Positions 1 to 64,000 of a stretch of 64,000 nt of DNA are shown here, one piece after another. The stretch is taken from NCBI GenBank assembly GCA_031179305.1, contig JAPSHX010000002.1:1-64000 (forward strand), written 5' to 3'. Below the pieces are notes generated by a model. It had not been told where the DNA came from, ran no database searches, and saw nothing but the letters and a program-made list of their open reading frames with translations. The first letter of the stretch is position 1; every line of letters begins with the position of its first letter. The position numbers were made by a program, and so were the translations under genes. The DNA comes from Paenarthrobacter sp. Its GTDB lineage: Bacteria > Actinomycetota > Actinomycetes > Actinomycetales > Micrococcaceae.

Positions 1-158
1 CCAACCCCGGTGACAACACTCTCAAGATCATCGGATCGACAGAGCGACGCAATCATGCCGGGATCAGCAGGCCAGCACACCCATATCCTGCACCAGGAAA
101 CAGGCTACGAAAAAGGTAACGAGCGATTCCTCATTATGGCTGTTAGGTGAAAGAGGGT

Positions 159-1718
159 TTATGCCTCGGCGGGTTCTTCGTAGCGCGGGAAGACCGGCGT
201 CGGCGCGGGCAATTCCGTGCCGGCCACAATCGGTGTGGCGACGGCGGCGAACTGACGCGACTCTCCTTCAGGCTGCCCGAGCACCTCAAGGAGCTTCGCG
301 GACGACGACGGCATGACCGGCTGGGCGAGAATCGCCACGATACGGACAACCTCCAAAGTGACATACAGGACCGTGTTCATGCGCTCCGGGTCGGTCTTGC
401 GCAGCACCCACGGAGCCTGCTCCGCGAAGTAGGCGTTGGTGTCGCCGAGGACAGTCCAGATCGCCTCGAGGGCCCGGCTGAATTCCTGCTTGTCGAACGC
501 GGAACGGGCAGTGCCCAACAGCTCGCCGGCCTGGGCCAGCAAGGCGCTGTCCTCAGCTGTCAAGGCGCCTGGAACCGGAACCTTGCCTTCGCAGTTCTTC
601 GCGACCATGGACAGCGAACGCTGGGCGAGGTTGCCGAAGTTGTTGGCCAGGTCAGAGTTCATGCGGCCCACGATCGCTTCGTGGTTGTAGTTGCCGTCCG
701 CCCCGAAAGGAACTTCGCGGAGGAAGAAGTAGCGGCACTGGTCCAGGCCGTACTGCGCCACGAAATCCTGAGGTGCCACAACGTTGCCCAAGGACTTGGA
801 CATCTTCACACCATTGTTGGTGAGGAAGCCGTGAATCATGACGCGCTTGGGCAGTTCCAGCCCGGCGCTCATGAGGAACGCAGGCCAGTAGATGGCGTGG
901 AAACGTGAGATGTCCTTGCCGATGACATGGACGTCGGCGGGCCAGAACTTCTTGAAGGATTCCGATTCGATGTCCGGGTAGCCGACGCCGGTCAAGTAGT
1001 TGGTGAGCGCGTCAACCCAGACGTACATGACGTGCTTCTCATCGCCAGGGACCGGGACGCCCCAGTCGAAGGTGGTCCGGCTGATGGACAGGTCCTCCAG
1101 ACCACGTCGCACGAAGCTGATGACCTCATTGAAACGGGACTGCGGCGCCCCGAATTCAGGCTGTTCCTCATATAGGGCAAGGAGTTTGTCCTGGTAATTG
1201 GAGAGCCGGAAGAAGTAGCTTTCCTCGGCAGTCCAGGTGACAAGGGTGTCCGTCTCCTTGGAGTAGCGGAGCCCGTCCTCCTTCACCACGGTATCGTCCT
1301 CGACGTAGTAGGCCTCGTCGCGGACGGAGTACCAGCCCTCGTACTTGGACAGGTAGATATCACCGTTGGCTTCCATCTTCTTCCAGATGGCCTGGGAAGC
1401 AGCGTAGTGGTCCTTGTCCGTCGTGCGGATGAAACGGTCGTGGGATATCCCCAGGTCCTGGCTCATCTGCTTGAAGGCTGCGGAGTTGCGGTCAGCCAGC
1501 TGCTTGGCGGTAATGCCTTCCTTCTCGGCTGACTGCTGCATCTTGAGTCCGTGCTCGTCCGTTCCGGTCATGAAGAACACCTCATGGCCGTCAAGGCGCT
1601 TGAATCGCGCCATGGCATCAGTCGCGATGACCTCATAGGCGTGGCCGATGTGCGGCACACCGTTGGGGTAGCTGATTGCGGTGGTGATGTAGAACGGGGA
1701 TTTCTCTGGAGACGTCAC
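159..1718 (-). CDS. metG: Methionyl-tRNA synthetase
   Basis: Class I aminoacyl-tRNA synthetase that charges tRNA-Met in the cytoplasm. The HIGH motif lies at residues 23-26 and KMSKS at 305-309, bracketing the Rossmann catalytic domain; the C-terminal third is the helical anticodon-binding domain. The Cys-X2-Cys zinc knuckles of the E. coli-type connective peptide are absent, and there is no C-terminal EMAPII-like tRNA-binding domain. At 519 residues it has the usual length of the short actinobacterial form. The start is a GTG, with an AAAGG-type ribosome site about 12 nt upstream. It lies 34 nt behind the ABC ATPase gene on the same strand, so readthrough from that pair is possible. The identification is firm. 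Confidence 0.97.
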
Positions 1719-1752
1719 TCTAAGAAGTTACCTTTTTTTGAGATGGAATAGC

Positions 1753-2508
1753 TTAGTTGAGTTCGGTCAGCGTATCGCTGAGCCGGACCAACTCATGGTC
1801 GTGGGAAGCAACCAGTACGGCAATGCCATCGCTGGTGGTGTCCTTGAGGATGCCGATGATGCGGTTGGCCGCTGCACGGTCGAGGCTGGCCGTGGGCTCG
1901 TCCACCACCAAAACGCGGGTGCCCAAAATCAGGGCCCGGGCAATGGCGACACGCTGGCGTTCACCACCGGAGAGCTGCGCGGGACGGTGGCGCATACGGC
2001 GTCCGAGGCCCACCAGGTCCAAAAGGTCCTTTGCCATCTCGGTGCGCTGTTCCACTTCGCCATCGGGTACGGCGGGCAGCAGGACGTTCTCCAGGGCGCT
2101 CATACCGTCGATCAAGGCGCCGCCCTGATCCACGTAGCCAATCAATGCCCGGCGGCGGTCCGCGATCTCATCGTCGCCCATGGTATCCAGCGCCTGGCCT
2201 TCCCAGAAGACCTTGCCCGACGTCGGAAGCGTAAGTCCCGCGCTCACCGTCAGGATGCTGGTCTTACCGGAACCACTTCGTCCGGCGATGCAGTGCATCT
2301 CACCAGCGTGGAGGGTCAGGTTGAAGTCATCCACGACGTCGACTTCCTCGGCTCCGCCCTTGTCGCCACCATAGTGAATGGTGACCCGGTTCAGTTCCAA
2401 GGGAGTTGCATGGTCCGTGGCCCTCACGATGGTGTTGGCACGGGTCTGCAGCGACTCGTCCGCGGATTCCGGGGTGGCCGTCAGCTCGGGGTTGAGGTTG
2501 TCAGTCAT
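1753..2508 (-). CDS. ABC exporter ATP-binding protein (MacB/LolD type)
   Basis: ATPase subunit of a lipoprotein- or macrolide-type ABC exporter (251 residues). It shows a Walker A motif (GRSGSGKT), the ABC signature (LSGGERQR), Walker B (VLVVDEP) and the switch histidine (ASHDH). An acidic, Thr-rich extension of about 35 residues precedes the first strand. ATG at 2508 is chosen because it overlaps the TGA of the upstream permease as ATGA, which suggests translational coupling; an in-frame start further upstream would lie inside the permease gene. It pairs with the FtsX-type permease at 2505-5315. The substrate cannot be told from sequence. Confidence 0.93.
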   Translation of the reverse strand: MTDNLNPELTATPESADESLQTRANTIVRATDHATPLELNRVTIHYGGDKGGAEEVDVVDDFNLTLHAGEMHCIAGRSGSGKTSILTVSAGLTLPTSGKVFWEGQALDTMGDDEIADRRRALIGYVDQGGALIDGMSALENVLLPAVPDGEVEQRTEMAKDLLDLVGLGRRMRHRPAQLSGGERQRVAIARALILGTRVLVVDEPTASLDRAAANRIIGILKDTTSDGIAVLVASHDHELVRLSDTLTELN

Positions 2509-5315
2509 TTGACTACTTTCGTTGCAATCGGAATCCAGCAAATTACGGCCAGCAGACCGGCCAGCCCGGCCCAAAGAGCCGCGTAGGGAGCCAGAAGCAG
2601 TCCCAGCCCCAGGGCACCAAGGACGCCCAAGGGAAGTGCCACTGTGCCCACAAGTGCGTTTTCGAAGAAGCGGACCTGGCCCAGCATGTCCGGGTTCCAG
2701 CCCATGGCTCGCAGGGTACCGAGGTACTCCCGCTTGGCATGGAGCTCGAAGCGGCCCGTGACCAAGGTCAGGAGGAGGCCAACAACCACACCGAACACAG
2801 CGAGGATAACGCTCGGCAAGGCAATGCTGGCGGCGGCCAGACCACTCAAAGCGCTGGCACCGGCTGCCCGGGGAATGTCGATCAGGAGTGCAATCAGTGC
2901 ACCCACTGCGGCACCGAACACACCCACTGCCACAGCCAGGGAGATCGAGTTGAAGCGGTTGGTGGTGAGCTGCCTGTTGGCGAACGTCAGGGGCGAATCA
3001 ACGGTCACCAGGCGTTCGTCGTGCTGCGGTTCCTGATCAATCACCACTCGGTGACGCAACTGCTGGGCGGCCAGCAGTGCAGCAGCGCTGTAGATGACCA
3101 GCATCGTGACCGAGACAATCACGGTGGCAACGTTCCAGCTCAACAAGCTGAGGATGACTCCCGCTGCGGCCAGGGCGGCAGCTCCCACGGCGAATTCTTC
3201 CAGGACCCAGGAGCGGATCCGTTTCTGGGTCCAACCCATGGCGCGGAGGATTCCGGCTTCGCTACGGCGTTGGCGGATGTAGCTGACTGTGGAAGCACCT
3301 GTCAGGAGAGTTGCACCAAGCAGCGTGAGGAACAGGAGGGTGATGTTGGTTCCGGTGAGGGAACCAGACACGGCATCGGCTGCGTCCTGCCGCACCCATG
3401 ACTGCTGGACTGTGCCCAAGGGTGATTCCTTGCCGGCGTCGTCCTTGCTGTAGCCGGGGACAAAGATGTTGGCATCTTCGCGGGCGGAACCCGCCACGAC
3501 GGTAGCCTCAAGGCCGAGCTCGCGGATCTGGGTGGCCAGCTTCTCCACCTCAGGCTGCGCCGTCTTCCAGTTTCCGGTTGCTGACGCCTTGACACGGATA
3601 GCATCAATGACGTCCGCGTTGGTGTCATAACCACGCGCAGCTGCCAGACCGTAATAATCGGTGATGGCGCCGGCGGACTGGCTGACCAAACCTGTGGCAC
3701 TCAGCGAAGGCTTCAGTTCAGTGCCCTCAACCTCTTTGCCCTCAGCGTCCTTGGTGAGAGTCATCGGTGTGGGGTCGTAGCCGCCCAAGGGCAGCTTGTT
3801 GACATCCCCGGCAGCTGACTTCACGGCGGCAGGGTCGAAGGTGCCATACACCATGGGCAACGGCGTGGCCGGCTTCTTGCCTGTTTCCAGGTCTTCCCGG
3901 TAGGAGCGCTCCTCAACCGGCTTACGCTGCGTCTGGTCCACGGGCGCCCCGAAGGACGACTTCTCCGGCAGACGGTTCACAGTTACCCAGTCCCCCGGTG
4001 TGGCGCTCTTATCCGACGCGCCGTTGGAGGCTTCGTCGCCGTCCTTGTACTGGGGTGCTGCGGCAAATGCAGTGCTCCACGTGGCCGGGTTGTACAGACC
4101 CTGGCTGAAGGAGGCGGTGCTGCCCAGCAATTTGCTGTGATCGGTTGACCCGGGCCATTCGAGGGCGAACGGGGACTTGGACACGAACGGCAGGTAGTCC
4201 TTGTCCAGGGAACGCGTTACGGTGCCCACCTCGTTGACCACCTTTCCGCTTGCGTCGAGTTCCTCAATCTTCACCGAGTACTGCAGGTCAAGGGATGTGC
4301 CTGAGCGGACAATCAGCGGAATGGCCTGGGAGTCATCCGTCAGCAGGCCCTCACGCTTGGCCTGCTGATACTGCGTCATCAGCGGCGCCCAGTGCTTGAG
4401 CTTGACGCCCAGGAAATCGGGCCCTTCTTCCAGCTGGTCCATGCTGAGGCCGGTGGTGAAGAGACTCTCGAAATGGCGTCCGATAGCGCCCGCGTCACGG
4501 GCATCCGCCGGAGGAGCCTTCTCCAGGGGTGCCAGGAAATCTCCTGCTGAGCCCAGCAGCGCCCGCTCAGAGGCCGGGTCGACGGCGACGACGGACTCTG
4601 TCACCTCAGGCGCCAGGGGCAGCGCCACTGAGAGATTGAAGAGATTGTGCTCCGAGCCCAGGGCCGGGGCCGGGAACTTGACGCCTGTCTCGCCCTCAGG
4701 GCCGGCGATCCGAACGTTGGTGCCGCCCGCAGTCTGTTCCTGGATCAGGCGGCCTTTGCCCAAGGTGCCTTCAGCGCTGGTTTTGAAAAGGGTCTTCTCA
4801 TTAGCTCCGTCCGAGCTCGTGGCCGAGGCGGTCAGGCGGTACTTCTTGGGGGAATCAGGCAGTACGGATTCCGCGGCAGGCCACTTGCTGGAATCCATGG
4901 CGGATGGATCCCCGGCCGTCACCGCGCCGGCAAGGCCCGAGTTATAGCCCAGGTAGTCCATGGCGTTGAGCCGCGGAGCCTCAAGGTTCTGCGATACACG
5001 CGAGACCAGGCTGATGGGTGCGGCCACGGCAGTTTGGCCCATGGTCCGGATCTTCTCCAGCTGCTCAAAGCTGATACCGCCCTGGCCGTTGGCGATTTCC
5101 GGCTGAATCAATGCACCGCCGTCGCCATCTTGTGAGTGGTCAGGCCTTGCCTGGACCAGGATGTCGTAGAGTCCCCGCGAGTTCTCGTCCACTGTCCTGT
5201 TCAGAGCCGCCTGCGACTGGCTCTGTACAAGGACGGACAAGCACATGGCGACGATCAAAATGGCCGCGGTCAGCAGCAGCACACGGCTTCTGATGAACCT
5301 TTGGACGGCGTTCAT
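2505..5315 (-). CDS. FtsX/MacB-type ABC permease with very large extracellular domain
   Basis: Permease of 936 residues. One N-terminal membrane segment (about 11-33) is followed by roughly 600 residues predicted outside the cell, rich in Ser, Asp and Gly. About seven hydrophobic segments follow from residue 650 on. Two FtsX-type cytoplasmic turns are visible, each with an (I/T)LRAMGW motif, so the C-terminal part is a duplicated FtsX unit. The start at 5315 has AGGGAG just upstream; the open frame extends 14 codons further without a good ribosome site. It is cotranscribed with the ATPase through an ATGA overlap. Such pairs export or sort peptides, lipids or lipoproteins; the actual substrate is unknown. 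Confidence 0.88.
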   Translation of the reverse strand: MNAVQRFIRSRVLLLTAAILIVAMCLSVLVQSQSQAALNRTVDENSRGLYDILVQARPDHSQDGDGGALIQPEIANGQGGISFEQLEKIRTMGQTAVAAPISLVSRVSQNLEAPRLNAMDYLGYNSGLAGAVTAGDPSAMDSSKWPAAESVLPDSPKKYRLTASATSSDGANEKTLFKTSAEGTLGKGRLIQEQTAGGTNVRIAGPEGETGVKFPAPALGSEHNLFNLSVALPLAPEVTESVVAVDPASERALLGSAGDFLAPLEKAPPADARDAGAIGRHFESLFTTGLSMDQLEEGPDFLGVKLKHWAPLMTQYQQAKREGLLTDDSQAIPLIVRSGTSLDLQYSVKIEELDASGKVVNEVGTVTRSLDKDYLPFVSKSPFALEWPGSTDHSKLLGSTASFSQGLYNPATWSTAFAAAPQYKDGDEASNGASDKSATPGDWVTVNRLPEKSSFGAPVDQTQRKPVEERSYREDLETGKKPATPLPMVYGTFDPAAVKSAAGDVNKLPLGGYDPTPMTLTKDAEGKEVEGTELKPSLSATGLVSQSAGAITDYYGLAAARGYDTNADVIDAIRVKASATGNWKTAQPEVEKLATQIRELGLEATVVAGSAREDANIFVPGYSKDDAGKESPLGTVQQSWVRQDAADAVSGSLTGTNITLLFLTLLGATLLTGASTVSYIRQRRSEAGILRAMGWTQKRIRSWVLEEFAVGAAALAAAGVILSLLSWNVATVIVSVTMLVIYSAAALLAAQQLRHRVVIDQEPQHDERLVTVDSPLTFANRQLTTNRFNSISLAVAVGVFGAAVGALIALLIDIPRAAGASALSGLAAASIALPSVILAVFGVVVGLLLTLVTGRFELHAKREYLGTLRAMGWNPDMLGQVRFFENALVGTVALPLGVLGALGLGLLLAPYAALWAGLAGLLAVICWIPIATKVVK

Positions 5316-5401
5316 TGGGCTCCCTGAGACCTTGATTGCGGGCGCGCACACATGCACCGTGACTCCTCAAAAGACACAGAGGAAGACCGGGCTGTATGTG
5401 C

Positions 5402-5468
5402 AAAAAGTTGTGGCCGGCCTGCTGCCGGGTCCGAATCCCGGACCCAGCCATTGTAAGCAGACCGGCCA
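5402..5468 (-). terminator. Probable intrinsic terminator after serA
   Basis: A 13-bp stem (5411-5423 with 5456-5468, one G-U pair) encloses a second perfect 7-bp hairpin (5427-5433 with 5439-5445). In the minus-strand transcript it is followed, a few nucleotides on, by five U residues (5402-5406). It sits between the serA stop and the start of the ABC permease, as a serA terminator should. Confidence 0.7.
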
Positions 5469-5524
5469 CTCCTGCGTGCCATGGTGTGTCGCCGGCACGC
5501 GAACCTAACTGATGAAGATCAGTG

Positions 5525-7120
5525 CTAGTCCTCCAGGTCCACTTCCCGAACCATCTCTGCGCCGATACCGGCTTTGATGGCTTCCAGCACCTGTTGCGGA
5601 ACAGAGCTGTCGACAGTCAGGAGTGCAAGAACCTGGCCGCCTTCGGTCTGGCGTGCAACCTGCATCCCGCCGATGTTGATGTTGTTCATGCCCAAAATGT
5701 GTCCAATGGTGCCAATCACGCCCGGACGGTCGGCGTAGGCCACAACAACCAAGTGCTCACTGATGGGGATTTCGACGTCGTATCCGTTGACGCCTACAAG
5801 CTTCTCCACCTGCTTGGGACCTGTGAGGGTACCGGCAACGGAGATCTGCGAACCATCGCTGAGGGCGCCACGGATGGTCAAGACATTTCGGTAATCCTCG
5901 GCGTCCGGGGTGGTGATCAGCCGGGTGTTGATGCCACGCTGTTCTGCGATGACCGGAGCGTTTACGTAGGAGACCTGCTCCGTGACCACATCAGCGAAGA
6001 CGCCCTTCAGTGCGGCCAGTTCGAGCACCTTGACATCCAGCGCGGCAATTTCGCCGGCCACCTCAACGTCGATCTGGGTCAGGGATGCGTGGGTCAGGGA
6101 AGTGAAGATCCGGCCCAGCTTTTCGATCAGCGGGATGCCCGGACGAACGTCCGGGGCGATGACGCCTCCTGCAACGTTCACGGCATCGGGAACCAGTTCG
6201 CCTGCAAGGGCAAGGCGAACCGACTTGGCCACTGACACGCCCGCCTTCTCCTGGGCCTCATCCGTGGACGCACCGAGGTGGGGGGTAACAACTACGTTGT
6301 CGAGTTCGAAGAACGGCAGGTCAGTGCTGGGTTCCTTCACGAAAACGTCGACGCCGGCGCCCGCGATCTGGCCTTCCTTGAGGGCGGTGTAGAGGGCTTC
6401 TTCGTCCACCAGGCCACCACGCGCCACGTTGATGACATAAGCCGATTCCTTCATCTTCCGGAAGGCATCAGCGCCCAGCATGCCTACCGTCTCCGGTGTC
6501 TTGGGCATGTGAATGGTGATGAAGTCGGCGTTTTCCAACAGCTCGTCCAAGGTGACAAGCTTGACGCCCAACTGGGCGGCGCGTGCAGCCGTGATGTAGG
6601 GGTCATAGGCGAGGATCTCAGTTTCGAAGCCCTGCAGGCGTGCTGCCACCAGGGCGCCGATCCGGCCCAGGCCGATGATTCCGATCTTCTTCTCGAAGAG
6701 TTCAATGCCGGTATACTTCGAGCGCTTCCACTCGCCGTTTTTCAGCGCCGAGCTGGCCTGCGGAATGTGGCGGGCGAGGCTCAGGATGTGGCCCACAGTG
6801 AGCTCTGCGGCAGAAACGATATTGGACGTCGGGGCGTTGACCACCATGACGCCTGCCTGCGTTGCGGACTTGATGTCCACATTGTCCAGCCCCACGCCTG
6901 CACGGGCGATGACCTTGAGGTTCTTGGCCGCAGCGATGGCTTCGGCATCCACTTGGGTGGCCGAACGCACCAGGATGGCGTCGACGTCTGCAATGGCGGA
7001 CAGCAGCTGGGAACGGTCGGCGCCGTCGGTCTGTCGGATCTCAAAGTCCGGGCCCAATGCCTCGACTGTTGCGGGCGAAAGTTCCTCGGCGAGGAGGACG
7101 ACGGGTTTGCTGACTGACAC
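5525..7120 (-). CDS. serA: D-3-phosphoglycerate dehydrogenase
   Basis: NAD-dependent oxidation of 3-phosphoglycerate to 3-phosphohydroxypyruvate, the first step of serine synthesis. The protein has the 2-hydroxyacid dehydrogenase fold with the Rossmann motif GLGRIG near residue 150, the catalytic Arg in VARGGLVDE and the catalytic His in TPHLGAST. After these come an intervening allosteric substrate-binding domain and a C-terminal ACT domain that in relatives binds serine. At 531 residues it matches the long mycobacterial form. GTG at 7120 is chosen because AAGG lies 8-12 nt upstream and the protein then begins directly at the substrate-binding domain; the open frame upstream of it has no family similarity. 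It is transcribed alone between two terminators. Confidence 0.96.
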   Translation of the reverse strand: MSVSKPVVLLAEELSPATVEALGPDFEIRQTDGADRSQLLSAIADVDAILVRSATQVDAEAIAAAKNLKVIARAGVGLDNVDIKSATQAGVMVVNAPTSNIVSAAELTVGHILSLARHIPQASSALKNGEWKRSKYTGIELFEKKIGIIGLGRIGALVAARLQGFETEILAYDPYITAARAAQLGVKLVTLDELLENADFITIHMPKTPETVGMLGADAFRKMKESAYVINVARGGLVDEEALYTALKEGQIAGAGVDVFVKEPSTDLPFFELDNVVVTPHLGASTDEAQEKAGVSVAKSVRLALAGELVPDAVNVAGGVIAPDVRPGIPLIEKLGRIFTSLTHASLTQIDVEVAGEIAALDVKVLELAALKGVFADVVTEQVSYVNAPVIAEQRGINTRLITTPDAEDYRNVLTIRGALSDGSQISVAGTLTGPKQVEKLVGVNGYDVEIPISEHLVVVAYADRPGVIGTIGHILGMNNINIGGMQVARQTEGGQVLALLTVDSSVPQQVLEAIKAGIGAEMVREVDLED

Positions 7121-7330
7121 GGGGTGGCACCTTACTTTGGACAACTTTGGACGGAACTGGACAAGGAGCGGATGCGTGGCCCGGGGCACGGCGCCGGGAC
7201 CAGCCCAGAATATCGAATCCGGGCAGGGTTTCCGGTGCCGGGGAGGGATGTTACGGCCGGGCCGGTAGCTGTTGTGAAGAAGTTCACAGCCCATGAGGCT
7301 GGGCAATTCGCTGGAGAAATGGTGTCGGTG

Positions 7331-7375
7331 GAGAAACAACGACGCCCGCCCGGCTAGGTTCTCCGGACGGGCGTC
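7331..7375 (-). terminator. Intrinsic terminator after ilvC
   Basis: Arms at 7341-7353 and 7363-7375 (GACGCCCG core) form a stable GC stem. On the minus strand it is followed by GTTGTTTCT. It lies about 35 nt beyond the ilvC stop and separates the ilv operon from serA. Confidence 0.8.
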
Positions 7376-7409
7376 GCAGTGCGCTGGCCGTTAGGCGAGC
7401 ACCGAAGGA

Positions 7410-9015
<1,606 letters not shown>

Positions 9016-9017
9016 GC

Positions 9018-10922
<1,905 letters not shown>

Positions 10923-10972
10923 CGGACTCTTCCTTAGTGGATCTTCAATAGGTGGGTCTTGCTTCGGGGAAT

Positions 10973-11010
10973 AAAAAAACCCCTCAGCCTTTCGGCTCTT
11001 CGAGGGGTTT
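10973..11010 (-). terminator. ilvBNC attenuator terminator hairpin
   Basis: On the minus strand a 9-bp stem (10977-10985 with 11002-11010) encloses a second stem AGCC-GAAA-GGCT with a GNRA-type loop and runs directly into seven T residues (10973-10979). It lies between the leader peptide ORF and ilvB, the position of a transcription attenuator rather than an end-of-gene terminator. Confidence 0.88.
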
Positions 11011-11057
11011 GCGCGTGACGGTTCGTTACCAGTCGGGCTAAGCCACGCGCTTGGTAA
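11011..11057 (-). promoter_or_regulatory. Competing leader RNA pairings of the ilvBNC attenuator
   Basis: Two alternative pairings are visible in the minus-strand leader RNA. GCGCGTG in the last leader codons (11044-11050) is complementary to CACGCGC just ahead of the terminator (11011-11017). TTACCA (11052-11057) is complementary to TGGTAA (11026-11031), which lies after the leader stop. They cannot form freely together, as expected of a ribosome-controlled switch. The regulatory meaning is inferred. Confidence 0.5.
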
Positions 11058-11091
11058 GGACGACGATGCCGACGATAACGAATGTGATCAT
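11038..11091 (-). CDS. ilv leader peptide rich in Ile/Val/Leu
   Basis: A 17-codon ORF beginning ATG at 11091 encodes [17 protein letters not shown]. Nine of the 17 residues are Ile, Val or Leu, the end products of the operon. A purine-rich AGGGAA lies about 10 nt upstream. The terminator hairpin begins 27 nt after the stop. Ribosome stalling at these codons when charged Ile, Val or Leu tRNA is scarce would favour transcription into ilvB, as established for the ilvBNC operon of Corynebacterium glutamicum. It is too short for normal gene callers. Confidence 0.85.
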
Positions 11092-11110
11092 GCGATCAGT
11101 GTTCCCTCAA

Positions 11111-11149
11111 AGTGAGATACGTGTCAATTGACCACTATCGTATCTCACT
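11111..11149 (-). promoter_or_regulatory. Promoter region of ilvBNC with an 11-bp dyad
   Basis: A perfect 11-bp inverted repeat (AGTGAGATACG at 11111-11121 and its complement at 11139-11149) is separated by 17 bp. The spacer contains, on the minus strand, TTGACA (11122-11127), a consensus -35 element, but no good -10 hexamer follows at 16-18 bp. The repeat could be an operator, or a weak ilvD terminator without a T run, since ilvD ends at 11217. Confidence 0.45.
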
Positions 11150-11216
11150 ATTTGGACAGTGATGTCCGCCTGCCGGACTCCGGCGGCCTCATGGCAGCCG
11201 AAGTCCCCAGCAGGAA

Positions 11217-12938
11217 CTACCCGCAGTACGCTCCCGTGGAGGCACTGTGGACAAGCTTGGCGTACTTGGCAAGCACGCCCTTGGTGAACTTGGCTGGCAA
11301 CGGCTCCCAGCCCTCCTTGCGGGCTTCGAGCTCGGCTTCGTCCACCAGAAGATCAAAGGAGCGGGCAGCGATATCCACACGTATACGGTCGCCGTCCTTC
11401 ACGAAGGCGATGGGGCCGCCGTCGACGGCTTCCGGCGCGACGTGGCCGATACACAGGCCCGTGGTGCCTCCGGAGAATCGGCCATCGGTGAGCAGCAGGA
11501 CATCCTTCCCAAGGCCTGCACCCTTGATGGCTCCGGTGATTGCCAGCATCTCGCGCATGCCTGGTCCACCCTTGGGGCCTTCATAGCGGATGACCACGAC
11601 GTCGCCCTTGTGGATTTCGCCGTTGTCCAACGCGTTGAGGGCGCCTTGTTCGCGCTCGAAGACCCTCGCAGTTCCTTCAAAGACGTCTGCATCGAAGCCT
11701 GCACTCTTCACTACGGCGCCTTCCGGGGCCATGGAACCGTGGAGGATGGTGATGCCACCGGTCTTGTGGATGGGGTTGTCCAAGGCGCGGAGGATCTTGC
11801 CGTCAAGGTCCGGTGGGTTGATGGAGGCGAGGTTTTCGGCGAGCGTCTTCCCGGTAACGGTGAGGCAGTCACCGTGCAGGAGTCCGGCGTCGAGCAGTGC
11901 CTTCATAATGACCGGCACGCCGCCAATCTTGTCCACGTCGGTCATGACATAGCGCCCAAAGGGCTTGAGGTCCCCCAGGTGGGGAATTTTGTCGCCGATG
12001 CGGTTGAAGTCGTCCAGCGTCAGTTCGACTTCGGCTTCGCGGGCGATCGCGAGCAGGTGGAGCACGGCGTTGGTGGAGCCGCCGAATGCCATGGTGACGG
12101 CGATGGCGTTCTCGAAGGCCTTTTTGGTCATGATGTCGCGGGCCGTGATGCCCAGGCGCAACAGGTTTACTACCGCTTCGCCGGACTTCCGGGCGAAATC
12201 ATCACGACGGCGGTCTGCCGACGGCGGGGCGGCTGACCCAGGAAGGGACATGCCCAAGGCCTCGCCGATGCAGGCCATGGTGTTGGCCGTGTACATGCCG
12301 CCACAGGCGCCTTCGCCGGGACAAATGGCTTTTTCGATGCGAGTGAGATCTTCCATGCTCATTTTGCCGGCGGCACAGGCACCCACGGCCTCGAAGGCAT
12401 CAATGAGGGTGACTTCCTTTTCCGAGCCGTCCTCCAGCTTGACCCAGCCCGGCATGATGGAGCCCGCGTAAAGGAAGACCGACGCGAGGTCCAGGCGGGC
12501 AGCAGCCATCAACATTCCCGGAAGGGACTTGTCACAGCCGGCCAGGAGCACCGAGCCATCGATGCGCTCGGCCTGCATCACCGTTTCCACGGAGTCGGCG
12601 ATGACCTCGCGGGAAACCAGGGAGAAGTGCATGCCCTCGTGACCCATGGAAATACCGTCCGACACCGAGATCGTGCCGAACTGCATCGGGAAGCCGCCAC
12701 CGGCATGGACGCCTTCCTTGGCACCTTGTGCAAGGCGGTTCAAGGAAAGGTTGCAGGGCGTAATTTCGTTCCACGAACTGGCGACACCAATTTGGGGTTT
12801 GGCGAAGTCGTCGTCGCCCATGCCCACCGCACGGAACATGCCACGGGCAGGCGCCGCGTGAATGCCGTCGGTCACCACCCGGCTGCGGGGTTTGATGTCC
12901 GGCGTGTTGTCTGTCGCAATTTGGGTGGTGTCACTCAT
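11217..12938 (-). CDS. ilvD: Dihydroxy-acid dehydratase
   Basis: Fe-S enzyme of isoleucine/valine synthesis that dehydrates 2,3-dihydroxy acids to 2-oxo acids. The cluster-binding cysteines are visible in [25 protein letters not shown] and the N-terminal NEITPCN. The substrate-binding region [16 protein letters not shown] lies near the C-terminus. The 573-residue length is normal. The start at 12938 has only a weak ribosome site (TTTGGA). It is on the same strand as ilvBNC but separated by 294 bp that hold the ilvB leader, so it is probably a separate transcription unit. Confidence 0.97.
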
Positions 12939-13067
12939 GGTCCAAAGTCTATGTGCACCGGACGGCTGCGAACGTTGCTGCGCGCCGGGTTAAGCCCAAA
13001 CTGCCTAATGTTGCGATGTTGGGACCATCCAGCCCAAAGTGATGTTGCGCCTCAGTTGGTCTGCGCC

Positions 13068-14000
13068 TCAAACGTTGGGGCGTGACTCATTGAGCTCTTT
13101 GGCAATGGAGTCAGCTTCGCTCTTGAGCATGTCCAAGACGATGGCAATTGTGGCCCGCGCGGCAACCTCTTGCCGTGACAAAGCCACAATGCTCCTGCTT
13201 GCCTTGACCTCTGTGAGTGGCCGAAGAACGAGTCCCCGGCGCGCACTTGCCCGGGCAGTGTATCGAGGTAGAAGGCAGATGCCGTGCCCCGCGCCCACCA
13301 AAGCCTCAAGCACCCTGAGATCCGGATATCGCTGACCCCTCAGGGCCTGCCTGCCTGCATGGAGCTCGATCTGACGAAGGACGGTGTCGAACGGGAAGCC
13401 CTCCGGGACGCCTATCCACGGGTAATCAACAACGTCCTGGGGGCATAGCCGGGCTTTTGCAGCCAGAGGATGGTCGGCCGGCATGGCAACGTCCAGTGCT
13501 TCCTCCAGGAGCGGCACCACAGCCAGGCCCCTCCGGGCGAAAACTTCGGGCCCATCCACGCTGTGCGCCAGCACAATGTCATAATCCGCCACCAAGGGAG
13601 CGAAATGGGCGGTTCCCGGATCCTCGAAATGTGCATCGAAAGACAGCCCATCCACGGAGGACACGCGGTGCAGCACTCCCGGAAGGAGCATTTCCGCAGC
13701 ACTGGGAAAGAAAGCTGCGGAGACGCGCGTTTGCCAACCCTTCCTATAGGTGTCAATGGTGGACTCCGCCCTGGCCATGGCTGTAGCAATATCCGAAGCT
13801 GCTGCCGCCATGGCCAGTCCTGCTTCGGTCAGCTGAACGCCCCTGCCCACCTTCTCCACGAGGACAACACCGATCTCCGCTTGTAGCGTTTTCAGCTGCT
13901 GTGAGACCGCCGAGGCTGTGACATTCATGGCCTCGGCTGTGGCGCCAACACTTTGCCGGTCCGCTAATTCGCGCAGAATCTGCAGCCTTTTGAAGTCCAT
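13068..14000 (-). CDS. LysR-family transcriptional regulator
   Basis: DNA-binding regulator of 310 residues. The N-terminal winged helix-turn-helix (about 1-60, with ATAEAMNVTASAVSQQLKTL as recognition region) is followed by a two-lobed periplasmic-binding-like effector domain. It lies 129 bp upstream of ilvD on the same strand. A short imperfect hairpin overlaps its stop codon but lacks a T run. LysR proteins usually control a neighbouring divergent gene and themselves; the divergent neighbour here is the membrane-anchored acidic protein at 14181. Neither target nor effector can be deduced. Confidence 0.92.
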   Translation of the reverse strand: MDFKRLQILRELADRQSVGATAEAMNVTASAVSQQLKTLQAEIGVVLVEKVGRGVQLTEAGLAMAAAASDIATAMARAESTIDTYRKGWQTRVSAAFFPSAAEMLLPGVLHRVSSVDGLSFDAHFEDPGTAHFAPLVADYDIVLAHSVDGPEVFARRGLAVVPLLEEALDVAMPADHPLAAKARLCPQDVVDYPWIGVPEGFPFDTVLRQIELHAGRQALRGQRYPDLRVLEALVGAGHGICLLPRYTARASARRGLVLRPLTEVKASRSIVALSRQEVAARATIAIVLDMLKSEADSIAKELNESRPNV

Positions 14001-14180
14001 GGAGCCAGACTAGGCGACTCACGGAGAATTGCCCGACCATGAATTTTTTTGGGTCGTAAATTAGTAAGGGGACTGATATTTCGGGCGAACCGGCAGGTCA
14101 AACGCTGGACAGCCCATAAGCAGGCACGTAACGTCGGCATTACCACGAGCTTCACCCCAGTGAGCAGAAGGGCCTCCACT

Positions 14181-15152
14181 ATGGACTGGTTAATTTGGGT
14201 CATTGTCATTGTTTTGGTCGTCGCAATTGTTTGGTGGCTAATGAACCGCAACAAGACAGGAAACATCGATACCACCTCAAGCCAAGCCCCCGCAGATAAT
14301 CGCCTTCCCGGGACCGCCGGCACGACTGCACCGGCAGCAATGGAGCCCAGCAACACCGCCTCCATGCCGGACCCCGCTGCAACGGCAGCAGGTGTGGCCG
14401 GCATCGCAGGGGTAACCAATCTGGGCAAGAACGCAGCCGAGGGCAGCGGCCCGACTGTGGACGAACCAACGATTGCCGAACCTGACCTTGCCGAATCCGG
14501 CCCTTCTGAAGAAATCCACGGGGCCTCCCCCGTCACCGATGACGTGCAAGCCGAGCCGCGCACCGCCGTCGACGATTCACCGGCCGCTGCAGCCTCCGAT
14601 GTTCAGCCAGCCACCACGCCCGGGTTGACCGTGGCGGAACCAATCATCGAAACCCCTGCAGTGGCCGAGCCCGTGATTGACGAACCAGTGGTGGCAGAAC
14701 CCGTGGTGCACACAGACACAAATATCCATGCGGCCGACGCCGGTGACGTGGATGCCGGCGACGTGGACGATTGGGACGCGGGTTCTCCCGCTGCCGCCTC
14801 CAACGCGGCAGCAGACAAGGCCGAGTGGGAGTCTTCCTGGACAGATGCGGGCGGCACCCCGGTCCATCACCACGAGTACACCGATGCGCACTCACCCACC
14901 CTGCCGGGCGCGGAGTCCGCAGCGGCCGAAGACACGGCGGGCTCCGGTCACTTGGCAGTCGAGCATCCCTACGGCACCGGATCCTCCAGCGCACCAGGGG
15001 ATGCCTATCCCGTTAAGGCCAATGCCTCGACCATGACCTACCACGACGAAGACGCAGCCGGGTATCACGACGCTCCTGCGGACGTGTGGTTCGAATCATC
15101 CGCGCACGCGGAGGCTGCCGGTTTCCGTCCACCTCGCCGCAGCAGGCACTGA
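14181..15152 (+). CDS. Membrane-anchored acidic protein with C-terminal sunset-like domain
   Basis: A 323-residue protein. Residues 1-20 form a hydrophobic anchor (MDWLIWVIVIVLVVAIVWWL). About 240 residues of low-complexity, acidic, Ala/Pro/Glu/Val-rich sequence follow, with imperfect repeats of the type (V/I)AEP(V/I)(I/V)DEP and DAGDVD. The last 45 residues (YPVKANASTMTYH, then W-F, then AEAAGF) resemble the short sunset domain found at the C-termini of several actinobacterial proteins; this match is from memory. ATG at 14181 is chosen because the protein then begins with the anchor; the open frame starts 44 codons earlier. Function unknown. Divergent from lysR. Confidence 0.75.
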   Translation: MDWLIWVIVIVLVVAIVWWLMNRNKTGNIDTTSSQAPADNRLPGTAGTTAPAAMEPSNTASMPDPAATAAGVAGIAGVTNLGKNAAEGSGPTVDEPTIAEPDLAESGPSEEIHGASPVTDDVQAEPRTAVDDSPAAAASDVQPATTPGLTVAEPIIETPAVAEPVIDEPVVAEPVVHTDTNIHAADAGDVDAGDVDDWDAGSPAAASNAAADKAEWESSWTDAGGTPVHHHEYTDAHSPTLPGAESAAAEDTAGSGHLAVEHPYGTGSSSAPGDAYPVKANASTMTYHDEDAAGYHDAPADVWFESSAHAEAAGFRPPRRSRH

Positions 15153-15189
15153 GGAGAACGCGGGCGGCTGGATACAGGCAGGCAAGAAC

Positions 15190-16353
15190 ATGGGCACGCA
15201 CTCTCCGGCACGGCGTGATCGCCGCGTCCCCGCCACTACGCTTGCGCTGATCCTGTTGCTGTCAGGATGCACGGGCAGTCCATCGTCGCCGGGCACCGCG
15301 GCAACACCCACCGCGCCAGCGACGCAGGAGGGGACGACCACTTCAGCGACGTCCGCCCCCGGAACCAGCCAAACCACACCCGCGTCGCCACAGACCCCCG
15401 AGGTCGCTCAAAAGCTCGACGTCGGATTGCAACTGCCGTGGTCGGTCGTCTTCCTGCCAAACGGCACAGCTGTCGTCTCCGAGCGCGACTCCGCCCAGGT
15501 CAAGAGCATCCGTGACGGCCAGGCCAACACCATAGGCGAGGTGTCCGGCGTCGACCCAGGCGGAGAAGGTGGGTTGCTCGGCTTGGCTCTCTCACCTGAC
15601 TTCGCAACGGACCGCTGGCTGTACGCATACTTCACTTCCCCAAGCGACAACCGGATTGCCCGGATGAAGTTGGCCGAGGACTCAGGTGGTCAATTGGCCC
15701 TGGGCGAGGCTGAGGTGGTCTTCTCCGGAATATCCAAGGCCTCAACCCACAATGGTGGTCGAATCCGTTTTGGCCCGGATGGGTTCCTCTACGTAGGCAC
15801 CGGCGATTCGCAGCGCCGGGAGCAACCACAAGATACCAACGCCCTGGGAGGCAAGATCCTTCGGCTCACCCCGGAGGGTCGCCCGGCGCCGGGCAATCCC
15901 TTCGGCGATAACCCCGTCTACAGCTATGGCCACCGGAACGTACAGGGCCTGGCGTGGGACAGGGACGGACGCCTCTGGGCCAGCGAGTTCGGGCCGGACG
16001 TGGATGACGAACTGAACCTGATCACCCCCGGCGGAAACTACGGTTGGCCTACCGTGACCGGCGCGCCGGGCAGGAGCGGGCTGATCGATGCGAAGGTCGT
16101 CTGGCCATCAACGTCGGACGCCTCACCAAGCGGTCTCGAAATCGTTGATGGCATTGCCTACACTAGTGCGCTTCGTGGTCAACGACTGTGGGCCGTTCCA
16201 CTTGAGGGTGAGAACGCGGCCACTCCTGTGGCCTATTTCACAGGACAGTACGGGCGGCTCAGGGACGTAAGCCGAGCACCAGACGGCACCCTCTGGGTTA
16301 TCAGCAACAACAGAAACCCTGATTTTGCAGTGATTCTGAAGGTTGGGCCGTGA
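15190..16353 (+). CDS. PQQ-dependent sugar dehydrogenase-like lipoprotein
   Basis: Secreted lipoprotein of 387 residues with the soluble aldose/glucose dehydrogenase beta-propeller fold. A twin-Arg-containing signal with lipobox LLSGC ends near residue 28, followed by a Thr/Pro/Ala-rich linker of about 45 residues. The propeller begins at LPWSVVFLPNG and includes THNGGRIRFGPDGFLYVGTGD and YGHRNVQGLAWD, typical of the family. Relatives oxidise aldoses at the cell surface with PQQ and Ca; whether this host makes PQQ is not visible here. It follows the previous gene by 37 nt and may be cotranscribed. Confidence 0.88.
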   Translation: MGTHSPARRDRRVPATTLALILLLSGCTGSPSSPGTAATPTAPATQEGTTTSATSAPGTSQTTPASPQTPEVAQKLDVGLQLPWSVVFLPNGTAVVSERDSAQVKSIRDGQANTIGEVSGVDPGGEGGLLGLALSPDFATDRWLYAYFTSPSDNRIARMKLAEDSGGQLALGEAEVVFSGISKASTHNGGRIRFGPDGFLYVGTGDSQRREQPQDTNALGGKILRLTPEGRPAPGNPFGDNPVYSYGHRNVQGLAWDRDGRLWASEFGPDVDDELNLITPGGNYGWPTVTGAPGRSGLIDAKVVWPSTSDASPSGLEIVDGIAYTSALRGQRLWAVPLEGENAATPVAYFTGQYGRLRDVSRAPDGTLWVISNNRNPDFAVILKVGP

Positions 16354-16400
16354 GGCAACAGGCAACAAGCTGCCGATTTCCCTCCTCGGCGGAAGTCGTG

Positions 16401-16406
16401 TAGAGT
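16401..16406 (+). promoter_or_regulatory. Probable -10 element of first tRNA-Lys gene
   Basis: GTG-TAGAGT lies about 65 nt ahead of the tRNA. The same hexamer, followed by TGTCGTTGCGGAGATC, occurs ahead of the second tRNA-Lys copy at 16674, which supports a duplicated promoter. No consensus -35 is visible. Confidence 0.45.
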
Positions 16407-16470
16407 TACATGTCGTTGCGGAGATCGCCGGGGAAGGAAAAGCTTCCGGGTTTGATCGAAATCAACAGCT

Positions 16471-16546
16471 GCACCTCTAGCTCAACTGGCAGAGCAATTG
16501 ACTCTTAATCAATGGGTTCCGGGTTCGAGTCCCGGGGGGTGCACCA
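16471..16546 (+). tRNA. tRNA-Lys (anticodon CTT), copy 1
   Basis: Complete 76-nt cloverleaf with encoded CCA. The acceptor stem GCACCTC pairs with GGGGTGC, the anticodon stem is ATTGA/TCAAT with loop CTCTTAA (anticodon CTT, codon AAG), and the T arm is CCGGG/CCCGG with TTCGAGT. It is identical to the copy at 16741. Confidence 0.97.
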
Positions 16547-16550
16547 CAGG

Positions 16551-16589
16551 AAAAGGCCTTGGAGTGATTACCACTCCAAGGCCTTTTTT
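16551..16589 (+). terminator. Intrinsic terminator after tRNA-Lys copy 1
   Basis: A perfect stem of about 14 bp (AAGGCCTTGGAGTG with its complement) is followed by six T residues, starting 5 nt after the tRNA. Confidence 0.9.
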
Positions 16590-16673
16590 GTTGTTCAAAT
16601 CTCTTCTCAGGCGCCTGCAAATGGCGTGCATCACGCATTGCCCCTTTTGGTCTCCAGCAGCCAAATAGTGGTG

Positions 16674-16679
16674 TAGAGT
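16674..16679 (+). promoter_or_regulatory. Probable -10 element of second tRNA-Lys gene
   Basis: TAGAGT in the same context as at 16401 (GTG before, TGTCGTTGCGGAGATC after), about 62 nt ahead of the second tRNA. Confidence 0.45.
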
Positions 16680-16740
16680 TGTTTGTCGTTGCGGAGATCA
16701 ACGGGAATACGAATTCACCGGATAAGCCGAAACAACAGCT

Positions 16741-16816
16741 GCACCTCTAGCTCAACTGGCAGAGCAATTGACTCTTAATCAATGGGTTCCGGGTTCGAGT
16801 CCCGGGGGGTGCACCA
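16741..16816 (+). tRNA. tRNA-Lys (anticodon CTT), copy 2
   Basis: Identical over 76 nt to the copy at 16471, including the CCA end. It starts 270 nt downstream of the first copy and has its own leader and terminator, so the two form separate transcription units. Confidence 0.97.
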
Positions 16817-16820
16817 TAAA

Positions 16821-16862
16821 AGAAAGGCTCCGGATCGTAGATACGATCCGGAGCCTTTCTCT
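16821..16862 (+). terminator. Intrinsic terminator after tRNA-Lys copy 2
   Basis: A long perfect stem (AAAGGCTCCGGATCGTA with its complement, 3-nt loop) ends in TTTCTCTTT. Its sequence is unrelated to the terminator of copy 1. It could also end marR, which comes from the other side and stops at 16908. Confidence 0.88.
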
Positions 16863-16907
16863 TTCCATGCCAGGGCTTCCAGAAGGAACCCCCGGCCACA
16901 GGCTTGG

Positions 16908-17375
16908 TCAGACTTGAGGCAAGTCGGTGTCAATCTCGTGGGATTCCTGCTCCGGCGCCGGCAAACCTGCAAGGCCCCGGACAACGATCCGAAGCTCCTC
17001 GCGGAGGCGGGCGGTGTCCACGGCCACAGGCGACAAGACATCCTGCTCAAGCTTTACTGCTTCAGCAAGAGCCGCAATACCGGCGTCGGTAAGGGTCACC
17101 ACGTGACTCCTGCGGTCGGAATCACTGCGTTGCCGGGTGACATGCCCGTGCAGCTCAAGCCTCGCAAGAGTGGTTCCCATTGTCTGGGCCTTGACGCGCG
17201 CCACTTCGGCCAAAGCCGCCTGCGTAATGGCACCCTTGGCAGCCAACACCTGCATGGCAATGACACCGGCGTGGGTAAGGCCGATGGACTTCAATTTTTC
17301 GTTCCACGAGATTTCCACCAGGCGTGCAGCTGTCGAAAGCAATCGGGTGGTGGGCCATCTCTCCATATCTGGCAT
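16908..17375 (-). CDS. MarR-family transcriptional regulator
   Basis: Winged-helix regulator of 155 residues. The helix-turn-helix spans about 45-95 (ITQAALAEVARVKAQTMGTTLARLE), and the wing contains RSDSDRRSHVVTLTDAG, the usual MarR (D)xRxxxxxLT pattern. It is divergent from the peroxiredoxin gene bcp with 84 bp between starts, so it may control bcp or itself in response to oxidants; that is inference. An alternative ATG lies three codons downstream. Confidence 0.9.
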   Translation of the reverse strand: MPDMERWPTTRLLSTAARLVEISWNEKLKSIGLTHAGVIAMQVLAAKGAITQAALAEVARVKAQTMGTTLARLELHGHVTRQRSDSDRRSHVVTLTDAGIAALAEAVKLEQDVLSPVAVDTARLREELRIVVRGLAGLPAPEQESHEIDTDLPQV

Positions 17376-17459
17376 GCCGACAGTATATGCGGGGAAGCGT
17401 CCACGACGCGGCTTCTCGCACTAAACTGGGAAATCGCGATCACTGGCAAGGAGCATATT

Positions 17460-17933
17460 TTGGCTGAACGACTTATCCCGGGAGACATCGCCCCGGACTT
17501 CACACTTCAGGATGAAACCGGTAAAAGCATGAGCTTGACGGACCTCCGGGGGCGGAAAACCATCCTCTATTTCTACCCCGCCGCGTCCACCCGCGGTTGC
17601 ACCAAGGAAGCATGCGATTTCCGCGACACCCTCGGGTCCCTGCAGGCCGCAGGGTACGAAGTAGTGGGAGTCTCCCCCGACCCCGTCAAAGCGCTTGCCA
17701 AGTTCAGTGATGAAGAACAGCTGACCTTCCGCCTGCTCTCGGACGAGGACCACTCCGTAGCCGAAGCGTACGGGGCCTGGGGCGAGAAGAAGAACTACGG
17801 CCGCAGCTATATGGGGTTGATCCGGTCCACCTTTGTGGTTGATTCCGATGGAAAGCTCTCCCTGGCGCAATACAACGTGCGCGCCACCGGGCACGTTGCC
17901 AAGCTTCGGCGCGATCTCAAGCTGGACAAGTAG
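17460..17933 (+). CDS. bcp: Thioredoxin-dependent peroxiredoxin (Bcp/PrxQ)
   Basis: Thiol peroxidase of 157 residues that reduces hydrogen and organic peroxides. The AhpC/TSA fold begins at GDIAPDFTLQDE; the peroxidatic Cys is in GCTKEACDFRD, with the second Cys five residues on as resolving Cys. The family normally has Pro before GCT (TPGC); here it is Arg (TRGC). The start is TTG at 17460, with AAGGAG 6 nt upstream and the protein in full register; no ATG lies near. Divergent from a MarR gene. Confidence 0.93.
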   Translation: MAERLIPGDIAPDFTLQDETGKSMSLTDLRGRKTILYFYPAASTRGCTKEACDFRDTLGSLQAAGYEVVGVSPDPVKALAKFSDEEQLTFRLLSDEDHSVAEAYGAWGEKKNYGRSYMGLIRSTFVVDSDGKLSLAQYNVRATGHVAKLRRDLKLDK

Positions 17934-17996
17934 CGGGTACACTGGAGGCCGGTATATGGCATCGACCGTCCAACCAGGCGGCCCGGTTGCCAGCCA

Positions 17997-18078
17997 GCGC
18001 GAGTGGTGAAATTGGCAGACACGCAGGATTTAGGTTCCTGTGCCTTCGGGCGTGGGGGTTCAAGTCCCCCCTTGCGCA
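17997..18078 (+). tRNA. tRNA-Leu (anticodon TAG)
   Basis: Type II tRNA with a long variable arm (GTGCCTTCGGGCGT). The acceptor GCGCGAG pairs with CTTGCGC (one G-U), the anticodon stem is CAGGA/TCCTG with loop TTTAGGT (TAG, codon CUA), and the T arm is GGGGG/CCCCC around TTCAAGT. The discriminator is A at 18078; the following CA is not a full CCA, so CCA would be added after transcription. Confidence 0.94.
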
Positions 18079-18090
18079 CAGATACACAGG

Positions 18091-18122
18091 TACCCCCGGT
18101 TGCAGGACCGGGGGTATTTTTC
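18091..18122 (+). terminator. Intrinsic terminator after tRNA-Leu
   Basis: A perfect 10-bp stem TACCCCCGGT/ACCGGGGGTA with a 6-nt loop, followed by five T residues. Confidence 0.92.
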
Positions 18123-18246
18123 TCCTCAAGCAGACGGGGCCATCCTGAAGATGCGCTGGGAAGTGCACTCAGGACGTTCAACTAGACTGGAATGCGGTCT
18201 GGCCGAAGCCGGCCACAGCACTTCCAACCGGCTTGAGGGGACAAGA

Positions 18247-19911
18247 GTGGCAAGCAGCAAAATGCGGCGACTAAGCATTCAGTTCGGAGCTGCCGTCTTG
18301 GCTTTGGGGCTGGCAGGGTGCACGGGAGCACCGGGCCCCGCACTGACTTCCGCCAGCAACTCCCCCGCCGCTGAACCCTCGGCAACTTTCAACTTCGGCA
18401 CGGCATCCATGCCCTTGGGCCTCGACCCTGCCGTCACCGCTGATTCGGAGTCGTACCGCGTCACCCGTCAAGTCCTCGAAGGACTCGTGGGGGTAGACGG
18501 CGAGACAGGTCAGACCACTCCCCTCCTCGCCACGGAGTGGAAAGACAGCAACAACGGGCTGAGCTACGACTTCACGCTCCGCCCCGACGTGACTTTTCAC
18601 GACGGCACTCCACTGGATGCAACCGCTGTATGCGCAAACTTCAACCGCTGGTTCACCTTCCCCGAGCACCTCAGGAAGCAAGCGCCCGGGATTTCGTTCC
18701 AAAGCGTATTCAAGGCTTACTCCGACCAGCCGGTGTTCTCCATTTTCAAAGACTGCAAAGTGGTCTCGGCCAGCGATGTCCAGATCAACCTGACGCGCCC
18801 CTTCACCGGATTCCTCCAGGCACTGACACTGCCGGCCTTCGCAATATCTTCCCCGGCAGCCTTGGAGGCACAGAAAGCCAACGTCCTTGAACAGGTCCGG
18901 AATGGACAGGCCATGTCCAGCTACGCAGGCCACCCCGTGGGTACGGGTCCGTATGAGTTCACCGGGTGGGACGAAAAGAAGCTCACCCTGTCCAGTTACA
19001 AGGGTTATTGGGGCGACAAGGGCCAGATAGCAACCATCAACTTCATCCCTTACGATCGCGCGGAAACCCGTCAACAGGCCCTCTTGGACGGCAAGATCGA
19101 CGCCTACGATCTGGTGACCTCCGGGACCTTTGACCAATTGGTCAAGAAGGGTGTCCAGATCATCCAGCGTGACCCGTTCTCGGTGATGTACCTCGGCATC
19201 AACCAGGCTGTCGCCCCGTTGGAAAATCCTGAGGTCCGCCAAGCGATCGAAATGGCGATCGACAAGGAAGCGTTGATCCGCAAGTTCTTCATCGACAACA
19301 CGGCGCAGGCATCACAGTTTGTGCCGCCCAAACTTAGTGGTTTCAACAACAACGCTCCCTCCTTGGGATACAACCCGGAGAAAGCAAAAGAGCTCCTCAA
19401 GGAGGCCGGCTACAAGGGCGAGGAGCTGAAGTTCTACTACCCGCTCAACGCCACGCGGGCCTACATGCCCACCCCGGAAAAGATCTACGCCGAACTCAGC
19501 CGCCAACTCGTCGCTGTCGGCTTCAATATCAAACCGGTCCCCATCGACTGGGAAGACGGCTACCTCCAACGGGTCCAGTCGGCAGGTGACCGCGGTCTGC
19601 ACCTGCTCGGCTGGAACGGCTCCTACGCAGACGCGGACAACTTCCTGGGACCTTTGTTCGGCGAATCACGCGCCGAGTTCGGATACGCAGACTCGGAAGT
19701 CTTCCACAAGATAGAACGAGCGCGTGCCATGCCCGAAGGCGATGACCGCAACACCCAATATCAAGCCATCAATGCAGAGATCGCGGCGTCCGTACCGGCT
19801 GTGCCCATCGCCTTCCCCATCTCGGCGTTGGCGCTGTCCAACAAGGTGGAAAGCTACCCGGCTTCGCCCGTCCTCAACGAAGTTTTCACAAACGTCCGCC
19901 TAAAGCCTTGA
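18247..19911 (+). CDS. Oligopeptide ABC transporter substrate-binding lipoprotein
   Basis: Family 5 extracellular solute-binding protein (DppA/OppA type), 554 residues. Its signal peptide ends at lipobox GLAGC, followed by a short Ser/Pro/Ala linker. The family core is recognisable in NGLSYDFTLRPDVTFHDGTPLDA, HPVGTGPYEF and NPEVRQAIEMAIDKEAL. GTG at 18247 is chosen because GAGGGG lies 6 nt upstream; an ATG five codons later is the alternative. No permease or ATPase genes follow, so it must work with a transporter encoded elsewhere, or act as an orphan sensor or binding protein. Confidence 0.92.
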   Translation: MASSKMRRLSIQFGAAVLALGLAGCTGAPGPALTSASNSPAAEPSATFNFGTASMPLGLDPAVTADSESYRVTRQVLEGLVGVDGETGQTTPLLATEWKDSNNGLSYDFTLRPDVTFHDGTPLDATAVCANFNRWFTFPEHLRKQAPGISFQSVFKAYSDQPVFSIFKDCKVVSASDVQINLTRPFTGFLQALTLPAFAISSPAALEAQKANVLEQVRNGQAMSSYAGHPVGTGPYEFTGWDEKKLTLSSYKGYWGDKGQIATINFIPYDRAETRQQALLDGKIDAYDLVTSGTFDQLVKKGVQIIQRDPFSVMYLGINQAVAPLENPEVRQAIEMAIDKEALIRKFFIDNTAQASQFVPPKLSGFNNNAPSLGYNPEKAKELLKEAGYKGEELKFYYPLNATRAYMPTPEKIYAELSRQLVAVGFNIKPVPIDWEDGYLQRVQSAGDRGLHLLGWNGSYADADNFLGPLFGESRAEFGYADSEVFHKIERARAMPEGDDRNTQYQAINAEIAASVPAVPIAFPISALALSNKVESYPASPVLNEVFTNVRLKP

Positions 19912-19990
19912 CGATTCCCCGCAATTTCAGTATTGAGTCTGCGCGGGGATATTCTGTGACAGCCAGTGCCGCCGCTAACGGAGATTGATC

Positions 19991-21496
19991 GTGACCTTCA
20001 TTTCCAAGACTCAACATGCCGACGTCGTCCTTATTGGCGGTGGAATCATGAGTGCCACACTTGGTGCGTTCATCAAGCAACTTGAACCCACCTGGACCAT
20101 CTCCCTCTTCGAAAGACTCGACGAAGCAGGGCTCGAGAGTTCCGGACCGTGGAACAACGCCGGTACCGGCCATGCTGCGCTGTGTGAGCTTAACTACTCT
20201 CCCGCTGCAAAAGACGGTTCCGTGGATCCCTCCAAGGCCCTTCACATCAACGAGCAGTTCCAACTTTCCCGCCAGTTCTGGTCCCACTTGGTTGACAGCA
20301 ACGTCGTCGGGTCCCCCAAGGGTTTCATCAACACGGTCCCGCACATGAGCTTCGTCATTGGCGATGACCATGCGAACTTCCTGAAGACCCGGTACGAGGC
20401 ACTGAAGCCCAACACGCTTTTCCGCAGCATGGAGTACACAGAGGACCAGGACCAAATCGCCAAGTGGGCCCCCTTGATCGTCAAGGGCCGCAACCGCAAG
20501 CAGCGCGTTGCCGCAACCCGCGCCGCCGAAGGCACCGACGTCGACTTCGGTGCCTTGACCCGCGAACTGACCGGATACCTGCAAAGCAGCGGGGCCGAGG
20601 TCAACTACGGACACGACGTCACCAACATCCACCGCGCAGCAGGCGGTGGATGGGACCTCTCCATCAAGCACCCAAAGTCCGGGGAGCACGGCCGCATCCA
20701 TGCCAAGTTCGTCTTCGTCGGAGCAGGTGGCGGTGCCCTCCACCTGCTTCAGGCCTCAGGTATCCCTGAGAGTAAGGGATACGGCGGATTCCCCGTCTCT
20801 GGCCAGTTCTTCCGCTGCACGGATGACGCCATCACCTCCCAGCACAGCGCAAAGGTCTACGGCCAGGCGTCCGTCGGCGCTCCGCCCATGTCCGTTCCGC
20901 ACTTGGACACCCGTTACGTGGACGGCAAGCGTTCCCTCCTCTTCGGCCCGTATGCCGGTTTCTCCACCAACTTCCTGAAGACCTCCAGCTACCTTGACCT
21001 TCCGCTGTCCATCCGACCGGGAAACATCATTCCCATGTTGGCCGTGGCCAAGGACAACATGGACCTCACCGCCTACCTCATCAAGGAGGTTGCCAAGCGG
21101 CACGAGGCCAAAGTGGAGGCCCTGCGCGAGTACTACCCCGAGGCAGCAGGAGACAACTGGGAACTGATCACCGCCGGCCAGCGTGTACAGATCATCAAGA
21201 AGCACCCTCAGAAGGGTGGCGTCCTGCAGTTCGGCACTGAAGTCATTGCTTCCCGCGATGGTTCCATTGGCGCCCTGCTGGGCGCTTCTCCGGGTGCTTC
21301 AACCGCCGTGCCGATCATGATCGAACTGTTGCAAAAGTCGTTCCCCAAGAACTTCAAGGGATGGCAGTCCAAGCTCAAGGACATGATGCCGGGCTACGGC
21401 GTCAAGCTCAACGAGAATCCGGACCTGGCCGCCGAACTGGAAGCAAGCACCGCCAAGTCCCTGCAATTGGAAGTGGCCAACGCTATCCAAAGCTAG
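19991..21496 (+). CDS. mqo: Malate:quinone oxidoreductase
   Basis: Peripheral membrane FAD enzyme that oxidises malate to oxaloacetate and passes electrons to the quinone pool; in many actinobacteria it is the main malate oxidation step of the TCA cycle. The dinucleotide motif is [16 protein letters not shown] at the N-terminus, and [20 protein letters not shown] is a family hallmark. GTG at 19991 is chosen because GGAG sits 7 nt upstream; an in-frame TTG two codons earlier is too close to that site. About 501 residues, the usual size. Transcribed alone between the binding-protein gene and the RND gene. Confidence 0.96.
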
Positions 21497-21563
21497 GCCA
21501 CACCCGGGGCTGCGGCCGGTTCCCGTCAGTCGAATCATTACGTAGACCGCAGGAGTCAATGCA

Positions 21564-24500
21564 ATGTTCCGCTTGGCCAAACTGTCCCTGGGAAACCGGG
21601 CCCTGATCGCGCTGATCACCGTGTTTGCGGCGGTGTTCGGCGTGATCACCATGGGGTCGCTCAAGCAGGAACTCATTCCTTCCATCGAGTTCCCGCAGAT
21701 CACCGTCGTGACGTCGATGCCCGGAGCCTCCCCGGAGGTTGTGGACAAGCAGTTGAGCCAGCCTTTGGAAACAGCCCTGAACAGCGTCGAGGGCCTGGAG
21801 TCCACCACATCGACGTCCCGCAACGGCGTTTCGCAGATCACCATGGTGTTCACGTACGGGTCCAATCTGGACCGGGCCCGCAACCAGATTGACCGGGCGA
21901 TCTCCAACGCCAAACGGGTGCTGCCGGCCGACGTCGAACCCCAATCCATTGCCGGCAACATCAGCGACTTCCCGATCGTCTATTTGGCGGTCTCCTCGGA
22001 CAAACCGCTCAGCGAGCTCAACGCTGACCTCCTGCGGCTCAGCGTTCCCCGGTTACAGAAGATCGACGGCGTCCGCGGCGCCGATGTGACCGGTGGTTCC
22101 AGCCAACACATCCTGATTCAGCCCCGTCCCGCGGACCTCGCAACAACAGGGGCTTCGGTCCAGTCCATCAGCAATGCGTTGAAAAACAACGGGACCCTGG
22201 TTCCTGTCGGCACCATCGAGGATCAAGGCAAGACCCTGTCCCTCCAGCTCGGCAGCCCCGTGGATTCCCTGGACATTATCAAGGGACTTCCTTTGGCCGG
22301 CGCCAAGAGCGCTGCAACCATTGGAGCCGTGGCCGACGTCAGCATCGAGGACGATGCCGCGACTTCCATCACCCGCACCAACGGCAAGCCCACCCTGGCG
22401 CTGTCCGTCACCAAAAAGCCCGAGGGCGACACGGTGGCGATCTCGCATGCGGTGCGGGACGCCGTCGGCCCGATGGAAGAAGAGCTCGGCAACAACGCGA
22501 CCTTCACACCGGTCTTCGACCAAGCACCTTTCATTGAGAAGTCCATCAAGGACCTCACTACGGAAGGGCTCCTCGGCCTGGGCTTCGCCGTGGCCGTCAT
22601 CCTGGTCTTCCTGATGTCCGTGCGCTCCACCCTGGTTACGGCCGTGTCCATCCCGTTGTCCCTGCTGATCACCTTCATCGGAATCTCCGCCACAGGCTAT
22701 TCCCTGAACATCCTTACCCTTGGTGCCCTCACCATTGCCATCGGGCGCGTGGTGGACGATTCCATCGTGGTCATCGAGAACATCAAGCGGCACCTCAGCT
22801 ACGGCGAACACAAGCTGACAGCAATCCTGACCTCCATCCGGGAGGTGGCCGGGGCCATCACGGCTTCCACCTTGACCACTGTGGCCGTGTTCCTCCCCAT
22901 CGCTTTCGTGGGCGACCTCGCCGGTGAGCTGTTCCGTCCCTTCGCCTTGACCGTGACCATCGCGCTGTTGTCGTCACTATTGGTTTCCCTGACGATCGTT
23001 CCGGTCCTGGCATACTGGTTCCTGTCCTCTCCCGAAAAAGGCGCTGAGTCGCAGGCATCTGCAAAGGAAATTGCCGAGAAGGCCCGGGAGGCCGAACAGC
23101 GGAGTCGCCTACAGCGCGGTTACCTTCCCATTCTTGCGAAAACGCAAAAGCACCCGATCATCACCCTGTCCGCGGCAGCGCTGGTGCTGGTGGCGACCAT
23201 CGCCGTCTCACCACTTCTGGCCACGGACCTGCTGGGCCGTTCGGGAGAGAACAGTATGACGGTGCGCCAAGTCCTTCCGTCGGGCACCAGCCTGCAGGCC
23301 ACCAGCGACGAAGCGGCCAAGATTGAGGAATCCCTGAAGGGCATTGAGGGCATCAAGGACGTGCAGGTCACCTCAGGGAATGCTCAAACGGGCTTCGCGG
23401 CCCTTACGTCAACCGGATCTTCCAACTCGACGTTCACCATTGTCACCGACGAGAAAGTAAACCAAAGCAAACTCCAGGATGAGGTCCGCGCCAAGCTGGA
23501 GGGGGCCGCCGGAAAAGTCACGGTAGGATCCCAGCAAGGAGGATTCGGTACTTCCTCCACTGTTGACATCACCATCAGGGCCGCGAACTCCGCAGACCTG
23601 CAGACAGCAAGCGATGCCATGGTGAAGGCCATGGAAGGCGTCCCGGGCAGCTCCGAAGTTGCCACGAACCTCGCTTCAAAGCAGTCGGTGGTCCAGGTTC
23701 GTGTTGACAGGGCAAAGGCAGTGGCGGCAGGACTGACGGAAGAGCAGGTCGGGGCCTTCCTGGCATCCACCGTAAGCCCCGTTCCAGCCGGTACGGTGCG
23801 GATCGAGACCAACGACTATCCGGTGCAAATCGGCGAGGGCACGCGCTTCACCAGCATTGCCGCAGTCCGTGCGCTCCAGCTGCCAACAGCCCGCGGTGGC
23901 GTCGCGCTGGAGACGATTGCCGCCGTCGAGCAGGTTGACACCCCCGTATCCATCACCAGCAGCAATGGACAGAGGACCGCGCGGGTGACAGTGACGCCTT
24001 CCGGCTCCAACCTTGGCAGCGTCAGCGCCGCAGTGCAGGAGAGACTTGCAGCTGTGGAACTGCCTGCGGGGGTCACGGCAACGATAGGCGGGGCCACCAC
24101 CCAGCAGGCCGAGTCCTTCCGGCAGCTTGGTCTGGCACTGCTGGCAGCCATCGCGATCGTCTACGTGATCATGGTGGCAGCGTTCAAGTCACTCATACAG
24201 CCGCTGATCCTCTTGGTTTCTGTACCCTTCGCTGCTACCGGCGCCGTGGGCCTGCTGCTGCTGACAGGCGTTCCACTGGGCCTGCCGTCACTGATTGGCA
24301 TGCTGATGTTGGTGGGCATCGTAGTCACCAACGCCATCGTGCTGATCGACCTCATCAACCAATACCGCAAACCACATGACGGCAGCCCGGGCATGAACGT
24401 TACCGATGCCATCATGCACGGTGCACGGCAACGCCTGCGTCCAATTCTCATGACTGCACTGGCCACCGTTTTCGCCTTGACTCCCATGGCGTTGGGCCTC

Positions 24501-24803
24501 ACGGGTGGCGGCGGGTTCATTTCGCAACCACTGGCAATTGTGGTGATCGGTGGGCTGGTTTCATCCACTGCCTTGACGCTGGTCCTGGTCCCGGTCCTTT
24601 ATAAGCTTGTGGAGGGTCGCCGCGAGAAGAAAGAGCTGTTGAAGACCCTGCAGGACAAGCCGACGACGAAAGGTGACGACGGCCCCGGCGGCAGCTCCAG
24701 CAGCGGCAGCTCCAGCAGCGGATCGGGCGAGTTCCAGGACTGGACCACTGGAATGATTCCGCGCGTTACGGGCCGCCGCGCAGCGCACAATCCCGCAGAA
24801 TAA
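21564..24803 (+). CDS. RND-family efflux permease (HAE1/SwrC type)
   Basis: Large proton-driven exporter of 1079 residues. It has an N-terminal TM, a large extracytoplasmic loop (about 35-330), five or so TMs, a second large loop and a second set of TMs, i.e. the duplicated 12-TM RND layout. The proton-relay Asp pair is in GRVVDDSIVVIENI of the fourth TM. The C-terminus after the last TM is a cytoplasmic tail with a (GSSSS)-type linker encoded by a tandem 15-bp repeat. No membrane-fusion or outer-membrane partner is adjacent, as for SwrC-like pumps of Gram-positive bacteria. AGGAG precedes the start. Confidence 0.92.
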   Translation: MFRLAKLSLGNRALIALITVFAAVFGVITMGSLKQELIPSIEFPQITVVTSMPGASPEVVDKQLSQPLETALNSVEGLESTTSTSRNGVSQITMVFTYGSNLDRARNQIDRAISNAKRVLPADVEPQSIAGNISDFPIVYLAVSSDKPLSELNADLLRLSVPRLQKIDGVRGADVTGGSSQHILIQPRPADLATTGASVQSISNALKNNGTLVPVGTIEDQGKTLSLQLGSPVDSLDIIKGLPLAGAKSAATIGAVADVSIEDDAATSITRTNGKPTLALSVTKKPEGDTVAISHAVRDAVGPMEEELGNNATFTPVFDQAPFIEKSIKDLTTEGLLGLGFAVAVILVFLMSVRSTLVTAVSIPLSLLITFIGISATGYSLNILTLGALTIAIGRVVDDSIVVIENIKRHLSYGEHKLTAILTSIREVAGAITASTLTTVAVFLPIAFVGDLAGELFRPFALTVTIALLSSLLVSLTIVPVLAYWFLSSPEKGAESQASAKEIAEKAREAEQRSRLQRGYLPILAKTQKHPIITLSAAALVLVATIAVSPLLATDLLGRSGENSMTVRQVLPSGTSLQATSDEAAKIEESLKGIEGIKDVQVTSGNAQTGFAALTSTGSSNSTFTIVTDEKVNQSKLQDEVRAKLEGAAGKVTVGSQQGGFGTSSTVDITIRAANSADLQTASDAMVKAMEGVPGSSEVATNLASKQSVVQVRVDRAKAVAAGLTEEQVGAFLASTVSPVPAGTVRIETNDYPVQIGEGTRFTSIAAVRALQLPTARGGVALETIAAVEQVDTPVSITSSNGQRTARVTVTPSGSNLGSVSAAVQERLAAVELPAGVTATIGGATTQQAESFRQLGLALLAAIAIVYVIMVAAFKSLIQPLILLVSVPFAATGAVGLLLLTGVPLGLPSLIGMLMLVGIVVTNAIVLIDLINQYRKPHDGSPGMNVTDAIMHGARQRLRPILMTALATVFALTPMALGLTGGGGFISQPLAIVVIGGLVSSTALTLVLVPVLYKLVEGRREKKELLKTLQDKPTTKGDDGPGGSSSSGSSSSGSGEFQDWTTGMIPRVTGRRAAHNPAE

Positions 24804-24833
24804 CGGGCGCCCCAACGCACTAACCCCTCGATA

Positions 24834-24868
24834 GGCAGGGCCGGGAACAATTCCCGGCCCTGCCCTGT
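24834..24868 (+). terminator. Probable terminator after the RND gene
   Basis: A perfect 13-bp GC-rich stem (24834-24846 with 24852-24864), but only a weak T run follows (CTGTT). Confidence 0.6.
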
Positions 24869-24878
24869 TACAGATGTC

Positions 24879-24896
24879 GATACATGCAAATGCATC
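24879..24896 (+). promoter_or_regulatory. Candidate MarR operator ahead of the monooxygenase operon
   Basis: An 18-bp dyad GATACAT-GCAA-ATGCATC (one arm mismatch) lies just upstream of a good -10 hexamer TATACT (24907-24912) and covers the -35 position. The operon downstream encodes its own MarR regulator, so autorepression is plausible. Confidence 0.45.
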
Positions 24897-24954
24897 TAGT
24901 TTGAGCTATACTGCTTACAGAGCCCGGGACCTCGGGCAGGGAGAAAGGCACATC

Positions 24955-26079
24955 ATGCAGATCGGCGTATTCAGCGTCAGCGACATCACCACTGACCCCA
25001 CCACGGGCCGCACGCCCACGGAAAACGAACGCATCAAGGCCTCCGTTGCCATTGCCAAGAAGGTCGAAGAAATCGGCATGGACGTCTACGCCCTTGGCGA
25101 GCACCACAACCGGCCCTTCTTCTCCTCCTCCCCCACTACCACCCTGGCTTACATCGCAGCCCAGACCGAGCGCATCACGCTGTCCACGGCCACCACGCTG
25201 ATCACCACCAATGACCCGGTCAAGATCGCAGAAGACTTCGCCATGCTCCAGCACCTCTCCGATGGCCGCGTGGATTTGGTCCTCGGCCGTGGCAACACCG
25301 CGCCGGTGTACCCCTGGTTCGGCAAGAACATCCAGGACGGCATCGAACTCGCCATTGAGAACTACAGCCTGCTCCGCAAACTGTGGGATGAGGACACGGT
25401 CAACTGGTCCGGAAAGTTCCGCACACCCCTGCAGAACTTTACGGCTACACCCCGACCGCTCGACGGCGTGGCCCCCTTCGTGTGGCACGGCTCCATCCGG
25501 ACGCCGCAGATCGCAGAAGTTGCCGCTTACTACGGCGACGGTTTCTTCGCCAACAACATCTTCTGGCCCAAGGAGCACTACCAGCAGCTGATCGGCCTGT
25601 ACCGGGAGCGCTACGAGCACTACGGACACGGCAAGGCAGACCAGGCAATTGTTGGCCTTGGTGGTCAGTTCTTCATGAGGAAGAACTCGCAGGACGCCGT
25701 CAAGGAGTTCCGCCCGTACTTCGACAACGCGCCGGTCTACGGGCACGGACCGTCTCTGGAGGACTTCACCTCTCAGACCCCACTCACCGTGGGCAGCCCG
25801 CAGGAAGTCATCGAGAAGACGCTGACGTTCCGTGAGGCCTTCGGTGACTACCAGCGGCAGCTGTTCCTGATCGACCACGCCGGCCTGCCCCTGAAGACCG
25901 TGCTGGAGCAGTTGGACCTCTTCGGCGAAGAAGTCCTGCCGGTACTCCGCAAGGAATACGCCGCCATGAAGCCAGCGCACTTGCCTGACGCACCGACGCA
26001 CGCCTCACGCGCCGCCGCCGCGCTGAAAGCCACGGTCAGCGAATCCGCTACCGCTGGTGCTGCGGAGCAGGACGCCTGA
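24955..26079 (+). CDS. Luciferase-like FMN-dependent monooxygenase
   Basis: A 374-residue enzyme of the bacterial luciferase-like flavin monooxygenase class, which uses reduced FMN from a separate reductase. The TIM-barrel start MQIGVFSVSD, the active-site region ALGEHHNRPFFSSSP, and LVLGRGN and FVWHGSIRTPQIAEVAA are visible. The C-terminal 30 residues are Ala-rich and probably disordered. ATG at 24955 follows AGAAAGG; the open frame begins 27 codons earlier without support. Its stop overlaps the marR start by one base, so the two form an operon. The substrate is unknown; such pairs often respond to aromatic or electrophilic compounds. Confidence 0.88.
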   Translation: MQIGVFSVSDITTDPTTGRTPTENERIKASVAIAKKVEEIGMDVYALGEHHNRPFFSSSPTTTLAYIAAQTERITLSTATTLITTNDPVKIAEDFAMLQHLSDGRVDLVLGRGNTAPVYPWFGKNIQDGIELAIENYSLLRKLWDEDTVNWSGKFRTPLQNFTATPRPLDGVAPFVWHGSIRTPQIAEVAAYYGDGFFANNIFWPKEHYQQLIGLYRERYEHYGHGKADQAIVGLGGQFFMRKNSQDAVKEFRPYFDNAPVYGHGPSLEDFTSQTPLTVGSPQEVIEKTLTFREAFGDYQRQLFLIDHAGLPLKTVLEQLDLFGEEVLPVLRKEYAAMKPAHLPDAPTHASRAAAALKATVSESATAGAAEQDA

Positions 26080-26540
26080 TGTCCGGCCCCTCGGCGTCCT
26101 CCGCCGTTCGCCTCGCCGCCGAAACCTGGGAGTCGTTGTTCCGCTCCCAGGTGGCGGTGATGCGGAAGCTGCAGTCGGGACCGGCATTCAAGACCCTGCC
26201 CGTCAAGGAATACGATGTGCTCTTCACGTTGTCCAAATGCCCTTCGGGCCAGCTTCGGCTGAATGAAATCAACGACAAAGTCCTGCTGAGCCAGTCCAGC
26301 TTGAGCCGCTTGGTGGATCGTTTGGAGAAGCGCGGTTTGGTGGAACGAACAACAGCGCCCGACGACGGACGCGGAGTCCTGCTCTCACTCACCGAAGCGG
26401 GCAGCGAGCTTCAAAAAACCATCGGCCGGGAACATGTACGGGACATCGCGCACCTGGTTGCGCCCGCGCTCACAGCTGAGGAACAGCGGGAGCTTTTGCG
26501 GCTGACCGAGAAGCTCCGGGCTTCGGTCGCGGGACACTAA
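26079..26540 (+). CDS. MarR-family regulator cotranscribed with monooxygenase
   Basis: A 153-residue MarR protein with recognition helix region LSQSSLSRLVDRLEKRGLVER and wing APDDGRGVLLSLTEAG. It starts at the ATG that overlaps the monooxygenase TGA (TGATG). It probably represses its own operon through the dyad at 24879-24896. Effector unknown. Confidence 0.92.
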   Translation: MSGPSASSAVRLAAETWESLFRSQVAVMRKLQSGPAFKTLPVKEYDVLFTLSKCPSGQLRLNEINDKVLLSQSSLSRLVDRLEKRGLVERTTAPDDGRGVLLSLTEAGSELQKTIGREHVRDIAHLVAPALTAEEQRELLRLTEKLRASVAGH

Positions 26541-26556
26541 TGCAATTCACCCGGCA

Positions 26557-27363
26557 CTAACGCAAACTGACGAGCTCCCGGGGATCCTCCACCGGGAGCT
26601 CTCCGTTTACCGATGCACTGACCTTGAGTGTACTTAAGGTCAGGCTGCCGCCCACAGTAGACAAGAACGCCGTATCTGATGAATCGCGTCCGGCAGTAAT
26701 GCGGAGCATGGATTCGCGGGGAGCAAGTCCGGTGGGGTCGATGATGTGCCAGGCTCCGTTGATGTGTGCCTCCGCAACCGCATGGAAATCCATGGGACTC
26801 AGCCCTGGAGCGTACACCGCCGCGAGACGCGCAGGAACGTCCTTGGACCTCAAAAGGGCGATGGCGAGGTGGGCGAAGTCCCGGCACACGCCTTTCCGGT
26901 GAAGCAAAGTTTCCACGGCTCCGTCAGTTCCCCGCGACGAACCGCTGACGTACCGCAATTCTCCGTTCACCCAGTTGCGTATCGCTTGGAGCAATTCAGG
27001 ACCTTGAAGGCTGCCGAACTCGGCATAGGAAGTAGGCAGCAGCCTGTCTGACTCCGCATACCGGCTGGGCCGAACGTACCTGATAAGTTCCATCGGGCTG
27101 GACGTATCGGCCTCTCCCAAGCCATGAACGGTCGCCCGGTAGTCCACCGTCACCTCGCTGGGCTCAGTGAACTCCAGGTAGTGGAAACGGCCGCCGTGGT
27201 GGTCGCTAAGTTCGGCAAAGGGAACCTCAGCACCATCAATACTGATGGACATTGCCTCCTCCACTGCGTCATAGCCACGGTTGTTGGCCACGGCTATGGC
27301 CATGGCCACCTTGGTGTTGGCTGCAGTCTTGAAAACGAGTGAGGCAGCAACATTGCGTTCCAT
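26557..27363 (-). CDS. Transglutaminase-like domain protein
   Basis: Cytoplasmic protein of 268 residues. The N-terminal part (1-90) is a beta-sandwich-like domain often found ahead of bacterial transglutaminase cores. The core (about 125-225) has the Cys-His-Asp triad: Cys in RKGVCRDFAHL, His in MDFHAVAEAHI and Asp in HIIDPTGL. No signal peptide is seen. Bacterial members act as peptidases or amidases rather than crosslinkers. Convergent with the MarR gene (16 bp). Confidence 0.85.
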   Translation of the reverse strand: MERNVAASLVFKTAANTKVAMAIAVANNRGYDAVEEAMSISIDGAEVPFAELSDHHGGRFHYLEFTEPSEVTVDYRATVHGLGEADTSSPMELIRYVRPSRYAESDRLLPTSYAEFGSLQGPELLQAIRNWVNGELRYVSGSSRGTDGAVETLLHRKGVCRDFAHLAIALLRSKDVPARLAAVYAPGLSPMDFHAVAEAHINGAWHIIDPTGLAPRESMLRITAGRDSSDTAFLSTVGGSLTLSTLKVSASVNGELPVEDPRELVSLR

Positions 27364-27432
27364 TGATCTCCGGGGTGGGTTGCGGCGGGCATCCCCATCG
27401 CCGCCGTATGCGTGAATCAGCCAATCGCAGGA

Positions 27433-28287
27433 CTACAGATTAACCTTCAGAGACAGTAGCATCCGCTGGACATTGGCGAATTCAGAACCATGGACCGCGT
27501 ACTTCGCGGCCAGGTCCAGAGTATCGAACGCCTTGGCCGGGGCCACCTTCTCGTCGGTGGCGAAGGCGTGGATCGCCAGGACATCCCCAAAGGAGATATC
27601 GCCTTTTCCGGCAGGGCCCTGAACACGATTCCTCAGTTCGCAGGACTGTCCGTCCGCCCCCGCCACCATGTTGGTGATGCCGTAGGAGCCGAAAAATTTG
27701 TAACCCTGGACTACGCGGAAAACCACACGCGGATCAATGGTCTCAGGGCCATCCGAGTGCGGGACGTCCAAGGGAACGCTGCTGATCACCACGTACGGGC
27801 GCGCCTGACCGGCGGGGCAGGCAACGGGTGCAGCCGAGGGCAGGCCTGTTTGGAGGGTGGCGATATAGCGTCCTTCAGCATCCTTGACCTCCACCTTCAC
27901 GGCATGAGCCAGCGAGCCTGCCTCCGGCGTCACCGATTGGGCTATCCACTCCTGCGGTAGCTCGAAGCTTACGGTTTTGGCGGAGTCCGTGTATGTCTTC
28001 CAAGACACCGCCGTTGCCGCCGGGCTGGGTCCGGCGCTGGCCGAAGCGGGGCCGCCCTCGCTGGGGTTCACGGACGGCGAGCCGGCCGCGGAGCCCGTTG
28101 CCGGCGTCGTGCTCTCCGCAGTGCCTGTCCCTGCTTCGGAACTGTTGGGCTGGGAGCTGGCCGTCGAGGTTACTTGCGGGCCTTTGTTCTCAGCGGAGCA
28201 GGATGTGGTGGCCGCGAGTACGGAACCTGCCAGTACTACGGCGGCGAACCGCATCGGAATGCGGCGCAAGTTCAGGGTGCCCTTCAT
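27433..28287 (-). CDS. Predicted lipoprotein of unknown function
   Basis: A 284-residue secreted lipoprotein: basic N-terminus, hydrophobic stretch and lipobox LAATTSC, then about 65 residues of Ser/Thr/Ala/Gly/Pro linker. A globular region follows from WKTYTDSAKTVSFELPQEW. I do not recognise the globular domain; the opening resembles PsbP-like or LpqN-like lipoprotein folds but this is weak. ATG at 28287 is preferred over the GTG two codons upstream; neither has a clear ribosome site. Divergent from the DUF1684 gene with 54 bp between. Confidence 0.75.
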   Translation of the reverse strand: MKGTLNLRRIPMRFAAVVLAGSVLAATTSCSAENKGPQVTSTASSQPNSSEAGTGTAESTTPATGSAAGSPSVNPSEGGPASASAGPSPAATAVSWKTYTDSAKTVSFELPQEWIAQSVTPEAGSLAHAVKVEVKDAEGRYIATLQTGLPSAAPVACPAGQARPYVVISSVPLDVPHSDGPETIDPRVVFRVVQGYKFFGSYGITNMVAGADGQSCELRNRVQGPAGKGDISFGDVLAIHAFATDEKVAPAKAFDTLDLAAKYAVHGSEFANVQRMLLSLKVNL

Positions 28288-28341
28288 GGGCACAGCCTAT
28301 CCGCGGAAATCCCGCGACACGCACAGGACTAGGCTGAGTGT

Positions 28342-29010
28342 ATGGCTCCCGTTCAGCAGGACTATTTCGAGGACGACATCCCCACTATGTCAGCGGTTGA
28401 TATTGCCGACTGGCGCCTACGGACGTTCGCTCTCTACGACAAGGTGCGTCAGCTCGCGGCCACCAACCCGTTCGACGCGCATGTTTTTTGGCGGCAGGAA
28501 CGGGATTTGATGTTCGCGACGCACCCTGCCTCAGCACTCACTGCAGATAAGAAAACCTCATTCTCCGGGCTGCGAACCGCTGACTACGATCCCTCCTTCC
28601 GGATGTACGCCTCCTTGTCGCCCGAAGGAACCGGCCAGGAGATGAACGTCGAAACAGGGACTGACGGCGTGGTGCCCTTTACAAGGATCGGCACCCTTGA
28701 CCTACCCGGGCTCGGCTCGCTGGCGGCTTGGCGGCTACGGAGCTATGGCGGCGGCATCTTTGTGCCGTTCCGTGATTCAACAGCAGGAAAAGACGGTGGA
28801 AGCTACGGAGCGGGAAGATACCTGCTGGACACAGTCAAGGGCTCCTTCCACGGGACGCGGGGAACTGGTACTGAACAGGAGCTCGTGCTGGACTTCAACT
28901 TTGCGTACAACCCGTCATGCGCCTACAACGAAGCCTGGGCGTGCCCGTTGGCCGGACCGGCCAACCGCCTGGCGGCAGAAGTACCCGTGGGAGAGCTTTA
29001 CCTGGGCTAG
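28342..29010 (+). CDS. DUF1684 family protein
   Basis: A 222-residue cytoplasmic protein of the DUF1684 family. The family pattern is visible in DWRLRTFALYDKVR, FWRQERDLMFATHPASAL, FVPFRDSTAGKDGGSYGAGRYLLD and LDFNFAYNPSCAYNEAWACPLA, the last giving conserved Asn/Pro/Cys positions. Function is unknown in the family. Its stop codon is shared with that of the convergent transporter gene: both TAG codons lie in one CTAG at 29007-29010. Confidence 0.85.
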   Translation: MAPVQQDYFEDDIPTMSAVDIADWRLRTFALYDKVRQLAATNPFDAHVFWRQERDLMFATHPASALTADKKTSFSGLRTADYDPSFRMYASLSPEGTGQEMNVETGTDGVVPFTRIGTLDLPGLGSLAAWRLRSYGGGIFVPFRDSTAGKDGGSYGAGRYLLDTVKGSFHGTRGTGTEQELVLDFNFAYNPSCAYNEAWACPLAGPANRLAAEVPVGELYLG

Positions 29011-30203
29011 CCGAACAGCCCACCGGGACCAAAGGCTGCGAGCGCCCCTACAGCGGCCACTATTGTCAGGGGCGCCACGATCAGTCCGAAGACCGCGTAT
29101 CCCCTCCACTTGACCAGCACGTTCATCCGCACCAGCCGGTCGTGCCACAACAGAGTGGCCAGTGATGCCCACGGCGTGATCAAGGGCCCCGCGTTGACTC
29201 CCACCAAGAGGGCGGCCATCCTCTCCGGGTTTCCTGCCAGTGGTTCGGCCAGCAGGTAGGCGGGCAGGTTGTTAACCACATTGGAGCCCAGGGCGCCCGT
29301 CATGGCCAGCCTCAGCAGTTCAAGGAACCCATTCCCCTGCCCCGCCACTTGGCCAAGAAGCACTGACGCTCCAAGGTATTGGCCTGCCTCTACCACTAGG
29401 AAAAGACCACACGTGAACAGCAACAGTGACCACGGAATCAGCGTCACCTTGAGTACCCTGGGACGTCGGACGGCGAACGTGCCCGCCAGGATCACAGCTG
29501 CCGCGGTGGCAGGAATCCAGATGGCAACTCCGGATACCAGCGCCGGCAATAGCAACAACAGGACCACGGCACTGATCAGCAGCAGGGATTTGTCAGCGGC
29601 CGCTGTGGATGACGGTGCCTGGGTCGGTCGGGTGGAATCGCGCGTATAGGTCTTGCGCAGTTCGCGCCGAAAGACGAGGGCTATGAAAGCCAAAGGGACC
29701 AGAACGGCGGCCAACGACGGCGCCCACATCAGTTGGGTGAACTGTGCGGGACTGATTCCGCCCAGGTTGTGTTGCGCCAAGAGGTTGGTCAGGTTGGAGA
29801 TGGGAAGCAACAAGCTGGCCGTGTTCGCGAGCCACACTGTGGTCAGGGCAAAGGGCAAGACGGGCAGGCCCGCTTGACGGGCAACGGTGACCACCACCGG
29901 GGTGAGGAGCACCGCCGTCGTATCCAGCGACAGGAAGACAGTGCTCAAGGTGGCAAACAAGGCCAAGAGCAACCAGAGCAAGATGCTGCGTCCACGCCCC
30001 CATGCGCGCAGATGGCGGGCTATCCATTGAAAGGCGCCGGCCTCACTGACGAGTTCTGTGACAACCGTCATGGCAATAACAAAGCCAAGGATCGGTGCCA
30101 CCCGGTCCGCCAGGACCGCCACTTCCTTCCAGGGCAGGATGCCCGTGGCCACGGTGATCCCACCAGCCACAAGGAGGACCAACCCGATGATCGCCAGACG
30201 CAT
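29007..30203 (-). CDS. ArsB/NhaD-type (ion transporter superfamily) membrane protein
   Basis: Polytopic transporter of about 398 residues and about ten TMs, with two related halves. NTASLLLPISNLTNLLA and SNVVNNLPAYLLAEPL match the conserved Asn/Pro re-entrant motifs of the SLC13/ArsB ion-transporter superfamily. Substrates in the group include arsenite, dicarboxylates, sulfate and Na/H; none can be assigned. ATG at 30203 puts the first TM at the N-terminus; a GTG 15 codons upstream would add a basic leader. No arsR or arsC gene is adjacent. Confidence 0.82.
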   Translation of the reverse strand: MRLAIIGLVLLVAGGITVATGILPWKEVAVLADRVAPILGFVIAMTVVTELVSEAGAFQWIARHLRAWGRGRSILLWLLLALFATLSTVFLSLDTTAVLLTPVVVTVARQAGLPVLPFALTTVWLANTASLLLPISNLTNLLAQHNLGGISPAQFTQLMWAPSLAAVLVPLAFIALVFRRELRKTYTRDSTRPTQAPSSTAAADKSLLLISAVVLLLLLPALVSGVAIWIPATAAAVILAGTFAVRRPRVLKVTLIPWSLLLFTCGLFLVVEAGQYLGASVLLGQVAGQGNGFLELLRLAMTGALGSNVVNNLPAYLLAEPLAGNPERMAALLVGVNAGPLITPWASLATLLWHDRLVRMNVLVKWRGYAVFGLIVAPLTIVAAVGALAAFGPGGLFG

Positions 30204-30319
30204 GGAACGGATTCTAAGCCGTGCCCCTGAGTTCTTCCTCCGCGGCACGGGAACAACACGTCATCGGACCGTAAGCAATGGAGCACCCGCAGGGGACCTG
30301 CGACGCCTAGCCTTGGAGC

Positions 30320-30937
30320 ATGAACAGAATGTGGAGCATGAACCGATTCCGGAGACTGGTCCGGGCCCACAGAATCCTGACGTCCGTGGCGGTTTTGGTG
30401 ATCCTTTCAGCGGTGGTGCTCGGGGCCGCCCTGTTCCAGCCGTGGCGCCTCTTCACCAGCAGCACCCTTAACGAGGCTTTGCCCGCTGCACCCTTTTCCA
30501 CGAGCTCCGGCGCCGCCGACCAATCCTCAGCGGTTGGCTCCCCACCCACGGCATCCGGTCCCGCGACACCGGCTCCCACCCTGCCAGTCCCCGCAGCTCC
30601 GCTGATTCTCGGCTCGGGTACTTTCCAATCCCAGGAGCATGAGACCACTGGCACAGCCCATCTGGTGAAACTCGCTGATGGGAGCCATCTCCTGCGACTC
30701 GAGAACCTGGCCAGCAGCGACGGTCCGGATGTGAAAGTCTGGTTGAGCAGTCTGGAAGCCGGCGGTGACTGGTTCAAATACCGTTCGGGACGATACGTGG
30801 ATCTCGGCGCGATCAAAGCCACGCACGGCAACCACAACTACGCCATCCCTGCTGGTACCGACGTAGCCGGGCTGACGTCCGTGGTCCTGTGGTGCGACCG
30901 ATTTAGTGTGGCGTTCGGTTCGGCCCCACTGACCTGA
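30320..30937 (+). CDS. DM13-domain membrane-anchored protein
   Basis: A 205-residue protein: basic N-terminus, one TM (about 22-42), a Ser/Pro/Thr/Ala linker, and a C-terminal DM13 domain (about 95-203). The domain shows GTAHLVKLADGSHLLRLEN, SDGPDVKVWLS, HGNHNYAIPAG and SVVLWCDRFSVAFG. The DM13 domain carries one conserved Cys (here in LWCDRF) and has been proposed to take part in redox or electron transfer. Two possible ATGs (30320 and 30338) lie in an 11-bp direct repeat GGAGCATGAAC, so each has the same upstream GGAG; the first is annotated. Divergent from the transporter gene. Confidence 0.85.
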   Translation: MNRMWSMNRFRRLVRAHRILTSVAVLVILSAVVLGAALFQPWRLFTSSTLNEALPAAPFSTSSGAADQSSAVGSPPTASGPATPAPTLPVPAAPLILGSGTFQSQEHETTGTAHLVKLADGSHLLRLENLASSDGPDVKVWLSSLEAGGDWFKYRSGRYVDLGAIKATHGNHNYAIPAGTDVAGLTSVVLWCDRFSVAFGSAPLT

Positions 30938-30938
30938 C

Positions 30939-31001
30939 GCGTTGTGAGGCCCGCTTTGCGCGCCAAGGATGTCGCGGGGCGTAAAACGGGCCTCACAACG
31001 C
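30939..31001. repeat. 63-bp long inverted repeat
   Basis: Perfect 15-bp arms (GCGTTGTGAGGCCCG at 30939-30953 and its complement at 30987-31001) are continued inward by a second, imperfect 10-bp pairing around a loop of about 11 nt. It starts 2 bp after the DM13 stop. No T run follows on either strand, so it is not a standard intrinsic terminator; it may be a repetitive palindromic element. Confidence 0.75.
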
Positions 31002-31035
31002 AGGACGAAGCTCAGGGAGGACGTAGGATGTCATC

Positions 31036-31884
31036 ATGACTTCGCCGCTTCCCCGCCGCCTCGCACGTGTCCGGCCCGCCTCGCCGCAGGCACCGGACGA
31101 GCAATTCTTCGTGGCCAACGACTCCCCGGACTTCGACTCGGTCGCCGGAACACTGTGGACCGTGGTGGACTCCCCTTTCCCGGAATCGAGGGCGAATGCC
31201 AACAGTTCGGCCAGGGAGGGCTGGGAGCTTGGCGATGTGGTCAGCCAAGATGCGTTCACATTCCTGGCCCCGTCGGTACCTGTCAACGTCTTCGGCATGG
31301 CCCACAACACCGGTCAACCTGGCCGTGATCTACCTCCCCAGGCCTTCCACAAAGCAGCATCCAGCGTGATCGGGCCCGGCGAAGCAATCCAACTCAGCTC
31401 CACCGTGGGTTACGTGGACCCGGAAGCTGAACTGACCGTCGTCGTCGGGCGTGCCGGGCGAGGTTTGACCCTGGAAACGGCGAGGTCGGCCATCCTTGGA
31501 TACACCATCGGTAATGATGTCTCCGCCCGAGACCTCCAAAAGACCGACGAACTCTGGATCAGCGCCAAAAGCCAGGACACGTTCACGCCCGTCGGCCCCT
31601 GGATTGTCACTGACCTGGATGACTTGAACCTGGAAATCGGCATTGTCCACAACGGCCACGCCCTCAGGACCGCCGGTTCAGCTGATCTCGGCTGGAAAGT
31701 GGACGAGATCATGGTCTATCTGACCTCGTTCATGACCCTCCAACCCGGCGACCTCGTGCTCACAGGATTCCCGGCAGAGTGCGCGCGAATCCAGCCCGGC
31801 GACACCGTGGTGTGCAGGGTGGAAGGAATCGGCGAGCTTTACAACCCCGTCACCGGCGCTTCCTGGGAGGACCTGCCTGCATAG
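31036..31884 (+). CDS. Fumarylacetoacetate hydrolase-family protein
   Basis: A 282-residue protein with the FAH fold in its C-terminal two thirds. The metal-binding acidic residues lie in VDPEAELTVVVGR (E-x-E), with a further Asp in IGNDVSARDLQ; KSQDTFTPVGPWIV and LVLTGFPAECARIQPGD are family hallmarks. Members hydrolyse acylpyruvates or decarboxylate oxaloacetate or aromatic-ring-cleavage products. No aromatic pathway genes are adjacent, so the substrate is open. Confidence 0.9.
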   Translation: MTSPLPRRLARVRPASPQAPDEQFFVANDSPDFDSVAGTLWTVVDSPFPESRANANSSAREGWELGDVVSQDAFTFLAPSVPVNVFGMAHNTGQPGRDLPPQAFHKAASSVIGPGEAIQLSSTVGYVDPEAELTVVVGRAGRGLTLETARSAILGYTIGNDVSARDLQKTDELWISAKSQDTFTPVGPWIVTDLDDLNLEIGIVHNGHALRTAGSADLGWKVDEIMVYLTSFMTLQPGDLVLTGFPAECARIQPGDTVVCRVEGIGELYNPVTGASWEDLPA

Positions 31885-31902
31885 TGTGTCAGGCTTGACT
31901 CC

Positions 31903-32388
31903 ATGGAGATAGCTGCGGAGGCCACTGAGCTACGCCCTTCTCCCCCGGACAAGCCACCACGCAAGCGGCATCGCGTCGTCTTGAAGTACCCGGTAGTCCG
32001 GCAATTGGTCCGCTTCACCGGCGTTGGTGTCGTATGCACGGGGAGTTCCCTGGCCATCTATGCCTTGCTGCGTCCGTGGATTGATCCCCAACTGGCCAAC
32101 GCTGTGGCACTGATCCTGACGTCGCTGATGAACACGGCCCTGAATCGACGGCTGACGTTCAAGATCACGGGCCGTAAGAAGCGGACACAGGACCACCTGA
32201 GTGGAGTGATCGTGATCTGCATTGCGCTGATCATTACCGGCGGGAGCCTGGGCGTCCTGCACTTGCTCCGCCCGGAAGCCACCGTCACGGAGGAGCTCTG
32301 GACCACTACATTGTCCGGTTTCGTGGCCACGGCCGTTCGGTTTACCCTGTTGCGGCACTGGATTTTCCGGCGGGCCCGGCACGTATAG
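31903..32388 (+). CDS. GtrA-family membrane protein
   Basis: A 161-residue membrane protein with four predicted TMs and a basic, Pro-rich 30-residue N-terminus. The GtrA pattern is visible (LVRFTGVGVVCTGSSLAIYALL, LTSLMNTALNRRLTF, and the C-terminal VRFTLLRHWIF). GtrA proteins assist transfer of lipid-linked sugars or act in wall polysaccharide synthesis. It starts 18 bp after the FAH gene and may be cotranscribed without functional link. Confidence 0.87.
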   Translation: MEIAAEATELRPSPPDKPPRKRHRVVLKYPVVRQLVRFTGVGVVCTGSSLAIYALLRPWIDPQLANAVALILTSLMNTALNRRLTFKITGRKKRTQDHLSGVIVICIALIITGGSLGVLHLLRPEATVTEELWTTTLSGFVATAVRFTLLRHWIFRRARHV

Positions 32389-32406
32389 CCGGCCCGGCTG
32401 CCGGTT

Positions 32407-33573
32407 TTAGCCTGGCTGCGGAGCCGCCAGATTCCGGACACGTCCGACGGCGGTTTCCACGGCAACGGCTGCCTGTTCCAGTTCGGCGTCAGTGACAGTT
32501 GACGTGAAGCTGAAACGCACCGCAGTCTGTGCCGTTTCAGGGGTGATGCCGAGGGAAACCAGCACCGGCGAGGGCGCGTCCGATCCTGCCGCGCAGGCTG
32601 AGCCACTGGAACACACCACCCCAAGCCGCTCGAGCTCAAGCAGCACCGACTCGCCGCTGGTGCCCGGGAAGCAGAAAGAGGCTACTGAAGGCAGCCGATG
32701 GCTTCGGTGGCCCGTGAGCAAGGCGTCCGGAACGGTGGCGAGGACCTGATCGATGAACTGATTTCTCAGAGCGGAAACCCGCGCAGCCTGTTCGGGTTGC
32801 TCGGCGTGGGAGAGCCTTAGTGCCGTGGACAGTGCCACAGCTCCAGCCACGTTCTCCGTGCCCGAGCGCCTTGCCCTCTCCTGGCCCCCACCGTGAATCA
32901 GTGGTTCCACGCGGAGACGGCCCCTGGTGAACAGGACACCGGATCCCTTGGGCGCACCAAGTTTGTGTCCGGAAATACTCAATGCATCGACGCCAAGCGC
33001 TTTGACGTCCAGCGGCAACCATCCGGCGGCCTGCACCGCGTCAGTATGGAAAGGCACGCCGTGTTCCCGTGACACTGTCGCCAAGGCAGCGATCGGCTGG
33101 ATGGTTCCGATCTCATTGTTCGCGTACATGATGCTCACCAACGCCGTTTCGGGCCTTATTGCCGCCCGCAGGTCGTCGATCGACACCAGACCTTCTCCAT
33201 CGACCGCAAGCACATCCACGGCGAACCCGTGCACTCGTTCCAGGTAGCGGGCCGACTCTTCCACCGCGGGATGCTCGATTGCGCTGATGACCACCCTGTT
33301 CAGCGAAGGGTCGGCCGCCTGACGGGCCAGCGCAATGCCCTTCACGGCAAGATTGTCCGCTTCCGTGCCTCCGGAGGTGAAGGTCACCTCGCCGGCACGG
33401 CAGTTCAGGACCTTCGCGACGGCGGAACGGGCACCTGCGAGCGCAGCTGCTGCCGCTTCGCCCAGGCTGTGATGGCTGGAGGGGTTGCCGAACTCGCCGC
33501 TCAGATAAGGCCACATGGCTTCGAGAGCCTCGCGGCGGACCGGAGTGGTGGCTGCGGCGTCAAGGAAGATCAT
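32407..33573 (-). CDS. Cysteine desulfurase (NifS/IscS-like) of the NAD operon
   Basis: PLP enzyme of 388 residues that releases sulfur from cysteine for Fe-S assembly. The fold-type I core begins with IFLDAAATTPVR, the PLP lysine is in SISGHKLGAPKG and the active-site Cys loop is CSSGSACAAGSDAPSPVL. It is the last gene of nadA-nadB-nadC, 13 nt after nadC. In this setting it most likely supplies sulfur for the [4Fe-4S] cluster of quinolinate synthase NadA, as known for nad-linked NifS proteins in other bacteria. Confidence 0.93.
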   Translation of the reverse strand: MIFLDAAATTPVRREALEAMWPYLSGEFGNPSSHHSLGEAAAAALAGARSAVAKVLNCRAGEVTFTSGGTEADNLAVKGIALARQAADPSLNRVVISAIEHPAVEESARYLERVHGFAVDVLAVDGEGLVSIDDLRAAIRPETALVSIMYANNEIGTIQPIAALATVSREHGVPFHTDAVQAAGWLPLDVKALGVDALSISGHKLGAPKGSGVLFTRGRLRVEPLIHGGGQERARRSGTENVAGAVALSTALRLSHAEQPEQAARVSALRNQFIDQVLATVPDALLTGHRSHRLPSVASFCFPGTSGESVLLELERLGVVCSSGSACAAGSDAPSPVLVSLGITPETAQTAVRFSFTSTVTDAELEQAAVAVETAVGRVRNLAAPQPG

Positions 33574-33586
33574 GGCGGAAACGCCT

Positions 33587-34465
33587 TCAGTTCTGTGTGG
33601 CTTTGAGTTCGATGTCGAGGCCGAGGTCGAGCGCGCTTACGCTGTGCGTCAGGCCTCCGATGGAGATGACGTCCACGCCCGTCGAAGCGATTTCGGTGAC
33701 AGTGTTGATGTTCACGTTGCCGCTCGCTTCCACGATAGCCCGCCCGTCCACCTGCTTGACACCGGCCCGGAGCTCGTCGACGGAGAAGTTGTCCAGCATG
33801 ATGGTGTCCACGCCGGCCGCCAGCACCGGCTCAATCTGCTCGGCCCTGTCCACTTCAACTTCGAAGTGGGTGGTGTGGCCCAGCTGGGCTTTGGCGGCAA
33901 CCAGCAATTCGGTCAGCTTGCTGGAGTCGCCTCCGGTCATGACGGCCAGGTGGTTGTCCTTGGCCAGAACGGCATCGGAAAGGCTGTAGCGGTGGTTCGC
34001 TCCCCCACCGCAGCGCACGGCGTAACGTTCCAGGACACGAAGGCCGGGCGTGGTCTTGCGGGTATCAGTGATCCGCGCTCGCGTCCCTTCCACGAGCTTT
34101 ACGAATTCTGCGGTCTTGGTGGCGATGGCACTCATCCGCTGCACCAGGTTCAGGCCCACCCTTTCGGCAAGCAGCACTGAGCGGGCCCTGCCACTGACCC
34201 GCGCGAGGTGGGTTCCGGCGTCGAACACTTCTCCATCAGCGAGCAGCAGCTCAACCTCGGTGTCCGGGTCCACAAGCTTCATGGCATCGCGGAAAACCGT
34301 ACCGCCGCTGAAGACACCGGGGACGCGCGCATTCAGCACGGCATCCGCCCGGGCGTCGGCGGGGATCAGCAGTTGTGAGGTGATGTCGCCGCTGGGTGCA
34401 TCCTCCGCGAATGCCCGTTCCAGGATGTCCCGGACGGGGGCTGCGGGGAGGGTCAGGTTAGTCAT
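33587..34465 (-). CDS. nadC: Nicotinate-nucleotide pyrophosphorylase (quinolinate PRTase)
   Basis: Third step of de novo NAD synthesis: quinolinate plus PRPP to nicotinate mononucleotide and CO2. The type II PRTase barrel is recognisable: TDTRKTTPGLRVLERYAVRCGGG binds quinolinate, and HFEVEVDRAEQIEPVLAAGVDTIMLDN and EASGNVNINTV form the phosphoribosyl site. 292 residues, the normal length. Its start overlaps the end of nadB by 8 nt, so translation is probably coupled. Confidence 0.96.
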   Translation of the reverse strand: MTNLTLPAAPVRDILERAFAEDAPSGDITSQLLIPADARADAVLNARVPGVFSGGTVFRDAMKLVDPDTEVELLLADGEVFDAGTHLARVSGRARSVLLAERVGLNLVQRMSAIATKTAEFVKLVEGTRARITDTRKTTPGLRVLERYAVRCGGGANHRYSLSDAVLAKDNHLAVMTGGDSSKLTELLVAAKAQLGHTTHFEVEVDRAEQIEPVLAAGVDTIMLDNFSVDELRAGVKQVDGRAIVEASGNVNINTVTEIASTGVDVISIGGLTHSVSALDLGLDIELKATQN

Positions 34466-36347
34466 GGACGAGGCTCGCTTTCCGGCTCATGGTGTAACGC
34501 TTGTCAAAATCCTCGACGGCGGGTGGTTCTTTCACGCCGTCACTGCGGTAATGCGCCCCCAGCGACTCCCGCCGCTCGCGGGCAGCGTGGACGAGCAACT
34601 GTGCCGCCAACAGCAGGTTGGAATCCTCATGCTCCCGGACATCAAGGGAATCCGGCACATTCAGCGGCATAACATCACCCGCCCAAGCAGCCAAAGAGAC
34701 ACCAGCCTCTCGAAGCAGGCCGCCATGACGCAAAACCCCGGCCTTTGCAGTCATCAACCGCCGCAAAGCCCCCCGCGAAAACACCCCCGCCTGCCCAAAG
34801 GACGTCTCACGAACACCCGGCCCGGGCAAAGACTCAAACTCCCAAGAAACAGGACCCGGCACAGGATCCATTTCCAAGACCGAACCCAATAGCGGCGCCG
34901 GAGGCCCCGACAGCCGACGTCCGCTGTCAACAAACGGTAGTTCCGGAGGTCCCGACAGCGCCGTTGTCGCGTGAGAGCTGGCGTTTTGGTGGTCGGCTGG
35001 CGGGGTCCCGGCAGCGTGCGTAAAAGCGAGGCCGCCCGCGGCCGAGTTAGCACGCAGAGGGACTCCGTTAGTCGACCCGAGGAACCCCTCAACAGCCCGC
35101 CGCCCGAAAACGAGACCTTCCAGCAGGGAGTTGCTCGCCAGCCGGTTGGCACCTTGGACTCCGGTACAGGCAACCTCGCCGGCTGCCAGCAATCCGGGAA
35201 CAGATGTCCGGCCGTGAAGGTCTGTGACCACGCCGCCCATCCAGTAGTGGGCTGCGGGTGCTACGGGAACAAGTTGCCGGGTCCAGTCGACACCGGCTTG
35301 GCGCGTCCGTTTGCTGAGGGTGGGAAACCGCTTCGCCAGGAAGCCTTGCCCGCGCTGTTCTTCGATCACGGTGGCGTCGAGGAAAACGTGGCCGTTGGGG
35401 TCGCCGAGTTTTGCCAGATGCAGGGCGATGCTGCGGGAGACGACGTCCCGGGGCGCTAGTTCTGCATCAGGGTGATAGTCAGGCATGAACCGGTGCCCGT
35501 TGGCGTCGATCAGGACGGCACCTTCGCCCCGCACTGCTTCGGAGATCAGCAGGGGGTCTGTGTTCCCTTCTGCTTCCCTGGCCGCAGCCGGGATCACCAT
35601 GCACGTGGGGTGGAACTGGAAGAATTCAAGGTCCGCAACGGCGGCTCCTACACGCCATGCGAGCGCCAAACCATCCGCTGTGGCAACCGCAGGATTGGTG
35701 GTTTGGGCAAAAAGCTGCCCGGCTCCGCCCGTGGCGAGCAGGACGGAGTCGCCGTGGACGCCGAGGTGGCGTCCGTCGTGGAGGAAATTCGCTCCCACGA
35801 CGCGGCCGCCCTGCGGCCCGCCCAGCGAGAGCGATGTGACTTGGGCGTGCCCGATGACCTGGATCTTGCCTGCGGCTTGGAAATCCAGGACTGTCATGAT
35901 CAGCGCGGCCGCCACCCCGGCACCGGTGGCATCGCCGCCGGCGTGCAGGATCCGCGGAGCTGAGTGGGCAGCTTCGAGACCCAAGGCGGGGTCGCCGTCG
36001 TCGTCGAGGTCGAACTGCACGCCGAACCGTCCCAGCCCCGCGATGTCCAACCGCGCCTCGGTACACAACACCTGTACAGCTTCTTCGTTGCAGTGGCCTG
36101 CCCCGGCTTTGAGGGTGTCAGCGATGTGCGCAGCCACCGTGTCACCGGGGGCCGGCTCGTCCAACACGGCGGAGATCCCACCCTGGGCGTAGTAGGTGTT
36201 GCTGTCGGCAAGCGCACCCTTGGTCAGCAGCACCACTTCCGCGCCGGCTTCCGCAGCAAGCAGCGCGGAGTACAGTCCTGCGATTCCGCTTCCGACGACG
36301 ATCAACCGCTTGGGGGCAGGCCCTCCAGCAACGCTCGCTGTAGTCAT
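34458..36347 (-). CDS. nadB: L-aspartate oxidase
   Basis: FAD enzyme that oxidises L-aspartate to iminoaspartate, the substrate of NadA. FAD-binding VVGSGIAGLYSALLAAE lies at the N-terminus; the capping domain has FHPTCM and ISEAVRGEGAVL; GVQGANRLASNSLLEGLVFGRRA closes the flavin domain. At 629 residues it is about 90 longer than usual. The extra part (about 425-515) is a Pro/Ser/Gly-rich insertion between the flavin domain and the C-terminal three-helix domain, with a repeated SGPP motif. From about residue 495 to the end the codons shift to G/T third positions, unlike the rest of the operon. It starts 70 nt after the nadA stop. Confidence 0.95.
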   Translation of the reverse strand: MTTASVAGGPAPKRLIVVGSGIAGLYSALLAAEAGAEVVLLTKGALADSNTYYAQGGISAVLDEPAPGDTVAAHIADTLKAGAGHCNEEAVQVLCTEARLDIAGLGRFGVQFDLDDDGDPALGLEAAHSAPRILHAGGDATGAGVAAALIMTVLDFQAAGKIQVIGHAQVTSLSLGGPQGGRVVGANFLHDGRHLGVHGDSVLLATGGAGQLFAQTTNPAVATADGLALAWRVGAAVADLEFFQFHPTCMVIPAAAREAEGNTDPLLISEAVRGEGAVLIDANGHRFMPDYHPDAELAPRDVVSRSIALHLAKLGDPNGHVFLDATVIEEQRGQGFLAKRFPTLSKRTRQAGVDWTRQLVPVAPAAHYWMGGVVTDLHGRTSVPGLLAAGEVACTGVQGANRLASNSLLEGLVFGRRAVEGFLGSTNGVPLRANSAAGGLAFTHAAGTPPADHQNASSHATTALSGPPELPFVDSGRRLSGPPAPLLGSVLEMDPVPGPVSWEFESLPGPGVRETSFGQAGVFSRGALRRLMTAKAGVLRHGGLLREAGVSLAAWAGDVMPLNVPDSLDVREHEDSNLLLAAQLLVHAARERRESLGAHYRSDGVKEPPAVEDFDKRYTMSRKASLVHD

Positions 36348-36417
36348 GTGAGGCTCGATTCGGCTAGTCCGGTGTGAAGTGCCTGTTTAGGTGTGCTGGT
36401 TGGGTGTGCCGGCTTGC

Positions 36418-37725
36418 TTAGGCAGGCTTGGCTGCCAGCATGCGCTCCAGCGCAATCTTGGCGTTTTCCTGCACGGAGTCGTCCACAGTAATGCGGTTGA
36501 CGATGCGTCCTTCCACGAGTTCCTCCAAGACCCAGGCGAGGTAGCCGGGGTGGATGCGGTACATGGTGGAGCACGGGCAAATCACGGGATCGAGGCAGAA
36601 GATGGTGTGCTGCGGGTTTTCGGCGGCGAGCCGGTTCACCATGTTGATCTCGGTACCGATGGCGAACGTGGTGGGTTCGGTGGCGGCGGCGATGGCCTTC
36701 TTGATGAAGTCGGTGGAACCGGCGGAGTCTGCGGCGTCCACTACCTCCATGGGGCACTCAGGGTGGACGATCACGTTGACGCCCGGGAAGTCCACACGGG
36801 CTTTTTCGATCTGGCCCACATTGAAGCGCTTGTGCACTGAGCAGAAACCGTGCCACAGGATGACGCGGGAGTCCAACAGCGCTTGTTCGTCGTAGCCGCC
36901 GAGTTCCTTGCGCGGGTTCCACATGGGCATCTGTTCAAGCGGGACGCCCAGTGCCTTGGCGGTGTTGCGGCCCAAGTGCTGATCGGGGAAGAACAGGACC
37001 CGCTGACCGCGCTCGAAGGCCCATTCCAGGACCACTTTGGCGTTGGACGAGGTGCAGACAATCCCGCCATTCCTTCCACAGAACGCTTTTAGCGCAGCCG
37101 AAGAGTTCATGTACGTGACGGGGATAACGGGTACCCGGCCTGATGCGTCCGGCTCGGTACCGAAGATCTCCTCGAGCTGCTCCCAGCATTCCTCCACAGA
37201 GTCTTCATCTGCCATGTCCGCCATGGAGCAGCCCGCAGCGAGGTTCGGCAGGATCACTGCCTGTTCAGGCGTTGAGAGGATGTCCGCTGTTTCGGCCATG
37301 AAGTGGACCCCGCAGAAGATGATTGCTTCGGCGTCGGGCTTGGTCAGTGCGGCGTTGGCCAGCTGGAACGAGTCGCCGACGAAGTCTGCGTATTGGATGA
37401 CTTCGTCGCGCTGGTAGAAGTGGCCCAGAATGACTGCGCGGTCCCCGAGTGTCGCTTTGGCGGCCCGGATGCGGGCGTCAAGTTCGGCGTCGGTGGCTTT
37501 CTTGTACTCTTCCGGCAGCTGGCCTTGGCGCGGCGTGGCCTTGGGCGCAACGTCGTCGCTTGAGGCGCCTGGGCCGTACGCGGGCTCACCAGCGAGGGAC
37601 TCGGCAAGGTCGTACTCCCATGGGCCCCTGGCCAAGGCCGGGCTGCACGTGGACCCTGCGCGGGAGAGGCCCTTCTCGGCTTCTTCGCGAGTGATCAGCT
37701 GGACGGCAGTGTTGACGCTGCTCAT
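36418..37725 (-). CDS. nadA: Quinolinate synthase A
   Basis: [4Fe-4S] enzyme that condenses iminoaspartate with dihydroxyacetone phosphate to quinolinate. Candidate cluster and active-site cysteines are in IIFCGVHFMAETAD, WHGFCSVHKRF and VICPCSTMYRIHP. An extra N-terminal region of about 80 residues precedes the core, as in other long actinobacterial NadA proteins. The start ATG overlaps the TGA of the upstream NrtR-like gene (ATGA), so the regulator and nadA are translated from one message. Confidence 0.96.
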   Translation of the reverse strand: MSSVNTAVQLITREEAEKGLSRAGSTCSPALARGPWEYDLAESLAGEPAYGPGASSDDVAPKATPRQGQLPEEYKKATDAELDARIRAAKATLGDRAVILGHFYQRDEVIQYADFVGDSFQLANAALTKPDAEAIIFCGVHFMAETADILSTPEQAVILPNLAAGCSMADMADEDSVEECWEQLEEIFGTEPDASGRVPVIPVTYMNSSAALKAFCGRNGGIVCTSSNAKVVLEWAFERGQRVLFFPDQHLGRNTAKALGVPLEQMPMWNPRKELGGYDEQALLDSRVILWHGFCSVHKRFNVGQIEKARVDFPGVNVIVHPECPMEVVDAADSAGSTDFIKKAIAAATEPTTFAIGTEINMVNRLAAENPQHTIFCLDPVICPCSTMYRIHPGYLAWVLEELVEGRIVNRITVDDSVQENAKIALERMLAAKPA

Positions 37726-38432
37726 GGTGTACTCCTGTTATCTGGCCCGAGGCCGGGCGTGCCGGTGAAGCGGTAGAGGCGTGGTGGGCGGTGTTTTCCG
37801 CCTTGGAGGTATTCACCGGTTTCTTCGATTTCCGGTGTTGCCTTGACGTGCCTGCGGAAGTTTGCGGGATCGAGCTGTCGGTCCAGCACGGCCTCGTAGA
37901 CTTCGCGGACTTGGGCGAGCGTGAAGAACTCTCCCAGCAGGTGGTACGCGATGGACCCGTAAGCCATCTTGTTGCGGAGCCGCCACAGGGCGTAGTCCAC
38001 GATTGCGTTGTGGTCAAAGGCCAGCTCGCCGAGCCGGTCTGCCCGGAACCAGCGCACATTCTCGGATTCGTCAGCGAGGGCGGCCTCGGTGGGTTGGACC
38101 AAAGCCCAGTACACGATGGACACGACCCGCTGGGTGGGTGACCTGTGGAGGCCGCCGAAAGCGTAGAGCTGTTCAAGGTAGTGCGGAGTGAGTCCCGTGG
38201 TCTCCCGAAGGTTCCGCGACGCTGCGTCCTGCAGCGATTCGTCGTGGGCCAATGGCCCGCCGGGGAGCGCCCACATGTCTTTGTAAGGCTCGCGGATGCG
38301 GCGGACCAGTGGTAGCCACAGCGTGGGACGCCCGGATTTTTCGCTGGGGCGGAGTGCGAAGATCACCGTTGAAATAGCCAACGACGGCGGCGCGAGACGC
38401 CGCTCGGCGACGTTTGCTGAGCTGGTATTCAC
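37722..38432 (-). CDS. nrtR: NrtR-type Nudix-related transcriptional regulator of NAD synthesis
   Basis: A 236-residue protein with an N-terminal Nudix-fold domain and a C-terminal winged-helix domain (LLGEFFTLAQVREVYEAVL, DPANFRRHVK), the NrtR/NiaQ arrangement in which the Nudix domain senses ADP-ribose or related NAD metabolites. The Nudix box (GGPLAHDESLQDAASRNLRETTGL region) has Asn and Thr where the catalytic REUXEE glutamates should be, consistent with a sensor that no longer hydrolyses. GTG at 38432 is preferred because GAGG lies 8 nt upstream; a GTG three codons earlier is possible. It heads the nad operon and sits 53 bp downstream of a 31-bp palindrome. Confidence 0.87.
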   Translation of the reverse strand: MNTSSANVAERRLAPPSLAISTVIFALRPSEKSGRPTLWLPLVRRIREPYKDMWALPGGPLAHDESLQDAASRNLRETTGLTPHYLEQLYAFGGLHRSPTQRVVSIVYWALVQPTEAALADESENVRWFRADRLGELAFDHNAIVDYALWRLRNKMAYGSIAYHLLGEFFTLAQVREVYEAVLDRQLDPANFRRHVKATPEIEETGEYLQGGKHRPPRLYRFTGTPGLGPDNRSTP

Positions 38433-38484
38433 GGCGTTCACCTCGCTTCATCGCCGTCCCGAACGCTCCTCGTAGAGCGGGAGT

Positions 38485-38515
38485 ATTAGTTAAAGTCACC
38501 TTGACTAGAACTAAT
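38485..38515 (-). promoter_or_regulatory. 31-bp palindrome, candidate NrtR operator
   Basis: Outer arms ATTAGTT (38485-38491) and AACTAAT (38509-38515) and inner arms AGTCA (38494-38498) and TGACT (38502-38506) share one centre at 38500, so only a few central and linker bases break the symmetry. On the minus strand a -10-like TAATAC overlaps one end. Size, symmetry and position fit an operator for the NrtR-like protein encoded next. Confidence 0.72.
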
Positions 38516-38552
38516 GGTACGGCTCAACAAGTAGTTAGCAAAATGCTTTGTG

Positions 38553-39026
38553 TCACACCTGCTTCACGGCCGCCTCCAGCAGCGGCAAGGTACGCCCTTG
38601 AATATGGCTGTTCAGGACAATGACCGACGAGCACCGGACTACAGACTTGGTGGCGATCATGGCATCGAGCACGCGCTGCATATCCGGGTTGGACCGAGCC
38701 GCGATCCTGACCATGAGGTCGGAGTTTCCCGTGACCGTGTGGACCTCAATAATTTCCGGGATGGCACTCAGGCTTTCAATGATGGCGTCGTGGCCAATCT
38801 CCTGCGTGATGGTCACCGAGCAAAAGGCCACCACCGGAAATCCGAAATTGGCCGGGTCCGGCTGCGGAACCCAGGAGCCAATGACCCCACTCTCAATCAT
38901 TCGGTCAATCCGGGACTGCACCGTCGCCCTGGCAACCCTGAGCACACGGGAGGCCTCCAGCACTGAGGATCGCGGTGAATCAGTGAAGAAACGTACAATT
39001 TTTGCATCAAGCGCATCGACCAGCAT
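38553..39026 (-). CDS. Lrp/AsnC-family transcriptional regulator
   Basis: A 157-residue regulator with an N-terminal helix-turn-helix (SVLEASRVLRVARATVQSRIDRMIESGVI) and a C-terminal RAM ligand-binding domain (VHTVTGNSDLMVRIAARS). ATG at 39026 has AGGAAC just upstream; the TTG one codon earlier is less likely. It is divergent from an amino-acid permease with 174 bp between starts, the usual arrangement for an Lrp-type regulator and its transporter target. A 6-bp dyad CATCAC/GTGATG (39056-39061, 39078-39083) lies between, too weak to call an operator. Confidence 0.92.
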   Translation of the reverse strand: MLVDALDAKIVRFFTDSPRSSVLEASRVLRVARATVQSRIDRMIESGVIGSWVPQPDPANFGFPVVAFCSVTITQEIGHDAIIESLSAIPEIIEVHTVTGNSDLMVRIAARSNPDMQRVLDAMIATKSVVRCSSVIVLNSHIQGRTLPLLEAAVKQV

Positions 39027-39200
39027 CAAAGTTCCTGTCCCCGGGGATCCGTACCCATCACATCGCTACAGCAAAAAGTGATGTATCTTACAAACTGCGA
39101 GAATTATTCCACGGCTCTTGCTGCGTCGTCGACGCCTGCGTGCCAAGCCCAAGAGGCCAGCACGCCAAACCAGCATGTAATCCATAGAAGGTAGACACGT

Positions 39201-40586
39201 ATGACAACGAAGTCCATCGCGGCTCCCGCCCCAACAACCGGCCTCGGACATTCACTCAAACCTCGCCAGCTCACCATGATGGGACTCGGAAGTGCAATCG
39301 GCGCAGGTCTCTTCCTCGGCTCAGGAGCGGGGGTCCAGGCCGCCGGTCCGGCAGTGCTTGTTTCCTACCTCGTCGCCGGAACGCTGATCATCCTGGTCAT
39401 GTGGGCCCTCGGCGAGATGGCAGCCGCCAACCCGAACAGCGGCGCGTTCTCCGTGTACGCAGAGAAAGCCATGGGCAAGACCGCCGGCGGAACCATCGGC
39501 TGGCTGTGGTGGCTTCAGCTGGTGGTGGTCATTGCCGCCGAAGCCATCGGAGCGGCCGGACTGCTGTTCTCCATCTGGCCTGTCATCCCCGTTTGGGTCC
39601 TTGCGCTGGTCTTCATGGTGGTCTTCACGGGTATCAACCTGGTAGGCGTCCGCAACTTCGGTGAGTTCGAATTCTGGTTCGCCATCCTCAAGGTGGCCGC
39701 CATTGTCATCTTCCTGCTGATCGGCGCAGCCCTGCTGTTCGGTTGGCTGCCAAACGTCCCCTCCCCCGGATTCTCCGCTTTCGGCGACTTTGCCCCCAAC
39801 GGCATCGGTGGCATCGCCGCCGCCTTGTTCGTAGTGATCTTCGCGTTCGGTGGAACCGAGATCGTCAGCGTTGCCGCTGCCGAAACCGAAAACCCCGCCC
39901 ACAGCGTGGGCAAGGCCATCCGCACGGTGGTCTGGCGCATCCTGGTCTTCTACATCGGCTCCGTGTTTGTCATCGCAGCGGTTCTTCCCGTGGGCTCGGA
40001 GGGACTGAAGTCCCCGTTCGCCGGCGTGCTGGACCTCGCGGGAATCCCCGGCGCAGGCGCAGCCATCACCCTGGTCGCGGTCGTCGCCCTGCTGTCCGCC
40101 CTCAACGCCAACCTCTACGGCGCCTCACGCATGATTTTCTCCCTCTCGGAGCGCGGGGAAGCTCCCCGCTTCCTGTCCCGCCTCAGCGTCTCAAAGGTTC
40201 CGGTTGCCGCCGTCGGAATTTCGGTTGCCTTCGGCTTTGTCGCCACGGTCCTTGAATTGCTGTTTCCGGAGAAGATCCTGCCGGCGTTGCTGAACCTCGT
40301 GGGCTCCACCTGCCTGGTGGTCTGGGGTACCGCACTGGTTTCGCAGTTCATCCTGCGCCGCAGGGCGGATCGCGACGGCACGGAGCTGCCACTGCGCATG
40401 AAGGGATTCCCCTTCCTCACGATCGTCGGCCTCGTCCTGCTGGGCCTTATCCTGGTGGTCGGCTTGGCCAACCCGGAAAGTGCCGGACAGCTGATCGGAA
40501 CGTTCATCCTGATCCTGGTCATAGCCGCCGGTTGCTTCATCAACGCTAAGTCCAAGGCTGCCAAACACTCCACATACGCCGAGTAA
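39201..40586 (+). CDS. Amino acid permease (APC superfamily, AAT family)
   Basis: A 461-residue transporter with about 12 TMs. The first TM has the substrate-binding GSAIGAGLFLGSGAGVQAAGP motif of the AAT family (GabP, AroP, LysP). SLSERGEAPRFLSRLSVSKVP is the conserved cytoplasmic loop. An amino acid/proton symporter is expected; the exact substrate is not deducible. Probably controlled by the divergent Lrp/AsnC protein. Confidence 0.92.
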   Translation: MTTKSIAAPAPTTGLGHSLKPRQLTMMGLGSAIGAGLFLGSGAGVQAAGPAVLVSYLVAGTLIILVMWALGEMAAANPNSGAFSVYAEKAMGKTAGGTIGWLWWLQLVVVIAAEAIGAAGLLFSIWPVIPVWVLALVFMVVFTGINLVGVRNFGEFEFWFAILKVAAIVIFLLIGAALLFGWLPNVPSPGFSAFGDFAPNGIGGIAAALFVVIFAFGGTEIVSVAAAETENPAHSVGKAIRTVVWRILVFYIGSVFVIAAVLPVGSEGLKSPFAGVLDLAGIPGAGAAITLVAVVALLSALNANLYGASRMIFSLSERGEAPRFLSRLSVSKVPVAAVGISVAFGFVATVLELLFPEKILPALLNLVGSTCLVVWGTALVSQFILRRRADRDGTELPLRMKGFPFLTIVGLVLLGLILVVGLANPESAGQLIGTFILILVIAAGCFINAKSKAAKHSTYAE

Positions 40587-40602
40587 CCAACTGCTTATCG
40601 CC

Positions 40603-40650
40603 GCACAGAAGCCCTGCGCAGTTTGTACTGTGCGGGGCTTCTTTGTGTGT
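40603..40650 (+). terminator. Intrinsic terminator after the amino acid permease
   Basis: A long stem of about 18 bp with a few mismatches (40603-40621 with 40628-40647, core AGAAGCCC/GGGCTTCT), 6-nt loop, ending in TTTGTG. It isolates the permease from the dehydrogenase operon that follows. Confidence 0.75.
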
Positions 40651-40655
40651 CCAAA

Positions 40656-40663
40656 TTGTACAA
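40656..40663. promoter_or_regulatory. TTGTACAA palindrome ahead of the dehydrogenase operon
   Basis: A perfect 8-bp palindrome within the promoter-length gap before the E1 alpha gene. It could be part of an operator or chance; no flanking symmetry extends it. Confidence 0.25.
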
Positions 40664-40724
40664 AATGTGTCGTTTGAACTGAGCTGATTGCGCACACCCG
40701 CATCGGGTGACTAGGGTCACAGCC

Positions 40725-41777
40725 ATGACGACAAATCCTGTGCTGGCCGCCGTCGATGATGACGCGGCCACGCTCACCCACCAGCAACTACGTGAGCTGT
40801 ACACCCTGATGGCAGCCGTCCGGCACCTTGACTCCTCAGCCGTGGCCTGGCAGCGCCAAGGGATCATCCCGGGCTACGCGCCGGAACTCGGCCAGGAGGC
40901 CGCGCAGGTGGGCAGCGGCTACGCCGTTGACCGGACCAGGGACTTCGTATTCCCCACCTACCGCGAGATGGGCGTTGCCCGGGCAATGGGCCTGGACATG
41001 GTGGGCTACATGTCCACGCACAAGGCCACGTGGCACGGCGGCATGTACAACCCGTTGGAGTCCCGGTTCGCACCCATCCAGGCCGTGGTGGCGGGGTCAG
41101 TGTTGCACGCTGTTGGCTGGGCCCACGGCCAGACCCTGGAAGGCCACGCTACGGGTGAAACGGGCGTAGCCATGACGTACTTCGGCGACGGCGCCTCCTC
41201 CCAGGGCGATGTCCACGAAGCCATGAACTTCGCCGCAGTCATGAAGGCCCCTGTGGTCTTCTTCATCCAGAACAACGGCTGGGCCATTTCCGTACCCACG
41301 GAACGCCAGGTTGCCGGCGGCTCCGTCGCAGCTCGCGCCGCAGGCTACGGAATCCCGTCCTTGCAAGTGGACGGCAACGACGTGGTGGCAGTCTACGAAG
41401 CCACTCGTTCCGCTTTCGCGCACTGCCGGGCGGGCAACGGACCCGTGGTCATCGAGGCCATGACCTACCGCCGCGGTCCGCACTCCACCGCGGACGATCC
41501 CGGCCGTTATCGCACGCTGGAGGAGGAACGCCTCGACGCCGGGGAGGATCCGCTGGAGCAGTTCAAGCAGCAACTCCTCACCGAAGGAGTGGCCGACGAG
41601 GCCTTCTTCGCGGAGGCGCAACGCTTGGCCGAAGAAGAGGAAGAAGCCGTCCGGGCAGGCATAGCGGACCTGGGTCCAAGGCCCGGTGCCGAAATGTTCA
41701 GCCTGGTCTTCCAGGAACCAACGCCAGCCCTTCAAGCCCAAGCCACCACGTGGCGCGAGGAGTCCGAACATGCCTGA
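40725..41777 (+). CDS. 2-oxo acid dehydrogenase E1 alpha subunit
   Basis: Thiamine-diphosphate E1 alpha subunit, 350 residues, of a branched-chain 2-oxo acid, pyruvate or acetoin dehydrogenase. The ThDP/Mg motif runs from FGDGASSQGDVHEAMNFAA to IQNNGWAIS. The phosphorylation-loop equivalent TYRRGPHSTADDPGRYR is of the branched-chain type. ATG at 40725 has AGGG upstream and is preferred over a GTG six codons earlier. Its stop overlaps the E1 beta start by 8 nt. First gene of a four-gene operon. Confidence 0.92.
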   Translation: MTTNPVLAAVDDDAATLTHQQLRELYTLMAAVRHLDSSAVAWQRQGIIPGYAPELGQEAAQVGSGYAVDRTRDFVFPTYREMGVARAMGLDMVGYMSTHKATWHGGMYNPLESRFAPIQAVVAGSVLHAVGWAHGQTLEGHATGETGVAMTYFGDGASSQGDVHEAMNFAAVMKAPVVFFIQNNGWAISVPTERQVAGGSVAARAAGYGIPSLQVDGNDVVAVYEATRSAFAHCRAGNGPVVIEAMTYRRGPHSTADDPGRYRTLEEERLDAGEDPLEQFKQQLLTEGVADEAFFAEAQRLAEEEEEAVRAGIADLGPRPGAEMFSLVFQEPTPALQAQATTWREESEHA

Positions 41778-42855
41778 GACCATCACCGATCTGCGAATCA
41801 CGGCCAACAGCATGGACACCCCTGCAGCAGGCGTTGAACAGCTGTCCATGCAGCAAGCACTCAACCGCGCACTCGACGAGATCCTGGCTGAGAACCCCAA
41901 GACCGTCATTTTTGGCGAGGACTGCGGAAGGCTGGGCGGCGTCTTCCGCATCACCGACGGCCTCCAAGCGAAACACGGAGAGGCACGCGTCTTCGACACC
42001 CCGCTTGCCGAGTCCGGCATCCTGGGCATGTCTGTGGGCCTGGCCATGGCGGGCTTCCACCCCATCCCGGAAGTGCAGTTCGATGGTTTCGCCTACCCGG
42101 CCATCAACCAGATCGTCTGCCAAATCGCGCGGATGAACTACCGCAGCCGCGGCACCCTGCCCATGCCCATCACGTTGCGCGTGCCCAGCTTCGGCGGCAT
42201 CCGCGCGCCCGAACACCACGGCGAGTCCCTGGAGGCGCTCTTCGCGCACGTCCCCGGGCTCAAGGTGGTCTCCCCCTCCAACCCGCACGACGCCTACCAT
42301 CTGCTGAAGTACGCTGCCACCCGGCTGGACCCGGTGATCTTCATGGAGCCCAAGTCACGCTACTGGCAAAAGGGTCCGGTGGATGTCACCACGGCTGTTC
42401 CCGGTGAGGCAACACACGACGGCGACACATCCAGCGGCGGCAGCCTCACCGGCTCCCGCGTGGCCAGGGAAGGCCGTCACCTCACGCTCGTTGCCTGGGG
42501 CGCCATGGTCTCCCGCTGCCTGCAGGTTGCTGAGTTGGCGGCCGAGGACGGCATCGACGTCGAAGTCCTGGACCTCCGCTGGCTAAAACCCATTGACGCA
42601 GAAGCCCTGGCGAAGTCCGTCGGGAAGACGCGCCGCGCCGTCGTCGTCCACGAAGCGCCGCTGACGTCGGGCTTGGGCGCCGAGGTGGCCCAACTCATCA
42701 CCCAGAGCTGCTTCGCAACGCTCAAGGCGCCGGTTGAACGAGTGACCGGCTTCGACGTGCCCTACCCCTCCGGAGACCTGGAGGACGAATACATCCCCAA
42801 CATCGACCGCATCCTCTTTGGGATCCAACGCGTACTGGAGTACCGCCGTGGCTGA
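41770..42855 (+). CDS. 2-oxo acid dehydrogenase E1 beta subunit
   Basis: E1 beta subunit, 361 residues, forming the alpha2beta2 decarboxylase with the preceding gene. Transketolase pyrimidine-binding domain features are EDCGRLGGVFRIT, FDTPLAESGILGMSVGLAMAG and EVQFDGFAYPAINQI; the C-terminal domain has LRWLKPIDAEAL and VHEAPLTSGLGAEVA. The first 25 residues precede the conserved core. It overlaps both neighbours by 8 nt, indicating tight translational coupling. Confidence 0.93.
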   Translation: MPETITDLRITANSMDTPAAGVEQLSMQQALNRALDEILAENPKTVIFGEDCGRLGGVFRITDGLQAKHGEARVFDTPLAESGILGMSVGLAMAGFHPIPEVQFDGFAYPAINQIVCQIARMNYRSRGTLPMPITLRVPSFGGIRAPEHHGESLEALFAHVPGLKVVSPSNPHDAYHLLKYAATRLDPVIFMEPKSRYWQKGPVDVTTAVPGEATHDGDTSSGGSLTGSRVAREGRHLTLVAWGAMVSRCLQVAELAAEDGIDVEVLDLRWLKPIDAEALAKSVGKTRRAVVVHEAPLTSGLGAEVAQLITQSCFATLKAPVERVTGFDVPYPSGDLEDEYIPNIDRILFGIQRVLEYRRG

Positions 42856-43177
42856 AATTTCCTTCCCGCTCCCCGACCTCGGTGAGGGCCTCATTGAGGC
42901 AACCGTGCTGGACTGGCTGGTGGAGCCCGGTCAGCAGGTGGAACGCAACCAACCGATCGTAGAGCTGGAAACCACAAAATCGGCCCTCGAATTGCCGAGC
43001 CCACAGGCGGGTAAAGTGGTGCGTATTCACGGGGCGCCCGGTGACACGATCAACGTAGGCGAGCCGCTGATTGTGTTCGAGGTTCCGGATGACACCGCCG
43101 GGATCGTGGGCACTGTTCCCAAGGACGAAGCACCCAAGCGCCGGGTCCGCCTGAGCGCCGTACTCGATGAGGACTGA
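42848..43177 (+). CDS. Free-standing lipoyl-domain protein (E2 without acyltransferase domain)
   Basis: A 109-residue protein that is little more than one lipoyl domain. ISFPLPDLGEGLIEATVLDW opens the domain, the lipoylated lysine is in ELETTKSALELPSP, and the barrel closes at VGEPLIVFEV. About 25 charged residues follow and the frame stops; no peripheral-subunit-binding or acyltransferase domain is present. GTG at 42848 overlaps the E1 beta stop by 8 nt. Its position directly after E1 alpha and beta shows it is the acceptor of the E1 reaction. It would need another protein to transfer the acyl group; the next gene encodes an alpha/beta hydrolase. Confidence 0.9.
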   Translation: MAEISFPLPDLGEGLIEATVLDWLVEPGQQVERNQPIVELETTKSALELPSPQAGKVVRIHGAPGDTINVGEPLIVFEVPDDTAGIVGTVPKDEAPKRRVRLSAVLDED

Positions 43178-43178
43178 C

Positions 43179-44009
43179 ATGATGACCGGCAGGCACACCA
43201 TGGAACAGCACAGGCACACGGTAGAGGGAACGGACCCCGGGCTGTTCGTGGAAGTTCATGAGCCGGCCACCGACGCCGGCCTGCGCCCTGTCCTGCTGAT
43301 CCACGGCTTCTCTTCCTCCACGAAACTGAACTGGGTGGACAGCGGGTGGATCACCACGCTTCAGGATGCCGGCCGCCGGGTCATCACCGTTGACCTGCCA
43401 GGTCATGGCCGGAGCCATTCCCCCGAGGACCTGGATTCGTACACGCCCAGCCGCATCCGCGCTGACCTTCTCCAAATAGTGACCGACGCCGGCGCCCGGC
43501 CCTTGCGCGACGGCGACCCGTCCACGGGACTCGACGTCATTGGCTACTCGCTCGGTTCGCGGCTGGCGTGGGAATTTGGCGCCACCCAGGCGGACTTGGT
43601 TCACCGCATCGTCCTGGGCGGGCCGAGCTCGGCAGATCCGTTGGCAGCTTTCGACCTCGTTGCTGCCCAGCGGCACCTGGCAGACGGCACGCCCATTGAA
43701 GACGCGTCCACCGCCGGGCTCCTGAAGATGGCCCAGATGCTTCCAAGCAACAACTTGTTTGCCATGTTGTCGCTGATCGAGGCCATCAAGGGTGAGCCCT
43801 TTGATCCCGCGGAGGCCGCCCCGCACATGCCTCTGTTGCTCGTAGCCGGGAAGAAGGACGAACGGGCGGCCACCATGCCCGAGCTGGCCTCGATTGCGGG
43901 CAAACGTGGAGGCATGGTGGAGACTCTGGTAGTCCCGGGACGCACCCATACCAATGTGATCACCAGCCGGGCGTTCAAGGAAGCCGCCGTCGAATTCCTC
44001 GGAGTGTAG
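43179..44009 (+). CDS. Alpha/beta hydrolase cotranscribed with the lipoyl-domain protein
   Basis: Alpha/beta-hydrolase fold protein of 276 residues. The oxyanion loop is LIHGFSSSTKLNW, the nucleophile Ser is in DVIGYSLGSRLAW (GxSxG), the acid is probably in VAGKKDERA and the His is in VVPGRTHTNV. The start is set at 43179, one base after the lipoyl gene stop, with GAGG 6 nt upstream; ATG at 43182 is also possible. In acetoin dehydrogenase AcoC of pseudomonads a lipoyl domain and an alpha/beta-hydrolase domain form one chain of about 370 residues; here the two parts are separate genes. Confidence 0.88.
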   Translation: MMTGRHTMEQHRHTVEGTDPGLFVEVHEPATDAGLRPVLLIHGFSSSTKLNWVDSGWITTLQDAGRRVITVDLPGHGRSHSPEDLDSYTPSRIRADLLQIVTDAGARPLRDGDPSTGLDVIGYSLGSRLAWEFGATQADLVHRIVLGGPSSADPLAAFDLVAAQRHLADGTPIEDASTAGLLKMAQMLPSNNLFAMLSLIEAIKGEPFDPAEAAPHMPLLLVAGKKDERAATMPELASIAGKRGGMVETLVVPGRTHTNVITSRAFKEAAVEFLGV

Positions 44010-44012
44010 CCG

Positions 44013-44426
44013 TCAGCGGGTCAGCCGTTCCGCGTTCAGGCTCATACGTTCGAGCACGCTGAGGGCCATCGCGTACTCGTCAATGCCTATGCCCATGGAC
44101 AAGTCCTGACGTGCATCTTCAACCAGCCGTTGGGCCTCATGGTATTTTTCCCGACCCCGTTCGCTCAGTGCCAGCCTGTCATCGATCATGGTGATCATTC
44201 CCCGCCCCACCAAGGCGGCAAGTTCCCGCTCGCGCAGCCGGACATCGCCGCCCCACAGCGGCTGCAGGATGTCCTCCAGCTGATCCGGCAGCATGGCCCC
44301 TTCCGAAAGAGTGCCCAAGGTATGCCATTGCCGCTGGGTGAGCCTGATCCTGGCCAAGGTGGCGTCCAGCTGGACTTCCAACGCGGCGTCCAGCCTCTTG
44401 ATCCAATATCCGATGGGCTTGTTCAC
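44013..44426 (-). CDS. MarR-like winged-helix protein
   Basis: A 137-residue protein of MarR type: helix IGYWIKRLDAALEVQLDATLA, then LTQRQWHTLGTLSEG, and a wing with LALSERGREKYHEAQ. The usual basic (D)xR wing pattern is replaced by MIDDRLALSERG. Its stop is 3 bp from that of the convergent hydrolase gene. No ligand or target evident. Confidence 0.8.
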   Translation of the reverse strand: MNKPIGYWIKRLDAALEVQLDATLARIRLTQRQWHTLGTLSEGAMLPDQLEDILQPLWGGDVRLRERELAALVGRGMITMIDDRLALSERGREKYHEAQRLVEDARQDLSMGIGIDEYAMALSVLERMSLNAERLTR

Positions 44427-44513
44427 AAGGCCATGCTTTCAGCGGGGGCGCCACCAGGCAAGGGTCTGGACGGTAGGCTTGGGAGTGCAACGAATTACGT
44501 GGAAGTGGAGCAG

Positions 44514-45182
44514 ATGGGCATGCGTTTTAAGGACCGTGCGGAAGCCGGTCGACGCCTGGCTGAAGGACTCCCCCAGCTGCGGGAACGGCCGGATACCATC
44601 GTTCTGGGCCTGGCCCGCGGCGGAGTCCCCGTAGCCGCAGCCGCAGCTGCAGAACTGTACCTGCCGTTTGGCGCTGTGCTGGTCCGCAAGCTGGGCATTC
44701 CGGGGCGTGACGAGACCGCTTTCGGGGCATTGGCGTGGTCCCAGGGGGACGTCCTTCGGATCGTCAACAGGCCCTTGAAGGAGCTCGTCCTCGCCCACGG
44801 CATTTCCCAGTCCGCTTTGGATACCGTGGAAACGCAGGAACGCGCCGAACTTATCCGTCGCGCCAACCGCTACCCCGGTATCAGCCACGACCTCCGGGGA
44901 AAGACCGTGGTGCTGGCCGACGACGGTCTGGCTACAGGAGCCACCATGCGGGCAGCCGTGGAGGCGGTCCGCGCGGCTGGCGCCCGGACCGTGGTGGCAG
45001 CCGTCCCGGTAGCCTCGTTGGAGGCCTCGACGTCCTTGGCGCGGGTGTGCGACGTGGTGATGGCCCTGCACACACCCGGCAAATTCCGCGCCGTGGGAGC
45101 CTTCTACGAGCACTTCGAGCAGTTGTCCGATGCCGACGTTGTGAGTCAGTTGGAAGGCGCCGGCGTCAGCGGACGTCCGTAG
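44514..45182 (+). CDS. Phosphoribosyltransferase-domain protein
   Basis: A 222-residue type I PRTase-fold protein. The PRPP-binding loop is VVLADDGLATGATMRAAVEA. The N-terminal RFKDRAEAGRRLAEGLPQL and GLARGGVPVAAAAAAEL match the stand-alone PRTase group often found near dienelactone-hydrolase or erythromycin-esterase-type genes rather than a defined salvage enzyme. ATG at 44514 or 44520 (same frame) could be used. Acceptor unknown. Divergent from the MarR-like gene. Confidence 0.87.
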   Translation: MGMRFKDRAEAGRRLAEGLPQLRERPDTIVLGLARGGVPVAAAAAAELYLPFGAVLVRKLGIPGRDETAFGALAWSQGDVLRIVNRPLKELVLAHGISQSALDTVETQERAELIRRANRYPGISHDLRGKTVVLADDGLATGATMRAAVEAVRAAGARTVVAAVPVASLEASTSLARVCDVVMALHTPGKFRAVGAFYEHFEQLSDADVVSQLEGAGVSGRP

Positions 45183-45213
45183 CCTCTTGTCCCGGACCGC
45201 AGGCCGCCAACGC

Positions 45214-45250
45214 AAGACGGGTGCGGCCCCTGATGGACCACACCCGTCTT
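45214..45250. terminator. Bidirectional terminator between convergent genes
   Basis: A perfect 10-bp stem AAGACGGGTG/CACCCGTCTT (45214-45223, 45241-45250) lies between the PRTase gene and the convergent symporter gene. T runs are poor on both sides. Confidence 0.6.
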
Positions 45251-45267
45251 GTCACGGCTGCCGCGAA

Positions 45268-46602
45268 CTAGTGGTGGGCACTGTAGCCCAGCGGCCGCCC
45301 CCTGGTTTCCTTGGCCAGGATGACGCCAATGGCCGAAATGACGCACAGGGCCATGATGTAGAGGCCGATGGAGCCGGACCAGTTGGTCGCGTCGAGGAGA
45401 AGTTGCGCGATGGTTGAGGCAAAGGCGCCACCCAGAATTGAACCGAGGGCGTATCCAATGGAAATTCCCGAGTAACGGACCTGGGCCGGGAACATCTCGG
45501 CATACATGGCCGACATGGGGCCGTAGGAAAGGCCCAGCCCGATGGTCAGGACGAACAAAGCAACTCCGTAGAGCACTATGTTCCGGGTATCGATCAAGGC
45601 AAACATCGGGATCATCCAGACGAAGACCAACGAGTAACCAATCAGGAACGTCTTCACCCTGCCGATCTTGTCCGAGATCCAACCGCCCACCATCGTAAAG
45701 ATCAGCCAGCCAAACGAGGCGATAGTTGTTGCCAGCAGAATCTGCGGCGTGGGCATCTGCAGCGTCCGGGTGGCGTAGGAGATGAAGAAGGCAATCAGGA
45801 GGTAGCCGGCTGCATTGTTGGCAATGAAGATGAGGGCTGCGAGGAGTACTTCCTTCTTGTTTTTGCGGAAGAGCTCACCCAGGGGCGCCTTGCTTGCTGC
45901 CTTGCGCTCCGCGATTTCCTTGAAAACCGGGCTCTCGCCAACGGCTCGGCGGATCAGGTAGCCCACCACGATCAGGACCACGGAGAGCAGGAACGGCACC
46001 CGCCAGCCCCAGGCAGTGAACTCCTCTGCGGACATGCCCGTACGGAGGAAGAAAAGAAGGCCTGTAGCCAGGATCATGCCGATGGGCACACCGATCTGTG
46101 GGTAGGCACCGAACAGCCCTCTCTTATTGACAGGTGCGTGCTCCACTGCCATCAGGGCCGCTCCGCCCCATTCGCCGCCAGCCGAGAAGCCCTGGACAAT
46201 ACGCAGGAAGATCAGCAAGACCGGCGCCCAGAGTCCGATTGACGCGTAGGTCGGCAGCATTCCGATCAGCGCCGTCGCCGCACCCATCATGATCAGGGTC
46301 ATCACCAGTACTGCTTTACGTCCCACCCGGTCACCAAGGTGTCCGGCAACGAAAGCTCCGAGAGGCCGGAAGAGGAAGCTGATGCCAATCATGGCAAAGG
46401 AAAGAATCTGTGCCAGACCTGGATTGGAGTTCTCCAACGGAGTCAGGAACAGCGGCGCCAAGAGCGTGGCCGTGAGCTGGGCAAAGATGAAGAAGTCGTA
46501 CCACTCGATGGTGGTACCCACCAAGGTCCCGGCGAGGACCCTGCGTTCCTCGCGTTTGGTGCTGGGTCCTGACGAAGAGTCGACAGTGGAAGTTTCGGTC
46601 AT
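45268..46602 (-). CDS. MFS transporter, metabolite:H+ symporter (MHS) family
   Basis: A 444-residue 12-TM transporter of the MHS family. VGTTIEWYDFFIFAQLTA in TM1 and LFRPLGAFVAGHLGDRVGRKAVL, the classic MFS loop 2-3 motif, place it with ProP, KgtP, CitA and ShiA-like carriers. IVQGFSAGGEWGGAALMAVEHAP is typical of MHS. Substrates are usually carboxylates, betaines or shikimate. The divergent IclR regulator at 46741 probably controls it. Confidence 0.92.
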   Translation of the reverse strand: MTETSTVDSSSGPSTKREERRVLAGTLVGTTIEWYDFFIFAQLTATLLAPLFLTPLENSNPGLAQILSFAMIGISFLFRPLGAFVAGHLGDRVGRKAVLVMTLIMMGAATALIGMLPTYASIGLWAPVLLIFLRIVQGFSAGGEWGGAALMAVEHAPVNKRGLFGAYPQIGVPIGMILATGLLFFLRTGMSAEEFTAWGWRVPFLLSVVLIVVGYLIRRAVGESPVFKEIAERKAASKAPLGELFRKNKKEVLLAALIFIANNAAGYLLIAFFISYATRTLQMPTPQILLATTIASFGWLIFTMVGGWISDKIGRVKTFLIGYSLVFVWMIPMFALIDTRNIVLYGVALFVLTIGLGLSYGPMSAMYAEMFPAQVRYSGISIGYALGSILGGAFASTIAQLLLDATNWSGSIGLYIMALCVISAIGVILAKETRGRPLGYSAHH

Positions 46603-46648
46603 TGGAACTCCATGGGGTGAGAGTGACTGGTCGGTACGTGCCTTGCAT

Positions 46649-46670
46649 TAACCGACAGAACGGTCAGTTA
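46649..46670. promoter_or_regulatory. Candidate IclR operator between divergent genes
   Basis: An 8-bp dyad with one mismatch, TAACCGAC (46649-46656) and GTCAGTTA (46663-46670), 6-bp spacer, lies in the 138-bp gap between the MHS symporter and the IclR gene. Position and symmetry fit an IclR-type site. Confidence 0.4.
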
Positions 46671-46740
46671 GGAAAGCGTACTACAGTCTGTGACCCAAAG
46701 CACAGACCCCTGCCCGTCCGGTCACCATAGAATGATTCGC

Positions 46741-47478
46741 ATGAATCCCCACAGCGACGTCAAGGGCACCCCGGAAACAGCGGCGCAAGTTCCGCCGTCG
46801 CAAACCCTCTCACGGGGAATCCGGGCGCTCGAGATTCTCGCGGCCGCCGAAAGGCCCCTGACCATCGCAGAACTGACCGAAGCGCTCGGGGTGCACCGCT
46901 CCGTTGCCTACCGCATTCTGCGCACCTTGGAAGACCACTCCCTGCTGGTCCGCGACGACTCCGGACGCGTCCAGCCTGGCCCCGGGCTGGCTGTGCTGGC
47001 CAGCGGAGTGTCCCGGAACCTGCAAACAGCAGCCTTGCCCGAGCTCACGCAACTGGCCAACTCGCTGCACATGACCGCCTTCGTTGCGGTGTGGGATCAC
47101 CAGGAATGCGTCACGCTGGTGACCGTCGAACCCCGGCACACCGGCGCCGCCCTGGCGCAACACCCCGGCAGCCGCCACCCCATCAGCACAGGCGCCCCCG
47201 GGATAGCCATCCAATCCACCATGACCGAAGGACGCTGGCAGCAAGTGGGCGCGGGCATACCCTACCGGGCCGAAGCGCACGAGGCCCGACGCGTTGGATA
47301 CGCAACCAGCCACGACGAAGTCATCGCCGGGCTGTCCTCCATCGCGGCCCCCATCCGGGTTCCGGGCGGCCGGCCGGCCGCGATCGCCGTCGTCTACATC
47401 CGCCTGGACCAGGACGCCGACGCCGTCGGCAAGGCGCTGGCCGCCAGTGCTGCACGGATCGAAAGCCAGCTGGCCTGA
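46741..47478 (+). CDS. IclR-family transcriptional regulator
   Basis: Regulator of 245 residues. The N-terminal winged helix (LTIAELTEALGVHRSVAYRILRTLEDHSLL) and the C-terminal effector domain (HPISTGAPGIAIQS, RVGYATSHDEVIAGLSSIAAPI) are both typical. ATG at 46741 is used; ATG at 46732 in frame is an alternative, and neither has a clear ribosome site. It likely regulates the divergent MHS transporter. A terminator follows its stop. Confidence 0.92.
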   Translation: MNPHSDVKGTPETAAQVPPSQTLSRGIRALEILAAAERPLTIAELTEALGVHRSVAYRILRTLEDHSLLVRDDSGRVQPGPGLAVLASGVSRNLQTAALPELTQLANSLHMTAFVAVWDHQECVTLVTVEPRHTGAALAQHPGSRHPISTGAPGIAIQSTMTEGRWQQVGAGIPYRAEAHEARRVGYATSHDEVIAGLSSIAAPIRVPGGRPAAIAVVYIRLDQDADAVGKALAASAARIESQLA

Positions 47479-47566
47479 ACCCCTTTCCCTGAACCTTTCC
47501 TTTCTCGTCAAGTGACGTGCCGCACAGCACAAGACGACCGCCGCTGCACAGCGAATACTCGAAGGA

Positions 47567-47595
47567 GGACCGGACGCACCGTCCGGTCCCTTTTT
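47567..47595 (+). terminator. Intrinsic terminator after iclR
   Basis: A perfect 10-bp stem GGACCGGACG/CGTCCGGTCC with CAC loop followed by CTTTTT. It ends only 19 bp before the MoaF-family start, so iclR readthrough into that gene should be limited, and the latter needs a promoter that overlaps or precedes this hairpin. Confidence 0.92.
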
Positions 47596-47614
47596 CGAGC
47601 ACGAGAAGGAAACC

Positions 47615-48415
47615 ATGAGCCTGAATCTCCTTGACACCTCCAACTGGCTGCCACTGGACGGCCTCGCCCCCGGCTTCGACGCCAACAAGGCCCCGACCGT
47701 GCAGGACCTGGCAGGACAAGAATTTTGCCTCCGGGGTGACGGCGGTCCCATGACGTTCAGCTTCGACGACGAAGAAGTTCAATGGGCCGCCGCCGGTCAG
47801 GCCGGAACCTCCACCTACGAGGCCTTCCTGGTGGCCGAGGAACTGTACTACGCCCAATGGCAAAGCCTGCAGGAGCCGGAAATCGCAATTTCGCTGGTTC
47901 TGGACCTCGCACACGGCAGGGCCCTTTACGTTGGCGCCACCTTGGGCAGGGCAACTCCCTCCAGCGTGGCCGTCCACCATGATTTCCGCCCCGGGGCGCT
48001 CGATGGACACAGCGTCACAGGTACGGAAATCGCCGAAAGCCGTGCACTCATCGGCCGCCGCGTCGAATGGGCCTACAGCGAATCCCACGCCTACGAGCAC
48101 ATCTACCTCAGCCCCACCTGGTACACGTGGCAATGCCTGGCAGGCCCGGAGCGCGGCTTGGCGGATACGGACTCCAACACCGTGTTCCAGATCCGCCCCG
48201 GAATTTTCGTGTTCACCTGGCGCGAGAAGGTCATACCGTGCGGCTCCGTCACCATCGCCGACCACCGCGATCCCAATGCCATCAGGTCCCACGGCAGCCT
48301 CTTCGGCTGGGACGAAGCAGGCACGGACCCCGTGCACTTCACCTTCGGTGCACACGGACGCCTACTCAGCATCACCCACCACACGCCGGAACTGAACCCG
48401 GCCAAGGGTATGTAA
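47615..48415 (+). CDS. MoaF-family protein
   Basis: A 266-residue protein that resembles the MoaF family, with two related lipocalin-like halves: an N-terminal half (MTFSFDDEEVQWA, YEAFLVAEELYYAQW) and a C-terminal half (ESHAYEHIYLSPTWYTWQCLAG, ADTDSNTVFQIRPGIFVFTWREKVIP). MoaF was first named in the monoamine regulon of Klebsiella; its biochemical role is not settled, and the molybdenum-cofactor label in databases may be misleading. GAGAAGGA lies before the start. Neighbours are an amine or amino-acid type permease and an AraC regulator. The family call is from memory of its motifs. Confidence 0.7.
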   Translation: MSLNLLDTSNWLPLDGLAPGFDANKAPTVQDLAGQEFCLRGDGGPMTFSFDDEEVQWAAAGQAGTSTYEAFLVAEELYYAQWQSLQEPEIAISLVLDLAHGRALYVGATLGRATPSSVAVHHDFRPGALDGHSVTGTEIAESRALIGRRVEWAYSESHAYEHIYLSPTWYTWQCLAGPERGLADTDSNTVFQIRPGIFVFTWREKVIPCGSVTIADHRDPNAIRSHGSLFGWDEAGTDPVHFTFGAHGRLLSITHHTPELNPAKGM

Positions 48416-48423
48416 CGCAACGG

Positions 48424-48468
48424 AAGAAGCCCCGGCGAGAGCATGAACTGCCCGCCGGGGCTTCCTTT
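48424..48468. terminator. Bidirectional terminator between moaF-like and APC permease genes
   Basis: A perfect 11-bp stem GAAGCCCCGGC/GCCGGGGCTTC (48426-48436, 48454-48464) with short T-rich ends on both strands (CCTTT; TTCC). Confidence 0.75.
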
Positions 48469-48482
48469 GGCTGGAGAAGGTG

Positions 48483-49958
48483 TCAGTCGTCTGCCCCGTG
48501 GCCGATCCGGGCATAGAGGGCCGGCTGCGAGCGCCGAAGGCGCAAGCCCCAAATGACACCCACAACCCCGGGCAGGAGTACCAGGATCGGCAAGACAAAC
48601 GTGGCCGCAGTCGATTCGGCCTGTCCCAGCAGGACGTTGAAGTTCGCCATGATGAGTACAAGGACAACGGTAAGAAGCACAAAGCCCAGGCCAGGAGCGA
48701 TCACCCTTACCCACAGGCTGGCCCCGTGCTGCTGTCGGCGGAAGAAACCGATCACAGCCACGGACACCACGGTCATGAGCAGCACCAGCCCCATGGCACC
48801 GCTGTTGGTCAGCCAAGTGAACATGGTCAGTACGGGGTACAGTTCACCGAGTTCGGAACCTGCACCTGCAATCGCGAAGCCAAGCGTAACGACGACGGCG
48901 ATCACCGTTTGCGCCAGCGAACCGGCGAACGGTGCCCCACTTTCCGCCCGCACCTTGGCGAGCGCCGACGGCAGGACGCGCTCGCGGCCGAGGGAGAAGA
49001 AATAGCGCGCTACGGCATTGTGGAAACTCACGAGTGCGGCGAAAAGGCTGGTGACAAAGAGGACCTGGGCGATGTCGCTGAGCAGTAGGCCCCCGTGCAT
49101 GCCAAGGAAAGCGAAGATCATATCCGGCCCGTTGGCAGTAGCCGCCTCGACCACGGCAGACGGTCCTGCCCCTACGGTCATTGCCCAAGCGGAGACTGCA
49201 TAGAACACCGCAATGATTCCCACAGCGGCAAACGTTGCCCTTGCGACCGTTCGTTTGGGGTCCTTGGATTCTTCACCATAAATAGCAGCGGATTCAAAGC
49301 CCATGAAGGCGGCTATTCCAAAGGAGAGGACTGCGCCGATCCCGGGAACAAAGAGGCTTTCGGGGCTGAAACTCACTGCACTGATGCCTTCCGGAGCCAC
49401 AGCCAGGCTGACGATGTCGTACACGATCACCACCAGGAATTCGAGGGCCACAAGGACACCAAGCACCTTTGCGGACAGGTCCACCCTGTTCACACCCAAC
49501 CATCCGACGATTGCAATGCAGGCGAGCACCGGGATCCACCAGGGAACGCTGATGCCAAGCCGCGCGGACAGGAGTGAGGAGACCGTGAAACCGAACAACC
49601 CGTAGATGCCCACCTGCATCAGGTTGTAGGCCATGAGTGCAATCAGCGATGCCCCCACACCAGCGGGCCTGGAGATGCCCTGCGCTATGTAGGCGTAGAA
49701 GGCGCCCGCGTTGGTGACGTAGCGGCTCATTGCCGCGTATCCCACGGCGAACAGCGCCAGGATTCCGCCCAGAATCAGGAATGACAACGGCACCCCGGTC
49801 ACGCCGGTTACCGCGAAGGTGGTGGTCACGCCTCCCGCCAGCACGGTCAGCGGTGCGGAGGCCGCGATAATCATGAAGGTCACTGCCGGTACGCCGAGCC
49901 GCCTTTTGGTACCGACTGTTCCGGCGGTCCTGCCCTTGACGGGGTTATCCACGCTCAT
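48483..49958 (-). CDS. APC-superfamily permease
   Basis: A 491-residue permease with 12-14 TMs of the amino acid-polyamine-organocation superfamily. TM1 has AASAPLTVLAGGVTTTFAVTGVTGVPL; the central GFESAAIYGEESKDPKRTVARATFAAV is the conserved GFE(S/A)...E(E)..P motif of APC carriers, and FHNAVARYFFSLGRERVLP follows. ATG at 49958 has AGGAGC upstream; the open frame runs 40 codons further without support. Divergent from an AraC gene, probably its regulator. Amines and amino acids are likely substrates. Confidence 0.92.
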   Translation of the reverse strand: MSVDNPVKGRTAGTVGTKRRLGVPAVTFMIIAASAPLTVLAGGVTTTFAVTGVTGVPLSFLILGGILALFAVGYAAMSRYVTNAGAFYAYIAQGISRPAGVGASLIALMAYNLMQVGIYGLFGFTVSSLLSARLGISVPWWIPVLACIAIVGWLGVNRVDLSAKVLGVLVALEFLVVIVYDIVSLAVAPEGISAVSFSPESLFVPGIGAVLSFGIAAFMGFESAAIYGEESKDPKRTVARATFAAVGIIAVFYAVSAWAMTVGAGPSAVVEAATANGPDMIFAFLGMHGGLLLSDIAQVLFVTSLFAALVSFHNAVARYFFSLGRERVLPSALAKVRAESGAPFAGSLAQTVIAVVVTLGFAIAGAGSELGELYPVLTMFTWLTNSGAMGLVLLMTVVSVAVIGFFRRQQHGASLWVRVIAPGLGFVLLTVVLVLIMANFNVLLGQAESTAATFVLPILVLLPGVVGVIWGLRLRRSQPALYARIGHGADD

Positions 49959-50107
49959 AGTGTGCTCCTGCCTCGGTGCCGCGGGAGATTGCACGGCACG
50001 GTGTCTGTCATTCCGCAATCTTCCACCGCAGGGAGCGTGCGTGACTTGTCTCACACGGCAGGGAATTTGTCGCTGCACGCAAGCACGGCGGCACGTTGGC
50101 CTCGGTG

Positions 50108-50113
50108 TAGAAT
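50108..50113 (+). promoter_or_regulatory. Possible -10 element of the araC-like gene
   Basis: TAGAAT preceded by GGTG lies 80 bp ahead of the start, without a consensus -35, as is common for regulated promoters. The 235-bp gap between the permease and this gene shows no clear dyad. Confidence 0.35.
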
Positions 50114-50193
50114 CGTGGGCAAGCTCGCGTCCGCGTTATCGGCATTACAGCCCACGAGGCAACGGCGCCCGCGGGCCATTGAAAGGGAGTTTG

Positions 50194-51168
50194 ATGACCG
50201 TCGCGGCTGATACGGGCCCCGCAACCGTGGAAACCATCGTGGCGGAGTCGTTCCAGGAGTGGAGCAGGGCAATATCCACTTCCTTTGTGCCCCTGTTGGC
50301 AACGGGGCCGCGCAGTTCTTCACTCCAGGGAGCAACCTTCCACGGAATCATGCGTTCTCGAGTCCTGGGGCAGATCTCCGTAGTGGAGATTACTGCCGGG
50401 CCCCATACGGTCATCCGCACTCCGGAGCTGATTGCAAAGTCCACAGGGCGTTTCTTCAAACTCAGTATTCAACTCGCTGGATCGGGCCGCCTGGTTCAGG
50501 ACGAACGCGAAGCCGTGTTGCGTCCCGGCGACCTCTCCATCTATGACACCTCCCGCCCGTATCAGTTAACTTTCGACGACGACTTCCGCACCTTGGTGCT
50601 GATGTTCCCGCACGTTCTACTGGACCTGCCAGCCGAAGCCATGGGCCATGTCACCGCCTTGCGCATTCCGGGCGACGAGGGCCTCGGCGAATTGATCAGC
50701 CCCTTCCTGGTGAAACTGGCTGACAACCTTGAAGCCCTTTCGGGCACAAATGGCCTCCGATTGGTACACAATGCCTTGGATCTGGTGACCACACTCTTCA
50801 ATGGGGAACTGGACCAGTTGATCGAGACCGGCCGGGATCCTCACCTCCTGTTGCTGGGCCGCATCCACGATTACATTGAAGCCAACCTCGGTGACCCCGA
50901 GCTCTCTCCCGGAACCATCGCGGCAGCCCACTACATTTCGACGCGGCACCTGCATGATCTCTTCCAGGAAATCGGGACTACCGTGGCTTCCTCCATCCGG
51001 CAACGACGACTCGAACGATGCCGGCGCGACCTCAGGGACCCGGTCCTGGCGGACCGACCAGTCACTGCCATCGCCGCACGATGGGGGTTCACCGACGCCG
51101 CCCATTTCAGCCGGATCTTCCGGGCGGCATTCGGGAACTCCCCCACCGGTTACCGCAACAGCCACTGA
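50194..51168 (+). CDS. AraC-family regulator (FeaR-like architecture)
   Basis: A 324-residue regulator. The N-terminal 200 residues form the AraC-binding-like domain (FKLSIQLAGSGRLVQDEREAVLRPGDLSIYDTSRPYQLTF), and the C-terminal 100 residues the double helix-turn-helix (SPGTIAAAHYISTRHLHDLFQEIG, AARWGFTDAAHFSRIFRAAFGNSPTGYR). This layout is that of FeaR, the activator of amine oxidation in E. coli. ATG at 50194 follows AAAGGGAG. Divergent from the APC permease. Confidence 0.92.
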   Translation: MTVAADTGPATVETIVAESFQEWSRAISTSFVPLLATGPRSSSLQGATFHGIMRSRVLGQISVVEITAGPHTVIRTPELIAKSTGRFFKLSIQLAGSGRLVQDEREAVLRPGDLSIYDTSRPYQLTFDDDFRTLVLMFPHVLLDLPAEAMGHVTALRIPGDEGLGELISPFLVKLADNLEALSGTNGLRLVHNALDLVTTLFNGELDQLIETGRDPHLLLLGRIHDYIEANLGDPELSPGTIAAAHYISTRHLHDLFQEIGTTVASSIRQRRLERCRRDLRDPVLADRPVTAIAARWGFTDAAHFSRIFRAAFGNSPTGYRNSH

Positions 51169-51212
51169 CGGTTCCCTGCAACGGGACCCCGCCGGTCGCC
51201 GTCGAACCCTGG

Positions 51213-52823
51213 CTAGGCGGCCGCCGTCGGGGCCGTCCCTTGGTCCGTGAGGGCAGCCATCTCATCCAGCATGGCTCGCAGCAGCCGATCCTCCAACGGG
51301 GCGAAATCAGGATCACCCGCACGGTTGACCAGTTCCCCCGGGTCGGCGTGGTGATCGTACAGTTCGGCGCTTTCCGTGCCGAAGTAGCGCGTCAAACGAC
51401 CCTCAGCTGTGATCACGGTTCGCATTCGGACCGGTCCCGGAAGTCCCTCCAAGCCGAATGGTTGTTCCTCCTCCACCAGCAGCGCGTCACGATGATGTTC
51501 AGTGTCCCCTTGCAGTAGTGGCACGAGCGAGCGGCCTTGGATTCCCCGATACCCCTTGGAGCCAGTGAGCTCAAGAAGCGTTGGGGCCAAATCCGCGCTC
51601 GAAACCAAGGCTCCTGTGCGCCGCGGCGGGCTGCCGGGAAGGTGCATCAGCAAGGGAACATTGGTCACTGCGCGGTAGTGGACAAAGTGCTTCAGCATGA
51701 GGCCATGGTCCCCGAACAAGTCCCCATGATCGCTGGTGAACACCACAATGGTGTCCTCGGCCAGGCCTTGGTGATCCAACTCGTCGAGTATCCGGCCAAT
51801 GTGCTCGTCCATCATCGTAATGAGGCCGTACTGGGCGGCAGCGGCAAACCTGTACTGTTCGTCCGTGGCCGCCCACGTCATGGTTGGGTCCGCGTTTGGC
51901 TCACCGCGGTGTTCCATCATGTCCCTCACGTGGGCCGGCGAAGCCGAGTGGTCTTGCAAAAAGCCAAGCGGGAGTGGCAAGTCCAAGGGATTGTAGAGGT
52001 CCGAGTAGCCTGCCGGCGGCGAGAACGGGTGATGGGGGTCCGGGAAGGACACAAACATGAAGAATGGCTGGTCTTGGCCGGCAGCATCCTTCAAGTGCTC
52101 GATTGCTTTCTCGCTAACATAGCTGGTGGGGTGCACATCAGCGGGGATGGCCGTCTGGTACACCTGATCCCACCCGTTGTACTTACTGGACGAATTTCCC
52201 GGACCTCCCAGCGTTTCCGGGTCGACACCCCGTTCGCGGGCCCAGTGGACGTAGTGGCCACCGGGCCGGTCCCCATGGCCGATAACAAGGTCTACGTGCT
52301 GGTAGCCGTAGTAGTCGGAGGGGAGCGCAATGAAACGTTCATCGTGGGCGTCGCGGTTCTCCCATTGGTCCCACCCCGGGGGAAAGCCCTGACGGCGAGC
52401 GTCGGCAATCCCGGTGTCCAACAGCAAAGGGTCGGTGGCCCGGATCTCCTCGGCCTGGTGAGGCTCAAACTCCCACCCCATGTTTTGGTGGTGCAGCTTG
52501 CCCACGCCAACGGTTCGGTAGCCTCCCGCAGCCAAGGAACCTGGAACGGTCTGCGTCAGCGGATCAAGGGTGATGCCGTTGCACCGCGTCCCGTGTGCAG
52601 AAGGCCACCTTCCAGTCATCAGGCTGGCACGGTTGGGCATGCACGTGGGATTCGCAACCGTCGCGTTCTCGAAAACAATGCTCTTGGCAGCGAGTGCGTC
52701 CAGGTTTGGCGTCTTGACTGTGGGGTTGCCACCGAAACCCAGGTGGTCGGCCCGGAGCTGGTCGGCGATGATAAACAGGACGTTGGGCCGCCGAATGCCG
52801 GCTGTCCGGCGCTGCCCCGTCAT
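51213..52823 (-). CDS. Sulfatase (type I, formylglycine-dependent)
   Basis: A 536-residue hydrolase of the alkaline-phosphatase superfamily. The N-terminal metal site is NVLFIIADQLRADHLG; the formylglycine motif is NPTCMPNRASLMTGR (C-x-P-x-R), so Cys maturation by a formylglycine-generating enzyme is expected; the second metal site is FTSDHGDLFGDHG. No signal peptide is seen, implying a cytoplasmic enzyme acting on imported sulfate esters. Its start overlaps the ABC ATPase stop (ATGA). Last gene of a six-gene operon with transporter and amidohydrolase. Choline-sulfatase or phosphonate-monoesterase specificity cannot be excluded. Confidence 0.9.
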   Translation of the reverse strand: MTGQRRTAGIRRPNVLFIIADQLRADHLGFGGNPTVKTPNLDALAAKSIVFENATVANPTCMPNRASLMTGRWPSAHGTRCNGITLDPLTQTVPGSLAAGGYRTVGVGKLHHQNMGWEFEPHQAEEIRATDPLLLDTGIADARRQGFPPGWDQWENRDAHDERFIALPSDYYGYQHVDLVIGHGDRPGGHYVHWARERGVDPETLGGPGNSSSKYNGWDQVYQTAIPADVHPTSYVSEKAIEHLKDAAGQDQPFFMFVSFPDPHHPFSPPAGYSDLYNPLDLPLPLGFLQDHSASPAHVRDMMEHRGEPNADPTMTWAATDEQYRFAAAAQYGLITMMDEHIGRILDELDHQGLAEDTIVVFTSDHGDLFGDHGLMLKHFVHYRAVTNVPLLMHLPGSPPRRTGALVSSADLAPTLLELTGSKGYRGIQGRSLVPLLQGDTEHHRDALLVEEEQPFGLEGLPGPVRMRTVITAEGRLTRYFGTESAELYDHHADPGELVNRAGDPDFAPLEDRLLRAMLDEMAALTDQGTAPTAAA

Positions 52824-53674
52824 GCGGGCCTCTTGATGAGGGACAGCACTTCGGTGCGTTGCCGGGCGAAGTCCGGCAAGGATCGTGTGGTGATTTGATC
52901 TCGCGGAGCAGGCAAGTCCACGTCCACCACCTTGAGGACGCGGGCAGGCCTGGAACCCAGGACCACCACACGATCCGCGAGGTAGACTGCTTCATCGATG
53001 TCGTGGGTCACCACCAGGATGGTCATGTTGAAGTCCTTCCGGATCTTCAAGCACAGGTCCTCCAAGTCAAAGCGGGTCTGCGCGTCCACCGAGGCGAAGG
53101 GCTCGTCCATGATGAGGATCTCGGGCCGGTACGCCAGCGCCCGGGCGATCGCCACGCGTTGCTGCATGCCTCCCGACAACTGCCAGGGGTACTGGTTGTC
53201 GGCATGGGACAGGCCGACGGCGGCCAGGGCACTGTCGCAGCGCTCCTTCAGTTCCGCCGCGGGCAACTTGAGGTGCCGTAGGGGAAGGATCAGGTTCTTC
53301 CGGACAGTGAGCCATGGCATCAGCGACCGGTTGTAATCCTGAAAGACCAAGGCCATTTCCGGAGGTGGGCCGCTGATGGTCCGGCCGTCAATGGACGCCC
53401 TCCCACTGCTGGCCGGATGAAGCCCTGCCAAGCACTTCAGAAGCGTCGTTTTTCCAACACCTGAAGGACCTACGATGCACACAACTTCGCCGGCATCGAC
53501 CGTGAAGGTGAGGTCTTCGATGACCGTATGCGATTTTTCGCCGCTGCCATAGGTCTTGGCGAGATGCGCCACGTCCAGCCGCGGAGTGGTCGCACTGATG
53601 CGGGTTTCTGGTTGCTGTGCCATGGTGGACTTTCTGTTTCGGATGGGAAGAGTCGGGGCCTGCCGCGCGCTCAT
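52820..53674 (-). CDS. ABC transporter ATP-binding protein (sulfonate/nitrate/taurine type)
   Basis: A 284-residue ATPase of the SsuB/TauB group. Walker A GPSGVGKTT, Q-loop LVFQDYNRSLMPWLTV, signature LSGGMQQR, Walker B ILIMDEPFASVD and switch His VTHDIDEAVYLADRV are intact. Start ATG at 53674 overlaps the permease stop (ATGA) but has no clear ribosome site; an internal ATG at 53623 is the alternative and would remove a weakly conserved tail. Works with the two permeases and the binding protein. Confidence 0.94.
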   Translation of the reverse strand: MSARQAPTLPIRNRKSTMAQQPETRISATTPRLDVAHLAKTYGSGEKSHTVIEDLTFTVDAGEVVCIVGPSGVGKTTLLKCLAGLHPASSGRASIDGRTISGPPPEMALVFQDYNRSLMPWLTVRKNLILPLRHLKLPAAELKERCDSALAAVGLSHADNQYPWQLSGGMQQRVAIARALAYRPEILIMDEPFASVDAQTRFDLEDLCLKIRKDFNMTILVVTHDIDEAVYLADRVVVLGSRPARVLKVVDVDLPAPRDQITTRSLPDFARQRTEVLSLIKRPA

Positions 53675-54450
53675 GCTGCACGCGCCATGCGACGGGACCC
53701 GATGTACCAGGACAAAACCTTGCGCTTAAGCAGGCTGAACAGGATGTTGACCAGGAATCCAATGACTCCCAGGAGCAGGATCCCGGCCCACATGTCAGCG
53801 GTCATAAAGCTCTGCTGAGCCAGCAAGGTCATTGCCCCAATACCTTGCGAACTGCCCAGCATCTCGCTAGCGATCATCACGATGAAGGCCACTTGGAGGC
53901 TCACCTGCAGTCCTGAGAAGATCTGTGGCATGGCCGCTGGCAGGAGGACATTGAGCACCCGTTCCTTTCGGCTCAGCCGGTAGACCCTGGCGACGTCCAT
54001 GAGGTCGTTGCTGACGCTCCGAATGCCGTCCACTGTTGCGATCATGGTGGGAAACAAAGCCGCCAGAGCGATGCTGGTCACGCGCATCTGGGTACCGAAG
54101 CCGATGAGGGAAATGAAGATCGGGACCAGAGCCACGGGAGGAATGCCCCGGAGGAAGTGGATTAACGGATCGATCATCCAACGGACCGGAGGAAGCAGTG
54201 CCGTGGCAAACCCGAGGCCAATTCCGGCCACCGCTGCGATGGCAAACCCGACGAACAGGTTTCCCAGGCTGAGAAGGACATCAGACTGAAAGTGCTCAAA
54301 GAGCCATAGCTCTTGGAAACGGACAAGGATGGTTTGGAGCGGCGGGAAGAAGGGATCAGTGGAGTTGGCGGACAGGAACCACCACGCCGCCAGCAACAAG
54401 ACAGGCGTGCCTGCCCCGATCACCCAGTTTCGTATTTTGACGTTTCTCAT
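53671..54450 (-). CDS. ABC transporter permease (SsuC/TauC type), copy 1
   Basis: A 259-residue permease with about six TMs of the binding-protein-dependent inner-membrane component family. The EAA loop is visible around DVARVYRLSRKERVLNVLLPAAMPQIFSG. It overlaps the second permease by one base and the ATPase by four. The two permeases are similar in length and pattern but clearly distinct, so a heterodimeric channel is likely. Confidence 0.92.
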   Translation of the reverse strand: MRNVKIRNWVIGAGTPVLLLAAWWFLSANSTDPFFPPLQTILVRFQELWLFEHFQSDVLLSLGNLFVGFAIAAVAGIGLGFATALLPPVRWMIDPLIHFLRGIPPVALVPIFISLIGFGTQMRVTSIALAALFPTMIATVDGIRSVSNDLMDVARVYRLSRKERVLNVLLPAAMPQIFSGLQVSLQVAFIVMIASEMLGSSQGIGAMTLLAQQSFMTADMWAGILLLGVIGFLVNILFSLLKRKVLSWYIGSRRMARAA

Positions 54451-55223
54451 CAGGGCACCACTTCCCGGTAGGACTCATGCCAGTGCAGGACCCGGCGCTC
54501 GGCCAGCCGGGTGGCACCTTGGAACAAAAGACCCAGGACGCCGAGGACAATCACCAATGCGTAGAGACTGGCGTAATCACCCGCCGCTTGGGCTTGGTAG
54601 ATGCTCTGTCCGAGGCCCGGACCACCGCCAAGGAGGCCCGCCACGACGGTGACCACCAAGGCGGCAGGAGCTGCCACCCGCATCGCCGTGCCGATATAGG
54701 GCATGGCGCTGGGCAGCACCACCCGGGCCAGGATTTCCCCCTCACGCATGCCATAGGAGCGGGCCGTGTCACGTGCCACGGGATCCGTGCCCTGCACACC
54801 ATCTACGGTTTGCATGACGATGGGGAGCAAGCACCCGAATACCACCAGGAAGAGCGACATCTCAGCAGTTGGACCCAGGACCAGCACCGCGAGGGGGAGG
54901 ACGACGATCGGCGGTACTGGTTTGAGGAATTCCAACACTGCCAAAGTGGCGTATCGTACGGATTCGAAGCTGCCCACGAGTAGTCCGATGGCCACTCCCG
55001 CCAAGGCCGCTAAAGCCAACGCCAGAAGTGCGATCCCAATGGTGGCGCCAAGGGCCGACCAGAACGTGCCCGTCCCCAGAGTGCTGGTGAGGGTACTGAA
55101 AACCGTGGTGGCCGGTGGCAGGGCGTTGCCTGCTACCTTGGCGGTGGCGAGAACCTGCCAGATAACCAGGGCTCCGGCAATACCCAAGGCGCTGAACGCA
55201 TAGGGGCGGATGGATGCTTTCAT
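54450..55223 (-). CDS. ABC transporter permease (SsuC/TauC type), copy 2
   Basis: A 257-residue permease with EAA loop DTARSYGMREGEILARVVLPSAMPYIGTAM. The N-terminal TM starts within 10 residues. It follows the binding-protein gene by 26 nt, with GGGAG upstream of the start. Confidence 0.92.
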   Translation of the reverse strand: MKASIRPYAFSALGIAGALVIWQVLATAKVAGNALPPATTVFSTLTSTLGTGTFWSALGATIGIALLALALAALAGVAIGLLVGSFESVRYATLAVLEFLKPVPPIVVLPLAVLVLGPTAEMSLFLVVFGCLLPIVMQTVDGVQGTDPVARDTARSYGMREGEILARVVLPSAMPYIGTAMRVAAPAALVVTVVAGLLGGGPGLGQSIYQAQAAGDYASLYALVIVLGVLGLLFQGATRLAERRVLHWHESYREVVP

Positions 55224-55249
55224 GATGAATCTCCCATGTCGCTTATGGC

Positions 55250-56242
55250 CTACTCGCCGAAAATTACGTCAGCCGGCAGCTTCACAGGTTCACTCAGGAA
55301 GCCAAGGTCAGCAAGGTTCTTGTTGGCCCGCTCAATGTCTTCGAGGCGTACCTCTTCCGGCCAGTAATTCACGGCGCCGGACTTCACCACCTCCAGCGGA
55401 GTCTTGGTGATTTCGGCACTGAGCTGTTGTGCTTCTTCGATGTGGCCGTTTGCGTAGGCGTTCGCCTTGTAGATTGCGGCCTTGAAACCCTCCAACGCCT
55501 TCTCCTTGGACTTCACCGTGTTCGCCCCCGATACCCAGAGGCCGATCGCGCCCTGCTCGAAGAACTCGACGCCGGGCGAGGCCAGAAGCCTGTTGCCCTC
55601 TGATGCGGCCTTGGACGTGAACGGGGCAACGAGGGATGCGGCATCGACTCGTCCGGAATTCAGGGATTGAAGTGCCGATGACGGATCCAGGACCATCCAG
55701 TTCACCTTGGCGGGGTCGCCGCCGTCGTCCTTGACAAGCTTGCTTACCGTGACCTCCAGCTGTGCCTTGCGGGCCGGAACACTAACGCTCTTTCCTTCCA
55801 GATCCTTAGGCCGGTTGATAGTGGACGCCTGCTGCACGAGGAGTCCGGTGTCATCCACGCGGTTGAGGTCGGCCCCCTCGCTGGCGCCGTCCTTGTAGCC
55901 ATCGGCCGCGGCGATAATCTTGAGCGGCACATTCTGGCTCAGCGCATTCAAGAGCGGAATGGAAGGGGTATAGGTGACGTCAATCTGACCACTCTGGGCA
56001 GCTGCGATACCGGCCGGAGGATTGGCGATGACAGAAATCTCGACGTTGAGACCCTGCTCCTTGAAGTAGCCTTTGTCAGCTGCGAGGCGGATACCGGCGT
56101 CGGAACCGATGCCGATGGTTCCCACCTTGAGGGTGGTGGTCCCATCGGCGGCGGGGGCGGCGGCCGGACCCGCCCCGCCGCCGCAGGCTGCCAATGACAT
56201 GGACAAAACTGCGGCCAGGGCCAGGGGAATAGTGCGTCGCAT
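55250..56242 (-). CDS. ABC transporter substrate-binding lipoprotein (SsuA/NMT1 type)
   Basis: A 330-residue extracellular binding protein. Signal peptide with lipobox SLAAC; the mature part begins with a Gly/Ala-rich linker. The two-lobed fold of the SsuA/TauA/THI5 family is recognisable (RLAADKGYFKEQGLNVEI, AAAQSGQIDVTYTPSIPLLNAL, LEGKSVSVPARKAQLEVTV). AAGGAGCACC precedes the ATG. The substrate should be a small sulfur-, nitrogen- or carboxyl-containing organic anion. Confidence 0.92.
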   Translation of the reverse strand: MRRTIPLALAAVLSMSLAACGGGAGPAAAPAADGTTTLKVGTIGIGSDAGIRLAADKGYFKEQGLNVEISVIANPPAGIAAAQSGQIDVTYTPSIPLLNALSQNVPLKIIAAADGYKDGASEGADLNRVDDTGLLVQQASTINRPKDLEGKSVSVPARKAQLEVTVSKLVKDDGGDPAKVNWMVLDPSSALQSLNSGRVDAASLVAPFTSKAASEGNRLLASPGVEFFEQGAIGLWVSGANTVKSKEKALEGFKAAIYKANAYANGHIEEAQQLSAEITKTPLEVVKSGAVNYWPEEVRLEDIERANKNLADLGFLSEPVKLPADVIFGE

Positions 56243-56288
56243 ATGGTGCTCCTTGAATCACGAATGGTTGGAACGGGAGGGAATGGTT

Positions 56289-57989
56289 CTAGCTGGTGGA
56301 TTGGTGGACTGTGCGGCCACCGCTCAGGGTGAGCCTGACCTCTGAGTCGAGGATCTTTTCGATCTCCTCGTCCACGGGCCAGGGGCTGGAGAGAACGCAC
56401 AGATCTGCTGCCATGCCTGGTGTCAGGGCACCTTTGAAGTGCTCGGCATGGTCCTGCCAGGCGGCGTGGATGGTCATGGCAGCCAACGCCTGCAAGCCGG
56501 TGATCCGCTCGGGGTCCTGCGGATTGCCTGGGCTGGACCGAGTCGCCCGGCGGACGGCTGCCACCACTGTGCGCCGCCAATCCGCACTGGTTACGGGGGC
56601 GTCCGAAGCCAGGTTGAAACGAACTCCGGCCTTTAGCGCTGACTTAAGGGGCTGGTGTCGGGAGAAACGGTCCTCCCCCAACACTTGACGCATGATGTCG
56701 CCGGCTTCCTGGCGGATCAGTGGGTTGGTGCTGTAACCGATGCCGTGGGATGCCATGGTGCCCAGTGTGCCGGGATCCCCGAATGCCCCATGGATGATGT
56801 AGTGGCGGTTCCCTGATGGCCTTTGACGCTCCTTGGAATCGTCAGTCGCCGCAACAATGGCCTCCACGGCCGCGGCTGTGGCCGCGTCCCCTGTGGCGTG
56901 GACCCCGGCCTGCAGCCCCGCGTCACTGATCAGAGCCAGTATCCTGTGCAGCTCCGCAACCCTGTCGGCGTCGTTGGCCCCTTGGATCACCAAGCTGCCG
57001 TGCGTACAAGCTGTTCCGTAAGGTTCACTCATCCACGCGGTGCCGCTGCGGGGAATGCCATCCGCGAAGATCTTGACCCCGGCGATCCGCAACTGCTCAG
57101 GATTGATGCCGCGGTTCACGTACGTCCGGGCCAGTCCACTTCCCAAGCCCGTTTCAACAGCATGGGCATTGGCTCCCCCGGTCCCGGCGAAGAGCATCAG
57201 GACGTTTATTCTTAGCGTAAGTTCGTCCTCGGTGGCGAGGTCGCCCAGCAACTCAAGCGCCGCCGTCGAACCGGCACCGTCCATGAGTCCTGCACTTGCA
57301 GGACCCAGGCCAGGATCCGTAAGTGAAGTGATACCGAGCGAGTGCAGGTGCTCCTGCAACGCCAGCAAGGCGGGTCGCAGCGTGGAGGCCGGAACCGGCG
57401 GCATGGCGCGGGAGAGAAGTTCCATGGCTCCGTCTTGGAGCAGCCCCGTAGGGTTGCCGTCAGCGGTTCTCGCCACGACGCCGCCGTCGACGTCCGCAGT
57501 TGCGGCGTCAATCCCGGCCCTTCGCAACGCTTCCCTGTTGGCCAGTAGCTGATGTCCGGTGCTGTCAAACGCCACCACGGGCGTGCCGGGTCGCGATTCG
57601 AGCAGGAAGCCCTTGGCCGGTCCCAGCAACGCCTCGTCCCAGCCATGGGCGCGGACCCAGCCGTCCTCCCCCGGCAGGGCGGACTCAACGACGTCGACGA
57701 CGGCCGCCCAGTCCGGCGCCGCTGCCGGCTCCAGGCGCACATAGCCAAAGGCGGCCATGGCGGCCGATACGAAGTGCAGGTGGGCATCGTTAATGCCCGG
57801 AATGACAGCCCCACCCGCGGCATCTATAACCTGCGTGTCGGGGCCAATCGACTGGCTCACATCTTCGTGGCCCAGCGCTGCAACGCGCCCGCCCTTGACG
57901 GCGATGGCATCGCTCATGCGATGCGGCTGCGCCGGGTCCATTGTGTGGACCGAGGCATTCATGATCACCAAGTCGGCGAAATCTTCCAT
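56289..57989 (-). CDS. Amidohydrolase family protein (YtcJ-like)
   Basis: A 566-residue metal-dependent hydrolase of the amidohydrolase superfamily, amidohydrolase_3 group. The metal-binding pattern is seen in INDAHLHFVSAAM near the N-terminus, HATGDAATAAAVEAIV and SDAPVTSADWRRTVVAAVRR; the C-terminal composite beta-sandwich strand is GMAADLCVLSSPWPVD. GAGGAG precedes the ATG. First gene of the operon and divergent from tetR. It probably cleaves an amide or imine of the imported compound; the substrate is unknown. Confidence 0.92.
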   Translation of the reverse strand: MEDFADLVIMNASVHTMDPAQPHRMSDAIAVKGGRVAALGHEDVSQSIGPDTQVIDAAGGAVIPGINDAHLHFVSAAMAAFGYVRLEPAAAPDWAAVVDVVESALPGEDGWVRAHGWDEALLGPAKGFLLESRPGTPVVAFDSTGHQLLANREALRRAGIDAATADVDGGVVARTADGNPTGLLQDGAMELLSRAMPPVPASTLRPALLALQEHLHSLGITSLTDPGLGPASAGLMDGAGSTAALELLGDLATEDELTLRINVLMLFAGTGGANAHAVETGLGSGLARTYVNRGINPEQLRIAGVKIFADGIPRSGTAWMSEPYGTACTHGSLVIQGANDADRVAELHRILALISDAGLQAGVHATGDAATAAAVEAIVAATDDSKERQRPSGNRHYIIHGAFGDPGTLGTMASHGIGYSTNPLIRQEAGDIMRQVLGEDRFSRHQPLKSALKAGVRFNLASDAPVTSADWRRTVVAAVRRATRSSPGNPQDPERITGLQALAAMTIHAAWQDHAEHFKGALTPGMAADLCVLSSPWPVDEEIEKILDSEVRLTLSGGRTVHQSTS

Positions 57990-58062
57990 CGGTTCTCCTC
58001 AAGTCACCGCATCCAAATGTGATGCAGACAACGTTCCTGAAAGAAGTATGTCGCCTGACTGG

Positions 58063-58072
58063 GTCACTTGAC
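58063..58072. promoter_or_regulatory. GTCA-CT-TGAC dyad, possible TetR half-site
   Basis: A small dyad that shares the GTCAC/TGAC core with the two better ones at 58186-58217, on the amidohydrolase side of the divergent promoter region. Confidence 0.3.
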
Positions 58073-58185
58073 TAGGTTTTGGCGTAAAATTCTTTTGGAG
58101 GACTTTTTCGACCCCCGGCACGGCCATGAGGACGACACGGCGGATAGAGCCTACGATCGATGAGACCGCTGAGCTGGTGAACCGG

Positions 58186-58217
58186 ATCACGGGTGATGGA
58201 GCGAGTCACAGGTGACT
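58186..58217. promoter_or_regulatory. Paired dyads, candidate TetR operator
   Basis: ATCAC-GG-GTGAT (58186-58197) and AGTCAC-AG-GTGACT (58204-58217) are perfect dyads with centres 19 bp apart, about two helical turns. They lie 20-50 bp upstream of the tetR start in the 247-bp divergent region. Confidence 0.5.
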
Positions 58218-58236
58218 TGAAGAGAGAGGTGAATGA

Positions 58237-58848
58237 ATGGCCAGGGTTCCCGCAGAGGAAAGGCGGCTGCAATTCGTCGAGGCCGCAGCAAGGGTGATTG
58301 CCCAAGACGGCCTTGCCTCTGCGACGACACGTCGAATCGCCAGTGAGGCCGAAGCCCCACTCGCGGCATTGCACTACTGCTTCCGGAGCAAGGACGAGCT
58401 CCTTGAAGAGGTGTACAACTTCCTCAGCAGGGACTACGCCAAAGCCTTGGAGCCCGTGATTGATCCGGGCATGGGATTGCGCCACATGGTTGGCGCCCAC
58501 GCGCGTCGTATCTGGAGCCGCATGTTGGAAAACCCGCATGAGCAGGTCACTACCTTCGAACTGTTGCTTCGGCGCTTCCGCGTGGAAGCCGACGACCAGC
58601 CACAGGCATTGCTCATGAACCGTTCGATGTATGACGGCTGGGTCAGTTCAACCCTGGAGCTGTTCCGCTCTGCTGCCGAGGCTGCCGGCGAACCTGTCCC
58701 CGACAACCTGGAGGACATCACGCGCTTGTTCATTTCGGGGATCGACGGCATCAGTATGCAGCATTTGGCTGATCCCGACGAAGAACGCTCACTGCGGTTG
58801 GTGGAACTCATGGCCGCGTCCCTCGCCGGGGCGCTCAGCTACGCCTGA
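58237..58848 (+). CDS. TetR-family transcriptional regulator
   Basis: A 203-residue regulator with the N-terminal TetR helix-turn-helix (RRLQFVEAAARVIAQDGLASATTRRIASEAEAPLAALHYCFRSKDELLEE) and an all-helical ligand domain. AGAGAGGTGAATGA precedes the ATG. Divergent from the six-gene amidohydrolase-ABC-sulfatase operon, which it probably controls. Its last 10 bases overlap the convergent MFS gene. Confidence 0.93.
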   Translation: MARVPAEERRLQFVEAAARVIAQDGLASATTRRIASEAEAPLAALHYCFRSKDELLEEVYNFLSRDYAKALEPVIDPGMGLRHMVGAHARRIWSRMLENPHEQVTTFELLLRRFRVEADDQPQALLMNRSMYDGWVSSTLELFRSAAEAAGEPVPDNLEDITRLFISGIDGISMQHLADPDEERSLRLVELMAASLAGALSYA

Positions 58849-60200
58849 GGCTGTCGCTTCATCACCAAGGACGTAACAACACCCAGCAGCAAAAGGCCGG
58901 CAGCAGCCGCCATTGAAACCACGAATGCCGCGCTTGGGCCTTGCGTTTCAGCCAATTGACCGGCCAAATACGAGCCCAGCGCTGTTCCAGCCACGATTCC
59001 GCTGGCGAGGGCCGTCATCACCGTTGCCATGCGCCCTGCCGGCGCCACCACGCCGCCGATGCTGAAGACGGTCACCATCACGGGACCCACGGGAATGCCC
59101 AGTATCAGCAGGACAAAAACCATGGGCCAGATTCCCGCCGGCAAAAGCAGCAAAAGGGACAGAACGGACATCGCGAGCGCTGCGGCAACCCAACGGGAAG
59201 CCAAGCTGAACCGTTGCGGCCAGAACGCCACGGACAGCGCAGCTACGGCGGAGCTAAGGCCCATCACTGCGTACAGGAGGCCAGCGATCTCGGCAGTGGC
59301 GTACTGCGCGGAGAAGGCACTTAGCGCGTTTTGGGTCGCACCAAAGAACGTCCCCATGCACACCATCGCCACCACAGGAACGGCCACCACAGCCCCGGCC
59401 CAGCGGTTACGCCGTTCTGGGGTCACCTGGGTGGTTTGCCCTCCGGGAGGCACGACGCCGGCACTTGCCTTCCGAGGTGCCGGTACAACGGCCAGCTGGC
59501 TGGGATGGATCGCAAAAGCAGGAACCAACGTAATGGTCATGACTGCTGCCAAGGCGAGCGGCAACCAAGGAGCCACCATGCTGGCCAGGACACCCACCAG
59601 GGCAGGGCCCAGGACAAAGGTGATTTCGTCCGCGGTGCCTTCATAGGACAGCGCGGTGTCCAAGTCAGCCCGGTTGGCCGCGACGCTTCGCCCTCCAGTG
59701 GTTGACGACGGAGATAGGTTTCGGGTGGTCAGCGCCATCCATCGTACGCGGGCCATGGGACCCACCTGAGGGCAGCTGGCTCCTGCGAGGAAAGCTGCAA
59801 TGAAGACGCCAACTGCGTCGGCCACCGAGCCGTAGCCGGGAGTGAGGTAGGCCGCGGCAAGGAGCCCCGCAACGGCAAGTGTGTTGATGACAGCTGCCAC
59901 GAGGAGCACGATCCGTTGTCCGGCCCGGTCAGCCAACGAGCCGAGGACGGGAGCACCCAACGCCGAGCCGATGCCCACCGCTCCGGCCGCCATGCCGCCG
60001 ATCGCATAGGAGTGGCTGACTGCAGTGACCAGTGTCAGGGTGCCGACGGTGAGCATGGCCAGTGGAAGCCTGGCGAAAAGGCCCAGGGGAAGGAAACCGG
60101 GCCCCGCCAGTTCGGGAAGCCGCGCGAAGCGGCCCGGCAGGCGTGACGGGCGTGCGGGAGCCGATGATAAAGGCTGTGAAGCTACAGAAGATTTTTCCAT
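58839..60200 (-). CDS. MFS transporter
   Basis: A 453-residue major facilitator with about 12 TMs and a basic, Pro-rich 35-residue N-terminus. The MFS loop 2-3 motif is seen as GSLADRAGQRIVLL. A central loop (about 155-180, TTRNLSPSSTTGGRSVAANRADLD) is longer than usual. It resembles drug- or sugar-efflux carriers of actinobacteria, but no substrate is indicated. Overlaps tetR tail to tail by 10 bp. Confidence 0.87.
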   Translation of the reverse strand: MEKSSVASQPLSSAPARPSRLPGRFARLPELAGPGFLPLGLFARLPLAMLTVGTLTLVTAVSHSYAIGGMAAGAVGIGSALGAPVLGSLADRAGQRIVLLVAAVINTLAVAGLLAAAYLTPGYGSVADAVGVFIAAFLAGASCPQVGPMARVRWMALTTRNLSPSSTTGGRSVAANRADLDTALSYEGTADEITFVLGPALVGVLASMVAPWLPLALAAVMTITLVPAFAIHPSQLAVVPAPRKASAGVVPPGGQTTQVTPERRNRWAGAVVAVPVVAMVCMGTFFGATQNALSAFSAQYATAEIAGLLYAVMGLSSAVAALSVAFWPQRFSLASRWVAAALAMSVLSLLLLLPAGIWPMVFVLLILGIPVGPVMVTVFSIGGVVAPAGRMATVMTALASGIVAGTALGSYLAGQLAETQGPSAAFVVSMAAAAGLLLLGVVTSLVMKRQPQA

Positions 60201-60222
60201 TAATCCGGGTTCGCTAAAGTGT

Positions 60223-60248
60223 GCGCATCGTCCCTCCTCCCGATGCGC
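60223..60248 (-). terminator. Possible terminator after sbcC
   Basis: A perfect 8-bp stem GCGCATCG/CGATGCGC with a 10-nt purine-rich loop lies 39 bp beyond the sbcC stop; only a weak T run follows on the minus strand (CTTTAG). Confidence 0.4.
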
Positions 60249-60286
60249 GCGACCCGGTGTAACGGGTTAAGTCTATCGGATACCTG

Positions 60287-63200
60287 TCAGACGGGTACGG
60301 CGTCGGCAATCTGCACGCTGGAACCGTGCCTGCCCTTTACCACTTGAAGCTGGCTGGTGATGCGTTGCTTCATCTCCCCAACGTGACTGACGAGGCCAAC
60401 TACCCGGCCGCCGTCGCGCAGTCCTTCCAGGGCGTCCATCACTTGTTCAAGGGCTTGTTCATCGAGACTGCCGAAGCCTTCGTCAACAAACAGCGTCTCT
60501 ATGTCCACGCCGCCAGCCTCCTGCTGGACAACATCGGCCAGGCCAAGTGCCAATGACAACGACGCCATGAAGGATTCGCCGCCGGACAACGTGGAAGTGT
60601 CCCGGCGTTGTCCAGTCCATTCGTCTACGACTTCAAGACCGAGACCGGATTTCGCTCCCCTGGCAGCTTTGGCGTCCGTATGTTTCAACGTATATCTGCC
60701 GTCGCTCATGGCCACCAGCCGCTCCGAGGCGGCGATTGCCACTTGTTCCAGCCGTGCAGCAAGGACATAGGTGTTGAGGCTCATCCGATAGCTGTTGTCA
60801 CCCGATCCCCTCACGGTGTCGGCCAGCTGAGCAAGCATGTGCGCCCGGGTCCGCGGTTCGCTTCCGGCTTGCGCCAAGGTGTGGTATTCCCTCCGCAACC
60901 GGGCAACAGCGCCCGCCGATTTTTCGGCCAGGCCCGCAGACAAAGCCTTGGCCCGCGCAGTATCTACGGCATTGGAAGCAATCACCTTCGATTCAGCAAG
61001 TTCGGCTCCTCCCAAGGGAAGTTCGCCTATGCTGGCTTCCTTGGCGGCAAGGATCAGGTCCTCACTGGCAAACAACTCATCCAGACGCGATGATTCGGCG
61101 TCGAAATCCGCCAAGTCTTTCTCAAGGCCCACAACATCGGCTGGTGCGAGGATTTCCCGGCGGGCGTCGTCAGCGGAGCTGAATCCGGATTTCGGCAGGG
61201 CTTTTTCAAGCGACGCTGCGGCGTCTCCCCGGGCTTGTTCTGCTCGCTCCATTTCGCGGGCTGCATCCACCGCTGCTTGAAGAAGCTCCTGCTCAACCAT
61301 GAGTGCTTCCAACCGCTCGCGCAGGCTCGGGAAGTTGCCTTTCAAACCAGCCAGATCCGTTTCAAGGGCAACACATTGCTCCTGAAGCAGGTGAACGGCG
61401 GATGACGCGTGGGCCGCCGCGCTCACGGACGCGTCGTGGTCTTCCTGCACCAGAGCGATGCGCTTGGTGAGGGCTTCCTGCCGGCCGCGAAGCTTCTCCA
61501 GCGAGCCTGCCGCTTTTCGTGCCGCCACGGCAGCTACCTCGGCTGCTCCCCTTTTGGCCTCCGCCTCAGCAGCATCGGTTGAACCTCCCTGGGCAACCAA
61601 TCCTGCAAGCGCCTGAGCAGCGGAGGAAACTTGCTCGGCGAGGAGCCCCAAGGATTTTTCGCTGGCCTCGAACCGTTCCTTGGCTTCTTCCTCCTCCTGG
61701 GCAAGGGAGAGTGCTGATCGCACAGCTTCGGCGGGGTGGGGGTGTTCTTCACTTCCGCAAACGGCGCACGGCTTACCGTCTTCCAGTGCCGCGGCCAGTT
61801 CCCCTGCTGCGTTGGCTAAACGCAGTTCGCGGACGTCGAGCCACTGCTGCCGGAGGTCCTGTGAAGCGGACCGGGCTTGGAGGTGCTTTCCGGTAATTTC
61901 ATCCAACTCGTTGGCGGCCGTTTCATACCTGGCCACAATTCCAAGCAGCTCGGTCGCAGCCTCAGCATCCCGTTCCAGTTCTGTCAGTTGGCCTGCCAAA
62001 GGCTCGAGGGGCTGGATCTGCGACTCCACAGTGGCCACGTCGTCGCGCAACTGTTCCAGCACGGACGCCGAAGCCTCGGCAGCGGCTTGATGTTCCGCCG
62101 TTTGACCACGTTTGGCCGCAAGGCGCGCCGTGATCTCTTCCAAACGCTGCTCATCGGGCAGCCTGGCCTCCAGGACTGCGCTGCTTGCCTTTACGCCTTC
62201 CAAGGCAGCGGCGGTGTTAGTTGCCTCCAAGCCGGCCGCGGCAAGCTTCCTGCGTAGGCCTGCCGTCTGCGCAACGGCGGCCTGAAGTTTACGCTCTGCG
62301 GTATCGATCGCTTCCAGATGTCCGCTGAGGACAGCAGCGCGTCGGTGTTTTCCGAGCATCTCCTTGTTCTCCAGCGCCCGGGGGGCTGCCAATTCAAGTA
62401 GGACCCGCCGCTGCATCGCAGCGCCGAGGCGCCCATGCCGGAGCGCCTTCTCTTGCGCCATATGGAGTTGTTCCATGAGGCGGTTGGCCAAGGACTCGGC
62501 CTCAGCAGAATCGTCCAATCGGCGCTTCCATTCAGCTTTGACTTCTGCTTCGACATCTGAAAGCCAGGCCTCGGGCTCCTTTCGAGGCTCATTTTCAGCC
62601 GTTGGAGTGGATGAGGCAAGACCCAGCTGTTCGTGCTCCGATGCAACCCGGTCAAGCAGCAGCTTGAGCTCTGACGCATTCTCCTGCACGGCACGGGCAG
62701 CCTCGGCCGCTTGCTGAACGAGTTGGCGTTCAACAGCTTCAAATCGTTGCGTGCCGAACAACTTTTGCAACAGTTCCAGCCGCTCATTGGCCTTGGACCG
62801 CAAGAAAGCCGCAAAGTCGCCCTGTGGCAGCATCACCACCCGGGTGAACTGCTCCCGATCCATTCCGAGGACGTCCGTGAGCTCGGCGCCTACCTCGTCA
62901 TTCCTGGAAGATTTCTCTTCCCAGCTTCCTGTGACACGTTCCCTGAGGAGGGTCTTGGCCTGCTGGGTGGTGAATCCGTTGCGGCCGCGAGCGCTGGGCC
63001 GGTCCCAAGCTGGCGATCGCGTCACTTCAAAGCGGCGCCCCCGCGCTGAGAACTCACAGACCACGCGCGGCTCCGCACTTGGCGCCGCATGGTCGCTTCG
63101 TAGCCTTTTCCCTTCCTGGCGGGCACCGGGAACGGACCCATACAGTGCGAAACAGATGGCATCCAGAATGCTGGTTTTGCCCGCGCCCGTAGCGCCATTG

Positions 63201-63298
63201 AGGAGGAACAACCCCTGTGCGCCCAAATGGTCGAAGTCAATGTGCTGGGGCGTAGCAAACGGACCGAAGGCTTCGATGTCCAGACGATGAATTCTCAC
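60287..63298 (-). CDS. sbcC: SbcC-type SMC nuclease subunit
   Basis: A 1003-residue ATPase subunit of the SbcCD (Rad50-Mre11-like) complex that processes double-strand ends and hairpins. The N-terminal head has Walker A NGATGAGKTSILDAICFAL; long coiled coils flank a zinc hook CAVC near residue 510; the C-terminal head has signature TLSGGESFMASLSLALGLAD and Walker B ETLFVDEGFGSLD. The start is GTG at 63298, which overlaps the sbcD TGA by four bases (GTGA), with GGAG inside the sbcD end. The pair is translationally coupled. Confidence 0.96.
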   Translation of the reverse strand: MRIHRLDIEAFGPFATPQHIDFDHLGAQGLFLLNGATGAGKTSILDAICFALYGSVPGARQEGKRLRSDHAAPSAEPRVVCEFSARGRRFEVTRSPAWDRPSARGRNGFTTQQAKTLLRERVTGSWEEKSSRNDEVGAELTDVLGMDREQFTRVVMLPQGDFAAFLRSKANERLELLQKLFGTQRFEAVERQLVQQAAEAARAVQENASELKLLLDRVASEHEQLGLASSTPTAENEPRKEPEAWLSDVEAEVKAEWKRRLDDSAEAESLANRLMEQLHMAQEKALRHGRLGAAMQRRVLLELAAPRALENKEMLGKHRRAAVLSGHLEAIDTAERKLQAAVAQTAGLRRKLAAAGLEATNTAAALEGVKASSAVLEARLPDEQRLEEITARLAAKRGQTAEHQAAAEASASVLEQLRDDVATVESQIQPLEPLAGQLTELERDAEAATELLGIVARYETAANELDEITGKHLQARSASQDLRQQWLDVRELRLANAAGELAAALEDGKPCAVCGSEEHPHPAEAVRSALSLAQEEEEAKERFEASEKSLGLLAEQVSSAAQALAGLVAQGGSTDAAEAEAKRGAAEVAAVAARKAAGSLEKLRGRQEALTKRIALVQEDHDASVSAAAHASSAVHLLQEQCVALETDLAGLKGNFPSLRERLEALMVEQELLQAAVDAAREMERAEQARGDAAASLEKALPKSGFSSADDARREILAPADVVGLEKDLADFDAESSRLDELFASEDLILAAKEASIGELPLGGAELAESKVIASNAVDTARAKALSAGLAEKSAGAVARLRREYHTLAQAGSEPRTRAHMLAQLADTVRGSGDNSYRMSLNTYVLAARLEQVAIAASERLVAMSDGRYTLKHTDAKAARGAKSGLGLEVVDEWTGQRRDTSTLSGGESFMASLSLALGLADVVQQEAGGVDIETLFVDEGFGSLDEQALEQVMDALEGLRDGGRVVGLVSHVGEMKQRITSQLQVVKGRHGSSVQIADAVPV

Positions 63299-64000
63299 AA
63301 CTCCGCCTCCTGTAACCGGACAGCTTCGAGTGCTTCCTGCAACGCCGCTTCTTCTGCATCGCTGGCGCCGCGATCCCTGACGTGTTCCAGGAATCCACAG
63401 CAGACTCCAAGGTCGTCTTCGGCAGCAGCGAGACGATGGCTGTAGCTGGTGGAAGTCCGGGCCTCTGCACCTTGGGGATCGAAGGAGAGAACCAGCGTGT
63501 CAGGGAAGCGGCTACGCACCCTCTCCATGGCCTGCGCCGGCCGTTGTGCATCCGTCAGCGTGATTTGGCAGTACGCACTCTCCGCCCACGCGTGCTCTTC
63601 GGCGGCCAGCAGATCATCCAGCGTCCCACGCAACGTAGCCAGGGTTTTAGGGGCCTCCCACACAACTTCCTCAACAGCGATCACTCCATCGGCGTCAAGG
63701 TCCACCAGCCAGGCACCTTTGTGGTGCTTGGCCTCCGAAAATGAATAGGCCAAGGGAGAACCGGAGTACCGGACATTGGGGGCCAGCTCCTGCCGCCCAT
63801 GGAGGTGACCCAGCGCGGTGTAGGCGAAGTCTTCAAAGAGATCCAACGGAACTGCGCCCAGGCCGCCGATGCTCAGGTCCCGTTCGCTTTCCGAAGTAAT
63901 GCCGCCACTGGCAAAAGTATGTGCGAGGACCACAGGATAGACGGGTCCTTTTGCGCGGCGGGCCTGAACATCCTGCCGGATCCGATCCACGGCCGCCAGG
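63295..64000 (-). CDS. sbcD: SbcD nuclease subunit, C-terminal part (cut by window edge)
   Basis: The last 235 codons of the Mre11-like nuclease subunit. The phosphodiesterase motifs still in the window are VVLAHTFASGG (metal-binding His) and YTALGHLHGRQEL (GHxH). The C-terminal region is the capping and SbcC-binding part. The N-terminal half, with the DxH and GNH(D/E) motifs, lies beyond position 64000. Immediately upstream of and coupled to sbcC. Confidence 0.95.
   Translation of the reverse strand, partial: LAAVDRIRQDVQARRAKGPVYPVVLAHTFASGGITSESERDLSIGGLGAVPLDLFEDFAYTALGHLHGRQELAPNVRYSGSPLAYSFSEAKHHKGAWLVDLDADGVIAVEEVVWEAPKTLATLRGTLDDLLAAEEHAWAESAYCQITLTDAQRPAQAMERVRSRFPDTLVLSFDPQGAEARTSTSYSHRLAAAEDDLGVCCGFLEHVRDRGASDAEEAALQEALEAVRLQEAEL

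Follow-up and report, generated by a model that had tools for sequence, protein, structure and literature searches.

A conserved operon encoding E1, a free-standing lipoyl carrier and an alpha/beta hydrolase, with no linked E2 core, in Paenarthrobacter sp.

Gene content of the operon and features of its proteins

The window, that is the whole stretch of 64,000 nucleotides of Paenarthrobacter sp. DNA that was analysed, carries the genes of E1 alpha, E1 beta, a lipoyl-only protein and an alpha/beta hydrolase, which form a single tight operon without an E2 core (Table 1). Two of the gene junctions show an 8-base overlap, and a gap of 1-4 bases lies upstream of the hydrolase. The original prediction had placed all four genes correctly, the hydrolase starting more likely at the second ATG, 43182, than at 43179, as favoured by a comparison with the starts of relatives. 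Terminator-like matches equivalent to the hairpin found between the permease gene and E1 alpha were not rarer in shuffles.

Table 1. Coordinates of the operon, its neighbouring features and selected residues in the window.
Feature	Position	Strand	Remarks
Lrp/AsnC-type regulator	38553..39029	-	Pfam AsnC_trans_reg 54 bits
APC-family amino acid permease	39201..40586	+	AA_permease 329 bits; terminator-like hairpin downstream
Terminator-like hairpin between permease and E1 alpha	40607..40642	+	16-pair stem; fold z -7.2
E1 alpha, putative ThDP-dependent 2-oxo acid decarboxylase	40725..41777	+	350 aa; Pfam E1_dh 268 bits
E1 beta	41770..42855	+	361 aa; Pfam Transket_pyr 142 bits, Transketolase_C 134 bits
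Free-standing lipoyl carrier	42848..43177	+	109 aa, GTG start; Pfam Biotin_lipoyl 67 bits
Lys44 (ETTKSA), presumed lipoylated residue	42977..42979	+	codon; assigned by motif
Conserved tail GIVGTVPKDEAPKRRVRL	43100..43153	+	codons; resembles post-lipoyl linker of branched-chain E2s
Alpha/beta hydrolase	43182..44009	+	275 aa (276 aa from 43179); Pfam Abhydrolase_1 60 bits
Nucleophile Ser123 (GYSLG)	43548..43550	+	invariant in 15 aligned; 80/80 loci
Triad Asp226	43857..43859	+	invariant in 15 aligned; 80/80 loci
Triad His256 (RxH motif)	43947..43949	+	invariant in 15 aligned; 79/80 loci

In textbook 2-oxo acid dehydrogenase complexes, the E2 core forms the centre of the machine. Judged by its Pfam domains, the E1 pair would be a ThDP-dependent E1 of the PDH/BCKDH type, and the closest solved structures in the PDB are the E1 components of PDH and of the branched-chain complex. 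The E1 beta subunit nevertheless forms its own clade, apart from seven E2-linked E1 beta proteins (SH-aLRT 98). The same operon does not contain the E2 core with subunit-binding domain of this enzyme type: a Pfam search of the operon proteins reported neither an E2 core (2-oxoacid_dh) nor an E3-binding domain, and when the three E2s of the genome itself served as tblastn queries, 11 regions, 48 loci and 5 regions around the module gave no E2 core match. The absence of an acyltransferase domain, claimed from the outset, was thus borne out both by Pfam and by tblastn around the copies of relatives, and a full E2 immediately beside the module in relatives, which would have spoken against the original prediction, was not found by tblastn. 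Its remark that E3 is missing holds for the operon and is otherwise ordinary, E3 being encoded elsewhere: one E3 above the curated cut-off of TIGR01350 is available in the same genome (G000:C17:46096-47448). The genome also holds four other E2-core genes (on C9, C34 or C17), which could serve the module in trans.

The lipoyl protein comprises a lipoyl domain with a conserved lysine, Lys44 being invariant across 18 aligned proteins. Its predicted structure shows strands to about residue 79, followed by a disordered tail with pLDDT <50, in which I86, G88, V90 and R98-L102 are nonetheless invariant among the 18 proteins. The likeness of this tail to the linker of branched-chain E2s was judged by eye against the genome's own E2s, and a similar tail is borne by the lipoyl proteins of the distant family f35. 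On these sequence features, the protein looks like a shortened N-terminal part of a branched-chain E2, linker included.

The AlphaFold2 model of the hydrolase has a mean pLDDT of 92, and Foldseek agrees with an alpha/beta-hydrolase fold; together with the Ser-Asp-His triad, this places the protein among the serine enzymes of that fold. Arg254 of the RxH motif is conserved as well. Foldseek matches are generic (lipases, esterases, haloperoxidases and MenH), as are the weak sequence matches in the PDB (a putative hydrolase, epoxide hydrolases, haloalkane dehalogenase and others), so that no substrate follows from them. Assignment to MenH was rejected, TIGR03695 giving 48.0 bits for a curated cut-off of 208.55. 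Pairwise omega values, uncorrected for kinship among the related genomes used (pairs with dS 0.05-0.8; 335 with the module, from which L170 and L180 were dropped, and 246 without), indicate that the hydrolase is under purifying selection, including in loci without E1. The hydrolase match lies in two pieces in 2 of 61 genomes of the genus (G042 and G053), through a break or an assembly error. Further afield, hydrolase relatives in Embleya and Sinorhizobium are placed away from any such operon; plasmid searches gave 11 distant hydrolases and, in the 60 records listed out of 352, E2s of ordinary type or unannotated places for the most part.

Conservation of the split module and loss of its parts

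Among the 49 loci L005-L053, one of which is the window's own, 39 have a lipoyl gene adjoining the hydrolase and the other ten have none there. The lipoyl stop precedes the hydrolase in 38 of the 39, with no fusion among these 38, and the lipoyl gene of the last one, L021, has Ns inside it. The survey of relatives for fused or split forms that had been suggested therefore reveals split forms and no fused one, and the proposed division into a lipoyl protein and a separate hydrolase is real and conserved. Since relatives share it, the stop at 43175-43177 does not stem from a sequencing error that cuts one gene in two; this possibility, on which the original prediction could have foundered, is contradicted by 38 of the 39 related loci and excluded.

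The linkage extends over the family sample, where 65 of 197 genomes have a strong full-length lipoyl match. In 63 of these a hydrolase match lies at most 313 bases from the lipoyl gene, the remaining two having a weaker hydrolase match after it; the spacing amounts to tens to about 300 bases in several genera. Fisher values computed on this sample likewise come from related genomes and carry no correction for kinship. Moreover, all 17 loci from two other families have the order E1 beta-lipoyl-hydrolase, with hydrolase identities of 34-40% in the 16 f35 loci and 52% in the single f19 locus. Within f35, 23 of 30 hydrolase loci have this order, and they are the 23 strongest. The gene order is found in the window's family, in another family of its order and in the distant f35.

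Parts of the module have been lost stepwise in relatives. With the hydrolase as the starting point, 80 named loci were collected; E1 is gone from 32 of these, many of which retain fossils of the lipoyl gene, while their hydrolase still has its triad. The losses were followed on a quick tree of neighbouring genes covering 78 of the 80 loci (L169 and L180, with broken genes, were dropped). In the family sample, 68 of 197 genomes have a hydrolase match of at least 90 bits and no strong lipoyl match, the weaker of which may be paralogues, and 64 have neither gene at the cut-offs; lipoyl-type matches are present in these too. As the hydrolase is retained where E1 and the lipoyl protein have disappeared, it cannot be regarded as just one of two halves of a single enzyme, and because it is found without E1 or a strong lipoyl match, its main role may be unrelated to the module.

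The Lrp-type gene accompanies the module in 45 of 48 loci, versus 2 of the 32 without E1, and is usually lost alongside the E1 and lipoyl genes. In L054-L057, L063 and L230 it is the immediate divergent neighbour of E1 alpha, and the four f35 regions all show a weaker Lrp match (31-35%) at 0.8-1.0 kb from E1 alpha. An Lrp-type gene also adjoins the C9 operon of the same genome. The permease, for its part, is retained in most relatives without the module and does not stand beside the module in other families. Several genomes devoid of the module still have the hydrolase next to Nudix and NAD-biosynthesis genes, neighbours that were not found beside the module in the f35 loci.

Comparison with AcoC and other lipoyl-dependent systems

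AcoC combines a lipoyl domain and an alpha/beta hydrolase in one chain, encoded after E1 alpha and beta, and has no classical E2 core. The module resembles it in that the same two domain types follow E1 alpha/beta and that a classical E2 core is missing; it differs in having two chains (separate in 38 of the 39 loci), a lipoyl tail like that of branched-chain E2s and a hydrolase that relatives keep without E1. AcoC ancestry was compared through a single NCBIfam model, NF011457, named acetoin dehydrogenase dihydrolipoyllysine-residue acetyltransferase subunit. By that comparison the lipoyl protein reaches 51.3 bits and the hydrolase 37.9 bits, both far below the curated cut-off of 307, and other models score better, namely a different E2 model with 61 bits and the MenH model with 48 bits. 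The proposal that the operon is an AcoC broken in two, or its unfused ancestor, is left unsupported by these scores, by the tail and by the retention of the hydrolase. A class-level search for AcoC at E 1e-60 gave no match in 197 genomes, nor did its controls, so that it carries no weight, and two Cupriavidus megaplasmids contain no protein above the AcoC cut-off. Given the separate E1 beta clade and the recurrence of the gene order across families, the module is, on sequence comparison, a distinct and conserved one and not a broken AcoC. Among the titles and abstract beginnings listed for open PMC papers, a source weak on novelty, none describes the operon.

Among better known systems, the branched-chain complex (E1 alpha, E1 beta, E2 and E3) is encoded in Micrococcus luteus by Mlut_06800-06820, according to an excerpt of PMC5857589. 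The module is close to it in the types of its E1 alpha/beta and lipoyl domain, and an Lrp-type gene stands beside the genome's own C9 operon; in contrast, a hydrolase takes the place of the E2 core, a subunit-binding domain is lacking and E1 beta falls in a separate clade. The OdhA/AceF mixed complex of actinobacteria is a precedent for a lipoyl group provided in trans (excerpt of PMC10415282); an E2-E1 fusion without a lipoyl domain occurs there, whereas here a lipoyl domain occurs without E2. LbpA lipoate-binding proteins are likewise free-standing lipoyl carriers, but belong to an Hdr-like sulfur-oxidising system and are not linked to E1 in what an excerpt of PMC6067878 describes. Finally, ABHD11 is a serine enzyme of alpha/beta-hydrolase fold that acts as glutaryl-lipoyl thioesterase on the lipoyl arm of the OGDHc E2 (excerpt of PMC12643935). 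It shares the fold and the proposed action on a lipoyl arm with our hydrolase, and would be an analogue, with no kinship beyond the fold implied; unlike the module's hydrolase, it is portrayed in that excerpt as a mitochondrial repair enzyme dealing mainly with glutaryl adducts.

Possible routes of acyl release

The reading that we prefer, and hold tentatively, is that of a 2-oxo acid dehydrogenase without E2 core, the hydrolase of which unloads the lipoyl carrier and also works outside the module. We infer that E1 alpha/beta would decarboxylate a 2-oxo acid and pass the acyl group to the free lipoyl carrier; given the Lrp-type regulator that accompanies the module, this substrate is probably derived from an amino acid. 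The hydrolase, through its triad, would then take the acyl group off the dihydrolipoyl arm, the likeliest route being hydrolysis to the free acid, with transfer to CoA less likely, and the carrier would be re-oxidised by the E3 encoded elsewhere. Use of the hydrolase outside the module, where further acyl-lipoyl groups or thioesters might be its substrates, would account for its persistence after loss of E1 and carrier, and its linkage to the lipoyl gene across distant families keeps acyl removal or transfer by the hydrolase the leading mechanism. A published precedent for an acyl-lipoyl thioesterase of this fold is ABHD11 (excerpt of PMC12643935). Points that weigh against the reading are the hydrolases without E1 or a strong lipoyl match, the relatives in Embleya and Sinorhizobium, the resident E2-core genes, the wider lipoyl-hydrolase spacing in several genera and the two-piece hydrolase matches of G042 and G053.

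The main rival, which we consider rather unlikely, is an E2 core acting in trans: another resident E2 would unload the carrier to CoA, and the hydrolase would serve repair or something unrelated. The genome indeed supplies four E2-core genes and E3, the lipoyl protein resembles an N-terminal branched-chain E2 down to the linker, the hydrolase persists in loci without E1, and OdhA relies on lipoyl residues of AceF in actinobacteria (excerpt of PMC10415282). However, the carrier is devoid of the subunit-binding domain that would hold E1 or E3 next to such a core, and the recurrence of a hydrolase after the lipoyl gene, even in distant families, is left unexplained. It is less probable still that the hydrolase-fold protein is an AcoC-like acyltransferase that moves the acyl group from carrier to CoA as a separate chain. 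The shared pair of domain types downstream of E1 alpha/beta, the acetyltransferase name given to the fused protein and the conserved lipoyl-hydrolase linkage suit this idea, but the scores of 51 and 38 bits for a cut-off of 307 do not, nor do the hydrolase kept after loss of E1 and carrier and an E1 whose closest solved structures are those of PDH and branched-chain E1.

Even less probably, the hydrolase could be a maintenance thioesterase comparable to ABHD11, which clears dead-end acyl or other adducts throughout the cell and takes no part in the productive step of the module. ABHD11 itself offers the precedent (excerpts of PMC7426941 and PMC12643935), and such a function would account for linkage to the lipoyl gene and for retention after loss, other lipoyl-bearing E2s remaining; yet 64 of 197 family genomes lack both genes while having lipoyl-type matches, and the likeness to ABHD11 is one of analogy and not of sequence kinship. 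Its position beside Nudix and NAD-biosynthesis genes in several module-less genomes might suggest that the hydrolase is a housekeeping esterase unrelated to the module and a mere chromosomal neighbour; this is very improbable, for the adjacency recurs in f35, whose loci showed none of those neighbours.

Should the preferred reading, in which the hydrolase unloads the carrier, be pushed to its furthest extent, the module would be an old, undescribed, core-less dehydrogenase making free acids in place of acyl-CoA, in which E1 loads a diffusible lipoyl carrier and a dedicated serine hydrolase empties it; this hydrolase would double as a general acyl-lipoyl thioesterase and bacterial counterpart of ABHD11. 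We regard this stronger version as somewhat unlikely. An enzyme cleaving acyl-lipoyl thioesters has, as far as an excerpt of PMC12643935 (2025) goes, only recently been described, in mitochondria. As E1 and carrier disappear step by step and the hydrolase stays, relatives provide a natural experiment, with strain pairs at hand, on the role of the hydrolase. Furthermore, an E2 core that is replaced or outsourced would alter which product, acyl-CoA or free acid, these genes are assumed to make in many genomes of actinobacteria.

The operon and its split lipoyl-hydrolase pair

The four genes of the module, coding for E1 alpha, E1 beta, a lipoyl-only protein (the putative carrier) and an alpha/beta hydrolase, form one tight operon, and genes for an amino acid permease and a regulator of the Lrp/AsnC type are found upstream. 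As originally noted, the operon holds no acyltransferase domain: Pfam found neither an E2 core nor a subunit-binding domain in it. The window hydrolase is 99% identical to that of Arthrobacter sp. M2012083. Just upstream of these genes, at 34458-38441, lie nadB and nadA (NAD biosynthesis) and a Nudix gene, named by eye from the ORFs.

Features of the operon (terminator-like matches such as the hairpin were equally frequent in shuffled sequences)
Feature	Position	Strand or place	Evidence
E1 alpha	40725-41777	+	Pfam E1_dh
E1 beta	41770-42855	+	Pfam: two transketolase domains
Lipoyl-only protein	42848-43177	+	Pfam Biotin_lipoyl
Alpha/beta hydrolase	43179-44009	+	Pfam Abhydrolase_1
Strong hairpin with T-rich tail	40607-40642	between upstream permease and operon	fold z-score -7.2

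The split between lipoyl protein and hydrolase is real. Of 49 loci obtained by searching at genus and family level, with that of the window included, the two genes adjoin in 39, and the lipoyl gene terminates ahead of the hydrolase start in 38 of these (the 39th has Ns in the lipoyl gene), in agreement with the original observation of two separate polypeptides. We collected 40 distinct lipoyl proteins free of unknown residues, and those printed have 108-110 residues. In the AlphaFold2 model, the last strand ends by residue 79 and everything from residue 86 on is a disordered tail (mean pLDDT 77, range over five models 37 to 77). This tail is strongly conserved, with I86, G88, V90 and R98-L102 invariant in 18 sequences. 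By eye, in one alignment, it resembles what follows the lipoyl domain of the branched-chain-type E2s encoded in this genome, a likeness that makes the lipoyl protein look like the N-terminal part of an E2 of that type, lacking the remainder.

The pair had been proposed to be a broken AcoC, the fused lipoyl and alpha/beta-hydrolase subunit of acetoin dehydrogenase, or its unfused ancestor. The likeness in plan holds, but membership does not, both proteins scoring far under the cut-off of the AcoC model (NF011457) and also under the scores of other models. No AcoC protein over the model cut-off was found in two Cupriavidus megaplasmids, and a class-level AcoC search gave no match, its controls likewise giving none. 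A structure search with the hydrolase returned nothing informative past the fold. For M. luteus, the branched-chain (BCKD) genes are described as a pair of E1-E2 operons plus a single E2-E3 operon, with no mention of a hydrolase (PMC5857589).

Distribution and kinship of the module

The module is a distinct one and has a wide distribution. Strong full-length lipoyl matches, not each read as a gene, occur in 65 of 197 genomes from the family to which the window belongs (Micrococcaceae, by names on the neighbouring-gene tree). In 63 of the 65, a hydrolase match is located no more than 313 bases away on that contig; in the other two, the lipoyl gene is followed by a hydrolase with a weaker match (33-34% identity). 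Hydrolase matches of at least 90 bits without a strong lipoyl match occur in 68/197 genomes, the weaker of which may be paralogues, and neither match in 64/197. In L056 and L057, loci of small-genome relatives (genus g13), identity of the lipoyl-adjacent hydrolase falls to about 33%, and a second, related hydrolase is located at most about 3 kb away.

Among 345 genomes sampled at class level, strong lipoyl matches that extend into the tail were also obtained from 16 genomes of a distant family (f35) and from a single genome of f19, another family in the window's order; all 17 loci have the order E1 beta, lipoyl-only gene, hydrolase. When 120 f35 genomes were searched with the hydrolase, 33 gave matches. 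Thirty loci were fetched, and the hydrolase is preceded by E1 beta and the lipoyl gene in the 23 with the strongest matches but not in the 7 weaker ones. L217-L223 represent a second, weaker f35 hydrolase group without the module, L217 having a GntR-like regulator nearby (by eye from ORFs). A 29% identical hydrolase lies among unrelated genes on Sinorhizobium meliloti pSymB (L107:4974-5753). In all five of the larger regions, four from f35 and one from f19, an Lrp-type gene is found on the opposite strand upstream of E1 alpha, adjoining it in f19 and 0.8-1.0 kb off in f35, where identity is only 31-35%; no E2 or permease match was found in these regions.

In a quick tree of 32 rows, the 25 E1 beta sequences of the module group together in a single clade (SH-aLRT 98), and the 7 from ordinary E1-E2 operons fall outside it. 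Identities agree with this separation: the window E1 beta is 63-77% identical to those of f19 and f35, versus 47-49% to its E2-linked paralogues in the same genome.

Loss of the module and retention of the hydrolase

The 80 named Arthrobacter-type loci come from a hydrolase scan, so the hydrolase's presence in all of them is built in, and its place and state are what is informative. In an unselected count, it occurs in 61/61 genus genomes, in two pieces in G042 and G053. E1 beta and lipoyl matches are present in 48 of the 80 loci (one on a cut contig), with lipoyl or E1 matches in pieces at L155, L170 and L180; L180 (Arthrobacter sp. Hiyo8) has many frame breaks in the region, probably an assembly error. 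Among the 32 loci without E1, 9 retain the lipoyl gene in part or whole and 23 have none at the protein level. At L174:5667-5993 an entire lipoyl-only gene survives where both E1 genes are missing, and the Lrp match of this locus is in two pieces; at L168 (about 4287-5993), because E1 was lost, the permease gene and the lipoyl 3' half share one open frame ending in the lipoyl tail.

In 21 of the 23 lipoyl-less loci, a lipoyl 3'-end match in the DNA upstream of the hydrolase beats all 200 shuffles, and at 17 of these loci the lead is large (score at least 57), conservation of the hydrolase start region adding to the score since the reference takes in a few bases before that start; no such match exceeded the shuffles in L144 and L145. 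Module presence changes at least 7 times on the neighbouring-gene tree (78/80 loci), 6 changes being forced by starred branches. The tree itself does not distinguish gain from loss, and it is the lipoyl-gene fossils remaining upstream of the hydrolase that speak for losses. The Lrp gene accompanies the module (45/48 module loci versus 2/32 loci without E1). In several relatives from which the module is gone, the hydrolase is still near the nadB, nadA and Nudix genes.

Ser, Asp and His are all present in the surviving hydrolase at 32/32 module-less loci. Where the module is present, a single row departs from the His and a single row from the Arg next to it (47/48 loci conserved at each position). 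The dN/dS of the hydrolase is low and alike in both groups, with medians of 0.135 without and 0.120 with the module (pairs not independent).

A putative role for the hydrolase

Because distant families share the gene order and have no linked E2 core, chance adjacency of lipoyl gene and hydrolase is unlikely, and the same conservation points to a hydrolase that acts with the acylated carrier. That the hydrolase outlives E1 and carrier shows that its role goes beyond the module. The main rival explanation is that an E2 core acts in trans. OdhA and AceF offer an actinobacterial precedent for this (PMC10415282), and four E2-core genes and one E3 are present in the genome (assembly 82.8% complete). 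A CoA acyltransferase like AcoC is also possible.

An acyl-lipoyl thioesterase fits best both the conserved linkage and the survival after loss of E1 and carrier. ABHD11, which shares its fold with the module hydrolase, is reported to remove glutaryl groups by hydrolysis from the lipoyl arm of the OGDHc E2 (PMC12643935; earlier work in PMC7426941). Such a thioesterase could be the unloading step of the module, taking the acyl group off the lipoyl carrier, and the same hydrolase may also serve other lipoyl proteins or thioesters.
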